Part shown: piece by piece, positions 1-64,000 of the stretch
Numbering within the stretch: the first letter of the stretch is position 1
Layout of the letters: every line of letters begins with the position of its first letter
Source of the DNA: Halobacteriales archaeon YIM A00010
GTDB taxonomy: Archaea; Halobacteriota; Halobacteria; Halobacteriales; Haloarculaceae
DNA length: 64,000 nucleotides
Reading direction: 5' to 3'
NCBI GenBank assembly: GCA_025041175.1
Contig: JAKCFJ010000001.1
Span: 1,364,001-1,428,000 of the forward strand
Translations under genes and position numbers: made by a program
Notes under the pieces: generated by a model
Database searches by the model: none
Seen by the model: only the letters and a program-made list of their open reading frames with translations
What the model was told of the DNA's origin: nothing

Positions 1-606
1 CAGGTGGCTTCGGTGGTTCGTGATCCATTTCGATCCCGAAGATAGCGAACCACTCACCGGTTGGCTCTTTCTTGAGTGTGACCTCTTTGACCGTGGCATC
101 GTCCTCAGGAATCGATCGGTGTCGCCAGAACCAGAGGTTCTGGCTGCTAACCAGAATCTTCGATTCTGGTGATGGATCTGAATCGGAATGTCCGCAAGTT
201 TCGAGAGCGACAACACAGTCTGACCACTCTTCTTGTCGAGTTCGAAGCCCGACTGGTTGTAGGTGAAACTACGGAATTCCCGTGGTGGCTTCCATTTGAG
301 TTCGCCGACCTTGTAGCCCTGATCCTTGAGTTCGCCAAGCGCGTTGACGTTGTGTCTGATCCGCATCACGGTGGGTTGAAGCACCTTCGCGTACACATCG
401 GTCAACTCGTCCCACCAGGTTTTGAGATCAGGCAGCTCATCACGGATCGTCCGAACGCGCTGTTTGACCGTACCAGCACGCTCCGGAATCTGGTTGAACC
501 GATAGAGTGCGTGGTTATAGAGTTGTCGACAGATATCGCGGTGATAATCCAACGTCTCACGGTGAGCATCGGTCGGATGCAGGCGATATCTGTAGTTGTA
601 GTTCAT
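1..606 (-). pseudogene. IS200/IS605-type TnpB (IS1341-like), 5' part, frameshifted
   Basis: Reading from 606 downward, the protein begins MNYNYRYRLHPTDAHRETL, the usual start of haloarchaeal TnpB, the RNA-guided nuclease-like protein of IS200/IS605 elements. The frame is clear until about 175. There a block of roughly 53 nt made of two hairpins (125-169) interrupts it. Beyond the block, TnpB-like sequence (VKEVTLKKEPTGEWFAIFG) resumes in a different frame, so the gene is broken. The 3' part, with the RuvC and zinc-finger regions, lies outside the window. The DUF2080 partner starts upstream and is separated by 1 nt. The identification rests on recognising family sequence; the insertion boundaries are inferred from where the frame changes. 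Confidence 0.8.
125..169. repeat. Paired hairpin element inserted in tnpB
   Basis: Two perfect 19-nt hairpins stand 7 nt apart: CCAGAACC-AGA-GGTTCTGG (125-143) and CCAGAATC-TTC-GATTCTGG (151-169). Each has an 8-bp stem and a 3-nt loop. The same architecture recurs at 848-894, and single relatives occur at 12779, 13967 and 63339. The pair sits exactly where the tnpB frame breaks, so it looks like a recent insertion. Confidence 0.8.
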
Positions 607-607
607 G

Positions 608-751
608 TTATTCGTCGGGCGGATCGGTGACACGGACGACCTTGACTGTCGATCCGGCCCACGCTTTCGGGACATAGACGTGCGCACCGTTGCCCGAGCG
701 TTTGGCGTGGGCTTCAATCACTTCGTGCCCCTCGACTTCGTACCGATCCAT
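608..751 (-). CDS. DUF2080 family transposon-associated protein (47 aa)
   Basis: A 47-residue protein, MDRYEVEGHEVIEAHAKRSG...VTDPPDE, with the central pattern NGAHVYVPKAWAGSTVKVV. This is the small AbrB-like protein regularly found before TnpB in haloarchaeal IS1341-type elements (DUF2080). Its stop codon is followed after 1 nt by the tnpB ATG, so the two were co-transcribed. Its function is unproven; a role in DNA binding or control of the element is a guess from the fold-like pattern. The ATG at 751 was chosen because it gives the standard family start, and it lies just behind a perfect palindrome (758-776) that could be the promoter or operator. Confidence 0.85.
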   Translation of the reverse strand: MDRYEVEGHEVIEAHAKRSGNGAHVYVPKAWAGSTVKVVRVTDPPDE

Positions 752-757
752 TAAGAA

Positions 758-776
758 GTATCTACAATGTAGATAC
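758..776. promoter_or_regulatory. Perfect palindrome upstream of DUF2080/tnpB
   Basis: GTATCTAC-AAT-GTAGATAC is a perfect 8-bp inverted repeat with a 3-nt centre, ending 7 nt before the DUF2080 ATG. It falls where the transcription start of this element would be expected, so it could be an operator for self-control or a hairpin in the leader. No other function is visible. Confidence 0.5.
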
Positions 777-847
777 CAATAAACGTTACGAAAACGTAGG
801 CCTGTGGGCTTGCAATCGAACGTGTCTGACGGGTGATGACGATGTTG

Positions 848-894
848 ACGAGATCAAAGATCTCGTTCGCACACCAGAAATCTTTGATTTTTGG
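848..894. repeat. Paired hairpin element (second copy)
   Basis: ACGAGATC-AAA-GATCTCGT (848-866) is followed after 7 nt by a 21-nt hairpin (874-894) with arms CCAGAAATC and GATTTTTGG and loop TTT. This matches the 19 + 7 + 19 nt layout of the copy inside tnpB. A third hairpin, GGGGAT...ATCCCC, follows at 894-909. The block lies in the gap between the transposon relic and the lipoprotein gene. Confidence 0.75.
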
Positions 895-968
895 GGATGC
901 TGTATCCCCTCCCTACTCACTCGCTACGCTCGTTCGTTGAGGAAGGGGGCTTAGCACCTACAGGTCAG

Positions 969-1763
969 CTAAAGCGTTCCTTGGCTGGCGCTGGCGTCGC
1001 TGGTCACGGTGAGTTCGTAGTCTCGGTCGGGCTGGCGGCGGAGTTCACACACCCCGGCGACCGAGACCGTGGTTCCGTGTCCGCCGCTCCAGTTGAGCAC
1101 GCATGCGCCGTTTTTCCCCTCGGTCGTCTCGTCCGGATCGGGTTGGATACGCCCAGCGGGGAGGCGACGGCGTGCCTGGGGGACAGGGGGATCGCCGTCC
1201 AGTCCGATTCCCACGGGCGCGTCGTCGGGACCGATGCTCGTGGTCGGGCTGTACGAGCCGAGGACACCACGCTCCAACTCCACGCCGACCGACAGGGTGG
1301 TGAGCGTCGTGCTCCCGGCACCGTCGTCGGGCTGTGTCGGCGTGGCGGCGGTCCACATCCAGAGCCGATGGGTCGCTTGTTCTTCTGTCCGATCATCGGG
1401 TGCCTCGACACGATACAGGACAGCAGCGATATCGATTGGGACGTGTATCCCTTCGTCCTCGGCTGGGGACCCGAGCACCCACTGGTCGCTCCACGCCCCC
1501 ACGAGCGCGAGTCGTTCGGAGGAGCCGGGGTCCTGGTTCCCGTTTTGGATGCCCCAGACGCCGTGTGGCCCGTACCGATCGCGGATTCGGCCGGCGTACG
1601 CGTCGAATTCGGTCGCCGTGTGCGCCGATTCGGCTTCTGAGACCGAGAGCCGGTGTGAATCCGAAGCGCTCCGGGTCAGCCAGTCCAAACAGCCGGTCGT
1701 GGTGGCTGTACCAGCAGCGCCGACCGCCAGGAGGACCCGTCGACGAGTGTGTGACCGAGGCAT
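969..1763 (-). CDS. Tat-exported lipoprotein of unknown function
   Basis: A 264-residue protein starting MPRSHTRRRVLLAVGAAGTA, with a twin-arginine (RRR) signal and a lipobox-like TTGC at about residue 21-24, so it is probably exported folded by Tat and lipid-anchored outside the cell. The rest is Asp/Glu-rich with no motif I recognise. The ATG at 1763 was preferred over longer readings because it places the signal peptide at the N-terminus. It is the last gene of the short minus-strand group at the left edge and is not obviously in an operon with the LOG-family gene (gap 70 nt). Haloarchaea carry many such orphan lipoproteins; no substrate is inferred. Confidence 0.75.
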   Translation of the reverse strand: MPRSHTRRRVLLAVGAAGTATTTGCLDWLTRSASDSHRLSVSEAESAHTATEFDAYAGRIRDRYGPHGVWGIQNGNQDPGSSERLALVGAWSDQWVLGSPAEDEGIHVPIDIAAVLYRVEAPDDRTEEQATHRLWMWTAATPTQPDDGAGSTTLTTLSVGVELERGVLGSYSPTTSIGPDDAPVGIGLDGDPPVPQARRRLPAGRIQPDPDETTEGKNGACVLNWSGGHGTTVSVAGVCELRRQPDRDYELTVTSDASASQGTL

Positions 1764-1833
1764 ACGTATCGTGAAAGATGGCACAAAAGAAACATCTTTC
1801 GAGATACGAATGGACACGCGGTGTCGGGTTGGA

Positions 1834-2415
1834 TCAGGTTTCGGTGTTGTCGATCCACTTTTCGACTTGGGGCGGCTCGTAGGCGGCGAACGCATCGAGG
1901 AGGGATCGCGGCGTCGATTCGACGACGATCATCTCACGGTGAAGTCGTTTCACGAACTCCTCGGCGACGGCGTGATCGAGAAACGCCGTCAGCGCGTCGT
2001 AGTAGCCATTCACGTTCAGAAATCCACACGGGTAGTCGTGGAACCCGAGCTGTGCCCACGTCAACACCTCGAACATCTCCTCGACGGTGCCAAGCCCACC
2101 CGGAAGGGCGACAAATCCTTCGGACTCCTCCACCATCAGCCGCTTCCGGGCGTGCATCGATTCGACGACGTGCAGCTCGGTCAATCCCGGATGGGTGATC
2201 TCCCTCGCTTCGAGCGCCTCCGGAATGATCCCGACAGCCTCGCCGCCCGCTTCGAGCACGGCGTCGGCAAGCGCACCCATCACGCCGACGCTCGCACCAC
2301 CGTACACGAGACCGATCTCCCGTTCGACGAGCGCCTCGGCCAACTCTACCGCCGCCTCGACGTACTCCGGTGACCGCCCCGGACTCGATCCGCAGTACAC
2401 ACAGAGACGGTTCAT
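1834..2415 (-). CDS. LOG/TIGR00730 family Rossmann-fold nucleotide hydrolase
   Basis: A 193-residue protein beginning MNRLCVYCGSSPG, with VYGGASVGVMG and the signature PGGLGTVEEMFE. These match the TIGR00730/LOG family, whose members cleave nucleoside 5'-monophosphates such as cytokinin riboside monophosphate to base and ribose 5-phosphate. The PGGxGTxxE motif supplies the phosphate-binding and catalytic residues, and a second signature region, MHARKRLMVEESEGFVALPG, precedes it. In-frame ATGs at 2466 and 2445 exist, but 2415 gives the usual family start. It is divergent from carS, sharing a 128-nt promoter region. The physiological substrate in archaea is unknown. Confidence 0.9.
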   Translation of the reverse strand: MNRLCVYCGSSPGRSPEYVEAAVELAEALVEREIGLVYGGASVGVMGALADAVLEAGGEAVGIIPEALEAREITHPGLTELHVVESMHARKRLMVEESEGFVALPGGLGTVEEMFEVLTWAQLGFHDYPCGFLNVNGYYDALTAFLDHAVAEEFVKRLHREMIVVESTPRSLLDAFAAYEPPQVEKWIDNTET

Positions 2416-2543
2416 ACTCCTCTCCGCCGTCGGCTCGATTGGCATCGCGTTCTCTTTTTCGCGCACGCGTATATGATTACTCGCGCCCCATCGGCGTCTC
2501 GGATCTAGTGTGGTTTAAGTTTGGGAGCCTCCGCGTTGGGAGT

Positions 2544-3074
2544 ATGCTCGAGGTGGTCGTGATTGCGTTCTGGGCGATGTTGCCTGCGTACATACCGAAC
2601 AACGCGGCGGTGCTGTTTGGCGGTGGCCGTCCCATCGACGGCGGCCGAACCCACAACGGACGCCGGTTGCTGGGCGATGGAAAGACGTGGCGTGGAACGG
2701 TAGCCGGAACACTGTCGGGGATTGCGGTTGCGCTCGCTCTCAACGCGCTCTCACCGCACGTTCCGAACGGTTTCCTCCCGACGTTTCCGGTGGTTGCCAT
2801 GATCGCGCTCCCGGCCGGTGCGATGGGTGGCGACATCGCCGCTTCGTTGATGAAACGACGACTCGGACGCGATCGTGGGGCAGCGATGCCCGGACTCGAT
2901 CAGTTGGATTTCGTGGTGGGTGCGCTCCTTCTCACCGCCATCGTCACACCATCGTGGTTCGGCGAGACGTTCACACTCCCCGTGTTACTCGTGGTGGTCG
3001 TTCTCACGCCGCTGCTCCACGTGGGATCGAACGTGCTCGCGTACGGATTCGGCTGGAAAGACGAACCGTACTGA
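2544..3074 (+). CDS. carS: CDP-2,3-bis-(O-geranylgeranyl)-sn-glycerol synthase
   Basis: A 176-residue multi-spanning membrane protein of the CarS family (formerly DUF46). It transfers CMP from CTP to digeranylgeranylglyceryl phosphate, giving the activated lipid used for all archaeal phospholipids. Visible family features are the N-terminal AYIPNNAAVLFGGGRPIDGG, the DGKTWRGT loop (CTP and metal binding) and GGDIAASLMKRRLGRDRGA. The length fits the family. The ATG at 2544 lies about 28 nt after a TTTAA box (2514-2518), as expected for a leaderless haloarchaeal mRNA. It is divergent from the LOG-family gene. Confidence 0.93.
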   Translation: MLEVVVIAFWAMLPAYIPNNAAVLFGGGRPIDGGRTHNGRRLLGDGKTWRGTVAGTLSGIAVALALNALSPHVPNGFLPTFPVVAMIALPAGAMGGDIAASLMKRRLGRDRGAAMPGLDQLDFVVGALLLTAIVTPSWFGETFTLPVLLVVVVLTPLLHVGSNVLAYGFGWKDEPY

Positions 3075-3236
3075 CGAACGCCACAAACTGCCACATCGAT
3101 GGCGACACCGTGGCACAACTAACTGACACACCGTCGCTTCAATAGGATTTGATACATAGTATTTGCATATCCACAGCAATTCGCATATACGTGCAATTGT
3201 TTTTTCTCCCAAGACTATTTTATATGATATATCGAT

Positions 3237-4298
3237 ATGAAAAATACAACACGGCGAAACTTCATGCGAGTTGCTGGTGCATCGGTTGCGACAATCACCG
3301 GAGCGAGAATGAGTGTCTCACCGGCGGAGGCCCACCCACTCAACTGGATCGAACCAGAGGTCCCGACTGAGGAGCCGTTGCATGCTCTCGCGTACGTGCC
3401 AGAAACTACGGACAAGCGCGTCTATGCGTACGGGGAGGGGGGCGTGATCCTCCGCCGCCGGGGCGGGCGGACCATTTGGAATCAGGTCGGAACGTTTCCC
3501 TCGGCAGACGATCCGCACGCGGCTCTGGGTGTGGACACCATGACTCTGGTGATATGGATCGTCGGAGAGAACGGATCGATCGCGTGGCACGCCCCCAACA
3601 CTGACGACGTACACCCCGTTCCGTCACCGCTCGGAACCGATGTGACCTTCAACGACGTGGCAACGATCTCCCATGACCGTCAGTCAGGGGACGTGTACAT
3701 CGCTGGCAACGACGGGAGCGTCTACTACGGGTACTGCGAGTACATCGACGACGAAGACGAAATGAACTGCATCTGGGAGTCGGTGTCAATCAGTGACAGC
3801 CCGGTCACGGCGATCGACATGTACGCGGCTGGTGAGGGCTTCGCTGTCACTGCCGATGGGGCCGTGTTCAGGACGTCACACCAGGAAACCTGGGAGGAGG
3901 TCGAGATCACCGGGCTCGACAACGGGTTGACTGATATCGACGCGAACGGACCCGCTGCCGACACCGCCGAGAGTGATATGCCGGTACACATCGTCGGCCA
4001 GTCCGGAACGGAAGTGTTCTACTCAAATTCGTGGAGTGTCAACGAACTCGGTGACGTCACGCTTCGGGGCGTGGACCGAGCGAACTATCTCGTCGGCAAC
4101 GAGGGTACGATGTTCGAGCTGGTGTGGAAGTGGTTCGACGACATCGCCCAGTACGGCCGAGTACGGGAGCCAGTCGAAACCCCGACGACGAACACCCTGC
4201 GGGATGTCCTGGTCGTTCCTAAAAATCAGCACGGCCCGTACGCTGTCGGTGACGACGGGATCATCGAGCAAGAGCCCAAATACGATCCCATCGTCTGA
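3237..4298 (+). CDS. Tat-exported protein, YCF48/HCF136-like beta-propeller
   Basis: A 353-residue protein with a twin-arginine signal (TRRNFMRVAGASVATITG) and no lipobox cysteine, so it is likely released or membrane-tethered after Tat export. The mature part has recurring blade-like units, such as YAYGEGGVILRRRGGR, WIVGENGSIAWHA, YIAGNDGSVYYG, AVTADGAVFRT, LVGNEGTMFELV and AVGDDGIIEQ. This V-G-(D/N)-(D/N)-G-x-I/V pattern is typical of photosynthesis-assembly-factor (YCF48-like) propellers. In non-photosynthetic organisms these are surface proteins of unknown role. It stands alone between carS and aconitase on the same strand, with 162- and 209-nt gaps. Confidence 0.75.
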   Translation: MKNTTRRNFMRVAGASVATITGARMSVSPAEAHPLNWIEPEVPTEEPLHALAYVPETTDKRVYAYGEGGVILRRRGGRTIWNQVGTFPSADDPHAALGVDTMTLVIWIVGENGSIAWHAPNTDDVHPVPSPLGTDVTFNDVATISHDRQSGDVYIAGNDGSVYYGYCEYIDDEDEMNCIWESVSISDSPVTAIDMYAAGEGFAVTADGAVFRTSHQETWEEVEITGLDNGLTDIDANGPAADTAESDMPVHIVGQSGTEVFYSNSWSVNELGDVTLRGVDRANYLVGNEGTMFELVWKWFDDIAQYGRVREPVETPTTNTLRDVLVVPKNQHGPYAVGDDGIIEQEPKYDPIV

Positions 4299-4469
4299 GG
4301 GCGGTACATTGTGGAGAGACTCACCTTGGGTGGGTGTGACAGGTGTGATACGACCAACCACCCAGAGAGCTGTCGATGAATAAATTTAATACACGTTGAT
4401 TAAGGATCAGCAGAGAACGAGGCTGAACCGACGATTTAGGGGGAGAAAGCGCAAAAGGAGCCGAACACG

Positions 4470-4482
4470 TGGCGTTTATACT
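4470..4482 (+). promoter_or_regulatory. TATA box of the aconitase gene
   Basis: TTTATA (4475-4480) is centred about 30 nt before the aconitase ATG at 4508, the spacing of a leaderless or near-leaderless haloarchaeal transcript. This supports the start at 4508 rather than 4469. Confidence 0.6.
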
Positions 4483-4507
4483 CGTGGACGGTGGACATAC
4501 GAATGAT

Positions 4508-6484
4508 ATGGGACAGACGCTCACTGAGAAGATTCTCGACGATCACCTCGTCGAAGGGGAATTAGAAACCGGCGAGGAGATCGGTATCGAGATCGATCAG
4601 GTGCTCACACAGGACACGACGGGGACGCTCGTTTGGCTCCAGTTCGAGGCTCTGGGGCTGGACGAGGTCCAGACGGAACTCGCAGCGCAGTACTGCGACC
4701 ACCAGACGTACCAGTTCGACTTCAAGAACACCGACGACCACCGGTTCCTCCGGTCTGCGGCGGGAACGTTCGGGGCACACTTCTCCCGACCGGGCAACGG
4801 TATCTGCCACCAGGTGCACAAAGAGCGTTTCGCCGCGCCCGGCAAGACGCTGCTGGGTTCGGATTCGCACACGCCGACGCCGGGCGGGCTCGGCCAGCTC
4901 GCCATCGGATCGGGTGGGCTCGACGTGGCCGTCGCCATGGGTGGCGGTCCCTACTACATCGAGATGCCCGAGGTCGTGAACGTCCGGCTCGAAGGTGAGC
5001 TGCCCGAGTGGGCGACCGCGAAGGACGTCATCCTCGAAATGCTCCGGACGCAGTCAGTCAAAGGCGGCGTCGGGAAGATCTTCGAGTACACCGGTCCGGG
5101 TGTCGAAACGCTGTCGGTCCCCGAGCGGACGACGATCACCAACATGGGGACGGAACTGGGCGCGACGAGTTCGCTGTTCCCGACCGACGAGCGGACCGAG
5201 GAGTTCCTCTCCCGGCTCGACCGCGAGGACACCCACGTGGAGCTTCAGCCGGATGATGACGCCGAATACGACGACGAGGTCGTCGTCGACCTCTCCGAGC
5301 TGGAGCCGCTCATCGCCACGCCGTCGATGCCGGACAACGTGGTGCCCGTGCGCGAGGTCGCGGGAACGGACGTCGAACAGGTCATCATCGGCTCCTGTAC
5401 CAACGGCGCGTACGAGGACATCCTCCCGTCGGCGAAGATGCTCGAAGACCGCCAGATCAACAGGAAGACCGAGATGATCGTCGCGCCCGGCTCGAAGCAG
5501 GCGTCGGAGATGCTCGCCCGCGAGGGGTGGACCGCGGAGATGATGGCCGCCGGCGTCAACTTCTCGGAGGCGACCTGTGGCGCGTGCATCGGCATCGGTC
5601 ACGTGCCCGCGTCGGACTCGGTCAGCCTGCGGACGTTCAACCGCAACTTCGAGGGCCGGTCGGGCATCGAGGACGACTCGGTGTATCTCTGCTCGCCGGA
5701 GGTTGCGACGGCGGCCGCGCTCGAAGGCGAGATCGTCGACCCGCGCGATCTGTCCGACGAGCTCGGAGATCTCGACGCGCCCGGTCTGGAGATGCCAGAT
5801 CAGTACGACGGCTCCACGACGGATCTCATCGCGCCCGACGAAGCCGTCGACGACGGGCTGGTGAAGGGTCCAAACATCGGCGACGTGCCGCTCAAAGACG
5901 CGCTCGAATCCGATCTTTCGGGTCCGGCGCTGTTGAAGATGGACGACAACATCACGACCGACCACATCATTCCGGCCACCCAGGACATCCTGATGTACCG
6001 GTCGAACATCCCGAAGCTCAGCGAGTTCACCCTCTCGCGGGTCGACGAGTCGTTCGCCCAGCGCGCGCTGGATACTGACGGCGGGGTCCTCGTCGCCGGG
6101 GAGAACTACGGACAGGGATCCTCCCGCGAACACGCGGCGTTGTGCCCGATGTACCTCGGTATCGAGAGCGTGCTCGCCCAGAGCTTCGCTCGCATCCACA
6201 AGGCGAACCTGTTCAACTTCGGTCTGCTCCCGCTCTCCATCGACGAGGCGGATTACGAACAGATCGAACAGGGCGACGACATCGAGATCGTCGACGACGT
6301 GGACGACGCCGTTCGCTCGGGCCAGGAGGAGTTCACCGTTCGCGTGAACGGCGACTGGGAACTCACCGCTACGCTCGACGCCTCCGAGCGCGAGCGCGAG
6401 ATCCTCGCGGACGGCGGCAAGCTCTCACACACGCGCAAACAACACGACGCTGGCGCGAGTGACGCAACGCCTGCTGACGACTGA
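4508..6484 (+). CDS. acn: Aconitate hydratase (aconitase)
   Basis: A 658-residue cytoplasmic TCA-cycle enzyme that interconverts citrate and isocitrate through cis-aconitate on a [4Fe-4S] cluster. Cluster ligands are visible: C297 in GSCTNG, and C357 and C360 in CGACIG. Other aconitase signatures are GSDSHTPTPGGLG early in the protein and the swivel-domain GENYGQGSSREHAAL. The overall length matches the mitochondrial/short bacterial-type aconitase used by haloarchaea. A start at 4469 is possible, but MGQTLTEKI with a TATA box 30 nt upstream fits better. A T-run follows the stop, suggesting a single-gene transcript. Confidence 0.96.
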   Translation: MGQTLTEKILDDHLVEGELETGEEIGIEIDQVLTQDTTGTLVWLQFEALGLDEVQTELAAQYCDHQTYQFDFKNTDDHRFLRSAAGTFGAHFSRPGNGICHQVHKERFAAPGKTLLGSDSHTPTPGGLGQLAIGSGGLDVAVAMGGGPYYIEMPEVVNVRLEGELPEWATAKDVILEMLRTQSVKGGVGKIFEYTGPGVETLSVPERTTITNMGTELGATSSLFPTDERTEEFLSRLDREDTHVELQPDDDAEYDDEVVVDLSELEPLIATPSMPDNVVPVREVAGTDVEQVIIGSCTNGAYEDILPSAKMLEDRQINRKTEMIVAPGSKQASEMLAREGWTAEMMAAGVNFSEATCGACIGIGHVPASDSVSLRTFNRNFEGRSGIEDDSVYLCSPEVATAAALEGEIVDPRDLSDELGDLDAPGLEMPDQYDGSTTDLIAPDEAVDDGLVKGPNIGDVPLKDALESDLSGPALLKMDDNITTDHIIPATQDILMYRSNIPKLSEFTLSRVDESFAQRALDTDGGVLVAGENYGQGSSREHAALCPMYLGIESVLAQSFARIHKANLFNFGLLPLSIDEADYEQIEQGDDIEIVDDVDDAVRSGQEEFTVRVNGDWELTATLDASEREREILADGGKLSHTRKQHDAGASDATPADD

Positions 6485-6504
6485 TCGGGCCGAGCGATCC
6501 GCCG

Positions 6505-6517
6505 GTTTTTTGTTTGT
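6505..6517 (+). terminator. T-rich terminator after aconitase
   Basis: A TTTTTTGTTTG tract (6506-6516) lies about 20 nt behind the aconitase stop. Archaeal RNA polymerase terminates at such T-runs without needing a hairpin. Confidence 0.5.
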
Positions 6518-6569
6518 CTCCCGGCGCAGTGTCGTAGCTTCTTTGCTCTCTCGCCGCGTAGTACGTGTC

Positions 6570-7037
6570 GTGACAGCGATCGTTCCGGGAACCGAGTTTG
6601 CCGTTCGAGAGGCCCAACGCGCGGACCTGCTCGCGGTCTTTCGTATCGAGCAAGCGTCGTTTCCCCAACCGTGGCCGTTTCGGGCGTTCGAGCGGTTTCT
6701 CGGTGAGCCTGGCTTTCTCGTGGCCGAGCGGAACGGAACGATCGTCGGCTACGTCGTCACCGATTCGGTGCCGAACCACGGACGAGCGATCGGGCACGTG
6801 AAGGATTTCGCCGTCCACCCCGAGCACCGGGGAAGGGGCGTCGGCACGTCGCTCCTCCAACGAACGCTCGCGGATCTGGCGATGCGGGGCGTTCACACCG
6901 TCAAACTGGAGGTCAGGGAGAACAACGACGCCGCGATCCGGCTGTATCGGCAACACGGCTTTACCCACAGACAAACCTCCCCCCGATACTACAGCAACGG
7001 GGAGGATGCCCTGGTTATGGTGTACGATTCGACCTGA
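6570..7037 (+). CDS. rimI: Ribosomal protein S18-alanine N-acetyltransferase-like GNAT
   Basis: A 155-residue GNAT-family acetyltransferase. The acetyl-CoA site is seen in VHPEHRGRGVGTSLLQ (motif A, R/Q-x-x-G-x-G/A) and the C-terminal part reads KLEVRENNDAAIRLYRQHGF, the RimI-type motif. Archaeal RimI homologues acetylate protein N-termini broadly. The GTG at 6570 was chosen because it gives VTAIVPGTEFAVREAQ and avoids overlap with aconitase; an ATG at 6459 would add 37 residues and overlap that gene by 26 nt. It follows the aconitase T-run, so it probably has its own promoter. Confidence 0.85.
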   Translation: MTAIVPGTEFAVREAQRADLLAVFRIEQASFPQPWPFRAFERFLGEPGFLVAERNGTIVGYVVTDSVPNHGRAIGHVKDFAVHPEHRGRGVGTSLLQRTLADLAMRGVHTVKLEVRENNDAAIRLYRQHGFTHRQTSPRYYSNGEDALVMVYDST

Positions 7038-7137
7038 TTCTGCGGATATCGAAGGCGAGCCATTTACGGATCACAAGATACGCCGAGATGGTACGAAACC
7101 ATCCACAACGAGAGCGTCTTCGATCCCTGATGGCTGA

Positions 7138-8310
7138 TTAGTCGATGACGAACACGTCTGAGACGTTCCAGGCCAGGTAGAACAATCGCCCGTCGGCGAC
7201 GACAGGCTGCGAACCCACCGGAAGGTCGGGCCAGTGGCGCACACGGTCGCCAGTTACGGCATCCAGTGCGTGAATCCCAGTGTTTGCCCCCGTGACGAGC
7301 ACACGATCTCCCGTGATAACCGGTCCCCCACCACTATTGCCCGTCCCGAACGTCCATAGGCGGTCACCGGTGGCCGCGTCTCTGGCGATCGTCCGTGATC
7401 CATTGCCCGCCCCGACGACGACGTATCCGTCCGCAATCGCAGGTGGGTCATAGATACCGGATTCGACGGTCGCTTCCCACTGGATGGTCCCATCCGTGAC
7501 AGAGAGCGCTGTCATCGTTCCCCACTTCGAGACCACGTAAACGGTGTCGTTGGCAACGACCGGGATGGCGTAGATCGGTTCGAGATCATCCGTGTGCCAC
7601 CACTCGTTGCCGTTGTTGGTGAAAGCAGTCACTGCACCGTTATCGTTGCTCCCCGAGCCGACATACACACGGTCACCGACAGCAACGCCGTGTGCCATGT
7701 GCGTGGTTCGTGCCTGCCAACGCTCGGTGCCCGTCGTGGCATCGAGTGCGGTGACGCCCGATCCGGTGATGTAGATGGTATCGTCGACCACGACCGGCGA
7801 AGAGGAGCTACTGAGTGTCCCCTTGTCTATTCGCCACAACACGGACCCATCCGATTGATCGAGCGCCAGAGTTTCATTCAGCGTGCTCACGTAGACGGTC
7901 CCACAGGCGACCGCTGGACTCGTTGTGATACCATCGTCGGGATTGATTTCCCACAGCCGCGTCCCCGTTTCGATCGCCCGGGCTTCGATCCGCACGTCAC
8001 CCGCGACGTACACGACGCCATCACTGATGGCCGGTGGGGCATCGGTGCTCCCACTACCTGCCCGTGTTCCGGTCCGGGAGAATCGGCGCGCGTTTGCGGT
8101 GGCTGGTGGCAGATCGCGGGCGGGAAGACGACTCGTATGCGATCCATCATAGCCAGCCATGGGCCACGTCGGGGCAGTGGGCGAGCAATCGATCAATGGG
8201 GATGACGAACTCGGAACCAAAACGTCCGAACAGCCAGCGAACATGGCTGTTCCAACGGTAGAAAGGACTGCACGGCGTGTCGGTGACGAGAATCGACCGT
8301 GCTGACGCAT
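7138..8310 (-). CDS. Tat lipoprotein with PQQ-like beta-propeller repeats
   Basis: A 390-residue protein with a twin-arginine signal (SPTRRAVLSTVGTAMFAGC) ending in a lipobox AGC, so it is probably exported by Tat and lipid-anchored outside. The mature chain is a series of PQQ/Trp-docking blades: TRLWEINPDDGITTSPAV, GSVLWRIDKG, TGTERWQAR, GTIQWEATVE and ATGDRLWTFGTG. This is like the BamB/PQQ-repeat proteins common on haloarchaeal surfaces. No dehydrogenase catalytic residues are evident, so it is more likely a scaffold or binding protein. An AT-rich TATA-like stretch near 8333-8340 sits about 27 nt before the ATG. The gene stands alone. Confidence 0.85.
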   Translation of the reverse strand: MRQHGRFSSPTRRAVLSTVGTAMFAGCSDVLVPSSSSPLIDCSPTAPTWPMAGYDGSHTSRLPARDLPPATANARRFSRTGTRAGSGSTDAPPAISDGVVYVAGDVRIEARAIETGTRLWEINPDDGITTSPAVACGTVYVSTLNETLALDQSDGSVLWRIDKGTLSSSSSPVVVDDTIYITGSGVTALDATTGTERWQARTTHMAHGVAVGDRVYVGSGSNDNGAVTAFTNNGNEWWHTDDLEPIYAIPVVANDTVYVVSKWGTMTALSVTDGTIQWEATVESGIYDPPAIADGYVVVGAGNGSRTIARDAATGDRLWTFGTGNSGGGPVITGDRVLVTGANTGIHALDAVTGDRVRHWPDLPVGSQPVVADGRLFYLAWNVSDVFVID

Positions 8311-8427
8311 ACGATACGACTACACGGAAAACAAATATAACTTTTGGAGATTTTTGAGAGAAATGTAACATCCAAGGGCAAAACAGTCGTCCGAGCGAAC
8401 CGGATCGAAGTCAGCGCCGTGACTTTT

Positions 8428-9720
8428 TCACGGCCACAGCCCGCGATACTCGTGTGCCTCGACGATGCGCTGGAGTCCAACGACGTAGGTGGCGTCGCGC
8501 CAGGAGACGTCGTCGTGGAGTTCGTACGTTTCCTTGACGTTGTCCCACGCGGACAGCATTTCGGATTCGAGTTCCTCGTTGACGCGTTCGAGCGACCAGC
8601 CCTGTCGGTTGATGTCCTGGAGCCATTCGAAGTACGAGACGGTGACGCCGCCGGCGTTGGCGAGGATGTCGGGGATCACGGGGATTCCCCGGCGGTTGAA
8701 GATCGTATCAGCAGTCGAGGTCGTTGGGCCGTTCGCGCCTTCGACGATCATCGAGGCGTTGATGTCGTTGGCGTTGGCCTCCGTCAGCACGTTGCCGATC
8801 GCGGCCGGGACGAGAACATCCACGTCCAGCGTGAGCAGCTCCTCGTTCGAGAGCGGTTCGGCCCCAGAAACGCCGGTGACGGCGGTCGGTTCCTCCCCGT
8901 GGGATTTGATCGCCGTCGGATCCAATCCCTCGGGATCGTACTCCGCCCCGTCGATGTCGCTGACCGCCACCACGTTCGCACCCCACTCGTCGAGGAGCGA
9001 AGCGGCGTTCGCCCCGACGCTGCCAAAGCCCTGGACGGCCACAGTCGTCTCCGAAAGCGGGCGGTCGTAGTAGTCACACGCCTCCCGAGTGATGAGGGCG
9101 ACGCTGCGTCCGGGAGCTTCCTCGCGGCCGTAGGACCCGCCGATGACCGGCGGTTTCCCCGTCACGACGCCAGGGGTGGTTTCGCCTTCCTGCATGCTGT
9201 AGGCGTCCATGAGCCACCCCATCGTCTCCGCGTCCGTGCCCATGTCCGGCGCGGGAATGTCGTGCATCGGTCCGATAACGTCCCGTATCTCCTGTGCGAA
9301 CCGGCGCGTCAACCGCTCTTTTTCCCCTTGGGACAGCGTCTTCGGATCCACGACGACGCCGCCTTTCGCCCCGCCGAACGGGAGATCCATCACGGCGCAC
9401 TTCCACGTCATCCACATCGCAAGCCCGATGCACTCCTCCTCGGTCACCTCCGGATGATACCGGAGACCGCCCTTGAACGGTCCACGAACCGAATCGTGTT
9501 GGGCGCGATAGCCGGTGAACACCTCTACCGTTCCATCGTCGCGCTCGAGCGGAATCGACACCCGCTCGACGCGCTGTGGGTGTTTGAGCCGTTCGACCAC
9601 GTTCGGATCGATCTCCAACAGCGTCCCTGCCCGTTCGAGCTGCCGCCGTGCCGTCATGAACGCCGATTCGGGCTCGGGCTCTTCGGACTGTTCTTGCGCG
9701 ATGGACGCACCAGTTGCCAC
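8428..9720 (-). CDS. gdh: Glutamate dehydrogenase (Glu/Leu/Phe/Val family)
   Basis: A 430-residue hexameric-type enzyme interconverting glutamate with 2-oxoglutarate and ammonia. The substrate-binding and catalytic region reads [17 protein letters not shown], then [19 protein letters not shown] containing the active-site lysine. The catalytic Asp-type motif PAPDMGTD follows, and the Rossmann motif [13 protein letters not shown] binds the dinucleotide. Cofactor choice cannot be read with certainty. The first in-frame start is GTG at 9720; the frame stays open further upstream with no ATG. The inferred promoter (9821-9830) points to transcription starting near 9797, where a 24-codon ORF in another frame begins. 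Confidence 0.93.
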
Positions 9721-9722
9721 CG

Positions 9723-9797
9723 TTAGACACCCCGATTCTTCGAAGACGCCGCCTCGATCATCAGCAACTGTTCTCTCGGACCGCTCATCGCAGTCAT
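9723..9797 (-). CDS. Possible 24-aa leader ORF before gdh
   Basis: ATG at 9797 to TAA at 9723 encodes a 24-residue peptide, [20 protein letters not shown] followed by NRGV. It ends 2 nt before the gdh GTG start. A TATA-like AATATTATAT (9821-9830, minus strand) is centred about 27 nt ahead, so the ATG would be at or near the mRNA 5' end, where leaderless ribosomes start. It could be a leader peptide coupling translation to gdh, or chance. No family is recognised. Confidence 0.3.
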
Positions 9798-9820
9798 TGC
9801 CGGGGGTAGGACGCGGATCA

Positions 9821-9850
9821 ATATAATATTAATCCATATATGCTATATTA
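9821..9850 (-). promoter_or_regulatory. AT-rich promoter island between gdh and DUF5810
   Basis: A 30-nt almost purely A/T tract in otherwise GC-rich DNA. On the minus strand AATATTATAT (9830-9821) is well placed for transcription toward gdh starting near 9797. The neighbouring ATATATGC and CTATATTA could serve the plus strand, but 9982 is then far away (leader over 100 nt). Confidence 0.5.
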
Positions 9851-9981
9851 ACACAACTGCTCGAATCACGGTGGTTCGATACAGGGCCACACGAACCACG
9901 ACCGTCGTGGAGCGTCTCACCGGCTGCTCCAAGTGCCGGTCGTCTCACAAGGGCTTTCTGCTCCGCAGGGGTAGGCAACGT

Positions 9982-10386
9982 ATGGGCTATGAGTGTCCCG
10001 TCTGTGGGATCCCACAGGCTGACGGCGGGCATCTGGCAAATCACGTGGCGTTCACCGCGTTGGTTCACGAGGACGATCACGAGGCGTGGCTCGATGAGAC
10101 GGTCCCGGATTGGTCCGAGATGGGCGAAGCCGGTCTGGCCGAGGCACTCACCGAGCTGGCCGCGGAGGCGGAGTTTCCCCAAGTGTTCGAAGACACGACC
10201 GCCAGAGACGGACACCACGACCACGATCACGAGCGGTCCGGGAAGCTGTTCGAGGACGACGAGCCGAGCGGCCGTCAGCAAGAGCTTGGATCCCGGCCCG
10301 CGTTGGACGGGGACGCACAGGCCGTCTTGGAAGAGGCCCGTCGGCTGACCGAAGCGAAATTGAACGACGAGGAAGAAGACGGGTGA
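9982..10386 (+). CDS. DUF5810 family protein, N-terminal zinc-ribbon-like
   Basis: A 134-residue protein beginning MGYECPVCGIPQADGGHLANHVA. C-x2-C with two later histidines suggests a small zinc-binding head, followed by a helical region and an acidic tail with a His/Asp-rich run (DGHHDHDHERSG). It matches the haloarchaeal DUF5810 family, of unknown function. The internal ATG at 9982 was chosen over 9871 because the family starts directly with the zinc motif and the upstream part reads like non-coding sequence. DUF5809, another haloarchaeal orphan family, is encoded at 14053. Confidence 0.75.
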   Translation: MGYECPVCGIPQADGGHLANHVAFTALVHEDDHEAWLDETVPDWSEMGEAGLAEALTELAAEAEFPQVFEDTTARDGHHDHDHERSGKLFEDDEPSGRQQELGSRPALDGDAQAVLEEARRLTEAKLNDEEEDG

Positions 10387-10406
10387 ACGCTCGTCCCGAT
10401 ACATTG

Positions 10407-10518
10407 TATACCGTCGGTCATATCCATTGATACGCTACGATCGCTTGTTGGGTGCGTCGCGGTCGATCCCGTGGTGAACAGGCAACCGAGTGTTCCAAGG
10501 CCCCTGACCGACGGTATA
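10407..10518. repeat. 14-bp perfect inverted repeat enclosing 112 bp
   Basis: TATACCGTCGGTCA (10407-10420) and its exact complement TGACCGACGGTATA (10505-10518) bracket the 3' end of the IS1595-like transposase remnant. The sequence resembles the TATACTGTCGGACA ends of the MITE at 49771-49875, so these may be diverged terminal repeats of a related element. The inner copy also codes for YYTVGQ of the transposase tail. Confidence 0.5.
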
Positions 10519-10968
10519 ATACAGTAGTTTCTCGAACCAGTCGTCCGGTGCGTTGAATTTCAGTGCAAGAAAGCGGAGGTGTTTCTGGAAATGATGCTTT
10601 GAGACGCCGCGGAACGTCGCCAGCCACTGGCGAAGGAAACTGTGTCGGTTCTCGCGGGTGTTTGTGTGGGCGTCACCGATCACGTAGGTGTTGGAGTGGG
10701 TACCGGCCAGATGGCTGTCCACCGCCTTCTTGTCCTCGATGTCGTTGTAGATCGTGTAGTCGTCGGTGCAGAGGATGACGCTTCCGTCACCGTACGCGGC
10801 GATGTCCTCGTCAGCGTCTTGCAGAGTTTCACAGACGAGAAACCGAGCCCGTCTGTCGTCCTGACGGACGAGTGCCAACACTGGTGGTTTGTCTGACTCG
10901 AAAGTTCCGCGCCCCTTTTTGAGAATCCGAACGAGCGCGGACTCCCATCCTCGTCTTCGGTTCTCTTC
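10435..10968 (-). pseudogene. IS1595-type transposase, 5'-truncated remnant
   Basis: An open frame of 177 codons without a proper start, encoding the C-terminal part of an ISXO2/IS1595-type DDE transposase: GRGTFESDKPPVLALVRQDD, then LCTDDYTIYNDIEDK with a catalytic Asp, then GDAHTNTRENRHSFLRQW with the catalytic Glu, and GVSKHHFQKHLRFLALKFN. This is the family's typical tail. The frame is cut at 10969-10971 by a TGA whose first base belongs to an ATACTGTCGGACAGAG sequence identical to a MITE end. The N-terminal part was not found beyond the junction. Probably inactive. Confidence 0.75.
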
Positions 10969-10970
10969 TC

Positions 10971-10990
10971 ATACTGTCGGACAGAGCCAC
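10971..10990. repeat. Terminal-repeat-like sequence interrupting the transposase
   Basis: ATACTGTCGGACAGAGCCAC is identical to the inverted right end of the MITE at 49771-49875, and similarity continues for about 15 nt beyond it (ACGGA-TGAG). It begins exactly where the transposase frame stops. The rest of the inserted element should lie to the right, but no opposite end is visible before 11130, so only one end remains. Confidence 0.6.
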
Positions 10991-11129
10991 AGACGGAGTG
11001 AGCCAGCGGCACGTCAGAGCACGCTCTGACGGCGAACCTGTACAAAGACGTACGACCGAGATGATATATCAAGCACTACCTCTGCCGAAAAGCCTTAGCC
11101 ACTTCAGTCGAAAAATCACCTAAACGTTC

Positions 11130-12728
11130 ATGAAAGTTGAAATGCTCACGACGGATTTCCTCGACCGCGCTGTTGACCTATACGACGACGTGGTAGGGAT
11201 CGTTGCCCACGACGGGACAGAGTACACATACGCCGAGGTCGCAGAGCGCGTCAACCAACTCTCGCACGCGCTTTCTGAGATGGGCATCGGGAAGGGAGAT
11301 CGAGTCGCATTGCTCTCTCCGAACACCCACTATTTCATCGAGGCGTTGTATGCGACGAATCAGATCGGCGGTGTGTTCGTTCCGATGAACTACCTCCTCA
11401 CGCCAGAGGATTTCGAGTACATCCTTGGTGACTGCGAGGCAGATGTCGTCATTGCCGACTACGACTACGCCGAAAACGTCGAGTCGGTCCGCGAATCGGT
11501 GCCTGCTGAGTACTTTATCGGCTATGAGGCCGACGACATCGAAGGTGACTGGACGGACTACGAGGAACTGCTCTCCGGACAGTCCACGGACGCGCCCGAC
11601 CGTCCCAGCATCGCAGAGGACGACGATGCGAGCATCAACTACACCTCGGGGACGACGGGCGATCCGAAGGGTGTCGTGCGCACTCACCGCACCGAGAACT
11701 GGCACGCGCTCGTTCTCAATCAGCACATGGAGGTCAGGGATGACGACACGTACCTCTGGACGTTACCGATGTTTCACTGTAACGGGTGGGGGCATACCTA
11801 CGCTATTACGGGCACGGGGGGCACTCACATCTGTCAGCGGACGTTCGAGCCGGAAGGGACGTTCCGCCGCGTTCGAGAGTACAATGTTTCGTTCATGTGC
11901 GGTGCGCCGACTGTACTCAACCGACTCAGCTCCTATTACGAGGACAATCCCGACACTGTGACGATCGGCGACCGCGACGTACGCATCGCTACCGCCGGAA
12001 GCGCTCCAGCGACCGCCACCATCGAGACGGTCGAGGACGATTTCGACTGGCGAATCATCCAGATCTATGGCCTGACCGAGACGGCACCGATCATCACCAC
12101 GAGCAACTCTCCTCGCCGCCTCGCTATGCACGGGCGAGATCTGAAGGTCAAACAGGGATCTGAGACGCTCTGTACCGATATTCGCGTTGTTGACGAGGAC
12201 GGCAACGATGTCCCGCGTGATAGCGAAACCATGGGTGAGATCGTCGTGAAGGGCAACCAGGTAATGGATCGATACCTCAACAAGCCCGAGGCAACAGAGG
12301 AGGCCTTCAACGACAAACTCCCCGGCTATTTCCATACCGGCGATCTCGCCACGATGGACGAAGACGGCATGATATCGATTCAGGATCGCGAAAAGGACAT
12401 CATCATCTCCGGCGGCGAGAACGTCTCGTCGATCGCAGTCGAAGACGTTCTCTACGACCACCCCGCTATCGCCAAAGCCGCCGTGATCCCCACTCCGAGC
12501 GACGAATGGGGCGAAGCCGTCACCGCGCTCGTTGTCAGCAAGTCCGATGTGAATCTCGACGCAGAAACTGTACAGGGGTTCGCAAAAGATCGACTAGCCC
12601 GATATAAAGTCCCCAAACGCGTGGAGTTCGTCGATGACCTCCCCGAAACTGCAACTGGCAAAGTCCAAAAATACCAACTCCGACAGGACTACTGGAAGGA
12701 CGAAGACCGTCTCATCGGTCAAGGATGA
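11130..12728 (+). CDS. AMP-dependent acyl-CoA synthetase/ligase
   Basis: A 532-residue ANL-superfamily enzyme that activates a carboxylic acid as acyl-adenylate and passes it to CoA. Motif A3 YTSGTTGDPKGV binds ATP. YGLTETAP (A5), YFHTGDLATMDEDG (A7), DREKDIIISGGENVSS (A8) and ETATGKVQKYQLR with the A10 lysine are all present, so the enzyme looks intact. It most resembles medium/long-chain fatty acyl-CoA ligases, but the acyl substrate cannot be fixed. It stands alone between mobile-element remnants; the T/A-ending codons in its 3' part look slightly less GC-rich than its neighbours, so transfer is possible but not shown. Confidence 0.9.
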   Translation: MKVEMLTTDFLDRAVDLYDDVVGIVAHDGTEYTYAEVAERVNQLSHALSEMGIGKGDRVALLSPNTHYFIEALYATNQIGGVFVPMNYLLTPEDFEYILGDCEADVVIADYDYAENVESVRESVPAEYFIGYEADDIEGDWTDYEELLSGQSTDAPDRPSIAEDDDASINYTSGTTGDPKGVVRTHRTENWHALVLNQHMEVRDDDTYLWTLPMFHCNGWGHTYAITGTGGTHICQRTFEPEGTFRRVREYNVSFMCGAPTVLNRLSSYYEDNPDTVTIGDRDVRIATAGSAPATATIETVEDDFDWRIIQIYGLTETAPIITTSNSPRRLAMHGRDLKVKQGSETLCTDIRVVDEDGNDVPRDSETMGEIVVKGNQVMDRYLNKPEATEEAFNDKLPGYFHTGDLATMDEDGMISIQDREKDIIISGGENVSSIAVEDVLYDHPAIAKAAVIPTPSDEWGEAVTALVVSKSDVNLDAETVQGFAKDRLARYKVPKRVEFVDDLPETATGKVQKYQLRQDYWKDEDRLIGQG

Positions 12729-12778
12729 TACTGTTGGACAGGGGTAGCAGAGCTCTCGCTTGTTCCCACTCGTGGTCC

Positions 12779-12827
12779 GAAAATCGGAGATTTTTGTCAC
12801 TGAGCGGAGGGGACCTCCACGAGGTCC
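12779..12827. repeat. Two hairpins with 3-nt loops
   Basis: GAAAATC-GGA-GATTTTT (12779-12795; the outermost pair is a wobble) and GGACCTC-CAC-GAGGTCC (12811-12827) follow the acyl-CoA ligase gene. They resemble the paired hairpins near tnpB and may act as a terminator or be relics of the same element family. Confidence 0.55.
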
Positions 12828-12862
12828 GCAAGAGCGTCGCTCGTGCGAGATCACGAAACGGC

Positions 12863-12886
12863 TTCGCTCGCGGGAACTCCGCTCGC
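12863..12886. repeat. 24-nt inverted repeat, left copy
   Basis: The 24 nt at 12863-12886 (TTCGCTCGCGGGAACTCC and 6 more) recur exactly in reverse orientation at 13927-13950, so the two copies flank the hypothetical gene 12886-13446. Similar phrases occur beside hairpin elements elsewhere in haloarchaea. Confidence 0.6.
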
Positions 12887-13446
12887 TACGGCTTCTCGTT
12901 AGTCTGTGTGGCTGCAGCGTCTGGACCGACGACGCGCGCTAGTTCGGGGTAGCGCTGCCGTAACCCAGCGAGATCACCGCGCTGGCGGTACTGACAGTAC
13001 TCCGCGAGCGTTGCGACCAGACAGGCAGGCGCGCTCTCTGCGTCGGGTTTCTCAGTCATCTCGGCCGGTTCGCGCGCATCCTCGGGCGTGAACACGGACT
13101 GGACCACCGTGCCATCACGCTGTTCGTGAAAGCGCACGCACGCGCCGTTATCGAACCAGCATTCGACGATCGTCTCGCCGGTGGCCTCGTAGCGCGTGAA
13201 CCGCGCGATCCCCGGCAGCTCCTCGTAGCCGCCCGTTGTGGTGCCAAGCCCGGCGGTCGCCAGTATCTGCTCGATCTGCGTAGCATGAGCACAGCCCGTC
13301 GACTGACAGGGCCGGCACCAGACGCCTTCGGCTACGTCGATGCTGTGGTACAGCTCCGCTTTCGACACCACCTCCCGATCCTCGATGGCCGAGAGATTCA
13401 GCACATCGCCCATCCGATCCCGGAATTGGAACAACGGCAACGTCAT
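12886..13446 (-). CDS. Hypothetical haloarchaeal protein, Cys-containing
   Basis: A protein of 186 residues from the ATG at 13446 (a GTG at 13512 would add 22 residues). I do not recognise the family. It has a CRPCQSTGC cluster near residue 50, followed by helical sequence and a region (GYEELPGIARFTRYEATGET) that looks like a mixed alpha/beta domain. The C-terminal part is helical (LVATLAEYCQYRQRGDLAGLR). The cysteines could bind metal. The gene lies between inverted 24-nt repeats and hairpins and has no operon partner, so it may have moved as a unit. Coding is supported by length, lack of stops and typical acidic composition. Confidence 0.6.
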   Translation of the reverse strand: MTLPLFQFRDRMGDVLNLSAIEDREVVSKAELYHSIDVAEGVWCRPCQSTGCAHATQIEQILATAGLGTTTGGYEELPGIARFTRYEATGETIVECWFDNGACVRFHEQRDGTVVQSVFTPEDAREPAEMTEKPDAESAPACLVATLAEYCQYRQRGDLAGLRQRYPELARVVGPDAAATQTNEKP

Positions 13447-13717
13447 CGCCACCACCGCCCCAACGGACACCCCATACGATGGTCGAGACGCGTGCGAACC
13501 GGCCGACCACACACCGGACAGCGCGTTCTCTGGTTGCTATTCTGATACGATGCGACACCGTTACATGCCTCTGATTCATTCCCAGTCATGGGTTCTGGCG
13601 TTTACGAGAACCCCAGCGTCGGGTGGGCCAACACCCGGCGCGTTCAACACGAACGCGCGGCCGAGGCATGCTAGCGTTCTCATTTACTGTTCGCTTCCCC
13701 ATCACACATAAATGTAC

Positions 13718-13750
13718 TGATGGAATGGAGAATGTAATGTCATTCCATCA
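13718..13750. repeat. Perfect 10-bp inverted repeat in A/T-rich DNA
   Basis: TGATGGAATG and CATTCCATCA are separated by 13 nt (13728-13740). It could form a hairpin or bind a dimeric regulator; no gene start is near enough to assign a role. Confidence 0.5.
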
Positions 13751-13926
13751 ATTAGTTCACCGGCCGTTACTCGTTGGATAGACCGAGCTGCCGGTATCGG
13801 AGGTTGCTGCCGACGAGACAATGACGATACTGGAGAAATTATCTTAAAATATCACTCTGAACTGTGCGGTGCGGTTGCGGTGGCGAAGGGGAAGCGGTGC
13901 GGTCGCGGTACGTAAATCCACCCACC

Positions 13927-13950
13927 GCGAGCGGAGTTCCCGCGAGCGAA
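13927..13950. repeat. 24-nt inverted repeat, right copy
   Basis: Exact reverse complement of 12863-12886. Together the pair encloses about 1.09 kb with one hypothetical gene. Confidence 0.6.
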
Positions 13951-13966
13951 ACGTCTCGTGAGCCAG

Positions 13967-13987
13967 CCAGAAATATCTGATCTCTGG
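13967..13987. repeat. Hairpin of the CCAGA...TCTGG family
   Basis: A 21-nt imperfect palindrome. On the minus strand its arms are CCAGAGATC and TATTTCTGG with loop AGA, the same size and ends as the 874-894 hairpin. It adjoins the right 24-nt repeat. Confidence 0.5.
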
Positions 13988-14052
13988 TGATAACTGCACT
14001 CTCGCCCCGAAGGGCGGAGTTTTAGCGCCTGCGATTCATAACTCCCTTTAGT

Positions 14053-14478
14053 ATGCATTCGGAGGGACTGTTTGCTCCATCGACGGCCGAAGCCGCTCGC
14101 CAGCGGTACGACTCGCTCGGTCCGGCGTCCCAGACCGTCGTTCGAGAAGTTGCGAAATCGATGGCGTTCGACCAGGAGGAGTACGACGAGCGCGTCACCA
14201 CGTCGGTCGTCACGACGGCGCGCGACGCGCTGTTTGCGTCGTTGCTCGAAGTCACCGTCGGGACGCGCGAGGAGTTCGACAACTGGTGTGAGAACCGGGC
14301 GTACGAGCCGGAGCTCACCGGCAGCGACTCGGTCGACCACGTCGTCTGGCATCCCATCGCGTTCGAGGACTCGGTCGTCGGGGCGACGTTCCAATCGGAA
14401 GAACGGGCCGCCATCGGAACGCTCAGACGCCAAGCGTTCGGGCGCTACTACCGCGACCACCTGCGAAACGATGCGTGA
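14053..14478 (+). CDS. DUF5809 family protein
   Basis: A 141-residue haloarchaeal orphan protein starting MHSEGLFAPSTAEAARQRYD. It is mostly helical at the N-terminus, with a conserved-looking FDNWCENRAYEPELTGSDSVDHVVWH core and a basic C-terminus. It matches DUF5809, whose function is unknown. Its last codons overlap the start of the NUDIX gene by 8 nt (GATGCGTGA holds both the ATG and the stop), so the two are translated as a coupled pair. Confidence 0.8.
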   Translation: MHSEGLFAPSTAEAARQRYDSLGPASQTVVREVAKSMAFDQEEYDERVTTSVVTTARDALFASLLEVTVGTREEFDNWCENRAYEPELTGSDSVDHVVWHPIAFEDSVVGATFQSEERAAIGTLRRQAFGRYYRDHLRNDA

Positions 14479-15088
14479 AGAGACCACGCTCCCCGAGGGG
14501 TGGCAACGAATCGAATCGGTCACCGAATACGAAACCGGCTGGTACACCGGCGGGTACGACCGGCTCGAACAGCCCGACGGCACCCAAAAGCGCTACTACT
14601 GGGCCAAACTCCCGCCCGCCGTCGTCGTCGTTGCTCGTGACGGATCGGAGCTGGTGATGGTCGAACAGTACCGCCCGCCGATCGAGCGGCTCTGTCTCGA
14701 ACTGCCCGCCGGCATCGTGGACGCCGCGGATCACACCGAAGAGATCGAGCGCGCCGACACGCCGGGAGGTCTTCCGCCCGCCGCGGACGTTCCACCCCCC
14801 GTGTACGAAGCCGCCGGTGCGCGCGAGCTGCGCGAAGAGACGGGCACCCATCCCACGGAAACCGTCTTTCTCGAAGAGGTCTGGATCGCAACCGGACTGC
14901 TCACCCACCGGCGGGGGTACGTCTTCGCAACCGGTCTCGAACCGGCCGAGCGGAAGCTCGACACCAACGAGTTCATCACTGTCGAACGGATCCCCGTCGA
15001 CAACGCGCTCGATATCGCACGGGAAGACCCCACCAACGACGCAACGCTCGAGGGGCTGCTGTTGGCCGACGCCGAGGGGCTGATCTAA
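14471..15088 (+). CDS. NUDIX hydrolase, ADP-ribose pyrophosphatase-like
   Basis: A 205-residue protein. The NUDIX-box core RELREETGT (REUXEEXGU) is intact at about residues 118-126, preceded by ELPAGIVDAADHTEE. The region before the box carries an insertion of roughly 20 residues (ADTPGGLPPAADVPPP) unlike compact NUDIX enzymes. VEQYRPPIERLCLELPAGIVD is the ADP-ribose/nucleoside-diphosphate-sugar hydrolase signature. It probably cleaves ADP-ribose or related housecleaning substrates using Mg2+. The ATG at 14471 overlaps the DUF5809 stop, marking a two-gene operon. Confidence 0.88.
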   Translation: MREETTLPEGWQRIESVTEYETGWYTGGYDRLEQPDGTQKRYYWAKLPPAVVVVARDGSELVMVEQYRPPIERLCLELPAGIVDAADHTEEIERADTPGGLPPAADVPPPVYEAAGARELREETGTHPTETVFLEEVWIATGLLTHRRGYVFATGLEPAERKLDTNEFITVERIPVDNALDIAREDPTNDATLEGLLLADAEGLI

Positions 15089-15127
15089 CATCTAGCAGTA
15101 TATCCGTTATCAGCGGGTTGTTGTGGT

Positions 15128-15472
15128 ATGGACGACGAGATCACTGCCGAGGAACTGCAGTCGATACTCGAAAACGGAAACGACGTTCGGCTCGTGGACA
15201 TCCGCAACCCCCAAGCGTTCGAACAGGGACACATCCCCGGCAGCGACAACATCCCGTTCGAGGAGCTGCCACAACGGGTCGAGGAACTCGACGGCGAGGA
15301 CCGGATCGTCACGGTCTGCCCGCTCGGCAAATCGTCCGTGCAGGCCGCCCGACTCATCGCCTCCTACGAAGGAGCGAGCGACGCAACCGTCGAGAGCCTC
15401 GCCGGTGGACTCCGGGAGTGGGAGTACGCCCTCTCGGGGAGCCAAACCGACGAAGCCGACGCTCCCTTTTGA
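15128..15472 (+). CDS. Single-domain rhodanese-like protein
   Basis: A 114-residue protein with one rhodanese fold. DVRLVDIRNPQAFEQGHIPGSDNIP is the CH2A region, and the active loop reads CPLGKSS with the catalytic cysteine that carries persulfide. GGLREWEYAL closes the domain. It probably moves sulfur between donors and acceptors in the cytoplasm, but the partner is unknown. It lies 39 nt behind the NUDIX gene, on the same strand, and may be part of that transcript. Confidence 0.9.
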   Translation: MDDEITAEELQSILENGNDVRLVDIRNPQAFEQGHIPGSDNIPFEELPQRVEELDGEDRIVTVCPLGKSSVQAARLIASYEGASDATVESLAGGLREWEYALSGSQTDEADAPF

Positions 15473-15522
15473 TTCACCGACAGCTTCCCCAGCGATACGT
15501 CAGGCCAAGAGAAGAAAGTTCG

Positions 15523-15840
<318 letters not shown>

Positions 15841-15903
15841 CTATTAAACACTGTCGACCGTTCACCCCGAAATCGGGCCTCGAACCCGTTCGAGAGGCGC
15901 TTG

Positions 15904-18081
15904 CTACACAACAGTATACTTTTTTACGCGTTTGTTCACGATCCCGATCGCTTCGTCGGCGAGGACGTGCGATGGATCGCCGGCGTAGACGGCCCGTTCG
16001 TAGATCTCGGCCACGCGCCGCTCGTCCGCTTCACCGACATCGCGGACGTACTGCATTCTGGTTTCACCGGATCGTCGCGGCCGGTGGTGGCGTTCGAGGA
16101 GGTACTCCAACCGGTCGAACGCGCGTTCGACGTCGCGTTTGGGATCGGTGCGTGGCTGGCGGCGGAGCCACACCGCGCGATAGGCGCGTTCTTTGGCCCC
16201 GCTCCGGCGTATCGTTGCGGCGACACCGAGGAGCACGATCGTTCCGAACGTGGTTTGCTCTGGGGTCGGAAGCGGTAGCCCTTCGTCGGTGGGATCGGAT
16301 CCGCCGGTGGTCCCCAAGTCCGAGCCGTCGGCCGGACCGGGGCGGTTCCGGTCGTTCGCCCCCTCACCATCCGACTGGTTCGCGGGCGTCTGCGTCGGTG
16401 ACTCGTTGGCGGATGCGTTTTCGTCCGTCCCCTCGTCGGTGGGAGACGGCGTCGGCGTCGGTTCCGTCTGGTTGGTGTCGACGTCGTCATCGCCATCCGA
16501 GCGAGCGGAATCGAGGGCGCCCTGTTCCGTTTGCTCGCGCGGATCAGCCGGCGTCGGATCGAACTGCATCCACCCGTGATCGGGGAAATACACCTCGACC
16601 CACGCGTGTGAGTCGAGTCCCCGAACAACCCACTGATTCGCGTCGACGCGTTCACCCGGCGCGTATCCGACCGCGAGCCGGGCCGGTATCCCTTGGGTTC
16701 GCAACATCGTGACCATCGTCGTGGCGAAGTAGGTGCAGTAGCCCCGATCCATCTCGAACAGGAAGCTATCGGCGACCTGTTCGTCCGGCCGCTGTACCTG
16801 AAGCGAGTAGTTCCAGTTCTCTTGGAGGTGGTGTTCGACGACGCGCGCGGTGTCGTAGCTGTTGTTGGCGTTGGCGGTCACGTTACTCGTGTACGCTCGG
16901 ACCCGGTCGGGGGTGCTGTCGGGGAGCTGAGTGTACCGGCTCCGGACTCTGTCGGGATACTCGGCGCTCGCGTTGCGGAGCGCCGCTGGATCGGCCCTCG
17001 ACACGGCACTGGTAACGGTGTAGCTGTCGCCCGCCTCGAGCTGCCCGGTCGGTTGGAGACCACCGAACTCCGTCACCCGCGGCGATCGATTCTCGACGCT
17101 GATGGGTTTCCACGCCGCTGGCATCACCGAAACCGGCGCTCGGGCACGAACCTGTTGTCGAACGGTTTCTGTTTCTCCTGGCGGTTTCGGGAGCGAGGCG
17201 TCGTACGACCGGTCGTCGGCCGTCCGTATCCACCCCGAGCCGGTGTACCGGTCGTACGCCGCCACGCGCCAGTAGGCCCGTCGCTCGCTCTCGATGGTGA
17301 ACCGTACCGTGGGGCTGAGGCTGGTCGATCCACGGATCGAGAGCTGTGACTCGGCGCGCGTAAGACCGCCCTCGAGCGTCTGTGGCCCCTCGTCTCCCGT
17401 TCCGCCCAGTACCGGGCTGCTTTCTCCGCCGGGAACGACGCTCACAGACGTTGTGAGCACGACGATCACGGCGAGCACGATGACGAGCGTATCCGCACTC
17501 GAGAGATCGCTACCGCGACGCGCGAGATCTCCGAATCCGGCTGCGGCTGTCGCTCCGAGCACACCGATGAGACCGATCGTCGTGTCCACGTCCCCCGTGA
17601 GTATCAGAAATCCCAGCGCCACACAGCCGACGAGCGTCGCCCGGCCGTACTGGCGACGAGCGGTGAAATACGCCGTGAGAAACGCCGGAATGGGTGCGAC
17701 GGCGGTCGCCCAAACGCCGGCGTTGATGATCCGAATGATCGATAGCCCCGTGAGCAGCGCCACGAGATCCATCCAGAGCGCATCGACGGAGACAACGAGC
17801 GAATACCCCTCCGGTATCGTCGACGTGTACAGCACGATCCCGCCAGCCACGAGCACACCGACACAGGGATACGCGACCGACGGACCCACGAACCGCCCGA
17901 GGAGAATCCCAACGACGACCGCCCCGCCAACCACGAGGAAAAACAACCCCGGATCGCCGTCGATGTCGACCGCGCGGTAGAGCACACCGAGGTAGGACGC
18001 GCTCAAAACCGTTAGGGCGACCACCGAACACAACCACGGCCCCGGAACGCGTGTTCCAAAGCGGTCGGCGACTGTCGTCAT
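15904..18081 (-). CDS. Transglutaminase-like membrane protein (TgpA-type)
   Basis: A 725-residue protein with about eight N-terminal membrane segments (residues 15-220). An extracellular transglutaminase core follows: RGYCTYFATTMVTMLRTQGIPARLAVG supplies the catalytic Cys, LDSHAWVEVYF the His, and WMQFDPTPAD the Asp. A low-complexity acidic Thr/Asn/Pro linker (about 520-600), one more membrane segment and a cytoplasmic DUF4129-like tail close the protein. It matches TgpA-type proteins, which are linked to cell-envelope processes. Its ATG overlaps the DUF58 stop (ATGA), so it is the third gene of the MoxR operon. Confidence 0.88.
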   Translation of the reverse strand: MTTVADRFGTRVPGPWLCSVVALTVLSASYLGVLYRAVDIDGDPGLFFLVVGGAVVVGILLGRFVGPSVAYPCVGVLVAGGIVLYTSTIPEGYSLVVSVDALWMDLVALLTGLSIIRIINAGVWATAVAPIPAFLTAYFTARRQYGRATLVGCVALGFLILTGDVDTTIGLIGVLGATAAAGFGDLARRGSDLSSADTLVIVLAVIVVLTTSVSVVPGGESSPVLGGTGDEGPQTLEGGLTRAESQLSIRGSTSLSPTVRFTIESERRAYWRVAAYDRYTGSGWIRTADDRSYDASLPKPPGETETVRQQVRARAPVSVMPAAWKPISVENRSPRVTEFGGLQPTGQLEAGDSYTVTSAVSRADPAALRNASAEYPDRVRSRYTQLPDSTPDRVRAYTSNVTANANNSYDTARVVEHHLQENWNYSLQVQRPDEQVADSFLFEMDRGYCTYFATTMVTMLRTQGIPARLAVGYAPGERVDANQWVVRGLDSHAWVEVYFPDHGWMQFDPTPADPREQTEQGALDSARSDGDDDVDTNQTEPTPTPSPTDEGTDENASANESPTQTPANQSDGEGANDRNRPGPADGSDLGTTGGSDPTDEGLPLPTPEQTTFGTIVLLGVAATIRRSGAKERAYRAVWLRRQPRTDPKRDVERAFDRLEYLLERHHRPRRSGETRMQYVRDVGEADERRVAEIYERAVYAGDPSHVLADEAIGIVNKRVKKYTVV

Positions 18082-19094
18082 GAGTTGACACCTCCCACCG
18101 TGCTCACGGAGGTGGCGGTCCCGTCCGGTCGGTGCTCGGTTCGGTTTCGATCGGTCAGCCGCTCGAACGGGATCCGGTCGTCGTCGATTTCGACGGTTGC
18201 ACGCCCGCGCTCGCCGAACACGTACACGTCAGCGGATTCCACGTGCTCGGTCGGAACGCGCCCCGGAGAAGCGTTTGCGAGGAGTTCGAGGACGGGCTGT
18301 CGGCTGTTGATCTGTCCGCGTTCGAGGCGGCCGTTGGGGACTGTGAGATCCACGCTGACGTCGTGTTCGAGCAGAAAGCAGATGATGCTCGCTGCCGCGC
18401 TCGCCATCGCGTCGGCGTTGTTCTCACCGGCGATCGATTCTGCGACGACCGAAACACCGGTCTCACCGCCCCGTGTGTGCTCCACGACGAAAAGATCCTG
18501 GTGTTTTGCGCTCGTCTTCCAGTGGACGTTGCGAAGCGATTCTCCCGGTGCGTACTCCCGAAGTCGTTCGAACTCCTGTCGTTTGATCGCTCCCCGGGCC
18601 TCGGTGAGGGAATTGAACGCGGCCGTCGCTGTGAGTCGCTGTGTCTCCGGGTAGACGACCACCGGGTCGAAACCGGTGTACTGGTACCGTTCGGTGATCA
18701 GCCCGAGAGGATCGCGGACTGTCACCGAGAGCGGACCCACCGCGTGAACACCGCGCCGGGAGAGGGTCACGTCGTACTCGATCGATCCGTCGTCGTTGAC
18801 GGCCAGCTCGACCGTTTCCGGGCTGACGCCGTCGATCCGATCCGTGACCGTCGCAATCGCGTTCGTGTCGACCTGAATACCGATCGTTCGGGCGTCACCA
18901 GGAGCCCCCGGACGGGGGATCGTCAGTTCGACCTGTGGCCGATCGGTCAGCGCGACCTGTCCGACTGCGAACGCGAGCACGGCGAGCGCCGGCACCGCGA
19001 CGACGTCAAGCGAGCGAGCGCCGAACGACGCGCCGAGCACGACACCGACGACGGCAGCCACCGCGACCACAATCCCACGTCGTGTCAGATTCAT
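18078..19094 (-). CDS. DUF58 domain protein
   Basis: A 338-residue protein with two N-terminal membrane helices, a beta-rich stretch and the DUF58 signature EYAPGESLRNVHWKTSAKHQDLFV near residues 180-205. DUF58 proteins resemble von Willebrand-type domains and occur beside MoxR ATPases. They are thought to act in protein maturation or envelope assembly, but the mechanism is unproven. Overlaps of 4 nt (ATGA) join it to MoxR upstream and to the transglutaminase gene downstream, a tight translationally coupled operon. Confidence 0.88.
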   Translation of the reverse strand: MNLTRRGIVVAVAAVVGVVLGASFGARSLDVVAVPALAVLAFAVGQVALTDRPQVELTIPRPGAPGDARTIGIQVDTNAIATVTDRIDGVSPETVELAVNDDGSIEYDVTLSRRGVHAVGPLSVTVRDPLGLITERYQYTGFDPVVVYPETQRLTATAAFNSLTEARGAIKRQEFERLREYAPGESLRNVHWKTSAKHQDLFVVEHTRGGETGVSVVAESIAGENNADAMASAAASIICFLLEHDVSVDLTVPNGRLERGQINSRQPVLELLANASPGRVPTEHVESADVYVFGERGRATVEIDDDRIPFERLTDRNRTEHRPDGTATSVSTVGGVNS

Positions 19095-20035
19095 ACGTCG
19101 ACTGATTCGAGCGCCGCCGTTACGAGGGAAGCCGGCCTATCGCCGTTCGGTGCCGGTCTGATCCGGTGGGTGAACGTCGCCCGTGCTTCCTGTTGAACGT
19201 CCTCCGGGACCACGTACCCTCGCTGATCGAGCACCGCCCGCGCCTGGGCAGCGTGGACGAGCGCGACCGATCCGCGGGGGCTCACGCCCAGCTGGGCGTT
19301 ATCCCGCGTGTACTGTGCGAGCCGAGTAACGTACCGCCGGACTGCGTCCTCGACCCGTACGTTCGAGACGGCCAGCCGGGCTGTCTGGATGTCATCAATG
19401 GTGGCAACCGCCGACAACGATTCGATCGGATGCTCGCCAGTGATCCGTCCCAACAGCTCGGTCTCTTCGCGTTCGTCGGGATAGCCCAGATGGAGGCGCT
19501 TCATGAAGCGATCGATCTCGGCCAGCGGGAGCGTGTACGTCCGGTCTTCCTCGACGGAGTTCTGTGTGGCGATGACGGTGAAGGGCGACGGCACCGGGTG
19601 GGTCTCGCCGTCGACGGTTACCTGTCCTTCGTCCATCGCCTCCAACAGCGCACTCTGAGTTTTTGGGGGTGCCCGGTTGATCTCGTCGGCGAGAACGACG
19701 TTTGCGAAGATCGGCCCGTCGCGGAACTCGAACTCCCGCGTTTTCTGGTTGAACACGTTCGCGCCCGTGACGTCGCTCGGAAGGAGATCGGGCGTGAACT
19801 GAATCCGTTTGAATCGTCCGTCGATCGACCGGGCGAGCGACCGGGCGAGCATCGTCTTCCCCACGCCCGGTACGTCTTCGAGTAGAACGTTCCCCCCCGC
19901 CAACACCGACGTGACGAGGTGCTCCACGGCGTCGTGTTGCCCGACGATCACCCGTTCTACGTTCTCGATCACGCCTCGGGCCACCGCTTGTGCGTGTTCG
20001 GCGGTCACCGTCTCAGCAGTGATGTTGTCTGACAT
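19091..20035 (-). CDS. MoxR-family AAA+ ATPase
   Basis: A 314-residue AAA+ ATPase with Walker A EDVPGVGKTMLARS, Walker B VLADEINRAPPKTQSALLEAMDEG, sensor 1 FTVIATQNSVEEDRTYTLPLAEIDRF and a C-terminal lid domain. MoxR proteins act as chaperones that remodel or activate partner complexes, often with a VWA or DUF58 protein. It is the first gene of the MoxR-DUF58-transglutaminase operon, with ATGA overlaps. Its own promoter must lie in the 83-nt gap to the Thr/Asn-repeat protein gene or further upstream. Confidence 0.93.
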   Translation of the reverse strand: MSDNITAETVTAEHAQAVARGVIENVERVIVGQHDAVEHLVTSVLAGGNVLLEDVPGVGKTMLARSLARSIDGRFKRIQFTPDLLPSDVTGANVFNQKTREFEFRDGPIFANVVLADEINRAPPKTQSALLEAMDEGQVTVDGETHPVPSPFTVIATQNSVEEDRTYTLPLAEIDRFMKRLHLGYPDEREETELLGRITGEHPIESLSAVATIDDIQTARLAVSNVRVEDAVRRYVTRLAQYTRDNAQLGVSPRGSVALVHAAQARAVLDQRGYVVPEDVQQEARATFTHRIRPAPNGDRPASLVTAALESVDV

Positions 20036-20118
20036 TGATCGTGTGTACCACTAGGGATACTCACGAACGCACATACGCTTTCCCGAGACGGAATCGAACA
20101 GGTCAGATTACAACTAGG

Positions 20119-21237
20119 TCAACCGAACAATGGTCCCAGTATCCCCGACAGTATCCCATCATCCTCGTCCTCGGTCGTTGTTGGAGACGGCTGAGCCGTC
20201 CCGACCGGTTCGGTCAGCGTTTCCGACGCAGAGATTTCGATTCCATCCGCCTCCGTGGCGACCTGATTGGCCTGGTCGTAACCGGACGTTGCCTGCGTGC
20301 TTGGTGTGGACCCTGCTGAAGATTCTGTTCCCTGGTTAAAAGTCTGAGACTGTGCTTTGACTGTCGTCGCTGGCGTATCGTTCGCCGGTGTTGTAGCGTT
20401 CGTCGTACTGTTCGTCAGCGTCTGGTTGGTCGTGATATTGGTCGTGTCGTTCGTTGGGGCCGCCGTCGGTGTGGCGGTAGCTGTCGTGTCATTGGTTGTG
20501 TCGTTCGTCGGGGTCGCCGTCGTGTCGTTAGTCGTCTCGTTGATCGTGTCGTTCGTCGGGGTCGCCGTCGTGTCGTTGGTCGTCCCGTTGATCGTGTCGT
20601 TCGTCGGGGTCGCGTCCGTGGTGTTGTTCGTTTCAGTGGAGTTGTTGATCCCGAGATCCTCTCTCGACGTGTTCGTCTCCTCGAGAACGTCCGAGAGCTC
20701 TGGCCCGCCGACGCTCGGCGCTTCTCCACCGGACGTGATTTCGATTCCCTCCGTCTGTAGGTTATCGACGCCGAGCCAGTAGGCTTCGAGCGTCGTCGGC
20801 AACGGATTCGGCGTCCCAGGCGGGAGACAAATGCCCAGCGTCGCCAGCGTGTTGACTAGCGGGTTCTCGCCGTTCGTGTACAGGACGAGATCACCGTCAA
20901 CCTCACCGGACGGGAAGCTGATGTGGGACTCGACGCTCCCTTCTTCACCGAGGTAGATGTCCACGTCGCGCAAAGTCGAATCGGTAACTGTGACCTTGTT
21001 CACGTCGGATTCGATCTTGTCAGCACAGATCTGACCGCCATCCGATAGGTGTGGGTAGATCCCCCCCGTTCGAACCGTAAACGTTTCACGATCATCGACG
21101 CCATCGGGCGATTCTTGGGCTGTCGTGACGAATACGAGGCTCCCGCTCGTAATGAGCAGCAGCGAAAGCGCACACGCGAGTACTGCCTGTGGCGTTCCCA
21201 CCGACCGTAATCGTCGTTTGAGTCGCTCTATCAACAT
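20119..21237 (-). CDS. Exported Thr/Asn-repeat protein, DUF6230-linked
   Basis: A 372-residue protein with a signal-anchor (residues 17-37), then a folded region with TVRTGGIYPHLSDGGQICADKI and VDIYLGEEGSVESHISFP that resembles the lipid-binding-type DUF6230 neighbours. From about residue 195 to 300 it is a low-complexity Thr/Asn/Asp region. This includes 16-residue repeats (DTINxTTNDTTATPTN) full of N-x-T sequons, so dense N-glycosylation outside the cell is likely. The tail is acidic with a short hydrophobic end (ILSGILGPLF). It is the last gene of the DUF6230/DUF6114 cassette, 3 nt behind the DUF6114 gene. Its role is unknown. Confidence 0.7.
   Translation of the reverse strand: MLIERLKRRLRSVGTPQAVLACALSLLLITSGSLVFVTTAQESPDGVDDRETFTVRTGGIYPHLSDGGQICADKIESDVNKVTVTDSTLRDVDIYLGEEGSVESHISFPSGEVDGDLVLYTNGENPLVNTLATLGICLPPGTPNPLPTTLEAYWLGVDNLQTEGIEITSGGEAPSVGGPELSDVLEETNTSREDLGINNSTETNNTTDATPTNDTINGTTNDTTATPTNDTINETTNDTTATPTNDTTNDTTATATPTAAPTNDTTNITTNQTLTNSTTNATTPANDTPATTVKAQSQTFNQGTESSAGSTPSTQATSGYDQANQVATEADGIEISASETLTEPVGTAQPSPTTTEDEDDGILSGILGPLFG
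20498..20614. repeat. 48-nt tandem repeat in the Thr/Asn-rich protein gene
   Basis: Two nearly identical 48-nt units (20498-20545, 20546-20593) and a partial third (to 20614) each encode 16 residues with several N-x-T glycosylation sequons. Such repeats expand and shrink easily by slippage, so the repeat number may vary between strains. Confidence 0.75.
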
Positions 21238-21240
21238 TTG

Positions 21241-21723
21241 TTATCGCCACTTGTTCACGAGCCCGGAGACGCTCATCTCCTCCGACTCCTCCCCGTTCGA
21301 GTCCGGATCCGAGCTGGCGCTCCAGCTAAACGGTCCGCTCTCTTCGACTAGCTCCGATTCCCACGCAAGACAGAGGTTCGATCCGATGAGCGCGAGTATC
21401 ATCCCGATGAACAACCCACCGAGTGCCCCCATCAACGAGGTGAACGAAAACACGACACCCGCGTAGCCGAGCATCCTAGAGTACTCGGGCTTCGTCAACG
21501 CGAACACCCCGATCAGGAAGACGAACGAAGCGTTCACTAGCCCGATGTAGGCGACCGTGCTGCCGCCGATGAAGATCGTGTCCTTGGCGATGAATATCGG
21601 CACATAGAACATGAACACGCTTCCGAGAATCAGAAGCGTGCCCCCGAGCACCGGACGACGCTGTCGCCACTCTTCGAACTGCTGTCGACGGTCATTCATG
21701 AATTCATAGTTTGCATTTGTCAT
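21241..21723 (-). CDS. DUF6114-like membrane protein
   Basis: A 160-residue protein with a cytoplasmic N-terminus (QFEEWRQRRPVLGG), four predicted membrane helices between about residues 25 and 120 and a short acidic tail. RRPVLGGTLLILG at the first helix is the signature of DUF6114 proteins, which in actinobacteria are encoded next to DUF6230 proteins. Here the same pairing is seen (DUF6230 at 21777). It may export, anchor or process its neighbour, but no activity is known. It lies in a three-gene unit transcribed 22424 to 20119. Confidence 0.7.
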   Translation of the reverse strand: MTNANYEFMNDRRQQFEEWRQRRPVLGGTLLILGSVFMFYVPIFIAKDTIFIGGSTVAYIGLVNASFVFLIGVFALTKPEYSRMLGYAGVVFSFTSLMGALGGLFIGMILALIGSNLCLAWESELVEESGPFSWSASSDPDSNGEESEEMSVSGLVNKWR

Positions 21724-21776
21724 GGTCGCTGGGTGCCATCGTCTCTAATCTAACAAGAGTTGGTAAGACTCACCAA

Positions 21777-22424
21777 CTACTCGTTGAACTGGCCGTCACC
21801 GTCCTCGTCGTACTGGACTTCGAGGCTGAGGCCAGGAATGCTGATCGAACTGGACGCGAGGTAGTGCGCCTGAATTTCGGCGCCCTCTAGCTTCTGGGCC
21901 GGTCCATCGTTGCTGATGTCAGTGATGCGGCCGTTCTGGAGTTTGTCCTGATTCTCCGATGCGTCACCCGCCCAGATACCGAACTGGTCCGATGGGTTGT
22001 CCGAGTTGGATTCGTCGATGACCTGCTGGTTGAACTCGGCCGTCTCGGCCTCGATGTTGCTCACCTTGACCATCTGTTGGTCGGCCGTTACGGTGTCACT
22101 AGAGGTCATCACGATCCTGGCGTCACCGCTGAGACCGGGCACCGCGTTCACGTCCATCGTCTTCATGAGCTGCATGCCCTCGATCTCGACGCCCTTCTGC
22201 TCGATCACCGCCATCGGGTAGGCGTCCTCGTTGCTGGTGTCGTCGACACCAGGATAGATGACGGCCGATTCGGCGGTGAGCTCATCCGCCTGAATGGTGA
22301 ATCCACCGATCCCGGCGAGCGGAACCGCGTACGCCGATCCCGTTGCAAAGACGAGCAGCGCGATCAACGCCAGCACCGCGATCGATACGCCCATACCTTT
22401 CCCAAATGTGCGCTTATTGTACAT
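21777..22424 (-). CDS. DUF6230-like exported protein
   Basis: A 215-residue protein with a signal peptide or anchor (GKGMGVSIAVLALIALLVFATGSAYA) followed by AVPLAGIGGFTIQADELTAESAVIYPG, the characteristic opening of DUF6230 proteins. The rest is beta-rich and acidic. DUF6230 and DUF6114 genes are also paired in actinobacteria, where their products are surface proteins of unknown role. The ATG at 22424 was chosen because the signal peptide starts there; an upstream GTG/ATG reading to 22490 would put it internally. A TATA box and an inverted repeat lie just upstream (22466-22503). Confidence 0.75.
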   Translation of the reverse strand: MYNKRTFGKGMGVSIAVLALIALLVFATGSAYAVPLAGIGGFTIQADELTAESAVIYPGVDDTSNEDAYPMAVIEQKGVEIEGMQLMKTMDVNAVPGLSGDARIVMTSSDTVTADQQMVKVSNIEAETAEFNQQVIDESNSDNPSDQFGIWAGDASENQDKLQNGRITDISNDGPAQKLEGAEIQAHYLASSSISIPGLSLEVQYDEDGDGQFNE

Positions 22425-22465
22425 GGTTGTTAATATCGTACGTGCGTCGGTCGATGTCGGGAAGC

Positions 22466-22503
22466 CATATATACTTACTGGTACGAACACATTTCGTGCC
22501 AGT
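22466..22503 (-). promoter_or_regulatory. Promoter and operator-like inverted repeat of the DUF6230 cassette
   Basis: A minus-strand TATA-like TATATATGG (about 22466-22474) would start transcription near 22440. Directly upstream of it sits an 11-bp inverted repeat with one mismatch: ACTGGTACGAA (22477-22487) and TTCGTGCCAGT (22493-22503). This is the place where archaeal activators bind next to the B-recognition element. Confidence 0.45.
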
Positions 22504-22855
22504 TAGTTCATATCTAGTGAACGAACGCAGCTGTTCACGGGTGGTCCTCCGAGCGATCGAATCCTCGTGTATCCCACTGTCTACCGCGTCCATCGACCCG
22601 ACAGTTGTTTCTATGTCATTTAGTTAGACCTTTTGCCCGGGCATACGGGGCCATTTAACACTATGATCGACCATCACATTTCCGAGTGTTCTACGAGGAG
22701 ATTTGTTCCGATATCGTCGGGTACACCTCTTTTTCCGTCTATTCGCACCGCCCACGATTCTAAAAATCGTCGCTAGTAGCGCGGAATTTTCGCGCGAATC
22801 GTTCGGTCTCGGTCGTCGGTCATCGCGGACGGGGTGGCATCTCGCGCGGGCGCGT
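22504..22855. other. 352-nt gap without a gene
   Basis: No coding frame stands out. It holds small inverted repeats close to 22510-22540 (GTGAAC...GTTCAC) and a weak hairpin GATTCTAAAAATC near 22757. It separates the DUF6230 cassette from a minus-strand membrane gene, so it mainly contains the upstream region of the cassette promoter and the end of the next gene. Confidence 0.5.
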
Positions 22856-23395
22856 TTACTGTTCCATGGCGATGCCGTACACGAGACCCATCATCCCGCC
22901 GTAGGTCATCCACGCGAACAGAGAAACCAGCCCGAACGCCGGGAGCGCGCTCGGTCCGCCGATGAACGCGAGCCACAGTTGCACGAGAACGCCGAAAAAG
23001 ACGCTCCCGACGAGGAGTCCGTAGATCTGTCCGAGCGCAAACAGCGTCACGCCGAGCGCGGAAACGTTGAGGAGGGGGACGAGCACCTTCTGTAACAGGG
23101 TGCTGTTGCGTGACAGCATGATGACCCGGGTGACGAATGCGTTGATCGAGCCGGAGACGAACGCGAGAAACGGAATAGCGAGCAGGAGACCGTAGACGAA
23201 CAGCATTCCTGCGCCACCGACGAGCGTTGGCACGCCCACGGTCGCGCCGAGTAGCCTGAGCGCTTCAAGATCACCGATATGGAGGATGACGTTCGCTTGA
23301 AACGCGCCGAACAAACTCCCGCCGACGATGGCTTCGACGTCCCCAACGTCGATATCGGTCTCGATGGCGAACAACGAACGGACGTTACGTTCCAT
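22856..23395 (-). CDS. Multi-pass membrane protein of unknown function
   Basis: A 179-residue protein with a soluble N-terminus (MERNVRSLFAIETDIDVGDVEAIVGG) and about four to five membrane helices from residue 55 onward. It is small-residue-rich (Gly, Ala, Val) with no polar catalytic motif. I do not recognise the family. It lies 127 nt downstream of the DUF5518 gene on the same strand and could be co-transcribed with it. Confidence 0.6.
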   Translation of the reverse strand: MERNVRSLFAIETDIDVGDVEAIVGGSLFGAFQANVILHIGDLEALRLLGATVGVPTLVGGAGMLFVYGLLLAIPFLAFVSGSINAFVTRVIMLSRNSTLLQKVLVPLLNVSALGVTLFALGQIYGLLVGSVFFGVLVQLWLAFIGGPSALPAFGLVSLFAWMTYGGMMGLVYGIAMEQ

Positions 23396-23521
23396 ACTCT
23401 CGCCCGCTCGCTGCTCTCATAAAAATCTCTCGCGGGAATAAGAGGGTCATTTATTATGTGGGATGAGTGGCGAGACTCCGACGGTGTGAGATCCGATCGG
23501 AAGTCGGGACGGGCGCGGTGT

Positions 23522-23995
23522 TCAGCGTCCGAACGCGGCGTCGACGAGCGTGCGCAGCAGGCCGCCAGCCACGCTGCCGATGATGCTGTCGACGAGGATG
23601 AACGCCGCGATGCCCAATCCGATGTACAGCGGCGCGAGGATCCCCATGCCGTTGAAGATCGGACTCACGATACCGAACAGTTCCTGGAGCAGCGTCGGGG
23701 GTTCGGTGTACAGCCCCAACAACCCGCCCGTCAACGCGACGATCGTTCCTCCGGCGATGCCCGCGACGGCTCCGGCCAGAACGCCGTGGAGCCACCCGCG
23801 CGGCCCGCCGACCATGTACGCCGCGACGAAGCCCGCGATGACCCCACCGCCCACGTAGTTGAGCACCGGGACGATCATCGCGCTCATGTTGACGAGAATC
23901 CCGAGTACGGCCCCCACCAACACCGCTCGTCTGTCGATCGATAGATCGATCGCGGCGAACCGCGTTCCGGATGCCGTCGTGTTACTCCCACTCAT
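23522..23995 (-). CDS. DUF5518-like membrane protein
   Basis: A 157-residue, Gly/Ala-rich protein with four predicted membrane helices (residues 22-45, 47-70, 72-95, 110-145) arranged as two hairpins with GGGVIAGFVAAYMVGGPRGWLHG in the middle, the typical pattern of haloarchaeal DUF5518 proteins. The function is unknown; such proteins may act in stress-dependent membrane changes, but nothing here shows it. The start ATG at 23995 is preceded by an A/T-rich stretch (24006-24030) that could hold the promoter. Confidence 0.7.
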   Translation of the reverse strand: MSGSNTTASGTRFAAIDLSIDRRAVLVGAVLGILVNMSAMIVPVLNYVGGGVIAGFVAAYMVGGPRGWLHGVLAGAVAGIAGGTIVALTGGLLGLYTEPPTLLQELFGIVSPIFNGMGILAPLYIGLGIAAFILVDSIIGSVAGGLLRTLVDAAFGR

Positions 23996-24092
23996 ACAAC
24001 CACCATATTGTTCAATATCATAATAAACCCTCGGGCTTCGTCTCTCGGGGGGCTGTGGCGATACACCGGCGAACGGTACCGCAAAATCGGTT

Positions 24093-26534
24093 TCAGGCGT
24101 ACTCGCTGCCGACGACCTCCCTGATCCGCTCGGCGGTCACCTCACCGACGCCCGACGCCGTCGTCAGCTCCTCGGCCGAGGCGTTCATCACCGCCTCGAC
24201 GCTGCCGAACTGTTCGAGCAGCGCTTTCGCGGTCACGGGACCGACCTCCGCGATGGCGCTGACGACGTACTCCTGTTGTTCGGGGAGCGTCTTCGCGCTT
24301 TTCTCGCCGTGCACGCTCACAGCCCGGTCGGACGCCTCCTGTTCGCGGCGCGCGATTGTTTCCAACAGGTCGGCAGTCCCGTCTTCGTCGCGGGTGTACA
24401 GCACGCTGATCCCGAAGTCGACGGCGAGCGACGCCAGCGCGCCCCGGATCGCGTTGGGGTGGACGTTGCGCCGCTCGAACAGCGCCGCCTGCTCGCCCTC
24501 GAGGATCAGGATCGGTCTGGCGTAGCTTCGGGCTGCGTCCTTGATCTGCTCGAACAGCGACCGGTCGCTCCCGACGATCGTGTCGAGGAAATCGTCGACC
24601 GACTTGCGCTCGACCGCCACGCGATCGGAGAGGACGTAATCGCCGACATCGAGCGTTTCGAGCCGGGTGGTGAGACCGTCGCGGGTCGAGAGATCCCGGG
24701 CGATGGTCGCGTCCAATTCCCGCTGGTCGATCACGATCTCGACCGCGTCCTCGGCGGCCGGTTCAGGCTCGACGGCCGATTCGGGATCGGCGTCCCGTTC
24801 CGGGTCGGTGTCGGACACACCATCGGCCGTGGACTCCGTTTTGGTCGGGCGTTCGCTCGTCGAATCCGAAGACGGTGTGAACGCGGCCAGGTCGGACTGT
24901 CCCGAGCCGTCCGGCTCTGATTCGGACGACTCTCCGGTCTCCGGTGTGGTATCGAGCTCGTCCCGGAGCTCCCCAACGACATCCTTGAGCGAGCGAAGCT
25001 CCTCTTCCATTCGCTTTTCCTCCCGGCGCGAGATCCAGAAAAACGCCTCGTCCCGGGTGTCTTCGGCGAGCAAGACGACCACGTGGCCCTCGCGTCCACG
25101 GCCAGTCCGGCCCTTGCGCTGGATGGACCGGATCCCTTTCGGCACCGGTTCGTAAAACAACACGAGGTCGACCTCCGGCACGTCCAGGCCCTCCTCCGCG
25201 ACAGACGTGGAGACGAGCACCTCGAACTCTCCCGCACGGAACGCGTCGAGCGTTTCCTGCTGTTCGGTCTGTGTCATGCCCTCCGAACCCTCGGTGTCGC
25301 TTTGGCCGACGAACTTTCTGGTGTCGAAGTGTTCGGAGAAAAAGTCGGTTAGCGTCTCGGCGGTGTCGCGCGATTCGGTGAAAACGATCACGCGCTCGCC
25401 GTCGTCGATGCCGAGCGTTTGGGCCAGCAGGATGCGCGCTCGTCGGAACTTCGGATGCAGGTCGTCGTACGCTTCTGCCCGGCGCATCGCCGCCTTCACG
25501 GCGGGTTCGCTGACGAACCGCTGTGCGGCTTTGGAGGCGCTCGAAGAGCGCGCTGCGTTGCGCTGGCGCTCGAAATACCGCCGCAGCGACTCGACGCTCT
25601 GTGTTTCGACCAGCTCGACCGCCCGCCGGAGCTTCATGATCTCGGCGTGGGCGGACATCCCTTCGTAGCCCTCGGATTTGCCGGCGTCGATGAGCCGCTG
25701 GAGCTCACCACGGATCTTGTTGAGCTCCGTTTGGGCGAGCCCCGGACTGGTCGTTTCGGTCACGCCGAGCGTTTTCAGTTGCTCCAGCCGATCGCTGATC
25801 ACCTCGTTCAGCGAATCTCGGACGGCGATGATCTCCTCGGGAAGCTCGATCCGTTCCCACTCGACCTCCGTCCGGTAGGTGAACGCGCTCACGTCCGCGT
25901 CGTCTTCGGTCATCACCTCGACCTCCGCGAGTCCGAGGTTCGAACAGACGGTGAGGATCTCCTCTTTGTCGCCACCGGGTGAGGCGCTCATCGCCGTCAC
26001 GAGCGGGTCGGCAGCGTCGGCGTGGTAGCGCTCGGCGATGTAGTTGTACGCGTAGTCGCCCGTCGCGCGGTGACACTCGTCGAAGGTGAGGTGAACGACG
26101 TCGTGCAGATCGATCCGGTCGCCGATCAGGTCGTTCTCGACTACCTGTGGCGTTGCGACCACGATCCGCGCCTCTTTCCAGAGATCGACTCGGTCTGCGG
26201 GTTCGACTGCTCCCGTGAAGACGACGATCTCCTCGTCTGGGATCGAGAGCGCCTCCCGATAAAACGACGCGTGCTGGGAGACCAACGGCTTCGTCGGCGC
26301 GAGCAGCAACGCCGTTGGGGAATCGTTCGCGCTCGTGGAGCAGTCGTACAGCCGACTGGCGGTCACCAGCAGGCTCACGGTCGTCTTTCCCAGCCCGGTT
26401 GGAAGACAGACGAGCGTGTGCTGGGTGCGCGACGTTTCGGCCAGTTGGAGCTGGTACTCCCGGCGTTCGAGCAGCCCCGTCGTCAACAGTGGATGATCGA
26501 GATCGATGTCGGGATCCTCATCGGCAGCCGCCAT
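24093..26534 (-). CDS. hef: Hef: SF2 helicase fused to XPF/ERCC4 nuclease
   Basis: An 813-residue repair protein of the FANCM/Hef family. The helicase half has motif I LPTGLGKTT, motif II DECH, then FTESRDTAETL and motif VI QRKGRTGRG. A long acidic linker (about 545-605) follows, then the ERCC4 nuclease motif VAVERKSVDDFL and two C-terminal helix-hairpin-helix motifs (PVTAKALLEQFGSVEAVM, TTASGVGEVTAERI). Hef remodels and cuts stalled replication forks and branched DNA. Both the helicase and the nuclease catalytic residues are present, so it looks active. It is monocistronic. Confidence 0.95.
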   Translation of the reverse strand: MAAADEDPDIDLDHPLLTTGLLERREYQLQLAETSRTQHTLVCLPTGLGKTTVSLLVTASRLYDCSTSANDSPTALLLAPTKPLVSQHASFYREALSIPDEEIVVFTGAVEPADRVDLWKEARIVVATPQVVENDLIGDRIDLHDVVHLTFDECHRATGDYAYNYIAERYHADAADPLVTAMSASPGGDKEEILTVCSNLGLAEVEVMTEDDADVSAFTYRTEVEWERIELPEEIIAVRDSLNEVISDRLEQLKTLGVTETTSPGLAQTELNKIRGELQRLIDAGKSEGYEGMSAHAEIMKLRRAVELVETQSVESLRRYFERQRNAARSSSASKAAQRFVSEPAVKAAMRRAEAYDDLHPKFRRARILLAQTLGIDDGERVIVFTESRDTAETLTDFFSEHFDTRKFVGQSDTEGSEGMTQTEQQETLDAFRAGEFEVLVSTSVAEEGLDVPEVDLVLFYEPVPKGIRSIQRKGRTGRGREGHVVVLLAEDTRDEAFFWISRREEKRMEEELRSLKDVVGELRDELDTTPETGESSESEPDGSGQSDLAAFTPSSDSTSERPTKTESTADGVSDTDPERDADPESAVEPEPAAEDAVEIVIDQRELDATIARDLSTRDGLTTRLETLDVGDYVLSDRVAVERKSVDDFLDTIVGSDRSLFEQIKDAARSYARPILILEGEQAALFERRNVHPNAIRGALASLAVDFGISVLYTRDEDGTADLLETIARREQEASDRAVSVHGEKSAKTLPEQQEYVVSAIAEVGPVTAKALLEQFGSVEAVMNASAEELTTASGVGEVTAERIREVVGSEYA

Positions 26535-26657
26535 TATCGTACTGCTGTCGTCTCCGGCGCATAAGCGTTCTCCTGCCGGCCTGGCGGTGAGATCTCCTCA
26601 GCGCCCGTGCGTTTTTCGAACGGTTCGAATCCAACAGACTGCAGCCGGTTGTATGTG

Positions 26658-26691
26658 ACATCCTCCCTCGTCTCACGTCGTGGGAGGATGT
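26658..26691. repeat. Perfect 10-bp hairpin, transposon-end-like
   Basis: ACATCCTCCC (26658-26667) and GGGAGGATGT (26682-26691) form a perfect 10-bp stem with a 14-nt loop. It lies between Hef and the ATPase gene. The sequence resembles the hairpins that often end haloarchaeal IS200/IS605-type elements, but no transposase remains here. It could also end transcription. Confidence 0.5.
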
Positions 26692-26743
26692 TAACGTGAA
26701 TCGCAACTGATCTCGCAATCTAGACACGCCCAGAGAACGGCAT

Positions 26744-28153
26744 TTAGTGGGTCGTTGTGAGGCTGGCGACGATCTCGTCCGGCGTAAACAGCCGAACGTC
26801 CTCGCGGTTTTCCGCGAGTTGAGTGAGATCTTCGGAGAATCCGGAGCGACAGAAACAGCAGTACTGATACGCCGGCTCGCTCCCATTAGGTGGCGTCCAC
26901 TCGATGGCGGCTGCCATCCGCTCAAGCCGTGCAAGATCGCCTTCGGTCATACGACGAGACGTATACTTACATTCGCCAGCGACGATCGTGCCGTCGTCAG
27001 CGAGTCCAACGACATCCAGTTCGTGTTGTTTGTGCCACCAGTATCCGATTCCGTGGTAGGTTTTCGGGACGAGATGGGAAAGCGCACGCTGACAGGCGCT
27101 CTCGAAGAGTGCACCCATGTAGTCGGTGAACTTCGGGGCAACGAGCTGTTCGTACGCTGTTTCACCGAGCTGTGCGATCTCGCCCTCTCGGCCGTAGACG
27201 AAGCGGAACCAAAACCGGAAAAGGGGGTCGCTCAATCGATAGCGACTTTTCCGGGTAGCATTCGGATTCTCGGTGACCGGGATATCACGGTCGATAAGGC
27301 GGAGGCGACGAAGCTTCGTCAGATACGATCCGAGACTGTTCGAATCAATCCCTGTGAAGCCTGCGATCTCGTTCGTCTCGCGCTTTCCCCGCGCGAGGGC
27401 CCGAAGAATGGTGTAGTAGGTTTGTGGTTCACGGATTCCGAACTCCGTCCGCACGAGAAACTCGGGTTCGTTGTGTAATACACCGTGTTCCGAGAGGATG
27501 AGCGACTGGATGTTTTCCGCTAACGAGCGTGTCTGATCGATCGCACGGAGATAGTAGGGTGTTCCGCCAAACACCCCCCACGTCTGTAGAATCGTATCCG
27601 CATCATCAGCCGGATAGAAGTGGATAGCGTCACCGATCTTAAGCGGTGGAAGATCGATCGAGTGAGTCCGGCGGCCATAAAGCGGACTCCCACCCCCGAG
27701 GACTTTCTCTTCCATGATACTGATCGACGACCCGACGAGAACGAGCGTCATTGACGTTTCCTCCAAGTTGGTGTCCCAAACGCGTTGGATCTTCGAAGGA
27801 ACGGCATCGTCCGATTGGATGAGATACGGGAACTCGTCGAGGATCACCACCGCATCCTCTCGTCCAAGCGCTCGCAAGAGCGGCTCCCAGTCGTGGCGGA
27901 TATCCGCGACATGGGGATACGTTTTGCTGGCCGCGGTCACGAAATCCGCGAGTTGTACGTCCGGTGTCTCCTCCGTCGCCTGCCAATAGACCGCGTCATC
28001 ACGTTCACGGATGGACTCACGAACAAGCGTGCTTTTCCCCAGCCGTCGCCGTCCATACACCACGATACAATCCGCTTGGTCACGTTCATAGCGAGAGTGA
28101 AGCTCGTCGAGATACTCCTTGCGGTCGACGAACGCCGTGTCGGTGCTGGTCAT
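26744..28153 (-). CDS. Archaeal ATPase with DUF234 (restriction-endonuclease-like) tail
   Basis: A 469-residue STAND/AAA-type ATPase. Walker A is VYGRRRLGKSTLV and Walker B VVILDEFPYL (about residues 110-120), with VGSSISIM behind it. A winged-helix region (NEIAGFTGIDSNSLGSYLTKLRR) follows, then the C-terminal DUF234 domain LDVVGLADDGTIVAGECKY, with the D/E-x-K pattern of restriction-endonuclease-fold nucleases. Such proteins are abundant in archaea and are suspected to act against mobile DNA or in DNA repair, without proof. The ATG at 28153 (MTSTDTAF) was preferred over GTG readings upstream. A triplicated palindrome sits 43 nt before it. Confidence 0.85.
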   Translation of the reverse strand: MTSTDTAFVDRKEYLDELHSRYERDQADCIVVYGRRRLGKSTLVRESIRERDDAVYWQATEETPDVQLADFVTAASKTYPHVADIRHDWEPLLRALGREDAVVILDEFPYLIQSDDAVPSKIQRVWDTNLEETSMTLVLVGSSISIMEEKVLGGGSPLYGRRTHSIDLPPLKIGDAIHFYPADDADTILQTWGVFGGTPYYLRAIDQTRSLAENIQSLILSEHGVLHNEPEFLVRTEFGIREPQTYYTILRALARGKRETNEIAGFTGIDSNSLGSYLTKLRRLRLIDRDIPVTENPNATRKSRYRLSDPLFRFWFRFVYGREGEIAQLGETAYEQLVAPKFTDYMGALFESACQRALSHLVPKTYHGIGYWWHKQHELDVVGLADDGTIVAGECKYTSRRMTEGDLARLERMAAAIEWTPPNGSEPAYQYCCFCRSGFSEDLTQLAENREDVRLFTPDEIVASLTTTH

Positions 28154-28195
28154 ACGTCGATCTACGCACGCGCCAGACAAAACGCTCCCGATAGT

Positions 28196-28239
28196 AAAAT
28201 CGTGATTTTACTAATCACGATTTTACTAATCACGATTTT
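28196..28239. promoter_or_regulatory. Triplicated AATCACGATT palindrome before the ATPase gene
   Basis: Three copies of AATCACGATT or its complement stand in a row: AAAATCGTGATTTT (28196-28209), AATCACGATTTT (28213-28224) and AATCACGATTTT (28228-28239), separated by ACT. The block is A/T-rich and 43-86 nt upstream of the ATPase ATG. Tandem operators for autoregulation, perhaps by the protein's own winged-helix domain, are a plausible inference. Confidence 0.55.
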
Positions 28240-28363
28240 GGGACCGGATCGGGTGGAGATAGTTTAGCCTGGTATAAGTATTCGTAAACTACGATTCGAA
28301 GCACCCAACATCGGGAGAGTCACAGCCACCAAGGGGATCCGTTCGAAACGGGAACGAGCGCCC

Positions 28364-28951
28364 TCAGAGTCCGAGTGAGGGAGCGGTCTGGACGAGCTGT
28401 TGTCCGGCGATGATCGAAACCGCGGCGGCGGGTGGGATAGTGAGGTTGTCATCGATCACGTAGCCGGCGATGACCGGCTTTGCGCCGTCGGCAACGGTCG
28501 CAGCGAGCGCCCCGAACACCGCCGGAACCGGGTGGACGAACGGGAGCGCGATGAGCGTACAGAGGACGAACATCGTCGCCAACACGTGGAGCGGTTTGAT
28601 CGTCAGTCCCCCGCCGGAGCCGAGCAGTCCGATCACGGGATCACCGATCATGAGCAACAGGAGTGCAGGAACAGCCACCTCCGGTCGGATAGCAAGCACG
28701 ACGACAGTGGTGCTAATCATGTACAGCGCGTACGCCGCGAGGTGGTCGTGTTCGTACTCGCGGGTGAGCGTGTCGAAGATTTGCCAGTCGACGTTGCCCG
28801 TGAGACGGAGCGCTTCGAGAACCAACGCACAGAGCGTACAGAGGACGAACAGCAACTGCACGTGCTCCCAGGTGATAATTCCTCCCAGATACGAGAAGGG
28901 AATCACCACTCCTGATGCGTGCACCAGCCGCCGTTGAATCTCCGGATGCAT
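28364..28951 (-). CDS. Dolichol kinase/CDP-lipid synthase-like membrane protein
   Basis: A 195-residue membrane protein with six or seven helices. MHPEIQRRLVHASGVVIPF, YEHDHLAAYALYMISTT and MIGDPVIGLLG, followed by ADGAKPVIAGYVIDDNLTIP, match the phosphatidate cytidylyltransferase/SEC59 group, whose members use CTP to phosphorylate polyprenols or activate lipids. The exact substrate (dolichol, a farnesyl/geranylgeranyl alcohol or a lipid) cannot be told. Its ATG directly follows the GlyRS stop (0 nt gap), so it is the third gene of the CBS-GlyRS operon. Confidence 0.8.
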   Translation of the reverse strand: MHPEIQRRLVHASGVVIPFSYLGGIITWEHVQLLFVLCTLCALVLEALRLTGNVDWQIFDTLTREYEHDHLAAYALYMISTTVVVLAIRPEVAVPALLLLMIGDPVIGLLGSGGGLTIKPLHVLATMFVLCTLIALPFVHPVPAVFGALAATVADGAKPVIAGYVIDDNLTIPPAAAVSIIAGQQLVQTAPSLGL

Positions 28952-30661
28952 CTACTGGCGGTTGGTCATCCGTGATCTGAGGTGCGTGTGCAGCTCATCG
29001 ACAGCCACGCGCTCCTGGGCAGTCGAATCCCGTTCACGGACGGTAACGGTGTCGTCTTCGAGCGATTCGTAATCAACCGTGACGCAGTAGGGGGTGCCGA
29101 TCTCGTCCTGGCGGCGGTACCGCCGACCGATCGCCCCCGAATCGTCGTAGCTCACGGTGTATCCTTCGGAACGGAGACGCCGAACGATCTCCTGGGCACG
29201 ATCTGCCAGCCCGTCTTTGGCCATCAACGGAAACACGCCGACCGTGGTCGGTGCGACGCCGGGGCGCAGCCCGAGGGCGGTTCGTGGCTCGCCGTCGACC
29301 TCGTCCTCGCGGTAGGCGTGTTCTAACACCGTGTAGATGAGCCGGTCGATGCCGAACGACGGTTCGACGACGTGGGGCGTGATGTGCTCGCCGGATTCGG
29401 TCACTTCCTCCACGGCAAACCCCGTCACATCGACGGGGATCGAACGGTCCTCGCCGTCGACCGAGACCGTAACGGTGTCGCCCTCGAACGCGTCGGGATT
29501 TCCCGTAGCAAGTCGCTGTAGCTCCTCTGCGATGGCTGCGGCCTCGCTCCCGTACTCGGGACCGAGCACGCTCATGTCCGGGTCGACCGTCGGCCGCTCG
29601 ACGGTGATCGGCTCGTCGTACTGCCTGAACAGAGTGAACTCCTCGTCAGCGTACTCGTCGTGTTTGGACAGGTCGTACGACCCGCGGTAGGAAAAGCCGG
29701 TGAGCTCGATCCAGTTGCCATCGACCTCGACTTCGGCGTCCCAACAGTCCGAGGAGTAGTGTGAGAGTTCCTCGGGCTGGTGTTGGCGGTACCGGAACCG
29801 GTCCATGTCGACGCCCACCCGCTCGTACCACTCGGCCGCCACGCCCAGATAGTACGCGATCCAGTCGTCGACCACGCCCGTCTCGGCCGCAGCGCCGATC
29901 GTCATCGTCTCGGTCTCGCCGTCCCCTGCCTGGGCCGACGCGGAGTACAACGGCACCGCCACCTCCTCGACCCGCGACAGCGGCGGCTCGTCGGTTTCGG
30001 GATCGATGAAATGCTCGAGTTCGGCCTGTGTGAACTCCCGCACCCGGACGATCGAGCGCCGCGGGCTGATCTCGTTCCTGTACGCCCGCCCGATCTGGCC
30101 CACGCCGAAGGGCAGCTGGTTGCGCGCGTACTCCTTCAGCTGGGAGAACTCCACGAAGATTCCTTGCGCCGTTTCCGGCCGGAGATAGCCCGGCGAGGAG
30201 GAGCCGGGACCGATGTTCGTTCCGAACATGAGGTTGAACGCCGACACCTCGACGCCGGCCAGCGACTCCCCGCAGTCCGGACACCGGATGTCGTGCTCCG
30301 CGATGGTCTCCTCGACGGCAGACATCGACATGCCTTCGGCGTCAGCGATGTCGGTCGCGTCCTCGACGAGGTGGTCCGCGCGGTGGCTCGCTTCACACGC
30401 CGGACACTCGACGATCATGTCGTCGAAGGTGTCGAGGTGGCCGGAGGCCTCGAAGACGCTTTCAGGCATCACCGTCGGCGCATCGATCTCCATGTGGCCC
30501 TCTTTCGTGAGGAACTGCTCGCGCCACGACTCGAGCAGATTGCGCTTTAGGGCCGCGCCCTGGGGACCGTACGTGTAGAACCCGGCCGTACCGCCGTAGG
30601 CGCTGCTGGCCGGAAAGAAAAAGCCCCGTCGCTTTGCGAGCTCGACCAGTCGTTCGCTCAT
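28952..30661 (-). CDS. glyS: Glycyl-tRNA synthetase
   Basis: A 569-residue class II synthetase that charges tRNA-Gly. MSERLVELAKRRGFFFPASSAYGGTAGFYTYGPQGA is the family N-terminus. Motif 2 reads YRNEISPRRSIVRVREFTQAE, motif 3 EPSFGIDRLIYTVLEHA, and the anticodon domain is at the C-terminus. A Cys-rich pair, CPACEASH and IRCPDCGESLAG (about residues 84 and 130), looks like a zinc site typical of archaeal GlyRS. Its ATG overlaps the CBS stop (ATGA). Confidence 0.95.
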   Translation of the reverse strand: MSERLVELAKRRGFFFPASSAYGGTAGFYTYGPQGAALKRNLLESWREQFLTKEGHMEIDAPTVMPESVFEASGHLDTFDDMIVECPACEASHRADHLVEDATDIADAEGMSMSAVEETIAEHDIRCPDCGESLAGVEVSAFNLMFGTNIGPGSSSPGYLRPETAQGIFVEFSQLKEYARNQLPFGVGQIGRAYRNEISPRRSIVRVREFTQAELEHFIDPETDEPPLSRVEEVAVPLYSASAQAGDGETETMTIGAAAETGVVDDWIAYYLGVAAEWYERVGVDMDRFRYRQHQPEELSHYSSDCWDAEVEVDGNWIELTGFSYRGSYDLSKHDEYADEEFTLFRQYDEPITVERPTVDPDMSVLGPEYGSEAAAIAEELQRLATGNPDAFEGDTVTVSVDGEDRSIPVDVTGFAVEEVTESGEHITPHVVEPSFGIDRLIYTVLEHAYREDEVDGEPRTALGLRPGVAPTTVGVFPLMAKDGLADRAQEIVRRLRSEGYTVSYDDSGAIGRRYRRQDEIGTPYCVTVDYESLEDDTVTVRERDSTAQERVAVDELHTHLRSRMTNRQ

Positions 30662-31506
30662 ACTGCGTGAAGGAGGTCCATGTCCTGGACGATGCCGAGC
30701 AGTTCGCCGCCACTCACCAGCGGGATCTGTTCGATGTCGTGGCGGATCATGAGCTGTGCGGCGTCGCGCGCGGTCTGTGTGCGCGACACCGTCACGAGAT
30801 CATCGCTCATGTAATCCGCCACGGTTCCATCGGGAAACTCCACGTTCCGGGTGGGGTAGTAGCGGTTGCCGACCGTCTTGATTCCCTCCCACATCCACTC
30901 GTCGTCGTCGCCCGCCATCGCGCCGCCGGTGTCGTCTTCGCCCTCGACGATCTGGGCCACCGCGATCAGGTCCGCGTCGGTGAGGATGCCGGCGGTTTCG
31001 GCTTCGTCGTCGATCACGACCGCGTACGGCGTGTCGGCGTACCGCAGCTCCTGCTCTGCGACGCGCAACGGCGACTCGCTGTAGATCGCGTTCACCGACC
31101 GCGTGGCCAACTCCTCGACCGAGCGCTCGCCGTCGGCGGATCCCTCCGCGATGGCTTCGATCACGTCCGTGATCGTGATGATCCCGTTCAAACTCTCGCC
31201 GTTGACGACGGGGACGCGGCGCGCGCCGGTCTCGACCATCAACTCCGCCAACGTCTCCAAGCTCGCATCCGCTGCTGTCGTTGGGCCTTCCTCTACCAAC
31301 AGCGCGAGCTGATCCTCGTTGGGGTTCTCGATCAGCGCCTCACGGGAGATCAACCCCCGAAACGTCTCGTCGCTGTTCTCCTGTTTGATCACCGCGACGG
31401 ATGAAAACTCGCGCTTACGGAGGTGTTCGAGCGCGGCGTCGCGCGACCCCGGAAGCGACACCGTGACCAACTCATCACGCGGCGTCATCGCGTCTGTTAC
31501 GTCCAT
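30658..31506 (-). CDS. Protein with four CBS repeats
   Basis: A 282-residue protein built of two CBS pairs (repeats near residues 5-60, 75-125, 135-185 and 225-280). Examples are VPVVNGESLNGIITITDVIEAI, TPYAVVIDDEAETAGILTDADLI and IPLVSGGELLGIVQDMDLL. CBS pairs bind adenine nucleotides and sense energy state. With no catalytic domain attached, it probably regulates another protein. It is the first gene of an operon with GlyRS and the lipid kinase; the 4-nt overlap couples its translation to GlyRS. Confidence 0.92.
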   Translation of the reverse strand: MDVTDAMTPRDELVTVSLPGSRDAALEHLRKREFSSVAVIKQENSDETFRGLISREALIENPNEDQLALLVEEGPTTAADASLETLAELMVETGARRVPVVNGESLNGIITITDVIEAIAEGSADGERSVEELATRSVNAIYSESPLRVAEQELRYADTPYAVVIDDEAETAGILTDADLIAVAQIVEGEDDTGGAMAGDDDEWMWEGIKTVGNRYYPTRNVEFPDGTVADYMSDDLVTVSRTQTARDAAQLMIRHDIEQIPLVSGGELLGIVQDMDLLHAV

Positions 31507-31624
31507 ATCGAACTGGTCGCCGTGGGACTACAAAGGCCTTACACATGTGCGCAGCCGACAACTACGATGGAGCAGTGGCTGGTCAACTGCGAGTATCGAC
31601 GCCCGCAGAACGCGTGTTCGGCGG

Positions 31625-32170
31625 TCACTCCCCCAGTCGTTGGTCCGCGTGTGGGAAGAAGATCTCCCAGCCCTCGTGCTGGAAGCTTCCGAGCACCGTC
31701 TTATCGAGCGTCTGAACGTGTGTGTACAGCTCCTCGCGCTCGATCGCGGTCTCCATTAGATTCTGTGCGTGTCGCAGTTCGTAGTTCCCCGCGAGGAGGA
31801 TCACGCTGGCCGTCGGTTCGTCGTACAACACGGTCACTTGAAAGACCCGCCCGCCGGACTCGGACCGATACACCTCGTACTCCGGAAACCCGCCTCCCTC
31901 CTCGTGGCCGCGCTCGAACGCATCGGAAAACGCCTGGGCGTCGTTGTCCGGAATCACGTGAATGAATCCGTATCGATCGGGATCACCCGCGTCGGGCGGA
32001 TTGGGCGCGGTGTCCTCGGCCGCGATCGCGGTCGTCATCCACCCCTGCTGTTCGAGCTCAGCTGCCATCCCGTTCATGTCATCGATCGTGGCCTGCCACG
32101 CGGATTTCTCCTCTTCAGCCGAGGCTGCCATCCGTTCGGCGCTGTCTTCGTTTTCACCGAATTCGGTCAT
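31625..32170 (-). CDS. Hypothetical haloarchaeal protein
   Basis: A 181-residue acidic, soluble protein. It has an N-terminal helix rich in Glu/Ala (SAERMAASAEEEKSAWQATIDDM), then alternating strands and helices (YGFIHVIPDNDAQAFSDAFE, VFQVTVLYDEPTASVILLAGNY) and a C-terminal amphipathic part. It looks like a haloarchaeal orphan family without known function, and I cannot assign one. It lies 118 nt upstream of the CBS gene start on the same strand, so an operon is possible but not evident. Confidence 0.65.
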   Translation of the reverse strand: MTEFGENEDSAERMAASAEEEKSAWQATIDDMNGMAAELEQQGWMTTAIAAEDTAPNPPDAGDPDRYGFIHVIPDNDAQAFSDAFERGHEEGGGFPEYEVYRSESGGRVFQVTVLYDEPTASVILLAGNYELRHAQNLMETAIEREELYTHVQTLDKTVLGSFQHEGWEIFFPHADQRLGE

Positions 32171-32319
32171 ACTGACAGCTGGATCGCATCCACATTAAAG
32201 TTCACTCTCTTCTGTTCTTATGTGTCTTCATTCCATTGTATCCGAAGCCCCAGAACTAGTCGGAGCAATCACCGCCGTCGACACCGGTGGTACTGCCCGT
32301 TCACCGGACGCGTTCGCCC

Positions 32320-32715
32320 TCATCGTGTGACGCCGAACACGGTTTCGAGCGCGAACGAGAACGCGAGGACGAGGACGCTCGCCAGCAGCAACTTCGCCCC
32401 GATGGGGAGTCGGTCGTCGGCCGGTAGCCCGTACCGATCGAGCGGTGGCAGCCGCTGGAGGGTCGGCTGTAACGCCCCGCTATCGAGCGACGGCAGCCGC
32501 TTTTCGTCTCGCCACGGCGGCGTCGGCCGGAGCTGGAACGTTCCGATCCCGAACAGCCCGATCCCGACGAAAAACAGGATGAATTTCACGCCCAGCCAGT
32601 TCCCGCCGAGGACGAAACTGACGGCGGCGGCTCCGACCACGACGATCGCCGTGACGGCAACAGCGTACACCAGCGCATCCAACGCCTGCCGGGCGTGAAA
32701 CGAGAGCTGATCCAT
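32320..32715 (-). CDS. Small two- to three-helix membrane protein
   Basis: A 131-residue protein with membrane helices at about 15-37, 42-60 and 105-127, joined by a charged loop (PPWRDEKRLPSLDSG...LPPLDRYGLPADDRLPIG). I do not recognise it. Its ATG overlaps the stop of the oligopeptide ABC ATPase gene by 1 nt (TGATG), so it is translationally coupled to the end of the transporter operon and may assist or be a passenger. Confidence 0.65.
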   Translation of the reverse strand: MDQLSFHARQALDALVYAVAVTAIVVVGAAAVSFVLGGNWLGVKFILFFVGIGLFGIGTFQLRPTPPWRDEKRLPSLDSGALQPTLQRLPPLDRYGLPADDRLPIGAKLLLASVLVLAFSFALETVFGVTR

Positions 32716-34358
32716 CAGTCCTGATCGAGAAGGTGCTCGAACACCGGTTCCGGCTCGTCGTACTCCGGACGGTGTCGGTGGCAGTAGCTCGTGCGGCCCG
32801 TTTCGCTCACCGGGTGGTGCTCGGGCGGCTCTTTCCCACAGACCGATTCGAACTCCTCGGTCAGCAGCCGGTGGGCCTGTGGCTCTTTGTCCTCCTCGAT
32901 GAGTTCGACCGCCGTCTCGACGTGGGTTCTAACCCCCGGCGGGACCTCCGAAAGCGCGGCCGCGAGCCGTTGCTCGTCGTCCATCTCCTCGGAGCCGTCG
33001 TCTGCCGGCTGGTTCTCACCGGCGGTTGGTTCGGAGGTGAACACCTCCTCGACGACATCGTGGATGTCATCGAAGCCGGTTTCCAGCCCGAGGAGTTGCT
33101 TTGCGCGCTCGCGAAGCCCCCGATCCCTCTGTTCGCGCTCGCGGAGGATTTCGCGCAGGAGTTCGATTCCCTCCCAGATGTCCTCGTCGACGTCCTCGAA
33201 CTCGGCCGGCCGGATCTTCACCGGACACCGCGTGCTGAACGGACAACCCGAGGGCGGGTCCCGCGGGCTGGGCGGGGTGCCACGCAGCGTGACGCGCTCT
33301 CGTGTCGCCGAGGGATCGGTATCCGGAATCGCTGATAACAACGAGTAGGTGTAGGGGTTTTTCGGGTTCCGGAACAGCTCTTCGGTCTCCCCGATCTCCA
33401 TGATGTGGCCGAGATACATCACCGCAACACGGTCACAGATGTGCCGAACCACGGAAAGATCGTGTGCGATGAACAGATACGTCAGTCCGAACCGATCCTG
33501 CAGATCATCAAGCAGGTTCAACACCTTCGCCTGCACCGAAACGTCGAGCGCGCTCACCGGTTCGTCGAGAACGACGAACTCCGGTTCGAGCGCGAGCGCC
33601 CGGGCGATACCGACGCGTTGTCGTTGGCCGCCAGAGAACTGGTGTGGATACCGGTAGTAGTGCTCTTCGCGGAGTCCCACCGTCTCCAGCAGCTCCCTGA
33701 CGCGCGCGCGCCGAAGGCGGGACTTGGCGGTGGTGACCGACACAGACACCGCTACTGACGATTCGCGTTCGGTAATCGATGCGTCCACGTCCGAATCGTC
33801 CATCGGGAGTGTGTCGCGCACGTCCACGGTCGGGCTACCGCCTCCGATCGAGACGGTGATGTCGGCCTGTTCGTCGGCTCGTGTGAGCGTGCCGTCGCCC
33901 GACAGGCTCGCGGATCGTCCCTGTGGATCGGCCACGGCGACAGAGAAGTTGGGCCAGCCATGCACGTCGAGGGGCTCGCGGATGATCTCCCCGACTGTCA
34001 TCCGGCTGTTGAGGCTGGATTCGGGGTCCTGGAAGACGATCTGGGCGTCGCGCCGCCACTTCTTCAGCTCATCGCCCGAGAGGGTGGTCACGTCGCGCCC
34101 GTCGAACAACACCTCCCCGTCGGTGGCGGTTTCGAGCTGAACGAGCGTCCGTCCCAGCGTGGTCTTTCCACAGCCCGACTCCCCGACCAGCCCGAGCGTC
34201 TCGCCGCGTCCGATCGAAAAGTCGACGCCGTCTACGGCTTTGACGGGCTGTGAACCGAGCAGCCCGCCGGTGTCGTAGTAGGTTTTCAGTCCGTTGACTT
34301 CCACGAGCGCCTCGGCGGCGGCCGTCTGCTGTGCCTCGGTGAGTAGCTCCTCACTCAT
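32715..34358 (-). CDS. Oligopeptide/dipeptide ABC transporter ATPase (DppF-like)
   Basis: A 547-residue ABC ATPase. Walker A is GESGCGKTT, the Q-loop [13 protein letters not shown], the signature [13 protein letters not shown], Walker [13 protein letters not shown] and the H-loop IAHDLSVV. The C-terminal oligopeptide-type extension [10 protein letters not shown] is followed by a long acidic tail (about 370-547) with Cys/His near the end. Between the Q-loop and the signature lies an extra stretch of about 85 residues ([14 protein letters not shown] to [12 protein letters not shown]) not found in ordinary DppF. The ATG at 34358 overlaps the previous gene's stop by 8 nt. Confidence 0.9.
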
Positions 34359-35736
34359 CGTGATCACCCCTGTCAGCGTCTCGGGTCTCCCCGAGCGATC
34401 GGTGGCGGTCGACGGTGTCGGCCGTGGACAGCTCCTCGGGGTAGAGCAGACACGCAGCGGTGTGTGTTTGTGCGTCCTCGCTCACGTCGACATTCTCGGG
34501 ATGGACGGCCTCACAGGCGTCGAACGCCTCGGGGCACCGGGGCGCGAACCGACAGAACGTCGGCTGCTCGTTCGGCGTCGGAACGTCGCCCTCGATGGTT
34601 CTGAGCCGGTCGTCCTCGGGATGACGGCCCGGGATCGATTCGAGCAGCCCCTGGGTGTAGGGATGTTTCGGGGCGTCGAACAGCTCATCGACGGGCGCTT
34701 TCTCAACGAGTTCGCCCGCGTACATCACGTTCACCTGGTCGGAGATCTCCGCGATGACGCCCATGTCGTGGGTGATGAACACGATCGACAGGTCGCGTTC
34801 GGCCTGGATCTCCGTGAGGAGTTCGAGGATCTGGGCCTGGATCGTCACGTCCAGTGCCGTGGTCGGTTCGTCACAGATGAGCAGTTCGGGTTTGCACGCC
34901 AGCGCCATGGCGATGACCGCGCGCTGGCGCATTCCACCGGAGAACTCGTGGGGGTACTCCCCGACCCGCCTGTGTGCGTCGGGGATCGAGACGGCTTCGA
35001 GCAGCCTGATGGCCTCTTCGTGGGCCGCGTTGCCCCGCAAGCCCTGGTGAAGACGGATCGCCTCTTTGATCTGGTTACCGACGGTGTACACCGGGTTCAG
35101 CGAGGTGAGCGGGTCCTGGAAGATCATGGCGATCCCCTGGCCTCGGAGCTTCCTGAACGCGTCCTCGGACGCGCGCGTCGTATCGACGTATCCGCCGTCG
35201 GTGTCTCGCACGACGAACGCGTCCTCCTCGGTGATCCCGAGCTGGTCGGTGAAGCCGTCTTCGACGAGGCTGCGCATCGTGACGACGTCCTCGCGCACCA
35301 GCTCGACGGGATCGATCCCCGCTCGGCTCTCCTCGCGGCCGGTGAGCCTCGCAGGGGACACCCCCTGGTCGAGCAGGCGTTCGATGCAATCGGCCACGTC
35401 GTGTTCGGTGCGAAGCGCTTCGATGTCGATCGTTCGGTCCGGATACTGCTCGGCGAGGCGCTCGACAGTGTCACCGTCCCTGAACCGAACGCTCCCGCCG
35501 ACAACACGGCCGGGGGAATCGATCAGGCCCATGATCGACCGGGCCGTCACGCTCTTTCCCGACCCGGACTCGCCGACGATCCCCACGGTCTCACCCCGGT
35601 GGACGTCGAAGCTGATTGCGTCGACCGCCCGGATCGTCTCCTTGTCTGTGAAAAACGACGTCTGGAGGTTCTCGACGGTCAACAGCGGCGGTTCAGATCG
35701 GTCGATCAATGCGGTGGAGTACATACTCATGATCAC
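34351..35736 (-). CDS. Oligopeptide/dipeptide ABC transporter ATPase (DppD-like)
   Basis: A 461-residue ABC ATPase. Walker A is GESGSGKSV, the Q-loop [13 protein letters not shown], the signature [13 protein letters not shown], Walker [13 protein letters not shown] and the H-loop [21 protein letters not shown] is the oligopeptide-family extension. Between Walker A and the Q-loop there is an extra region of about 95 residues ([19 protein letters not shown] to [12 protein letters not shown]), another halophile-style insertion. The start at 35736 overlaps the permease stop by 4 nt. It forms a heterodimer with the DppF-like subunit. Confidence 0.9.
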
Positions 35737-37229
35737 GCACCTCCGCCGGCGGCAGTCGCACCGGCATCGGCATCTTCGCCCTCGCTTTCGGGATCCATCG
35801 CGTCTCGGATGCCATCACCCAACGCGTTGAACCCCGTGACGACGATCACGATCAACAGGCCGGGAAGCAGCGAAATGTGCCACGCGGGGGTCGTGACGTA
35901 GTCCTGTCCCGTTGCGATCGCACGGCCCCATTCGGGAATGGGCGGGTTGATCCCCAGTCCCAAAAACGACAGCCCCGACACGCCGATGATGACGCCCCCT
36001 AGCGACATCGAGCCGTAGATCAGGAGGTAGCTCACGGTGTACGGTAGCATGTGCTTTCGCATTGTGGTCGCCGAGCGCTGCCCGTAACTCTTTGCGGCGT
36101 CGACCCACTCCTGTTCTGCCACCTGGAGCGCCGGGCCACGGACCGCCCGCCACAGCCCCGGCCAGTACACCACGCCAAAGGTGAGCGCGAGCAACAGCCC
36201 GCCGTTGTAGATCTGTCCGAACCAGTGATTCTGGAACGTCGCTGACACGAGCAACAACAGCAAAATCCCCGGCAACGACTGGATCGAGTCGCTCACGAAC
36301 ACCACTGCCAGATCGATCACTCCCTTGTAGTAGGCGGTGAGCATCGAGAGGCCGGCGGCCATCACGATGCTCACCCCGATGGCGATGAGACCGATCGCAA
36401 GCGACACCCTGGCTCCGTAGGCCATGAAGGTGAACAGGTCCTGGCCGGGGTTGGTCATCGTGCCAAAGGGATGGAACCGTCCGAAGTCGTCGTACTGCCA
36501 CGGGTTGACGTTCACCGATCCGGCACCGCGGGAGGCGCTAGCGAGGTTCGCATCGAACGCGGACATCTTTTCGACGCTCTCGCTGTCGGCGTCGTAGTAC
36601 TCGATGTCGTGTTGGGCCGCGTTGTAGAGGTTCTGCTCGGCCGTCATCGGGCTGATTGCCGGCGCGAACAGCGCCATGCCGACGAACAACAGCACCACGA
36701 CCAGCCCGAACTGCCCCCACCGGTGGGTCCGGAGCCGGTCGACCACGTCGTCTCTCGGCGTCCAGTCCGCGAACCGGTAGTGGCGAACGTAGAGCCGGTA
36801 GCCGCGCCAGCACCACCACAGCAGGCCGAACATGTAGGCGTACACCACCACGACCCGGAGCAGCCACGCGTGTTTCGGTTCCAGGCCGAGGAACGTTCCG
36901 TGCCACGCGCCGTCGGGCGTCTGATACCCCTGGTTGGGGATCGCGTCTCGGGACAGCAGCGTCGGCAGCCCATTGGCCACCTGGCCCGCGCTCGTGAGCG
37001 CGGCGTCGATGGCACCGCCGATCGAGGGAACGACCGGCCCGCCAACCACCGCGGCGGCGCCACTGGCGACCGCGCCAGCCAGCCCCGACACGATCGTGAC
37101 GGCCACCGAGGCGATCGCTCCGGCTTCGAGTGCGAGTAAAACGAGCAGGACACCCACCCAGAGCAGTGCTGGCCGGGGATTCGACCGAAGTCGTTGTGTG
37201 AACGGTAGAACGTCGGTTGTCTCACTCAT
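35733..37229 (-). CDS. Oligopeptide ABC transporter permease (DppC-like)
   Basis: A 498-residue permease. The C-terminal half is the usual DppC/OppC membrane domain with the EAA-type loop EWVDAAKSYGQRSATTMRKH and GLSFLGLGINPPIPEWG. The N-terminal half is unusual: about 170 residues with two to three extra membrane segments and a loop of small residues (SGAAAVVGGPVVPSIGGA), then a periplasm-like insertion (residues 205-260) before the core. Extended DppC proteins are known from haloarchaea. It shares 4-nt overlaps with both neighbours. Confidence 0.9.
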   Translation of the reverse strand: MSETTDVLPFTQRLRSNPRPALLWVGVLLVLLALEAGAIASVAVTIVSGLAGAVASGAAAVVGGPVVPSIGGAIDAALTSAGQVANGLPTLLSRDAIPNQGYQTPDGAWHGTFLGLEPKHAWLLRVVVVYAYMFGLLWWCWRGYRLYVRHYRFADWTPRDDVVDRLRTHRWGQFGLVVVLLFVGMALFAPAISPMTAEQNLYNAAQHDIEYYDADSESVEKMSAFDANLASASRGAGSVNVNPWQYDDFGRFHPFGTMTNPGQDLFTFMAYGARVSLAIGLIAIGVSIVMAAGLSMLTAYYKGVIDLAVVFVSDSIQSLPGILLLLLVSATFQNHWFGQIYNGGLLLALTFGVVYWPGLWRAVRGPALQVAEQEWVDAAKSYGQRSATTMRKHMLPYTVSYLLIYGSMSLGGVIIGVSGLSFLGLGINPPIPEWGRAIATGQDYVTTPAWHISLLPGLLIVIVVTGFNALGDGIRDAMDPESEGEDADAGATAAGGGA

Positions 37230-38272
37230 GATTGCTCATACCCGATTCGTGGATCGATCACTGTGTACAACAGATCCTGGAGGATGTTCACGACCTGGAG
37301 GAAGATCGCGAAGACGAACAACAGCGCGCCAGCGAGCGCGAGATCGCCCTGTCTGATCGCCTCGAACGTGAGCTTCCCCAGCCCGTTGAGCGCGAAGACG
37401 TACTCCACGAGCACTGACCCGCCGATCAGCACGAACGCCTCGCTCGAAATGACCGGCACCAGCGGGATTAACGCGTTCCGGAACACGTGTTTCCAGACGA
37501 TTACTCGGCGGCCGAGCCCCTTGGCGCGGGCCGTCTCCACGTAGTCGGAGTTGATGGTTTCGAGCACGGCCGTTCGGCCGATCCGCATCTCGTTACCCAT
37601 CGACGCCGATCCGAGCACGATCGCCGCCGGCAGGATCCACTTGATCGCCGCGAGCAGTGCCATCGGATCGCCCAAGTTCCCCAGATCGGGGGTGCCGATC
37701 ACGTTCGTCTCGACGAGGAAGGCGGACCACGACAACTGGACGCCGATCAGATCGTAGCTCAGCCCCTCGGTGTTGACGAGGAACCGCGAGAGGATGATCG
37801 CGAGCCAGAAGTTCGGCATCGCCCGCCAGACGATCCCGCTGAACGAGGCGAAGTAATCCGGCATGGAGTTCGGACGCAGCCCCGCGTAAAAGCCCAGGGG
37901 AATCCCGATGAGCAGCGCGATCAGCACCGACCAGAAGCCGAGCCAGATCGTGACCGGCGCGCGGGCGAGGATCAGATCGAGCACCCCCGCCCCCCGATTG
38001 ATCACCCACGTCTGGCCGAAACTCAACGTTACCAGATCCACCATGAACTCTATATACTGGTCCCACAGCGGCACCGGCGACCCGTCGGGGTTGATGATGC
38101 CGAGCTGGACCCGCATCCGGTGGGCGAGCTCCGGATTCTGGTTCTGGCCGAGGGCCGCCGCGACCGGATCCCTCGGTCCCATCCGAATCACGATGAACAC
38201 GAGCGACATGGCGAAAAATACCACCGGAACCGCGAGCACCAGCCGCCGGATGAAATACCGCCACCGGCTCAC
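37226..38272 (-). CDS. Oligopeptide ABC transporter permease (DppB-like)
   Basis: A 348-residue DppB/OppB permease with six membrane helices. The N-terminal RYFIRRLVLAVPVVFFAMSLVF is typical, as are DPVAAALG and the EAA-type loop SDYVETARAKGLGRRVIVWKHV. It pairs with the DppC-like subunit to form the pore. Its start lies 123 nt after the substrate-binding protein gene, and its stop overlaps the DppC start by 4 nt. Confidence 0.93.
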   Translation of the reverse strand: MSRWRYFIRRLVLAVPVVFFAMSLVFIVIRMGPRDPVAAALGQNQNPELAHRMRVQLGIINPDGSPVPLWDQYIEFMVDLVTLSFGQTWVINRGAGVLDLILARAPVTIWLGFWSVLIALLIGIPLGFYAGLRPNSMPDYFASFSGIVWRAMPNFWLAIILSRFLVNTEGLSYDLIGVQLSWSAFLVETNVIGTPDLGNLGDPMALLAAIKWILPAAIVLGSASMGNEMRIGRTAVLETINSDYVETARAKGLGRRVIVWKHVFRNALIPLVPVISSEAFVLIGGSVLVEYVFALNGLGKLTFEAIRQGDLALAGALLFVFAIFLQVVNILQDLLYTVIDPRIGYEQS

Positions 38273-38395
38273 GGACGCTCACCGTCCGTTCCGTGTTGAT
38301 GAATGAATGACATACTTTGCGTTTCTGTTTGAGGCAAATGTTTCTTTCCTTTGATTGACCTGCTGACGACGCGAAAAACGACCGCCAGATACCCG

Positions 38396-40201
38396 TTACT
38401 CCTGCTCTATCCAGGCAGTGTTGTACATGGCCCGTGAAACGCCCATTCCGCCGAACTTGTCGGGGATATGAACGTCCTGGTAGGTGAAGTACTCGGTGCT
38501 GATGGCGCTGATCGGGATGAGCACCGCGTCCTCCCAGTTGGCCTCCTCCATCGCGATGTACTGCTCTTCGCGGGTTTTCTGTTTCTCATCGCTCGGACCG
38601 AGGTTGTTCTGGATCGTCTCGAACGCGCTCGCCGCGGCTTTTGAGGCCTCGGTTTGCGAGTCACGCCCCCAGTTGAGGTAGGTGTACGACGCCGGGTCGC
38701 CGGTGTGGGTGTTCGGCGGGTGCAGCAGCTTCAGGAAGTTGTCCGGCCGTGGCCAGTCGGCGATCCACCCCAGCGAGTACAGCTCGTTCGTCCCGTTCTG
38801 TCCGCGCTGTTGCAGCGTCTGGAAATCCGCGGGCTGGAGCGACAGATCGATGTACGCCTGCTTGGCCCGTTGCTGGAGATTTTTCCCGAGCTCGTCGAAT
38901 ATCTTCCCTTGGTAGTGGGTAAAGGTGAGTTCGAAGCGGTTGTTATCGCCGTATCCCGCCTCCTCCATCACCTTCTTCGCGCCCTCGGTGTCGTTTTTGC
39001 CGGGGCTGTAGGGGTAGTTCTCTTGAGCGTGTTTCTCCGCCGCGTCCGGCCCGCCGGGGTAGATGAGACCCGGAGTGAGGTGGTACGACGGGAGCCGGCG
39101 GCCTTTGACCACCTGCTCCACGTACGACTCCGTGTTGAAGAGGTACGAGATCGCCTGCCGGACGGGTTTGGGGACGTTCGACGTGTTGAACGCGATGTAG
39201 CGTGTGGCGACTTCGGGCACCTTCAGGTAGTTGAACTCGTCGCCGTCGATCCTGTAGGTCCCCGTTTCACGCTTTTTGTCGTCGGTGTTCTCGACGTTCA
39301 CGTTCCCGGGGTTGTACTCCGAGGTGGGAATGGTGAAGACATCGGCGTTGCCCTCCATCGCGTAGCTGAACGCCGCCGAATCCTTCTCGATCACCGCCCA
39401 GTGGACGCTGTCGACGTGGGCGGTCTGTCCGTGGTAGTCGTCGAACCGCGTGACTCTCGCTTCCTCCTGTTTGTTCCAGCTGTCGAATTCGAACGGCCCG
39501 GCACCGATCGGGTTGCGCTCTTTGAACTCGGTGTACTGGTCGGCGGGGCTGTCCGGCGTGCCCTCGTCCTCCAGGGAGCCAACGATGTCTTTGGGGACGA
39601 TGGCGAACGCGGCGTAGGCCAGCACTTCCAGCGTGGAGTGGAACGGCTGTTCCAGCGTCACTGTTACCGTCTTCTCGTCGGACGCCTCCACGCCGAGCGT
39701 GCCTGGCTCGTAGTTGCCATCGCTGTCGGTTTCGTGGGTGACGCCGATCGAGCTGAGGATGAAATCTGCCCGGACGGAGTGGGGCGAGCCGGCGACCCGC
39801 TCGAAGGAGTACACCACGTCCTCTGCGGTCACCTGATTGCCGTTGTGGAACGTCGCGTCTTTGAGCGTGAACGTGTACTCCGTGTTGTCGTCGTTGGTTT
39901 GGTACTCCTCCGCGAGCAGCGTCTCCGTCTCCACCTGACCGTGGGCGTAGTGAATCAGCGGATCGAACACTTGCGTGATGATCCGACCGGAAGCGGTGCC
40001 GTCGGCGGCGACTGGGTCGAACCCGCCCATCGTGGAGTTGACGAAGTTCAGCTCGCCGCCGTCTTGGGGTTCTTGGCTCCCACCATCACTGCCGCCGTCG
40101 TCGTCGCTCCCACCGATGCAGCCTGCCATCGAAGCCGCAACCGCCACACCGCCCGTCGCCTGGAGGAACCCTCGCCGCGAGAGTCCGGTACTGTCTGTCA
40201 T
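38396..40201 (-). CDS. Oligopeptide-binding lipoprotein (family 5 SBP), Tat-exported
   Basis: A 601-residue solute-binding protein. The Tat signal LSRRGFLQATGGVAVAASMAGC ends in a lipobox cysteine at about residue 28, followed by a Ser/Asp/Gly linker. SBP family 5 features include ATFHNGNQVTAEDVVYSFERV, GAGPFEFDSWNK and AISYLFNTESYVEQV. It captures peptides or related solutes outside the cell for the downstream permeases and ATPases. It is the first gene of the operon; a minus-strand TATA-like AAATTTATC (about 40230-40238) and a GAGGTGG ribosome-binding-like sequence precede the ATG. Confidence 0.94.
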   Translation of the reverse strand: MTDSTGLSRRGFLQATGGVAVAASMAGCIGGSDDDGGSDGGSQEPQDGGELNFVNSTMGGFDPVAADGTASGRIITQVFDPLIHYAHGQVETETLLAEEYQTNDDNTEYTFTLKDATFHNGNQVTAEDVVYSFERVAGSPHSVRADFILSSIGVTHETDSDGNYEPGTLGVEASDEKTVTVTLEQPFHSTLEVLAYAAFAIVPKDIVGSLEDEGTPDSPADQYTEFKERNPIGAGPFEFDSWNKQEEARVTRFDDYHGQTAHVDSVHWAVIEKDSAAFSYAMEGNADVFTIPTSEYNPGNVNVENTDDKKRETGTYRIDGDEFNYLKVPEVATRYIAFNTSNVPKPVRQAISYLFNTESYVEQVVKGRRLPSYHLTPGLIYPGGPDAAEKHAQENYPYSPGKNDTEGAKKVMEEAGYGDNNRFELTFTHYQGKIFDELGKNLQQRAKQAYIDLSLQPADFQTLQQRGQNGTNELYSLGWIADWPRPDNFLKLLHPPNTHTGDPASYTYLNWGRDSQTEASKAAASAFETIQNNLGPSDEKQKTREEQYIAMEEANWEDAVLIPISAISTEYFTYQDVHIPDKFGGMGVSRAMYNTAWIEQE

Positions 40202-40512
40202 TCCAACACCACCTCAATGATCCTTGGTGATAAATTTGCCGTTATACTTCCGGTTTCCTGTCTGAAATATGATTTAATACCCGAAGCGGATTTTCGGAGG
40301 TTCGAGACCGGTACGGTCGATACATCGCTGTTTGTGATACACATATACACGTCTCATCACTAATCAAGCACACGTCTAATATCCGGGTATAAGTGAAATC
40401 GCTGTTTCACTCACTGCCTGATCTTACCCGCCAAAATCATATTATTTCGAACATCAAACCATTCGTCGTCAGTTTCGTCACGTTTATATCGGAGTGGAAA
40501 CAACTGGTGTGT
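40202..40512. other. Divergent promoter region, no gene
   Basis: 311 nt between the substrate-binding protein gene (leftward) and the small gene at 40513 (rightward). It is A/T-rich in the middle (40240-40460) and carries TATA-like elements for both directions: AAATTTATC on the minus strand near 40234 and TTTATA at 40483-40488 on the plus strand. Confidence 0.6.
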
Positions 40513-40671
40513 ATGGTGCCAGATACGGCCCCGGCGTCGGAGACACGCGTCGATCATGAGGTGATGATGGCTGTCGATTCGGATCAGCTCATCATTGCCG
40601 ACGTTTGTCGGGACGGAGCCTGGCTCAAGATGCCGACCGCAGAAGCGTCAACGCTAGAGGAGTGGCGATAG
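40513..40671 (+). CDS. Small haloarchaeal protein (52 aa)
   Basis: A 52-residue acidic protein: MVPDTAPASETRVDHEVMMA, then VDSDQLIIADVCRDGAWLKM, ending PTAEASTLEEWR. The closing pattern (short strands D-x-L-I-I-A-D, then W-L-x-M and a C-terminal E-W-R) is like several tiny haloarchaeal DUFs of unknown function. A TTTATA box at 40483-40488 lies about 27 nt before the ATG, supporting this start and a leaderless mRNA. An upstream in-frame ATG at 40393 would add an atypical basic region and is rejected. Confidence 0.65.
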   Translation: MVPDTAPASETRVDHEVMMAVDSDQLIIADVCRDGAWLKMPTAEASTLEEWR

Positions 40672-40744
40672 CGGGCGTCCCGCTGTTGTAGCGGCGCGCA
40701 TCGTTCGGGAACCTTTTTGCCGGCATCGTTCGTGGGGTGAGTGT

Positions 40745-41167
40745 ATGGACTATCGGACTGTCGAAAGCAGCCGCGAGTTCGTCGCCCGGATGGACCACGG
40801 CGCGGACTGGCGCGCCCAGATCGAGGCGTTCGCGGAGGAACAGGAGATCGATGCGGCGTTTTTTCACGGATTAGGAGCCGTTCAGGACGCAGAGCTGTTG
40901 TTTTACGACCAGGACGACCTGGAGTACCGGCCGATCGCGTTCGAGGAGCCACTGGAGGTGACCGCCTGTATCGGGAACGTTTCCCACCTGGACGGTGAGC
41001 GGTTCGCCCACACGCATGTGACGCTTTCCGACAGGGAGGGGCGGACCGTCGCGGGGCACCTCGACCGAGCGACGACGTTCGCGGGCGAGCTGTACGTTCG
41101 GGAGTTCGACACCGAACTGGTCCGCCAGCGGGATGGGACGACGGATCTGGACCTCTGGGAGCTGTGA
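40745..41167 (+). CDS. PPC/DUF296 domain protein
   Basis: A 140-residue single-domain protein of the PPC (DUF296) family. It has REFVARMDHGADWRAQIEAF, FFHGLGAVQDAELLFYD and the HxH metal-type motif in FAHTHVTLSDREG. In plants the domain is fused to AT-hooks; in prokaryotes it stands alone and probably forms metal-binding trimers, with unclear DNA contact. Its last 4 nt overlap the GTG start of the DNA polymerase D large subunit (GTGA), so the two genes are translationally coupled and perhaps functionally linked. Confidence 0.9.
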   Translation: MDYRTVESSREFVARMDHGADWRAQIEAFAEEQEIDAAFFHGLGAVQDAELLFYDQDDLEYRPIAFEEPLEVTACIGNVSHLDGERFAHTHVTLSDREGRTVAGHLDRATTFAGELYVREFDTELVRQRDGTTDLDLWEL

Positions 41168-44100
41168 ATCCCGAGGAACGCTATTTCGAACGCATCGAAT
41201 CCCAGCTGGACGACGCGTTTGCGGTCGCTCAATCGGCAAAAGAACGCGGGGGGGATCCGAAACCCGACGTGGAGATCCCGGTAGCCAAAGACATGGCCGA
41301 CCGCGTGGAGAACATCCTCGGCATCGAGGGTGTCGCCGCGCGGGTCCGCGAACTCGAAGGGCAGATGAGCCGCGAGGAGGCCGCGCTCGAGCTGGCCGAA
41401 GATTTCGCCGAGGGTCGAGTTGGCGAGTACGAAACGACGGCCGGGATGATCGAGGGCGCAGTGCGGACCGCCGTTGCGCTGCTCACGGAGGGCGTCGTGG
41501 CGGCCCCCATCGAGGGGATCGACCGCGTGGAACTGCTCGAAAACGGCGACGGCACCGAGTTCGTCCGGGTGTTCTACGCCGGCCCGATCCGTTCTGCGGG
41601 AGGGACGGCACAGGCGCTCTCGGTGCTCGTCGCGGACTACGCCCGAACGCTGCTCGGGCTGGACCGGTACAAACCCCGCGATGAGGAGATCGAGCGATAC
41701 GCCGAGGAGCTGGGGCTGTACGACGACGAGACCGGGCTGCAGTACTCCCCCAAAGACGAGGAGACGACGTTCATCGCGGAACACTGCCCGATCATGCTCG
41801 ATGGGGAGGCCACGGGCGAGACGGAGGTGTCTGCCACCCGTGATTTAGAACGCGTCGACACGAACAACCCGCGGGGTGGGATGTGCCTCGTGCTCGGGGA
41901 GGGGATCGCCCAGAAGGCCCCGAAGATCAAGCGGTACACCGAACAGCTCGATGAGGTCGAGTGGCCGTGGCTCGACGACCTGATCGAGGGAACGATCGGC
42001 GATGGGCCGGACGCCGACAGCGAGGCCGACGCCGGTACCGACGATGGTGACCCGAGTGACGAGACGAGCGAGGCTCCCACGGAGGCGGGACCACCCCGAG
42101 CGGAGTCGACAACGAAGTTTCTTCGGGACCTCATCGCCGGCCGGCCCGTCTTCTCCCACCCCTCGCGAACGGGTGGCTTTCGGCTGCGGTACGGACGGGC
42201 ACGGAACCACGGGTTTGCGACCGCCGGCGTCCATCCGGCGACGATGCACCTCGTTGACGACTTCCTCGCCACCGGCACCCAGATCAAAACCGAACGCCCC
42301 GGCAAGGCCGCGGGCGTCGTGCCCGTAGACACGATCGAGGGACCGACAGTTCGGCTCGCAAACGGCGAGGTGCGCCGCGTTGACGACCCCGAGGAGGCCC
42401 TAGAGATCCGCAACGGCGTCGAAGCCATCCTCGATCTCGGGGAGTATCTCGTCAACTACGGGGAGTTCGTCGAGAACAACCACCCGCTCGCGCCTGCTTC
42501 TTACACCGTCGAATGGTGGGTCCAGGAGTTCGAGCGCGCCGGCGCCAACGCACAGGCGTTGGGCGACGATCCCCACGTGGATCTTTCCGATCCCACCGTG
42601 GAAAAGGCGGTAGCGTGGGCCACCGAGTACGACGCACCGCTCCACCCGAAGTACACGCATCTGTGGCACGACCTCACTGTCGAGCAGTTCGACGCGCTGG
42701 CCGACGCCGCCTCGGCGGGACGATTCTCCGAGACCGGTGGCGCGCTGATCGTTCCACGGACCGAATCCATCCGGATCGCGCTCGAAACGCTCCTCGTCGA
42801 GCACACGACCGACGACGCGATTGAGATTCCCGACGCTGGCGCGCTGGTCCGCTCGCTCGGACTCACCGACGATCTCGAACGGGAGTGGTCGATGGCCGAC
42901 CTGTCCGACGGCGCGCGGTCGTGGGGCGCGAACGACGACGGAACCAACGCCATCAGGGCGGTGAACGAGGTCGCGCCGTTCTCGGTTCGTGAGCGCGCGC
43001 CGACCCGCATCGGCAACCGGATGGGTCGCCCGGAGAAATCCGAACAGCGCGAGCTGAGTCCGGCGGTCCACACGCTGTTTCCGATCGGTGAGGCCGGTGG
43101 CAGCCAGCGGGACGTCACACAGGCGGCCGCGCACACCGAGTCGATGCGATCGACCGCCGGGCAGGTCGAGCTGCAGATCGCCCGCAGGGAGTGCGTCGAC
43201 TGTGGGACGACGACGTTCACGGCACGGTGTCCGGACTGTGGCGGGGTCACGGATCCGGTGTACGTCTGTCGGGACTGTGACATCCGCGTCGAACCCGACG
43301 AGTCCGGGCGTGCGGAGTGTCCCCGGTGTGAGGAGCTTGCAACCCCCGTCGAACGCCGGGAGATCGACGTGAATGGGGCGTATCACGACGCGCTGTCGGC
43401 CGTCGGAGAGCGGGAACACGCTTTCGATATCCTCAAAGGGGTGAAAGGACTCACTTCCGAGCAGAAAGTCCCCGAGCCGATGGAAAAGGGGGTTCTGCGC
43501 GCGAAACACGACGTCTCGGCGTTCAAAGACGGCACGATCCGGTACGATATGACCGATCTCCCGGTGACGGCCGTCCGCCCCGCCGAGCTGGACGTAACCG
43601 TCGAGCAGTTTCGCAAGTTGGGGTACGAGACCGACATCGACGGCGAACCGCTCCGCCACGCCGACCAGCTGGTCGAGCTCCGGGTCCAGGACATCGTTCT
43701 CTCCTCGGGGGCGGCCGAGCACATGCTCAAAACGGCGGACTTCGTTGACGACCTCCTCGAACAGTACTACGGGATGGACTCCTTTTACGAAGTCGACGAA
43801 CGCGACGATCTCGTGGGCGAGTTGGTGTTCGGCATGGCTCCACACACCTCCGCAGCGGTCGTCGGGCGCGTCGTCGGGTTCACCGACGCTGCCGTCGGCT
43901 ACGCACACCCTTATTTTCACGCTGCGAAGAGGAGAAATTGCGACGGCGACGAAGATTGCGTGATGTTGCTGTTAGACGGGCTGTTGAACTTCAGCAAGCT
44001 GTATTTACCGGACAAACGCGGTGGGAGCGTGGCGGCGGACACGCGGCTCACCGCGTTCGATTCTGCGGGCGCAGTCCGGAATCTCCCGATCGAGGAGCTC

Positions 44101-46122
44101 TGGACCCAGCTCGACTGTCCGATCGAGTACGACGGGAAGTTCCAGAAAAAGAGCTGTGCCGGCGAAGGATGGACGACGTACGCGTTCGACGAGAACCACG
44201 AGGCAGCGCCCAAACCGATCGAGAAGGCCATCCGGTACCGCGTCGAGGACGAACAGCTGCTCCGCGTCCAAACGCAGTTCGGCCGGTCGCTGACGATCAC
44301 GGACAACCACAGCCTCTTCCGGTACGACGACGGCATCGAGACGGTTGCCGGGGAGGACCTCGAGGCCGGCGATCTGATCCTCGCGCCCCGCCGGTTGCCG
44401 GTCGAAGAAACCCAAACCACGATCGACGTGACCGACTGTTTCGATGCGCCCCACGTCTTCATCGACGATCCGGACCAAGGGCACCGATCGGCGCGGCAAA
44501 CGCTCCCGTTCGGGACGGTTGCCGGCGACGAGGCCCACGGTCCCGGATCCGTTCCTGACGTGATGGAGATCGGGCGGAAGGGGTCGGAAACCGGTCTCAA
44601 CCGGTACATCCCCGTCGACGAAGAGGCCGCGTGGCTGCTCGGGCTGTTCGTCGCCGAAGGCGAACGCGATGGGCGGCCAACGATCACGCTCACGGACGCC
44701 GACGTGGTCGACCGAGCGGTGGAGATCGCAACGCGAACGCTCGGGTGTGAGCCGGCCGTCGAGAGCGGGACTTCAGAACCCCATCGCATCGGCTTTCCGG
44801 CCGTGTTCGGCGACGTGCTGAGTCATCTCGGGTTTGCAGACGCCGGAGCCGACGGCGACGGGTCCGTCGTTCCGGACTGTGTTCTCCGGGGGGAGCGCCA
44901 GGTCGTGCAGTCGTTCCTTCGGGGCTACATGGCCGGCGAGCACGGCGGGAGCGAGAACAGTTGTCACTCCCGGATCGATCTCCACGCGAGCAACGAGTCG
45001 GTCAAAGACGGGCTGGTCTTCCTGCTCCACCGCCTCGGTCTGGTCGCGGACATCACTCACTGCCCACGGAGAGAGCCGGCGTACACCCTTTCTGCGACCC
45101 GGGAGACCCAAGCCGACGGCGGTGACGAGGAGTCCCAGGAGGATCTCGTGGTCACCGTTCCCGACGCCTTACTAGAACTCCGCGAGACCGTGCAGGACAT
45201 CGGCCGGCTCATTCCACGGAAGTACGCGCGTCGGGAGACGATCCCCGTCACGAAGCTCCGGGAGATCATCGATGCGCTCGACCGGCGTGAGCTGCCGTCA
45301 ACGGCCGAAACCCGTCTGGACCGACTCCGCCCGCTCGTCGAGGGCGACCTCGCGTATCTCCGAGTGACGAGCGTCGAGCACGTCGACTACGACGGTTACC
45401 TGTACGATCTGCAGGTGGGCGGCGAGCCGATATTCACCGCGAACTGGCTGTACGCTCACAACTCCATGGACGCGCCGCTAGTGATGTCCTCGCGGATCGA
45501 TCCCACGGAGATCGACGACGAGGCCCACAACGTCGACATCGTCTCCTCCTACCCCTTGGAGTTCTACGAGGCGACGCGCGAGATGGCCGACCCCGGCGAG
45601 GTCGACATCACGATCGCGGAGGAGACGCTCGGAACCGACGACCAGTACTCCGGCTTCGAACACACCCACGACACCTCGGATCTCGCCGCCGGACCGGATC
45701 TCTCCTCCTACAAGACGCTCGGGTCGATGCTGGAGAAGATGGACGCACAGCTACAACTCGCGCGAAAGCTCCGGGCAGTCGATGAGACCGACGTGGCAGA
45801 GCGCATCATCGAATACCACTTCCTGCCGGACCTCATCGGCAACCTCCGGGCGTTCGCACGCCAGGAAACCCGGTGCCTCGACTGCAACACGAAGTATCGC
45901 CGGATGCCCCTCACTGGCGAGTGCCGGGAGTGTGGCGGGCGCGTGAACCTCACCGTTCACGAGGGATCGGTCAACAAGTATCTCGACACCGCGATCCGCG
46001 TCGCTGAGGAGTTCGACTGCCGGGAGTACACCAAACAACGACTCGAAATCCTCAAACGACAGCTCGAAAGCGTCTTCGAAAACGACCAGAACAAACCCTC
46101 GACGCTCGGGGATTTCATGTAG
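41164..46122 (+). CDS. polC: DNA polymerase D large subunit DP2, with intein
   Basis: A 1652-residue precursor; the mature protein without the intein is 1173 residues. DP2 is the catalytic chain of the replicative archaeal polymerase. The active-site Asps D927 and D929 are in NCDGDED. Zinc-binding Cys clusters appear near residue 677 (CVDCG...CPDCGG...CRDC...CPRC) and near 1570-1592 (CLDCN...CRECGG). An acidic insert (about 280-315) is halophile-like. The intein occupies residues 955-1433, about 25 residues after the catalytic motif, and must be removed for activity. The GTG start overlaps the PPC gene by 4 nt. Confidence 0.95.
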   Translation: MNPEERYFERIESQLDDAFAVAQSAKERGGDPKPDVEIPVAKDMADRVENILGIEGVAARVRELEGQMSREEAALELAEDFAEGRVGEYETTAGMIEGAVRTAVALLTEGVVAAPIEGIDRVELLENGDGTEFVRVFYAGPIRSAGGTAQALSVLVADYARTLLGLDRYKPRDEEIERYAEELGLYDDETGLQYSPKDEETTFIAEHCPIMLDGEATGETEVSATRDLERVDTNNPRGGMCLVLGEGIAQKAPKIKRYTEQLDEVEWPWLDDLIEGTIGDGPDADSEADAGTDDGDPSDETSEAPTEAGPPRAESTTKFLRDLIAGRPVFSHPSRTGGFRLRYGRARNHGFATAGVHPATMHLVDDFLATGTQIKTERPGKAAGVVPVDTIEGPTVRLANGEVRRVDDPEEALEIRNGVEAILDLGEYLVNYGEFVENNHPLAPASYTVEWWVQEFERAGANAQALGDDPHVDLSDPTVEKAVAWATEYDAPLHPKYTHLWHDLTVEQFDALADAASAGRFSETGGALIVPRTESIRIALETLLVEHTTDDAIEIPDAGALVRSLGLTDDLEREWSMADLSDGARSWGANDDGTNAIRAVNEVAPFSVRERAPTRIGNRMGRPEKSEQRELSPAVHTLFPIGEAGGSQRDVTQAAAHTESMRSTAGQVELQIARRECVDCGTTTFTARCPDCGGVTDPVYVCRDCDIRVEPDESGRAECPRCEELATPVERREIDVNGAYHDALSAVGEREHAFDILKGVKGLTSEQKVPEPMEKGVLRAKHDVSAFKDGTIRYDMTDLPVTAVRPAELDVTVEQFRKLGYETDIDGEPLRHADQLVELRVQDIVLSSGAAEHMLKTADFVDDLLEQYYGMDSFYEVDERDDLVGELVFGMAPHTSAAVVGRVVGFTDAAVGYAHPYFHAAKRRNCDGDEDCVMLLLDGLLNFSKLYLPDKRGGSVAADTRLTAFDSAGAVRNLPIEELWTQLDCPIEYDGKFQKKSCAGEGWTTYAFDENHEAAPKPIEKAIRYRVEDEQLLRVQTQFGRSLTITDNHSLFRYDDGIETVAGEDLEAGDLILAPRRLPVEETQTTIDVTDCFDAPHVFIDDPDQGHRSARQTLPFGTVAGDEAHGPGSVPDVMEIGRKGSETGLNRYIPVDEEAAWLLGLFVAEGERDGRPTITLTDADVVDRAVEIATRTLGCEPAVESGTSEPHRIGFPAVFGDVLSHLGFADAGADGDGSVVPDCVLRGERQVVQSFLRGYMAGEHGGSENSCHSRIDLHASNESVKDGLVFLLHRLGLVADITHCPRREPAYTLSATRETQADGGDEESQEDLVVTVPDALLELRETVQDIGRLIPRKYARRETIPVTKLREIIDALDRRELPSTAETRLDRLRPLVEGDLAYLRVTSVEHVDYDGYLYDLQVGGEPIFTANWLYAHNSMDAPLVMSSRIDPTEIDDEAHNVDIVSSYPLEFYEATREMADPGEVDITIAEETLGTDDQYSGFEHTHDTSDLAAGPDLSSYKTLGSMLEKMDAQLQLARKLRAVDETDVAERIIEYHFLPDLIGNLRAFARQETRCLDCNTKYRRMPLTGECRECGGRVNLTVHEGSVNKYLDTAIRVAEEFDCREYTKQRLEILKRQLESVFENDQNKPSTLGDFM
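44026..45462 (+). other. Intein with LAGLIDADG endonuclease in DP2
   Basis: 479 residues between RGG and SMDAPL of the polymerase. It starts with Ser in SVAADTRLTAFDS (splice block A) and ends in ANWLYAHN, followed by Ser+1. The N-terminal splicing motif VQTQFGRSLTITDNHSLF carries the block B His. Endonuclease motifs are LLGLFVAEGE and FLRGYMAGEHG, each with Glu in the catalytic acid place, so endonuclease activity is possible. Like other polymerase inteins it targets the most conserved part of the enzyme, just behind the catalytic NCDGDED. Confidence 0.9.
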
Positions 46123-46154
46123 GTCTCCCTTCTCCCATCACCCGCACAACAGCA

Positions 46155-46165
46155 ATCTTTATGGC
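46155..46165 (+). promoter_or_regulatory. TATA box of the structured RNA
   Basis: CTTTATGG (TTTATG at 46158-46163) is centred 26 nt before position 46186, exactly the first base of the long closing helix of the RNA. This is the standard archaeal TATA-to-start spacing. Confidence 0.65.
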
Positions 46166-46185
46166 CATTGCTACCCAATACCATA

Positions 46186-46475
46186 CTGTAGTAGCAGCCA
46201 CGAGGGGCACACCGGACGATTCGATCCGGTTCGTCCATACGGGACGAGCTGGATCGGGTTAGAGGTACAACCAAAGACCCCGTAACAAGGGAACAAGGTG
46301 AACGCCTCGAAGGAGAACCGAGGCGGTCCAGCACCCATCCGCCAGGGAGGGTGGGAGAAAAGGCCAAGTAGCGGATCTCGTGCAAACGGGATTCGTGAAA
46401 CTGGGCAACCAGCACGGTCGTAAGGACCGTTGAAAACATCTCCCGTCCGGGTCCAAACCGTGGCTGCTACCACAG
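46186..46475 (+). ncRNA. Structured non-coding RNA of about 290 nt, family unknown
   Basis: The ends pair in a 17-bp helix with one mismatch (46186-46202 with 46459-46475; core GTAGCAGCCAC/GTGGCTGCTAC). Inside are hairpins at 46211-46230, 46231-46247, 46303-46325 (7-bp CGCCTCG/CGAGGCG), 46332-46353, 46372-46395 (10 bp, GCAA loop), 46401-46412 (CTGG-GCAA-CCAG) and 46414-46430 (ACGGTC...GACCGT). GGGG (46204-46207) can pair with CCCC (46278-46281). A TATA box lies 26 nt upstream, and a T/C-rich tract (TTCTCTTCC) follows the end. I see neither the SRP RNA core (GGAAG...AGCA) nor the RNase P GAGGAAAGTCC. The gene follows polC and precedes a VOC gene by 68 nt, so a riboswitch-like role is possible but an independent RNA is more likely. 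Confidence 0.65.
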
Positions 46476-46542
46476 TTCTCTTCCATCGTCGGATCTGCGA
46501 CGGGAGCTTAAGAGTCCAGCATCCGTACTGACGACCGTCCTC

Positions 46543-47388
46543 ATGTCGAACCCACGGACGAAGCTCCCGGAATCGGCGCGCATCGGACGCGTCACCCTCC
46601 GCGTTGGTGATCTCGATCGGATTGTCGAGTGGTACGAGACCGTGGTCGGTCTCGCGGTACACCACCATGGAGAGGATCGGGCAGTTCTGGGCACAGGAAC
46701 CGAACCGCTCTTGACGGTGGTCGCCGCCCCGTCCGTCCCGCCGCGGGGTGGAAACGAGACGGGACTGTTCCACGTCGCGTTTCGGGTGCCGTCGCGGACG
46801 GCGTTGGCCGACGCGCTCGGACGGGTTCGCCAGCAGTGGCAGCTCGACGGCGCATCCGATCACCTCGTCAGCGAGGCGTTGTACCTCACCGATCCGGAAG
46901 GAAACGGCGTGGAAGTGTACTGCGACCGACCGCGCGACGCGTGGCCAAACGCCGATTCGGACGGTGCCGTCGGCATGGAGACGCGTCCGTTGGACGTGGA
47001 ATCACTGCCCGACCGTCCACACCCCAAAACGGCGGTTCCCGCCGGAACGACCGTCGGCCACGTGCATCTCGAAAGCTCCGCGCTCGCTGCCGCACGAGCG
47101 TTCTACGTCGACGATCTCGGTCTTCGGGTTCGAGACCGATTCGGGGAGTCGGCGCTGTTCGTCGCTGCGGGCGACTACCACCACCACGTCGGACTCAACA
47201 CGTGGAACGAACGGACCAAGCCACACACGGGGCGAGGGCTTGGTGGGTTCGAACTCGTGGTCCCCGACCACGCGCTCGACGCGGTTCGAACGCGCCTGGA
47301 CGCGAGCGGACGAACCCACACCACCACAGGGGACGGCATCGAGGTGTCCGATCCGGACGGGATCGACATCAAAGTGATCACCGAGTGA
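46543..47388 (+). CDS. VOC-family dioxygenase/glyoxalase-like protein
   Basis: A 281-residue protein with two tandem VOC (glyoxalase/extradiol dioxygenase) modules. The first starts RIGRVTLRVGDLDRIVEWYE and holds FHVAFRVPS and VEVYCDRPRDAWP. The second starts GHVHLESSALAAARAFYVDDLG and ends DPDGIDIKVITE. Candidate metal ligands include H in TVGHVHL and the acidic residues near each end. It matches CatE-type catechol-2,3-dioxygenase-like proteins widely found in bacteria and haloarchaea. The true substrate is unknown. The ATG is 68 nt after the structured RNA; a TTAAG element at 46508-46512 about 31 nt upstream could be its own promoter. Confidence 0.88.
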   Translation: MSNPRTKLPESARIGRVTLRVGDLDRIVEWYETVVGLAVHHHGEDRAVLGTGTEPLLTVVAAPSVPPRGGNETGLFHVAFRVPSRTALADALGRVRQQWQLDGASDHLVSEALYLTDPEGNGVEVYCDRPRDAWPNADSDGAVGMETRPLDVESLPDRPHPKTAVPAGTTVGHVHLESSALAAARAFYVDDLGLRVRDRFGESALFVAAGDYHHHVGLNTWNERTKPHTGRGLGGFELVVPDHALDAVRTRLDASGRTHTTTGDGIEVSDPDGIDIKVITE

Positions 47389-47398
47389 TGCGGTCGGC

Positions 47399-48247
47399 TC
47401 ACGTTCGGCCGTCGGCCCGTTCGTTCTCCGATCCGGGAGCAGCCAGGTCGACGAGCGCCTCGCGCACGGTCAGTAGCGCCCCGAGGTGATCGGTGTCGAG
47501 CTCCGAGAGAAGCGCGTTGGATCGGTCGGCGTACGCCGTCCTGACTGGATCGATCCGGACGTTTTCGTCGGCCACGCCGTGCCACGCGTGGATCGGAGCG
47601 TCCGGATCCGGCTGCGGCCATCCGTCGGTGAACAGACTGGTCTCCCGAACCGCGCCCGCTGGTCGTCCGTCCAGCGCCGTCCGAAAGTCCCGATACACCG
47701 TATTCTTCGTCTCCCTGTCCACCGACTCCACTGTGAATTGGCGGAGTACGAACTCGGGACTGCGAACGCGCGCAATCCATTCACTCGCCCGAAACGCCGC
47801 TCCTAATGCCGGTGGCACGCGCGAGAGCGTTTCGAGTAGCCCGCCGTCGCTTTCCGGAACGATCGCACCGACCAGTCCGACTCCGGCCACCCGGTCCGAG
47901 CGCTCTGCGACGGCCAGCGCGAACGGACCGCCGCCGGAGAAGCCAGCAACTGCGAACGAATCGAGCGAGAGGTGATCGGCCAGCGCCGCACAGTCCGTTG
48001 CCCACGTTTTGAGGGTTGTGTCGTGGGGATCGGACGCGCCGTACCCCGGTCTCGACGGGGCGATCACCCGAACACCCTGCTCACGAGCGGCGGTGTCGAG
48101 CAGGGAGCCGAGGAGAGACGATCCAGGGATGCCGTGGTGGAACACGAGCGGCACGCCGCCCTCGCGTCCGTGCGTCGCGTAGGCCAACGTCCGCCCGTCC
48201 GGCAGCACCATCGTCTCCGGATCGCCCTGTTGTTCGGGGGCGACCAC
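47399..48247 (-). CDS. Alpha/beta hydrolase
   Basis: A 282-residue hydrolase from the GTG at 48247 (an ATG at 48211 giving MVLPDGRTLAYATHG is an alternative). It has an oxyanion region VFHHGIPGSSLLG, a nucleophile elbow FAVAGFSGGGPFALA (Ser in G-x-S-x-G), an acidic residue in HAWHGVADENVRID and the C-terminal His in ELDTDHLGALL. The family includes esterases and peptidases; the substrate is unknown. It starts 1 nt behind the metallo-beta-lactamase gene, so both are in one transcript. Confidence 0.88.
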   Translation of the reverse strand: MVAPEQQGDPETMVLPDGRTLAYATHGREGGVPLVFHHGIPGSSLLGSLLDTAAREQGVRVIAPSRPGYGASDPHDTTLKTWATDCAALADHLSLDSFAVAGFSGGGPFALAVAERSDRVAGVGLVGAIVPESDGGLLETLSRVPPALGAAFRASEWIARVRSPEFVLRQFTVESVDRETKNTVYRDFRTALDGRPAGAVRETSLFTDGWPQPDPDAPIHAWHGVADENVRIDPVRTAYADRSNALLSELDTDHLGALLTVREALVDLAAPGSENERADGRT

Positions 48248-48248
48248 A

Positions 48249-48860
48249 CTACGATTCGGGATATTTGGGTTCCTTGCGCTGTGCCCGTTCGAGCGCCGTT
48301 TCCACGATGGCGCGCACGTCGCCGTGGAACGGCCCGCCATGACCCGAATACATCCCCTCGATACCCTCTGGGAGCCGGTCGAGCAGCGTCTCGATGCTCT
48401 CGATGAGGCGCTCGCGCGACTGGCCGGGCATGTCTGTGCGGCCGAAGCTGCCGCCCTCGAACGCCCCGTCGTCGTGGACCACGACATCCCCGGTAAAGAC
48501 GGTCGTATCGCTCACCAACGAGACGTGATCGTCGGCGTGGCCGGGGGTGTACACCACCTCGAACGCCTCCGCACCGATCTCGATGGTGTCCCCGTCTTCG
48601 ATGGCGTGCGTACGCTGGGGGTGATCGGCGTAGGCGTAGCAGTCGGGCTGGAAGGCGTCCATCACGGCGTCGAGCACGGCGACGTGGTCGCCGTGCTGGT
48701 GGGTGAGAACCACCCGGTCGATGGTCTCGGTTCGCTCCCTGATAGCCCCGACGACCCCCGGGACGGCCCCAGCGTCCACGAGCGTCGTCACTCCTCCCGT
48801 GACGAGATACGCGTTACAGGTGAACGTGTCCGCTCCGGCCGTGACGTTGTGTACGTCCAT
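48249..48860 (-). CDS. Metallo-beta-lactamase-fold hydrolase
   Basis: A 203-residue enzyme with the metal motif LTHQHGDH (HxHxDH), then YTPGHADDHVSL, FTGDVVVHDD and YSGHGGPF for the remaining ligands. It belongs to the glyoxalase II-like branch that hydrolyses thioesters or phosphoesters with two metal ions. The ATG at 48860 (MDVHNVTAG) fits the fold; an upstream start would add 13 unrelated residues. It is co-transcribed with the alpha/beta hydrolase. The neighbouring VOC gene is also glyoxalase-like but is on the other strand. Confidence 0.9.
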   Translation of the reverse strand: MDVHNVTAGADTFTCNAYLVTGGVTTLVDAGAVPGVVGAIRERTETIDRVVLTHQHGDHVAVLDAVMDAFQPDCYAYADHPQRTHAIEDGDTIEIGAEAFEVVYTPGHADDHVSLVSDTTVFTGDVVVHDDGAFEGGSFGRTDMPGQSRERLIESIETLLDRLPEGIEGMYSGHGGPFHGDVRAIVETALERAQRKEPKYPES

Positions 48861-49044
48861 ACCGGCCGATGGCTGCGCGCACACTTCAGCGTACCCCACT
48901 CCCCCGATCAGTACCCCAACGCGGGGCGTCCGGGCGACACAAAGAACGCCGTGGAGAAAGTGAAACGAACGACGACATTACTTCTCAGATATTATTATAA
49001 TCCCGGACAACGCTTTTCAACGACTACTTCTTACAACGGTGTGT

Positions 49045-49215
49045 ATGGGCTTTGGGAGCTACGATGAATCCGAACAGGAGAATCGTGAGATCGACACTGA
49101 TTTTGACGAGGATGAGACCGTTACGTCGGGTGATGACCACGATGGAAGCGTCTCGTTCGAGTTCGATGCTTCCAACGACGAGTTGTTAGATCGCTTACAG
49201 GAGATGAAAGAGTGA
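49045..49215 (+). CDS. DUF5786 family small protein (56 aa)
   Basis: A 56-residue acidic protein that begins MGFGSYDESEQENREIDTDF and ends SNDELLDRLQEMKE. The N-terminal GFGSYDESEQ is the signature of haloarchaeal DUF5786. No function is known. It overlaps the DUF99 GTG start by 4 nt (GTGA), which ties both genes into one operon. It is easily missed because of its length. Confidence 0.85.
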   Translation: MGFGSYDESEQENREIDTDFDEDETVTSGDDHDGSVSFEFDASNDELLDRLQEMKE

Positions 49216-49763
49216 AGGCAGGCACGCGAGCGCTGGGTTTGGCCGATTCGTACGCTCCGGAGGCTGAAAGGAGCACTGTCGCGGGAGCTGTCGTGCGTGC
49301 CGATCGCGTGTTCGACGGATTGGTGTTCGGGCGCGTAACAGTGGGGGGCACCGACAGCACCGCTCGCATCGCGGAGCTTTGGCGTCGGATCGACCGGCCC
49401 GACGTGCAGTACGTGTTGATCGCAGGGATCGCCCCCGCGTGGTACAACATCATCGATCTCCCAGGGGTTGCGGACGCCGTTGATCGACCCGTCGTATCCG
49501 TTTCCTTCGAGGAAAGCGAGGGATTAGCGCCGGCGCTCCGCGACGCGTTCGACGGTAGCGCGCTCGCCGAGCGGCTCGCACGGTACGAACGCCAGCCTCC
49601 TCGCCGGCCAATCAGCGTGAACGACGAGCAGCTGTTCGTTCGCGCCGTCGGACTCACCCCGTCGGAATCCACGCGGGTCGTTCGGGCGTTCACCCCTGAA
49701 GGGGGACGACCGGAACCGCTTCGGGTGGCCCACACCGCGGCCACGGCGGCGAGGGGGCTGTGA
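49212..49763 (+). CDS. DUF99 (UPF0215) family protein
   Basis: A 183-residue protein of the archaeal DUF99 family, which is remotely related to endonuclease V. Motifs are RALGLADSY, VGGTDSTARIAELW and QYVLIAGIAPAWYNIIDL, with VVSVSFEESEGL in place of the usual next strand. Whether it cuts nucleic acid is untested in what I can see. The GTG start overlaps the DUF5786 stop. A MITE sits 7 nt behind its stop codon. Confidence 0.9.
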   Translation: MKAGTRALGLADSYAPEAERSTVAGAVVRADRVFDGLVFGRVTVGGTDSTARIAELWRRIDRPDVQYVLIAGIAPAWYNIIDLPGVADAVDRPVVSVSFEESEGLAPALRDAFDGSALAERLARYERQPPRRPISVNDEQLFVRAVGLTPSESTRVVRAFTPEGGRPEPLRVAHTAATAARGL

Positions 49764-49770
49764 CGCGCTG

Positions 49771-49875
49771 CTACACTGTCGGACAGAGATGCTTGCATAT
49801 CAGATGTTGGTGAACCGCCAGACAGCAGCTGGATATTCCGTCTCATTCCGTACGTGGCTCTGTCCGACAGTATAG
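49771..49875. mobile_element. MITE with 18-bp terminal inverted repeats (105 bp)
   Basis: The left end CTACACTGTCGGACAGAG (49771-49788) and right end CTCTGTCCGACAGTATAG (49858-49875) are inverted repeats with one mismatch. The 69-nt centre has no coding capacity. The right end matches ATACTGTCGGACAGAGCCAC at 10971-10990, which interrupts an IS1595-type transposase remnant, so both belong to the same family. No clear target-site duplication is visible. It lies between DUF99 and the uracil-DNA glycosylase gene. Confidence 0.8.
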
Positions 49876-49927
49876 ACCCACGACCGAAGAACACAACCTT
49901 GTAGTCGCGCTCGGCCGCGTTAGTGGT

Positions 49928-50521
49928 ATGGAACAGCGTGTCGAGGGAATCGACGTGCTCGCCTGCGAGCAGTGTCCGGAGCTGTGTGAGTCCCGGTCGC
50001 AGATCGTCAACGGGACGGGAGCCACGGACGCGTCGGTGCTGTTCGTGGGTGAAGGACCGGGTGCGAACGAGGACGAACAGGGCGAGCCGTTCGTCGGGCG
50101 GTCGGGCGACGTGCTCGACAGCGCGCTGCGCGATCGCGGTCTCGCGCGAAGCGACGTTCGGATCACCAACTGCGTCCGGTGTCGCCCGCCGGAGAACCGC
50201 GATCCGACCACGAACGAGCTCGGAAACTGCCGCGAGCACTTGCACCGGGAGATCGTGGCGGTCGATCCAGAACTGATCGTCCCGCTCGGGAAGGTGCCCA
50301 GCCAACACCTCCTACAGCGCGACGTGGCGGTGACCAAAGAAGCCGGCTCGGTCGTCGAACACAGGATCGCCGGGACGCCCCGGCGCGTGGTGATCTGTGT
50401 CCACCCCGCCGCAACCCTCTACGATTCGAGCCAGAAGGACGTTTTCCACCGGGCGCTGGACGAGGCGGTCTCCATCGTGGGCCACGACGCCGGCGGGCAG
50501 TCCCGACTCAGCGAGTATTAG
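49928..50521 (+). CDS. Uracil-DNA glycosylase, family 4/5-like with Fe-S cluster
   Basis: A 197-residue repair enzyme that removes uracil from DNA. Fe-S ligand cysteines appear at C13 and C16 (CEQC) and near residue 85 (CVRC), with a later one in GNCREHL. Active-site motifs are GEGPGANEDEQG (motif A), FVGRSG and VHPAA (motif B-type). These match the thermostable type-4 enzymes of archaea. It follows the MITE by 52 nt and precedes hisH by 36 nt. Confidence 0.93.
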   Translation: MEQRVEGIDVLACEQCPELCESRSQIVNGTGATDASVLFVGEGPGANEDEQGEPFVGRSGDVLDSALRDRGLARSDVRITNCVRCRPPENRDPTTNELGNCREHLHREIVAVDPELIVPLGKVPSQHLLQRDVAVTKEAGSVVEHRIAGTPRRVVICVHPAATLYDSSQKDVFHRALDEAVSIVGHDAGGQSRLSEY

Positions 50522-50557
50522 GGAAAAGGACTTACTCGACTCCTCCCAACCGTCCGT

Positions 50558-51196
50558 ATGAGCGAGGCAGAGATCGTCGTCGTCGATTATGGGCTGGGAA
50601 ACCTACGGAGCGTGACCCGCGGACTCGAACGCGTGGGCGCGGGCGTGACGGTGAGCGACGACCCAGCAGCCCTCGGACGCGCCGATGGGATCGTTCTCCC
50701 CGGCGTGGGCGCGTTCAGCGAAGGGATGGAAAACGCCGGGCCGTTCCGCGAGTCGCTGCTCCGAGCCGTCGAGGACGACACCCCGCTGTTCGGTATCTGT
50801 CTCGGAATGCAGATGCTGCTCACCGCGAGCGAAGAATCACAGCAGGTCGGCCAGGGCGAGGCCGACGGTCTCGATCTCATCCCCGGACGAAACGTTCGGT
50901 TCGAGGAGGAGCAAACAGTGCCGCACATGGGCTGGAACGAGCTGACTGTCGAACGCGACCACCCGATCGTCGCGGGGATCGACGGCCAGTACGCCTACTT
51001 CGTCCACTCCTACTACGCCAACCCCGAGGACGAACGCGCCTGCGTGGCCAGCACCGACTACGGCCGCCCGTTCCCGAGCGTCGTTGCGACCGAAGACGGC
51101 ACCGTCTTCGGCACGCAGTTCCACCCCGAAAAAAGCGGAGAAACCGGACTCCGAATCCTCCGGAACTTCGTCGACCTCTGTCATCCGACCGCGTGA
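50558..51196 (+). CDS. hisH: Imidazole glycerol phosphate synthase subunit HisH
   Basis: A 212-residue class I glutamine amidotransferase. Catalytic Cys81 lies in FGICLGMQ, and the His189/Glu191 pair in GTQFHPEKSG. HisH releases ammonia from glutamine and channels it to HisF to make imidazole glycerol phosphate and AICAR in histidine biosynthesis. HisF is not in this window, so the pathway genes are scattered as is usual in haloarchaea. It lies 36 nt behind the UDG gene and may be co-transcribed. Confidence 0.95.
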   Translation: MSEAEIVVVDYGLGNLRSVTRGLERVGAGVTVSDDPAALGRADGIVLPGVGAFSEGMENAGPFRESLLRAVEDDTPLFGICLGMQMLLTASEESQQVGQGEADGLDLIPGRNVRFEEEQTVPHMGWNELTVERDHPIVAGIDGQYAYFVHSYYANPEDERACVASTDYGRPFPSVVATEDGTVFGTQFHPEKSGETGLRILRNFVDLCHPTA

Positions 51197-51270
51197 CGAC
51201 CTCTCACTCCAACCATACGTTTTATGGTACAAAGCGAAGAATGAATACAACGCGGAAGAATGAGTGAAAC

Positions 51271-51636
51271 ATGTCACCGAGGCCAGTAACGGAGTGGCCC
51301 GATCGGCCGATGACAGAAGCAGAGATCCAGACGGATCTCGACCCGGTCGATGCGAGCGATCCACTGCCGATCGACGACGCCGTCTTGGGGGTGTGGGGGG
51401 TGACCCAAGCACAGATTCAACGGGGATCGATCCCCGAGACGGTTTCCGAAACCGCAGTCGTCGATCTCGTGCTGGAAACTCCGACCGAGTACCGGATGTA
51501 CAGCTACGTCCGACACGACAGAACGACCCAGTGGGTCGCCTACGAACCCGAGGCGAAACGAACTGAAGGCGGAGACAAATTCGAATCGATACTCGAAGAG
51601 TACACGCTTTTGGCGGGCGACAGCGACATCGCGTAA
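51271..51636 (+). CDS. Hypothetical haloarchaeal protein
   Basis: A 121-residue soluble protein starting MSPRPVTEWPDRPMTEAEIQ (an internal ATG at 51310 is possible). It contains VLGVWGVTQAQIQRGSIPETV and a strand-rich part TAVVDLVLETPTEYRMYSYV, with a helix at the end (FESILEEYTLLAG). I know no function. A TTTTATGG-like box near 51219-51227 could be its promoter. It stands alone between hisH and mscS. Confidence 0.6.
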   Translation: MSPRPVTEWPDRPMTEAEIQTDLDPVDASDPLPIDDAVLGVWGVTQAQIQRGSIPETVSETAVVDLVLETPTEYRMYSYVRHDRTTQWVAYEPEAKRTEGGDKFESILEEYTLLAGDSDIA

Positions 51637-51696
51637 CAGCCCCAGCGCGGTCGTCGTTCGCAACGCTTTTTCGTTCACCGGGGATGCATCCTGGGT

Positions 51697-52833
51697 ATGG
51701 GAACAGGGGAGCGGATGCTACGGCAATCACAGGTCGGGAACGCCACGACAACGAACGCGACCGGTGGGACGACGCCCAACGCAACGCCCGGGTCCCCTTC
51801 TTCATCGACCCCGACCAACACATCGATCACCAACACATCGGTCAAAGAGGAAGCGGTCGAGCAGGCCACAGAGATCACGAACGGGTTGTTTCAGCTGTTC
51901 AACCAGTGGCTTCCGAAGGACGTAGCAAGGCTGCTCGTCACAGTGCTCGTCGTTGCCGTCGCGTGGTACGCCGCCAAGTACGTTACTCGGTTGTTGGAAC
52001 CGCGCGTGACCCGCCGGTTCGAACGGCCGAGCGTCTCACGAACGGTGCTCAGAGCCATCCGGACGGGGATCCTCGGTCTCGGAATCCTGTTCGTCATAGC
52101 CAATGTGTACGGCATCCAGAACGAGGCCGTCGTCCTTCCCTTGACGGTGTTCTCGGCGACGGCTGGTGTCGTGCTCGCGCCGATCGTCGGGAGCGTCGTC
52201 TCCGGGCTGTTTCTGCTCGCCGATCAGCCCTACGAGGTCGGTGATATGATCGAACTCGACGATACGGAACAACAGGGCTTCGTTCAGGACATCACCATCC
52301 GGTACACCAAGATAGCCACCCTCGACAACACCACTCTCGTGATTCCGAACGGTTCGATGCGCGAGCGGGACGTGGTTAACTACTCCGCGGAGGACGCGCG
52401 GACTCGATTGACGCTCGACATCGGCGTCACCTACGAGTGCGACACCGACGCCGCGCGCACGCTCATCGAGGACGCGGCCAACGAGGTGAACGGAGTCATC
52501 TCCGGTGGCCCGGCCATCCGGGTCGGAAGCGCTCGCTACCCCGCTGCCCCAACGTGTTACATCAGCGAGTTTGGAGCACACAGCGTGGAGCTGCAGTTGC
52601 GCTACTGGATCACCGAGCCGTACAAACGATACATGATTCGTTCCCGCGTGTTAGAACGCATCGTGGACCAACTGGAAGAGAGCGACGTCGAACTCGCCTA
52701 CCCCCACTCCCACCTCGTCTTCGATGAGACCAGCGGGGTGCTCGATGTCAATGTGGCCCAGGAAGAACACCCCCCCTACGAGGAGAGCAACGGTTTCCAC
52801 GACCAGCGACTGGAGCCGAACACCGACGATTGA
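51697..52833 (+). CDS. MscS-family mechanosensitive channel
   Basis: A 378-residue channel. The N-terminal outside part is Thr/Asn-rich (GNATTTNATGGTTPNATPGS, with N-x-T sequons), and three membrane helices lie at about 78-100, 115-140 and 145-175. The pore helix continues into VVSGLFLLADQPYEVGDMIELD, the MscS beta-domain entrance. It ends in a mixed alpha/beta cytoplasmic domain. The channel opens under membrane tension to release solutes when salinity drops. A promoter-like T-run lies about 30 nt upstream. Confidence 0.92.
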   Translation: MGTGERMLRQSQVGNATTTNATGGTTPNATPGSPSSSTPTNTSITNTSVKEEAVEQATEITNGLFQLFNQWLPKDVARLLVTVLVVAVAWYAAKYVTRLLEPRVTRRFERPSVSRTVLRAIRTGILGLGILFVIANVYGIQNEAVVLPLTVFSATAGVVLAPIVGSVVSGLFLLADQPYEVGDMIELDDTEQQGFVQDITIRYTKIATLDNTTLVIPNGSMRERDVVNYSAEDARTRLTLDIGVTYECDTDAARTLIEDAANEVNGVISGGPAIRVGSARYPAAPTCYISEFGAHSVELQLRYWITEPYKRYMIRSRVLERIVDQLEESDVELAYPHSHLVFDETSGVLDVNVAQEEHPPYEESNGFHDQRLEPNTDD

Positions 52834-52851
52834 GTCGACGAGAAATCCGTA

Positions 52852-54402
52852 CTATCGCTCCCACTCCGGTCGGGACCACGTACTGGATCCGGATCTGCTG
52901 GTGGTTCGTCGGCGTCTGTCCCGCTGTTTCTCCTCGTTCTCGGCGACATCGACCCACGCCCCGTTCATGATGAGGTAGCCGACCGAAAGCGACGCGAGCA
53001 CCGCAGGGATCGTGTGCTGGTAGAGCGTGTACGCCTCGAAAATCTGATGAACGGCAAAGCCGAACGCGAGCGCGAGGGCTGGTACGTCGACCCGATCGGG
53101 TTGGAACACGCCACGGAAAAGGCTCCCCACGACGATGACGAGATACGCCCCGAGTCCGACGACGCCGAGACGGATCAGGATCGAGAGGTAGGAGTTGTGT
53201 GGACTGTGACCGCTGGAACTCCCCGAAACGTACGGCGCGATGGTGTCGTCTACCGGAACGAGTCCGTAACCGAACAGGAACGGCCCGTCGAACGTGGCCC
53301 CGAGCGAACCGGCCCAGAGCGCGAACCGCCCGGAGGCGCTGATGCCGAGCACCGGGAGGAGCACCAAGAGCATGAACACGCCACCGAGGAGACCGACGAC
53401 GGCGAACGGCAGTGATCGGCGGCCGAGAACGAGATAAATGCCGTACAGGAGGAGGGAAACCCCGATCGCGAGATAACTCGCGCGGCTGTTGGTGAGGTAC
53501 GTCCCGAACGCGTTGATCACGAACAACACGCCGGCGATAAACGACAGTCCAAGCGATGCCACGAACGGGAACGTCGACACGGTCGCCGAACCACCATCGG
53601 TGTGCATCGACTGGTTCTGGTTGCTCGGCTCGCGCCGCGGAAACACCTGGGTAGCGAGGAGGACAGCCGCCACGGTTCCAACAAACCCGACCACTCCGAG
53701 CGTGTTCGGATTCTCGAACACCGAGGTGAGCGCATACACTTCAGTGTCCATAAACATCGGCGTAAACGTGTTATCCCACGGCGCAACAGTCAGTCCGAAA
53801 AACGAGAACGCACCGCTGTACGATACAATTCCGAGCAGGACAAGGAGAGCCGAAAAGATGCTCACTATCCACAAAAACGCGTTACGGGACACGTATCGAG
53901 GGATGACGAACACGTTCACCCCCATCATAAAACTGGCAATGATGAAAAACGCCGCGGTGCCCGAGGTGGCGGGATTGACGATCGGCATGACGTAGAACAG
54001 ATGGAGCAAAAACAACACGGCGAACGCAAGTAAAAATATCCCTGTCCGCTGTAGATACCGCCGTTGTCGCGGACACACGGAGAGAAAGAAAAAGAGCAAC
54101 AACCCGACGAGCGTCAGCTTCGCCGCCCGACCGGGCTGCGGGAATCCCGGCCCCATTCGCCGGAACACCACCCCGAGGAGCACTAACATACAGAGCATGT
54201 ATGTAAATAATAAAACACCGAACCGTCCATCAGCACCGTACACCTGAGCGCCGTACACGGCGAACCCGACGCCACCTAACAACAGTCCGAGCGCGAGAAC
54301 ATGATACTTCGAGACTAGCGGATCGCTGGCGTCAGTTAGTATTAGACAAGCAACAATCAGCGCGAAAAGACCGGCCGACAGGTATCGTACTAGTCTACTC
54401 AT
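52852..54402 (-). CDS. O-antigen ligase/polymerase-like membrane protein
   Basis: A 516-residue protein with 10-12 membrane helices and the Wzy/WaaL-type pattern SSSGHSPHNSYLSILIRLGVVG near residue 395, where the conserved H-x-x-x-x-x-L sits in a large outer loop. It probably polymerises or transfers polyprenol-linked oligosaccharides outside the membrane. It converges with mscS and is divergent from uppP, the next polysaccharide gene. Its last residues are basic. A small gap (208 nt) holds both promoters. Confidence 0.88.
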   Translation of the reverse strand: MSRLVRYLSAGLFALIVACLILTDASDPLVSKYHVLALGLLLGGVGFAVYGAQVYGADGRFGVLLFTYMLCMLVLLGVVFRRMGPGFPQPGRAAKLTLVGLLLFFFLSVCPRQRRYLQRTGIFLLAFAVLFLLHLFYVMPIVNPATSGTAAFFIIASFMMGVNVFVIPRYVSRNAFLWIVSIFSALLVLLGIVSYSGAFSFFGLTVAPWDNTFTPMFMDTEVYALTSVFENPNTLGVVGFVGTVAAVLLATQVFPRREPSNQNQSMHTDGGSATVSTFPFVASLGLSFIAGVLFVINAFGTYLTNSRASYLAIGVSLLLYGIYLVLGRRSLPFAVVGLLGGVFMLLVLLPVLGISASGRFALWAGSLGATFDGPFLFGYGLVPVDDTIAPYVSGSSSGHSPHNSYLSILIRLGVVGLGAYLVIVVGSLFRGVFQPDRVDVPALALAFGFAVHQIFEAYTLYQHTIPAVLASLSVGYLIMNGAWVDVAENEEKQRDRRRRTTSRSGSSTWSRPEWER

Positions 54403-54610
54403 CAGGTATTCCCTTGTAGCAGTAGGGTAAAAATCTGGTTATGCATTCTCCGGTAATATGTAATAAAAAACATAAGAATTTTGATTACACGTCTCTTTCG
54501 AATGTGGTCCCGACTAGATTGGGACCAGGATCTCGAGCGCTGTCCCGGGGGATCGGACCGTTCCAGCCGAAAGACCAAACCGTTTTGTCACACTCGGTGG
54601 TACGTCCGGC

Positions 54611-55459
54611 ATGGACGGTGAGACGGCCCTGATTGCAATAATCGTTGGGTTTTTACAGGGAATATTCGAGTGGCTACCGATCTCGAGCGAAGGAAACATC
54701 ACGATCGCGTTGGCTGCGCTCGGGGGGTTCGGGAACGCGGGAGCGGTCTCGTTCGCGTTGTTTCTTCACACGGGGACGGCCATTTCGGCAGTGGCGTACT
54801 ACCGCGATGAGCTAGTAGACGTGGTGGGATCCGTGTCGGAGTGGCGTCCGTCCACGGCGTTCGACGGTTCGACGGCCGAGCTATCGTATCTCGTTATCGC
54901 AACGCTCGCAACGGGAATCGTCGGATTACCGGCGTATGCGCTGTTTGATGACGCTATCGGCGAACTACAGGGCGGGACGCTCATCATCCTGATCGGCGTG
55001 TTGTTGATCGTGACAGGGGTGCTCCAACGGCTGTCCGGGGATCTTTCGCTCGGTTCGCGCGAGCAACCGGACCTGACCGACGCGGTGTTGGTCGGAGCAC
55101 TGCAAGGGATTGCGGTGCTCCCGGGCATCTCCCGCTCCGGCGTAACGGCGAGTGCACTCCTCTTTCGCAGCCACGACGGACCGTCGGCGTTCAGACTCTC
55201 GTTTCTGTTGAGCATCCCCGCAGCGCTCGGCGCCGGCGTACTCGCGGCCCTCGATGACGGACTCGCTTCAGTACCACCGATGTCGGCCCTGCTCGCGGTG
55301 GTCGTGAGCGCTGTCGTCGGCTATCTCACCATCGACGCGCTGATGCGCATCGTCGAACGCATCTCATTTTGGAAGATCTGCCTCGGACTCGGGGGCTTGG
55401 CCGTGCTCGGTGGCTGGCTCCTGTTCGTCGCAAACGACATCGGAATGGTTACGGGATGA
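54611..55459 (+). CDS. uppP: Undecaprenyl-diphosphatase-like UppP/BacA
   Basis: A 282-residue membrane enzyme with seven to eight helices. Catalytic signatures are QGIFEWLPISSEGN (an E-x3-E region; the usual Glu is in FEWLP and SSEG) and PGISRSGVTAS (PGxSRSxxT). It recycles polyprenyl diphosphate to monophosphate after sugar transfer, here probably dolichyl. It begins the rightward polysaccharide gene group and is followed by the sugar transferase after 168 nt. Confidence 0.93.
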   Translation: MDGETALIAIIVGFLQGIFEWLPISSEGNITIALAALGGFGNAGAVSFALFLHTGTAISAVAYYRDELVDVVGSVSEWRPSTAFDGSTAELSYLVIATLATGIVGLPAYALFDDAIGELQGGTLIILIGVLLIVTGVLQRLSGDLSLGSREQPDLTDAVLVGALQGIAVLPGISRSGVTASALLFRSHDGPSAFRLSFLLSIPAALGAGVLAALDDGLASVPPMSALLAVVVSAVVGYLTIDALMRIVERISFWKICLGLGGLAVLGGWLLFVANDIGMVTG

Positions 55460-55627
55460 TATCCACGCCATTTAATAGGGCGTCTCAACGATTGATCGAC
55501 GAGGACGACAGACGGATGGAGGAGCGATATGCGCACGGGAGTTGTTGGAGATCCGTTGTGGACAGCACCACCGCCAGAAGATGTCGTCGAAGCGAGTATC
55601 AATCGGGTGTAGGAAACACATAACAAT

Positions 55628-57109
55628 ATGTCGAGCCAACGTAGTAGTAATGTGATCTCTAGCTGGCGATACCGGGTGGCAAGCGTGATCGGCACGGCAG
55701 CGATCACCGCGCTAGTGGTCCCCGTCACGAGTCACTCGACGGTAGAGTCGCTAGCGAAGTCGATGCCGGTTCTTTCTCGCCTGCCGACACCGGTCCACAC
55801 GCACGGCGGTCTCACGATCATCACGGCGACGGCGATCCTCATCGTGTCGTTGGCGCTCATTCCGCTGTACAAGCCTCGACCCCGCCGTATTATCGATGTG
55901 ATCACCGAAACACAGCGGCGCATCCTGATCGCGGCGTTCGCCCTCGCCACCATCGGATACTTCGATTACACCTACCGGCTCCCTCGAATGATGCTGGTGT
56001 TGACGACCCTCGGTCTGCTCGTTCTGCTTCCGGCGTGGCACGTGCTCATCCGGCGCCAAAAGCGGAGCGCAACGGAGAGCGTCATCATCATTGGTAACGA
56101 CGTAGACACCATCTCCACTCTCTACGACAAGGCAAACATCCCATTTATCGGCTACGTCTCGTTGAATCAGCCGTTTGCCTCGCCTGGGAACGGTAGCGAT
56201 CCGAGCCACAGTCCCACACCGACAGCACCGTTCACCGACGGGGGATCGGTCGTCGCTTCCCACACCGCTGTCGACGGACTCGAATATCTCGGTGGGATCT
56301 CGCGGCTCAATGAGATCATCGTGGAGAACGATCCCGATACAGTAGTGCTCGCGTTCTCTCAGGCCGACCGAGAGGAGTTTTTCGGCGTACTTCGAACGTG
56401 CTACCGACACGGTGTCACTGCGAAGGTACACCGGGATCTCGGGAATGACGTGCTAACATGTGGCACTCAATCCGGCGTGCTGCAGGACATCAATCTCGAA
56501 CCGTGGGATTGGCAAGACCGGATGGTCAAGCGGGGGTTCGACGTTCTGTTCGCCGCTGTCGGGTTGCTAGTAGCGTCGCCACTCGTCTTGGGTATCGCGG
56601 TTGCTATCAGGCTCGATAGCCCGGGATCAGTGATCTACGCGCAAGAACGAACCGCGACGTTCGGCGGCACGTTCACAGTGTATAAGTTCCGGAGCATGGT
56701 CGAGAACGCCGAGGAAGAGACGGGAGCGGTCATCAGCGACGAAGACGCCGGCGATGCCGACCCCCGCGTTACTCGCGTTGGACGTGTTCTTCGGCAGACG
56801 CATTTGGACGAGATACCACAGCTCTGGTCGATATTCACCGGCCACATGAGCGTCGTCGGTCCTCGGCCCGAGCGACCGGAGATAGACCGAGAGATCACGG
56901 CCGATGTGACGGAGTGGAAACAGCGATGGTTCGTCAAACCCGGACTGACCGGACCAGCACAGATAAACGACGTGACCGGACACGATCCGGATAGAAAACT
57001 GCGGTACGATGTCGAATACATCAGGGGTCAATCCCTCCGGCTCGACGTGCGGATCATCGCCAAGCAGGTGTACAAAGTGCTCAGGGAAGCAACCGATCAT
57101 CTGAAGTAA
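55628..57109 (+). CDS. Polyprenyl-phosphate sugar-1-phosphate transferase (WbaP/EpsE type)
   Basis: A 493-residue protein. Four N-terminal membrane segments (about 15-140) lead to a Rossmann-like middle part ([18 protein letters not shown]), split by a Ser/Thr/Pro loop (about 187-205). The C-terminal bacterial sugar-transferase domain follows, with a helix [49 protein letters not shown] and [11 protein letters not shown]. It attaches the first sugar phosphate from a UDP-sugar to the lipid carrier, starting a surface polysaccharide or S-layer glycan. The epimerase gene starts 25 nt behind it. Confidence 0.93.
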
Positions 57110-57134
57110 CGCGCTGTACTCAGAACGATGTATT

Positions 57135-58121
57135 ATGGGCAGTAATGACATCGAGGGAGGAACGGTACCAACTGTAGCCGTCACCGGTGCAGCAGGATAC
57201 ACGGGCAGCTGCGTCGTCCGCGAGCTGCAGGCCGAACACCCGGAATGGACCATCAAAGGAATCGATAACTACTACCTCGGAACGGTTCGCACCGTCGGTG
57301 ACGTCGACATCGAGCACGTCGACATCCGGGATCGATCGCGGCTCGTCTCCGCGCTCTCGGACGCGGACATCGTGGTGCATCTCGCAGCGATAAGCGGCGT
57401 GAACGACTGTGCTGAGAACCCGGATCTAACCTACGAGACCAACGTCGTCGGAACTGCCAACGTCACGAACTGGTGCCGGCAGACGGGTTCGGGGTTGGTC
57501 TTCCCGTTGAGCATGGCCATCGTCGGTGATCCACAGGAGTTCCCGATCACGATCGACCACCCACGACAGCCGATGAACTGGTACGGCCGAACGAAGGTCC
57601 TCGACGAACGGATCATCGAGTCGATGGCTCCCGACACATTCCCCGCGCATCTCGTTCTCAAATCCAATCTCTACGGCGTTCACCACACTGGTGGACAGCT
57701 CGTCACCAAGGACACGGTCATCCAGCGGTTCGTCGAAAAAGCGCTGGCGGGCGAAAACCTGACCGTCTATGAGCCCGGGACACAGGCGCGCAACTACGTT
57801 CACATCGTGGACACTGCCACGGCGTACGTCCGGAGCGTCGAAGCGGTGTTGAACCAGTACCACAACGACGAAGCCGGCGTACAGAAGTACGAGATTGCGG
57901 GACAGAACGCTCCGAGCGTGCTCGACGTGGCCGACCTCATTCAGGAGATCGCCGTCGAACGGGGGATCGACGTCGGCGTCCAGCGGGTCGAGAACCCCCG
58001 AACCGAAACACTCGTCTCGGATTTCGACGTCGATACGTCGAAAACGCACGACGTATTGGGGTGGGAGCCCGAGAGAGGGCTTGCGCCGTCGATCCGTGAG
58101 ATGTTCGATCGGCTGGCGTGA
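57135..58121 (+). CDS. NAD-dependent sugar epimerase/dehydratase
   Basis: A 328-residue extended short-chain dehydrogenase. TGAAGYTGSCVV is the NAD-binding glycine motif, and WYGRTK supplies the catalytic Tyr/Lys (YxxxK) with PLSMAIVGDP before it. The C-terminal part GTQARNYVHIVDTATAYV recognises the sugar nucleotide. It may epimerise or dehydrate a UDP-sugar for the glycan begun by the adjacent sugar transferase (25-nt gap, one operon). The exact reaction is open. Confidence 0.92.
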   Translation: MGSNDIEGGTVPTVAVTGAAGYTGSCVVRELQAEHPEWTIKGIDNYYLGTVRTVGDVDIEHVDIRDRSRLVSALSDADIVVHLAAISGVNDCAENPDLTYETNVVGTANVTNWCRQTGSGLVFPLSMAIVGDPQEFPITIDHPRQPMNWYGRTKVLDERIIESMAPDTFPAHLVLKSNLYGVHHTGGQLVTKDTVIQRFVEKALAGENLTVYEPGTQARNYVHIVDTATAYVRSVEAVLNQYHNDEAGVQKYEIAGQNAPSVLDVADLIQEIAVERGIDVGVQRVENPRTETLVSDFDVDTSKTHDVLGWEPERGLAPSIREMFDRLA

Positions 58122-58145
58122 TCGGTGGCGTCTCAACGGTTGCTC

Positions 58146-59030
58146 TCACTGGCGGGACGTGAGGACGATCCCGCCGAGCACGATCGCGCCACCGCCGACG
58201 GTCGAGACGCCGGGATACTCCCCGAGCAGTACGAGCGCGAGCAGGGTGCTTCCCACCGGCTCTCCGAGCAGTGAGACGCTGACGACGCTCGATTCGATGT
58301 GTGCGAGCGCCCAGTTGATGACCGTGTGGCCGAGGATACCGGGTCCGACCGCCATGCCGAGAAAGAGCAGCCACTCCCGCGGGGGGTAGGAAACGAGCGG
58401 GAGCTGTTCGACACCGACGATCGCGAACAGAACGAGCGCGCAGACGGAGTAGACGATCGTCACGTACGGAAGCAACGCGACGCGTTCGCCGTGTCTGAGT
58501 GCTCGACCAGCCAGCACGTATCCGGCGGCCATCACCGCCCCGAAGACGGCGAGCGCGTTGCCGTAGGTGGACGCGGGCGACCCTCCCATGCCCGCGTCGC
58601 CGGCCGACATCACGACCATCCCGCCGACCGCAACCAGGATCCCAACCGTGGTCCGTTTGGAGACGCGTTCGTCGAGAACTAGGGCGGCTCCGACCGCCAC
58701 GAACAGGGGTTGTGACTGGACGAGCGTGACGCTCGCCGCCACGCTCGTCCACTCGAGGCTCTCGAACCACGCGGCGAAATGAAGCGCCAACGCGACCCCC
58801 GCGATCCCGGCGCCGAGCAGGTCACGAAGGGCGAGGCGACCGAACGCCTCCCGGTGGCGAAAGACGGCGATCGGGGCGAGCAGAACAGTGGTGAAAAGCA
58901 CGCGGTAGAACGCCTTGATGAGGCTGGGCGCGCCACTCCAGCGGACGAGGATGGCGCTCGTGCTCACTGCCCCGACGGCGACGGCGAGCGCGAGCGGCGG
59001 CGACACGGATGGGGAATCGCCCGCCATCAT
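58146..59030 (-). CDS. EamA/DMT-family transporter
   Basis: A 294-residue transporter with ten membrane helices in two EamA repeats (residues 10-140 and 150-290), in the usual drug/metabolite-transporter arrangement. Repeat 2 has YVTIVYSVCALVLFAIVGV and LLGEPVGSTLLALVLLGE, the family's E-P motif. The substrate cannot be told; most relatives export metabolites. Its ATG overlaps the SRPBCC gene stop by 4 nt (ATGA). Confidence 0.9.
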   Translation of the reverse strand: MMAGDSPSVSPPLALAVAVGAVSTSAILVRWSGAPSLIKAFYRVLFTTVLLAPIAVFRHREAFGRLALRDLLGAGIAGVALALHFAAWFESLEWTSVAASVTLVQSQPLFVAVGAALVLDERVSKRTTVGILVAVGGMVVMSAGDAGMGGSPASTYGNALAVFGAVMAAGYVLAGRALRHGERVALLPYVTIVYSVCALVLFAIVGVEQLPLVSYPPREWLLFLGMAVGPGILGHTVINWALAHIESSVVSVSLLGEPVGSTLLALVLLGEYPGVSTVGGGAIVLGGIVLTSRQ

Positions 59031-59503
59031 TCGAGGATCTCTTTGGTCCGCCGGTGGCGGTAGCGAAACACCGGCTCGAACCCGAGCGCGCCGAACCGTT
59101 CGAGCCGGTCGAACGTTGGAGGGAGTTCGTACTCGACCCGGTCCCGGATCAGCGTTTCCGGTCCGTCGGCGTAGAACGCGTGGGTGTGTCGCCAGCGGGG
59201 GAACGGACCGTCCCGCATCTCATCGACGAACACCCCAGCATCTGTCTCTTCGGTTCGTTCGACGATGACAGAGGCCCAACCGCGACGTGGACCGACCCCG
59301 AACGGTCTGACGGAGATCCCAACGCGCGTTCCTGCTTCGAGATTGTCCCGATCCACTGGCTCCCCATCGGCGTCAACCACGCGCTCGACGCGAAGCCCGA
59401 CGAACCCCGGCGTGAGAGCAACCAGCCCCTCGACCGAGGAGTGAAACGCCCACACCGATTCGAGTGGCGCACGGACACGAGTGTGACGAGTAAACACCGG
59501 CAT
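59027..59503 (-). CDS. SRPBCC (START-like) protein
   Basis: A 158-residue protein starting MPVFTRHTRVRAPLESVWAF, the usual opening strand and helix of the SRPBCC/Bet v 1-like fold, and ending with the long C-terminal helix (ERFGALGFEPVFRYRHRRTKEI). Such proteins bind hydrophobic ligands or help in cyclase-type reactions. No catalytic motif is seen. It is translated ahead of the EamA transporter and coupled to it, so the two may handle the same small molecule. Confidence 0.85.
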   Translation of the reverse strand: MPVFTRHTRVRAPLESVWAFHSSVEGLVALTPGFVGLRVERVVDADGEPVDRDNLEAGTRVGISVRPFGVGPRRGWASVIVERTEETDAGVFVDEMRDGPFPRWRHTHAFYADGPETLIRDRVEYELPPTFDRLERFGALGFEPVFRYRHRRTKEILE

Positions 59504-59572
59504 AGACGTTGGTACCGTCCGAAGGACCGTACCCGTGTCGACGGCGACGTCCCATGGATCACCCCTCGAACG

Positions 59573-60001
59573 TTATTTCAACCGCTCTTGGAGAAACGTC
59601 GGGTGGGCCGCCGTGACGCCGTCGACGGACTCAATCTGGTCGCTAATGATGTCCCCGACCGCGTGGCCGTCCACAGCGTGGATCTCGGCCATGAACATGT
59701 GATCCCCCGAGGAGGTGTACAACGCCTCGATCCCCTCGCGCTCTTCGAGTTGTCGTGTGACCTCGACGTACCGCTCGCTCTCGACGTCGATGCCGACCAG
59801 CGCGATCGATCGGCCGGAGAGCTTTTTCGGATCGACATCCGCGGAGTACCCGACGATAACGCCCTCCGTTTCTAGCCTATCGATGTACTTTCGTACCGTG
59901 GGCTTGGAGACGCCAGCCCGCTCTGCGATCTCGGCGTAGGAGGCCTGGGCGTTGTCCTCCAGGGCCGAAAGAATGCGATCCTCGGTCGTGTCCGTACTCA
60001 T
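59573..60001 (-). CDS. Lrp/AsnC-family transcription regulator
   Basis: A 142-residue regulator. The N-terminal winged helix reads ILSALEDNAQASYAEIAERAGVSKPTVRKYIDRLETEG, and the C-terminal RAM/ligand domain begins GYSADVDPKKLSGRSIALVGIDVE. Lrp proteins control amino-acid and central metabolism in archaea. It lies 203 nt behind porB on the same strand. The close pairing with porAB suggests, but does not show, regulation of pyruvate metabolism. Confidence 0.93.
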   Translation of the reverse strand: MSTDTTEDRILSALEDNAQASYAEIAERAGVSKPTVRKYIDRLETEGVIVGYSADVDPKKLSGRSIALVGIDVESERYVEVTRQLEEREGIEALYTSSGDHMFMAEIHAVDGHAVGDIISDQIESVDGVTAAHPTFLQERLK

Positions 60002-60204
60002 GGATCATTATTTCGCATCGGAGAAAAAATACCTTCCGAATCAGAAAACAGTATGATGGGCCAGATTTCGTTGCTACTAGCTATCACTGGTGGCGTGGTT
60101 CGAACGTCGCGTCAACATACAGTGAAATGAGCTCACGTGGCAACCATCGGCAGCTCTGGCAGCGAGTCGCGGTCGAATCCGTGGAACTCCGGGAACGGCT
60201 CCGC

Positions 60205-61137
60205 TCAACGGTGTCGGTGCATGAGGTCAGCCGACCGCTCCCACTCGTAGCTATCGTCGAAGTAGCGCTCGGCCAGCGGCTGTTCGGGCATTTCGCCGGT
60301 GGCTCGTTTCTCCTGGCCGTAGGAGGGGCGGTCGTCCCGGTAGAACCGTCCCGTGAGCACCGTGCCCTCCGAGAGGCGGGACTCGGCTTCGTACATCATC
60401 TCGCCGGCTTCCTGTCGGTCGGCCACGTCGAACTCGAAGTCGTCCGAATCCTGAATGTCCGTGTATGGGACGTACTGTTTGGCGTCTTTGTTCCACGTCG
60501 GACACTGGGTGAGGAAGTCGATGTGTGCGAAGCCGTCGTGCTCGATGGCTTCGACGAGGATCTCTTTGGCCTGGTTCGGGTTGACAGCGGCGGTTCGGGC
60601 GACGTAGGACGACCCCGCAGAGAGCGACATCGACAGTGGCCGAACCGGATCTTTCGCACTGCCGTGTGGCTGGGTTTTGGATTTGTGACCCTTGGGGCTT
60701 GTCGGTGAGGTCTGGCCCTTGGTCAGCCCGAAGATCTCGTTGTTGAACACGATGTACACCATGTCGTGGTTCTCGCGGGCGGTGTGCATGAAGTGGTTCC
60801 CGCCGATGCCGTAGCCATCACCGTCGCCGCCGGCTGCCACGACCTCGAGATCCGGGTTGGCGAGCTTGGACGCCCGCGCGATCGGTAGCGACCGGCCGTG
60901 GATGGAGTGATAGCCGTAGCTGTCGAAATACGAGGAGAGCTTGCCCGAACAGCCGATTCCCGTTACGAGCAACACCTCGTCCGGATTCTTTCCGATTTCG
61001 GTCATTGCGCCCTTCAGCGCCTTCAGAACGCCGAAGTCGCCACAGCCGGGACACCACGTCGCCTGTGGCTCGATGTCCGGGGTGAACTCGTTTTGATCGA
61101 CCTCTCGTTTCGCATCGATCGCACTGAATGCACTCAT
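60205..61137 (-). CDS. porB: Pyruvate:ferredoxin oxidoreductase beta subunit
   Basis: A 310-residue thiamine-diphosphate subunit. GCGDFG (CPGCG) near residue 30 and GIGCSGKLS mark the cofactor region, and GGDGDGYGIGGNHFMHTARE is the ThDP-binding motif (GDGx...N). It decarboxylates pyruvate and passes electrons to ferredoxin while forming acetyl-CoA. The length of 310 agrees better with haloarchaeal PorB (about 312) than KorB (about 288). It starts 2 nt after porA. PorA/PorB replace pyruvate dehydrogenase here. Confidence 0.88.
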   Translation of the reverse strand: MSAFSAIDAKREVDQNEFTPDIEPQATWCPGCGDFGVLKALKGAMTEIGKNPDEVLLVTGIGCSGKLSSYFDSYGYHSIHGRSLPIARASKLANPDLEVVAAGGDGDGYGIGGNHFMHTARENHDMVYIVFNNEIFGLTKGQTSPTSPKGHKSKTQPHGSAKDPVRPLSMSLSAGSSYVARTAAVNPNQAKEILVEAIEHDGFAHIDFLTQCPTWNKDAKQYVPYTDIQDSDDFEFDVADRQEAGEMMYEAESRLSEGTVLTGRFYRDDRPSYGQEKRATGEMPEQPLAERYFDDSYEWERSADLMHRHR

Positions 61138-61139
61138 GG

Positions 61140-63047
61140 TTAATCACCTGCCGCAGGGACGAATGTGGTCGAGTGACCCGGGGCGTCCCCATCCCCGCTG
61201 ATGATCGATTCGAACCCGTCGACGATTTCGGCCGGTTCGAAGGGGTTGCCGTTGTACTTCAACAAGCTCGTCATCACGTCGCCGTGGCCGCCCAGCTCTT
61301 TTTGGGTCAGACCACGGAACTGGGCGGAGGCGTTCATCTCGACGACCATACACTGGTCGACCGAGTTGAGGAACGCCTTGACTTCTTCGGTCGGATAGGG
61401 AAGCAGATCGCTGACGCCGAGCGCTTTCACCGAGTGTCCGCGGTCGACGAGCCGTTCGGTGGCCTCCTCGACGGTACCCTGCTGGCTCCCGAACGTCATG
61501 ATGCCGTACTGGTACTCGTTCTCGTCGCCGGGGGTGTACAGCGTCTGGTTGGTGTGTTCGTCCGTGTCGAGTTCCGCACGAATCGATTCGAGCTTCTCCA
61601 TCCGGCGGTCCATCTGGTTGATCCGGTTGTCGGGATCCTCGCTGATGTGTCCCTGTGGGGTGTGCTCGTTGCCGGTCACGAGGAACCGTCCGTCCTCCTG
61701 GCCGGGGATCGAACGCGGACTGACGCCGTTTTCGACATCGTGTTGGTACCGGTTGAATTTGCCTGAATGATGGTGTGGTGCGTCTGCGATCTCCTCTTCG
61801 GTGAGCACCGACCCGAGCGTTGGGTTCGGCTCGCGGTCGTAAAACGCCTCGTCGACGTTGACCAACTCGCCCGAAAGCTTCTGGTCGTACAGCACGATCG
61901 CGGGGAGCTGGTAGTCGTACGCCAGCTGGAACGCCGTTCGGGTCTGCTCGTAGGCTTCGCGCGTGTTCCCTGGAGCGAACACGACGCGGTTCGAATCGCC
62001 CTGGCTGGTGTACAGGACGTGTTCGAGGTCGCCCTGTTCGGGCTTGGTCGGCATCCCCGTCGACGGACCGGCCCGCATCGCTTCGACGAGCACGATCGGC
62101 GTTTCGGCCATTTCCGCCAGCCCGAGCGGCTCGGACATGAGCGCGAATCCACCACCGGACGATCCGGACATGGCTTTGACCCCCGCGTGAGAGGCCCCGA
62201 TGGCCAGCGACGCGGCGGCGATCTCGTCTTCGACCTGTTCGGCGATGCCGCCGAACTCCGGCAGGTTCTGGGACATGATGGTGAACACGTCCGTCCACGG
62301 CGTCATCGGGTAGCCGGAGATGAACCGACACCCCTCGTCGATCGCTCCGTACGCGATCGACGTGCTCCCCGAGACGAGCACCTGCTCGTCGTTCCCGCCG
62401 TCCTCGACGGCAGGGATGCGGAGATCGTGGGTGAACTCACGGTTTCCAACCTCCTCTTTTGCGATATCGAGGATCTCGATGTTCTGCTCCAACACCTCAC
62501 CACTCATGCGCTCTTCCATCAGCTCCTTGATCGGATCCAGCTCCAGATCGAGCAGCGCGGCGGTCGCACCGACGCCAGCGGTGTTGCGCATCACCTCGCG
62601 GCCGTGCTCGCGCGCTAGCCCGCGAAGATCGAGCGGGTAAACGTGCCAGCCGTTCTCCTCCGCCTGTTCGTCGAGATCCGCGACGTCCTCCTCATCGAGC
62701 AGTCCCTCGTCGTAGACGATCACCCCGCCCTCGCGCAGGTCATCGAGGTTCTCGGTGAGCGGCTTGACCTCCTCGTTGCCGTAGTAGGCGTCTTCCTGTG
62801 GGTTGCGGGCGAAGCTGTCGCCCAGCGCTAGCAGGAAGTTGTAGCCGTCACCGCGGGATTTGACCTCGTGTGATGCCGCCCGGACCTCCACGAACGTGTG
62901 GCCACCACGGATCCGCGACGGATAATGTCTGTGTGTGAATATATTCAGGCCGGACCGCATCAGTGCCTTGGCGAAGTTTTTGCTGGTGGAGTCGATTCCA
63001 TCGCCGGATCCACCAGCAATCCGCCAGAGTAGCTCATCATTTGTCAT
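61140..63047 (-). CDS. porA: Pyruvate:ferredoxin oxidoreductase alpha/gamma subunit
   Basis: A 635-residue fused gamma-alpha subunit. The gamma part begins MTNDELLWRIAGGSGDGIDS, with HYPSRIRGGHTFVEVRA; the alpha part starts near residue 220 (VLVSGSTSIAYGAIDEGCRFISGYPMTP). The length and opening resemble haloarchaeal PorA (about 632) rather than KorA (opening -WAIGGEAGDG, about 587). It is the first gene of the porAB operon, with porB starting 2 nt behind. No promoter was firmly assigned; the AT-rich segment near 63120-63180 is a candidate. Confidence 0.88.
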   Translation of the reverse strand: MTNDELLWRIAGGSGDGIDSTSKNFAKALMRSGLNIFTHRHYPSRIRGGHTFVEVRAASHEVKSRGDGYNFLLALGDSFARNPQEDAYYGNEEVKPLTENLDDLREGGVIVYDEGLLDEEDVADLDEQAEENGWHVYPLDLRGLAREHGREVMRNTAGVGATAALLDLELDPIKELMEERMSGEVLEQNIEILDIAKEEVGNREFTHDLRIPAVEDGGNDEQVLVSGSTSIAYGAIDEGCRFISGYPMTPWTDVFTIMSQNLPEFGGIAEQVEDEIAAASLAIGASHAGVKAMSGSSGGGFALMSEPLGLAEMAETPIVLVEAMRAGPSTGMPTKPEQGDLEHVLYTSQGDSNRVVFAPGNTREAYEQTRTAFQLAYDYQLPAIVLYDQKLSGELVNVDEAFYDREPNPTLGSVLTEEEIADAPHHHSGKFNRYQHDVENGVSPRSIPGQEDGRFLVTGNEHTPQGHISEDPDNRINQMDRRMEKLESIRAELDTDEHTNQTLYTPGDENEYQYGIMTFGSQQGTVEEATERLVDRGHSVKALGVSDLLPYPTEEVKAFLNSVDQCMVVEMNASAQFRGLTQKELGGHGDVMTSLLKYNGNPFEPAEIVDGFESIISGDGDAPGHSTTFVPAAGD

Positions 63048-63424
63048 TCGGAATCATGGCCCAGCAGGCCTCTATCCCCAGCAACGGACCCTGCAGACTA
63101 AAGAGTTTACCATGTGTTAGCACGCATCGATTATGATGAATAAGGTTCTATCATGAACATAAGGAATACGCAGTAATTATAATGAATGCTGATCGATCAT
63201 GTTCGTTTCGGATCGTGATCGAAATCCTATCATTGAAATTAACCATTTCGCGTGGCGCATCGAATCGGGCATGTACGCCGAATTTGGAGGTCTCGGCGCT
63301 TGAATCCCGGATCGATGCGTCGGCTCGCGACACGGCTCCGAGAAATCACAGATTTCTCGTGACGTGACCGTGGGCACAGCTCACGGTTTTTGGGCGTCCG
63401 ATCCGTAGCTCGAACCCGGATCGG
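63048..63424. other. 377-nt gap without a gene
   Basis: No convincing coding frame. It is A/T-rich between 63110 and 63245, so the porA promoter probably lies here, and it ends in a hairpin of the dispersed family (63339-63359) followed by more inverted sequence. A larger repeat copy may have inserted beside the next gene. Confidence 0.5.
63339..63359. repeat. Single hairpin of the dispersed family
   Basis: A 21-nt perfect palindrome with 9-bp arms CGAGAAATC and GATTTCTCG and the 3-nt loop ACA. It is closely related to the 848-866 hairpin (CGAGATC-AAA-GATCTCG). Confidence 0.75.
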
Positions 63425-63799
63425 TCACAGAAACTCCCGCACTTCCGAGTACCACATATCGTGGTGGTCGACGGCGTCGATCCGGCGCGCAATCTCGACC
63501 GCAAGCGTGTGCCAACACTGTTGTGTCGGATCTTCGCGGTCGAGGTTGTACTGGCTGTCGTCACAGGGACACTCGCCGTCCTCGATCACGTACTCGTCGG
63601 TGTGGCCGACGACGACGGTGAAATCGCGGTACTCCTTGACGCGCTCTTCGGCAACGGCTTCGATGGCGCGCTCTCCCCGCGAGCCGTGGACAGTGATGAT
63701 ACGATCGACTACAGGGGCAGTGAGTTCGCCCGCCTGGGCAAGTGTGTTCTGCCACTCCTCCACGGAGATCACACGTATCGGTTGCTCGGCCGGAACCAA
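63425..63799 (-). CDS. SWIM-zinc-finger-like small protein
   Basis: A protein of up to 124 residues from TTG at 63799 (a GTG at 63772 is an alternative; no ATG is available). The C-terminal half carries CPCDDSQYNLDREDPTQQCWH, a C-x-C...C-x-H zinc pattern of SWIM domains. A preceding strand-rich part (DRIITVHGSRGERAIEAVAEE, DFTVVVGHTDEYVIEDG) resembles the SWIM fold's N-terminal half. Stand-alone SWIM proteins in archaea may bind DNA or partner proteins. It sits beside a hairpin repeat; the rest of its operon is not visible. Confidence 0.65.
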   Translation of the reverse strand: MVPAEQPIRVISVEEWQNTLAQAGELTAPVVDRIITVHGSRGERAIEAVAEERVKEYRDFTVVVGHTDEYVIEDGECPCDDSQYNLDREDPTQQCWHTLAVEIARRIDAVDHHDMWYSEVREFL

Positions 63800-63895
63800 A
63801 ACAAATTCGATGATCGCACGCGTGGTGGTGCTGAACAGCTACGGGATGGCGTGATAGCCACAACAATTATGATAGTCGTTCACAAGCACCACTTA

Positions 63896-64000
63896 ATGAC
63901 CGCTCCGGATCGTTGGAGGGCTGCAGAGAAGGAAAAACGTCTTCAGCGGCTGTTCGAGGAGACACAGACCATCGAGGACGACCCCAGGTTCATGGAGGTA
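63896..64000 (+). CDS. Start of an unknown gene, cut by the window edge
   Basis: ATG at 63896 opens 35 codons to the last base: MTAPDRWRAAEKEKRLQRLF, then EETQTIEDDPRFMEV. The charged helical sequence is typical of a soluble haloarchaeal protein and no stop appears. The product cannot be named from this fragment. The gene is divergent from the SWIM-like gene. Confidence 0.5.
   Translation, partial: MTAPDRWRAAEKEKRLQRLFEETQTIEDDPRFMEV

Follow-up and report, generated by a model that had tools for sequence, protein, structure and literature searches.

The window analyzed here is a 64,000-nucleotide stretch of the genome of Halobacteriales archaeon YIM A00010. A predicted structured RNA gene occupies positions 46186 to 46475 of its forward strand, flanked by the polC/DP2 frame at 41164-46122 and a VOC-family gene at 46543-47388. 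The prediction draws on a fold z-score of -10.6, a family-model match of 134 bits and covariation among homologs. The gene probably starts between 46186 and 46191 and ends at about 46475. Inspection of the polC/DP2 translation (1652 aa) by eye suggests an intein-like insertion close to the C-terminal third.

Putative transcription signals bracket the RNA. The initial annotation placed a TTTATG box some 26 nt upstream of the first paired base and a T/C tract after the terminal helix, and both are present. The TATA box is at 46158-46163 on the forward strand, and TATA-like boxes stand at the matching distance in homologs, where they cluster 40-46 nt 5' of a GAGGAC element, a spacing that puts them about 26 nt ahead of the start of the RNA. 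A promoter-proximal element at 46178-46186 (+) reads GGTANCATAC in many homologs and ATACCATAC in the window, the window copy being a divergent match recognized by eye. Exact copies of GGTANCATAC were counted in 1.41 Mb of loci, and 10 of the 12 lie just upstream of the RNA gene, making the element almost exclusive to it. The pyrimidine tract TTCTCTTCC at 46476-46484 (+) is the probable termination zone, and homologs are enriched in T at the same place. None of the reading frames stays open in all the homologs.

The VOC start codon is about 68 nt 3' of the RNA and a VOC gene is also downstream in a close relative (G003), as would suit the alternative that the RNA acts in cis on VOC as a leader or riboswitch. 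The genes 3' of the RNA differ or point the opposite way in other genera, no conserved same-strand downstream gene was found, and the terminal helix, the promoter and the T-rich end are features of most homologs. The RNA is not a VOC leader because the TATA box and promoter-proximal element are conserved while the neighboring genes are not. The change of neighbors between genera refutes the leader as a general explanation, and we consider this reading extremely improbable.

Fold and covariation of the RNA

The free energy of the 46186-46475 segment is -148.2 kcal/mol compared with -96.4 ± 4.9 for shuffled sequences (z = -10.6), and the minus strand of the locus has a fold z-score of -6.6. P1 (P1a, P1b and P1c) closes the molecule, followed by a variable P2, P3, the joining strand GAAGGAGAACCG and the P4 domain. 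The 17-bp end helix proposed initially is exact and pairs 46186-46202 with 46459-46475 through a single A.C mismatch. Its inner 9 bp are conserved and its outermost 5 bp are not. The conserved P1a 5' strand (46191-46202, +) pairs with 46459-46470 and shows compensatory changes in all 9 counted pairs. P1b and P1c, separated by an ACA bulge, have their 5' strands within 46205-46218 (+). P1b pairs GGGC at 46205-46208 with GUCC at 46451-46454, and inside it P1c pairs CCGGACG at 46212-46218 with CGUCCGG at 46444-46450; 98-99% of the cells in these two helices are paired, with compensatory changes in 8 of 11 pairs. These pairings replace the GGGG/CCCC long-range interaction of the initial annotation, which has no covariation support and whose CCCC belongs to a local hairpin. 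The 3' strands of P1c, P1b and P1a together with the conserved CGTCCGGGTCCAA make up 46444-46475 (+), as defined by alignment and covariation.

Within P1, the P2 arm (46219-46261, +) is a 5' arm that varies in length and sequence, is taken from the minimum-energy fold and is unalignable across the family. The P3 stem-loop (46262-46308, +) consists of P3a, P3b and P3c with a GUAACA loop, and 8 of its 12 pairs have compensatory changes. The weakest of all the helices is P3a, at 71% paired in the 38-sequence alignment. The conserved joining strand GAAGGAGAACCG (46309-46320, +) is near-invariant in alignments A1 and A4. The P4 domain (46323-46430, +) is closed by the covarying helix P4 (46323-46329 with 46424-46430) and contains P5 (46334-46355), P6 (46362-46365 with 46416-46419), the GNRA hairpin P7 (46372-46395) and P8 (46401-46412), all on the forward strand. 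P7 and P8 are the two GCAA-capped hairpins recognized at the outset. The conserved core AGGCCAAGTAGCGGAT at 46361-46376 (+) corresponds to AAGGCCAAGTANCGGA in the family alignments.

Covariation was measured with a hand-built 66-pair model on a full-length alignment of 38 sequences, with RNAalifold and a count of pairs substituting for the R-scape analysis suggested initially. In this alignment 91.1% of the cells are paired, and 51 of the 66 pairs have compensatory (two-sided) changes. There are 338 covarying cells compared with 94.5 ± 11 in shuffles, and sliding the partners by 1-3 columns lowers the paired cells to 31-48%, a control that is somewhat favorable in that the structure was picked with the same alignment in view. 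The excess of covarying cells is too large for a choice-of-structure effect.

Identity and distribution of the RNA family

The RNA was compared with known families. An Rfam 15 scan of both strands of the RNA gave no match up to E = 1, and scans of homologs (13 loci with an E limit of 1 and 8 with the gathering threshold) gave nothing over the RNA at gathering score. Archaeal SRP RNA (RF01857) resembles the window RNA in its length of about 300 nt and its paired ends, and archaeal RNase P RNA (RF00373) is likewise large, closed by a helix and tied to RNase P protein. The covariance model of SRP RNA has no match to E = 1 and that of RNase P RNA has none either, and the genuine genes are elsewhere in the genome (RNase P RNA at G000:C1:142391-142702 and SRP RNA at G000:C1:1610231-1610540), in agreement with the initial view that the RNA is neither. 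A box C/D guide RNA was rejected since RUGAUGA and CUGA are both absent from the window RNA and none of 82 homologs has the two. The RNA had no match in phage records and none by pattern in viral contigs, and an origin from a phage or virus was rejected as well. OLE, GOLLD and ROOL are likewise large conserved structured RNAs of unclear function; they differ in being bacterial or phage families with other gene associations, and the window RNA has no Rfam match. A search of the accessible main text of haloarchaeal RNA papers returned no matching RNA. Judged by its absence from Rfam 15 and the searchable papers, this RNA family is previously undescribed. Covarying homologs, a conserved promoter, the lack of an Rfam match and separate SRP and RNase P RNA genes uphold the initial proposal of a new stand-alone structured RNA.

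BLAST located relatives in 18 of 59 genomes. A covariance model built from a 138-nt core was applied to 391 Halobacteria genomes with a cut-off of E below 1e-9 and detected the RNA in 108 of them, representing 40 genera and 8 families, with scores reaching 144 bits in other families. Outside Halobacteria, three genomes have the RNA: G418 and G427, with E values close to 1e-12 to 1e-11, and G436, with 1e-5. The lineage of G418 and G427 is possibly Methanonatronarchaeia, and in both genomes the RNA (L160 and L161) adjoins a TrkA-type potassium channel gene.

The family varies by domain replacement and repetition. The window RNA retains P8, which in many genera is swapped for 1-3 tandem GGUGNRANNCC hairpins. 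Their loops fit the T-loop pattern, for which shuffling gives a chance expectation of about 0.05 per RNA, and such hairpins are missing from the window RNA and about half of the family. The likeness of the hairpins to tRNA T-arms is a lead drawn from sequence. L105 (G371; 7990-8850) carries about six copies of the P4-P8 domain, spaced about 120 nt apart, and its RNA is thereby enlarged to roughly 900 nt; the same series of matches is seen in L104 (G345). Locus L089 (G117) has two tandem copies of the RNA gene about 440 nt apart. Two plasmids of Natrinema sp. SYSU A 869 (L170) carry copies that are 75-76% identical to the window copy, and transposase genes on both sides of the RNA on the L170 plasmid examined suggest transfer.

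Association of the RNA with HARP and the Rnl3 ligase

Clustering the neighbors of 82 RNA copies revealed no universal neighbor. The gene next to the RNA is TIGR03875, the RNA ligase partner protein, at nine loci from several families; PDB chains with the name RNA-free ribonuclease P identify this protein as HARP. In bacteria without the RNA enzyme, HARP works as an active protein-only RNase P, and it is also found in archaea that have the RNA-based RNase P (PMC12153264, PMC10941002). The adjacency was used as a prediction and HARP was then sought in the same 391 genomes. HARP is in 161 genomes, the RNA in 108 and both in 102 (Fisher p = 2e-43, a value inflated by ignoring relatedness). A rough stratified test within genera that have HARP-positive and HARP-negative members, with labels among the genomes listed, gave 27 observed compared with 20.4 expected (exact p = 6e-5). 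HARP also accompanies the RNA in each of the three genomes from outside Halobacteria. The 102 of 108 overlap, the within-genus result and the relatives outside the class indicate co-occurrence beyond shared ancestry. The active-site acidic motifs of HARP are intact.

Six RNA-bearing genomes lack HARP, and four of them (G332, G350, G401 and G409) are under 90% complete (82-89%); the other two (G008 and G094) are 99% complete. The RNA copies of the latter pair, L079 (G008) and L128 (G094), are among the more diverged copies.

In most genomes the RNA and HARP are unlinked. In seven genera (g8, g15, g37, g39, g48, g76 and g82) from unrelated lineages they are about 70-280 nt apart, in two arrangements with the RNA either upstream and divergent or downstream and convergent. 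The chance of six HARP-adjacent genera in 40 is about 3e-14. In Halorussus halophilus the RNA occupies a gap in the annotation that adjoins the gene of the RNA ligase partner, and in G347 it is 131 nt past the HARP-ligase pair. HARP and the ligase of the window's genome form a divergent pair on another contig (G000:C2:13575-14204 and 14855-15868), so co-occurrence in this genome is not due to linkage.

These data could arise with no functional tie if the RNA and HARP were patchy accessory genes retained in common lineages or replicons. Both are patchy and sometimes plasmid-borne, and kinship of the genomes inflates the co-occurrence statistics. (HARP of G003, a close relative, has coordinates matching plasmid NZ_CP096020.1 of Halocatena salina, from which the window's genus is probably Halocatena.) However, the adjacency recurs in seven genera of several families and in differing arrangements, the within-genus test and the relatives outside Halobacteria show the same pairing, and co-occurrence extends across replicons, as in the window's genome. 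We regard coincidental retention as highly improbable and assign a probability of about 0.9 to a functional link between the RNA and HARP, as judged from these genomic patterns.

The module of HARP and the Rnl3 RNA ligase (TIGR01209) has the same patchy distribution as the RNA. Rnl3 is above cut-off in 121 genomes, every one of which has HARP, and no genome has the ligase without HARP. RNA, HARP and ligase are together in 63 genomes, RNA and HARP in 39, HARP and ligase in 58, HARP alone in 1 (85% complete) and RNA alone in 6. The RNA is present in 39 of the 40 HARP genomes without ligase (p = 2.5e-8 for RNA versus ligase among HARP genomes). Rescanning the HARP genomes that have the ligase and no detected RNA with the broader model R2 recovered a single marginal match (G140, 7e-7), so most RNA absences are genuine at that sensitivity. 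A G249 match to the RNA model aligns poorly and was left out of the counts.

The two-protein association of HARP and Rnl3 has been reported (Seshadri and Gopalan 2025, PMC12153264), and the retention of both forms of RNase P was called a mystery. Like the ligase of this module, the RNA depends on HARP and is often beside it. The published module differs in being composed of two proteins for which box C/D RNAs were proposed as shared substrates, and the accessible text of the study makes no mention of a dedicated structured RNA component.

Possible roles of the RNA

The three-way pattern bears on what the RNA might do. One reading is that the RNA is a dedicated HARP substrate whose 5' end is trimmed by HARP and which Rnl3, where present, circularizes, leaving a mature RNA with an unrelated job. 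The RNA is nearly always accompanied by HARP, its paired ends place the 5' and 3' termini together, and Rnl3 circularizes RNAs and is linked to HARP (PMC12153264). Circularization is not required, however, since 39 genomes have RNA and HARP without the ligase. By the TATA spacing, the transcript would begin no more than a few nt from the first helix, with little leader left to trim, and a substrate role leaves unexplained why HARP without ligase almost always has the RNA. A dedicated substrate is rather unlikely on this balance.

The RNA might instead be a cofactor or scaffold in a ribonucleoprotein that performs the archaeal function of HARP, with the RNA organizing the HARP oligomer or redirecting its specificity. 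The co-occurrence and adjacency, the modular P4 domain and the intact catalytic motifs would all suit such a particle. The RNA is missing from the 58 HARP-plus-ligase genomes and is therefore not an obligate cofactor there, and no antisense or guide segment was identified in it. We judge a cofactor role unlikely.

Our preferred reading, held tentatively, is that the RNA restrains HARP. The RNA would be a stand-alone, trans-acting product of its own TATA promoter and the dedicated RNA partner of HARP, a small oligomeric protein-only RNase P. HARP oligomers would bind it, with the repeatable P4 domain and, in RNAs that have them, the T-arm-like hairpins as points of contact, and HARP held in this way would be kept from cleaving other RNAs, making the RNA an antitoxin-like molecule or decoy. 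The Rnl3 ligase would meet the same need by another route, the repair of cleaved RNA. Restraint is preferred because genomes essentially never retain HARP when both the RNA and the repair ligase are missing, published HARP knockouts are silent and the RNA repeats its own domains. The roughly six-fold P4 domain of L105 would suit a multivalent ligand of oligomeric HARP. Knockouts of HARP in Haloferax volcanii and Methanosarcina mazei had no effect on growth (PMC12153264, PMC10941002), and a silent knockout in H. volcanii (PMC12153264) is what would be expected of a toxin-like protein, a putative assignment for haloarchaeal HARP. We infer neutralization of a toxic endoribonuclease by the RNA from distribution only. 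Still more tentatively, HARP may be a regulated and potentially harmful RNase whose carriage is made safe by the RNA (or ligase), with the T-arm-like hairpins and repeated P4 domains acting as tRNA mimics.

Several observations run against restraint. The 58 HARP-plus-ligase genomes without detectable RNA indicate that HARP can work without it, and the presence of RNA and ligase together in 63 genomes means that they are not simple substitutes. The near-complete genomes G008 and G094 hold the RNA without HARP; an orphan restraining RNA is tolerable under this reading and is not predicted by it. T-loop-like arms are absent from the window RNA and about half of the family.

In type III toxin-antitoxin systems (ToxIN, TenpIN and CptIN), an RNA, sometimes with repeated structural units, partners an endoribonuclease. 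The RNA described here is likewise linked to an endoribonuclease and has repeated units in some members. It differs in its separate promoter, its mostly unlinked locus, its length of about 290 nt and the unrelated fold of the nuclease. The arrangement of tandem repeats directly 5' of the toxin gene in one operon was not found; the RNA is mostly unlinked to HARP and otherwise divergent or convergent, with internal repeats in some members only.

A conserved RNA that is almost never without HARP in near-complete genomes provides a first concrete handle on the archaeal role of HARP and gives work on this protein a specific candidate partner. The RNA is, in addition, a new family of large structured RNAs in which domains repeat as modules. 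If restraint is correct, the RNA and HARP would constitute a new RNA-protein system in which a protein-only RNase P is under the control of a large structured RNA.
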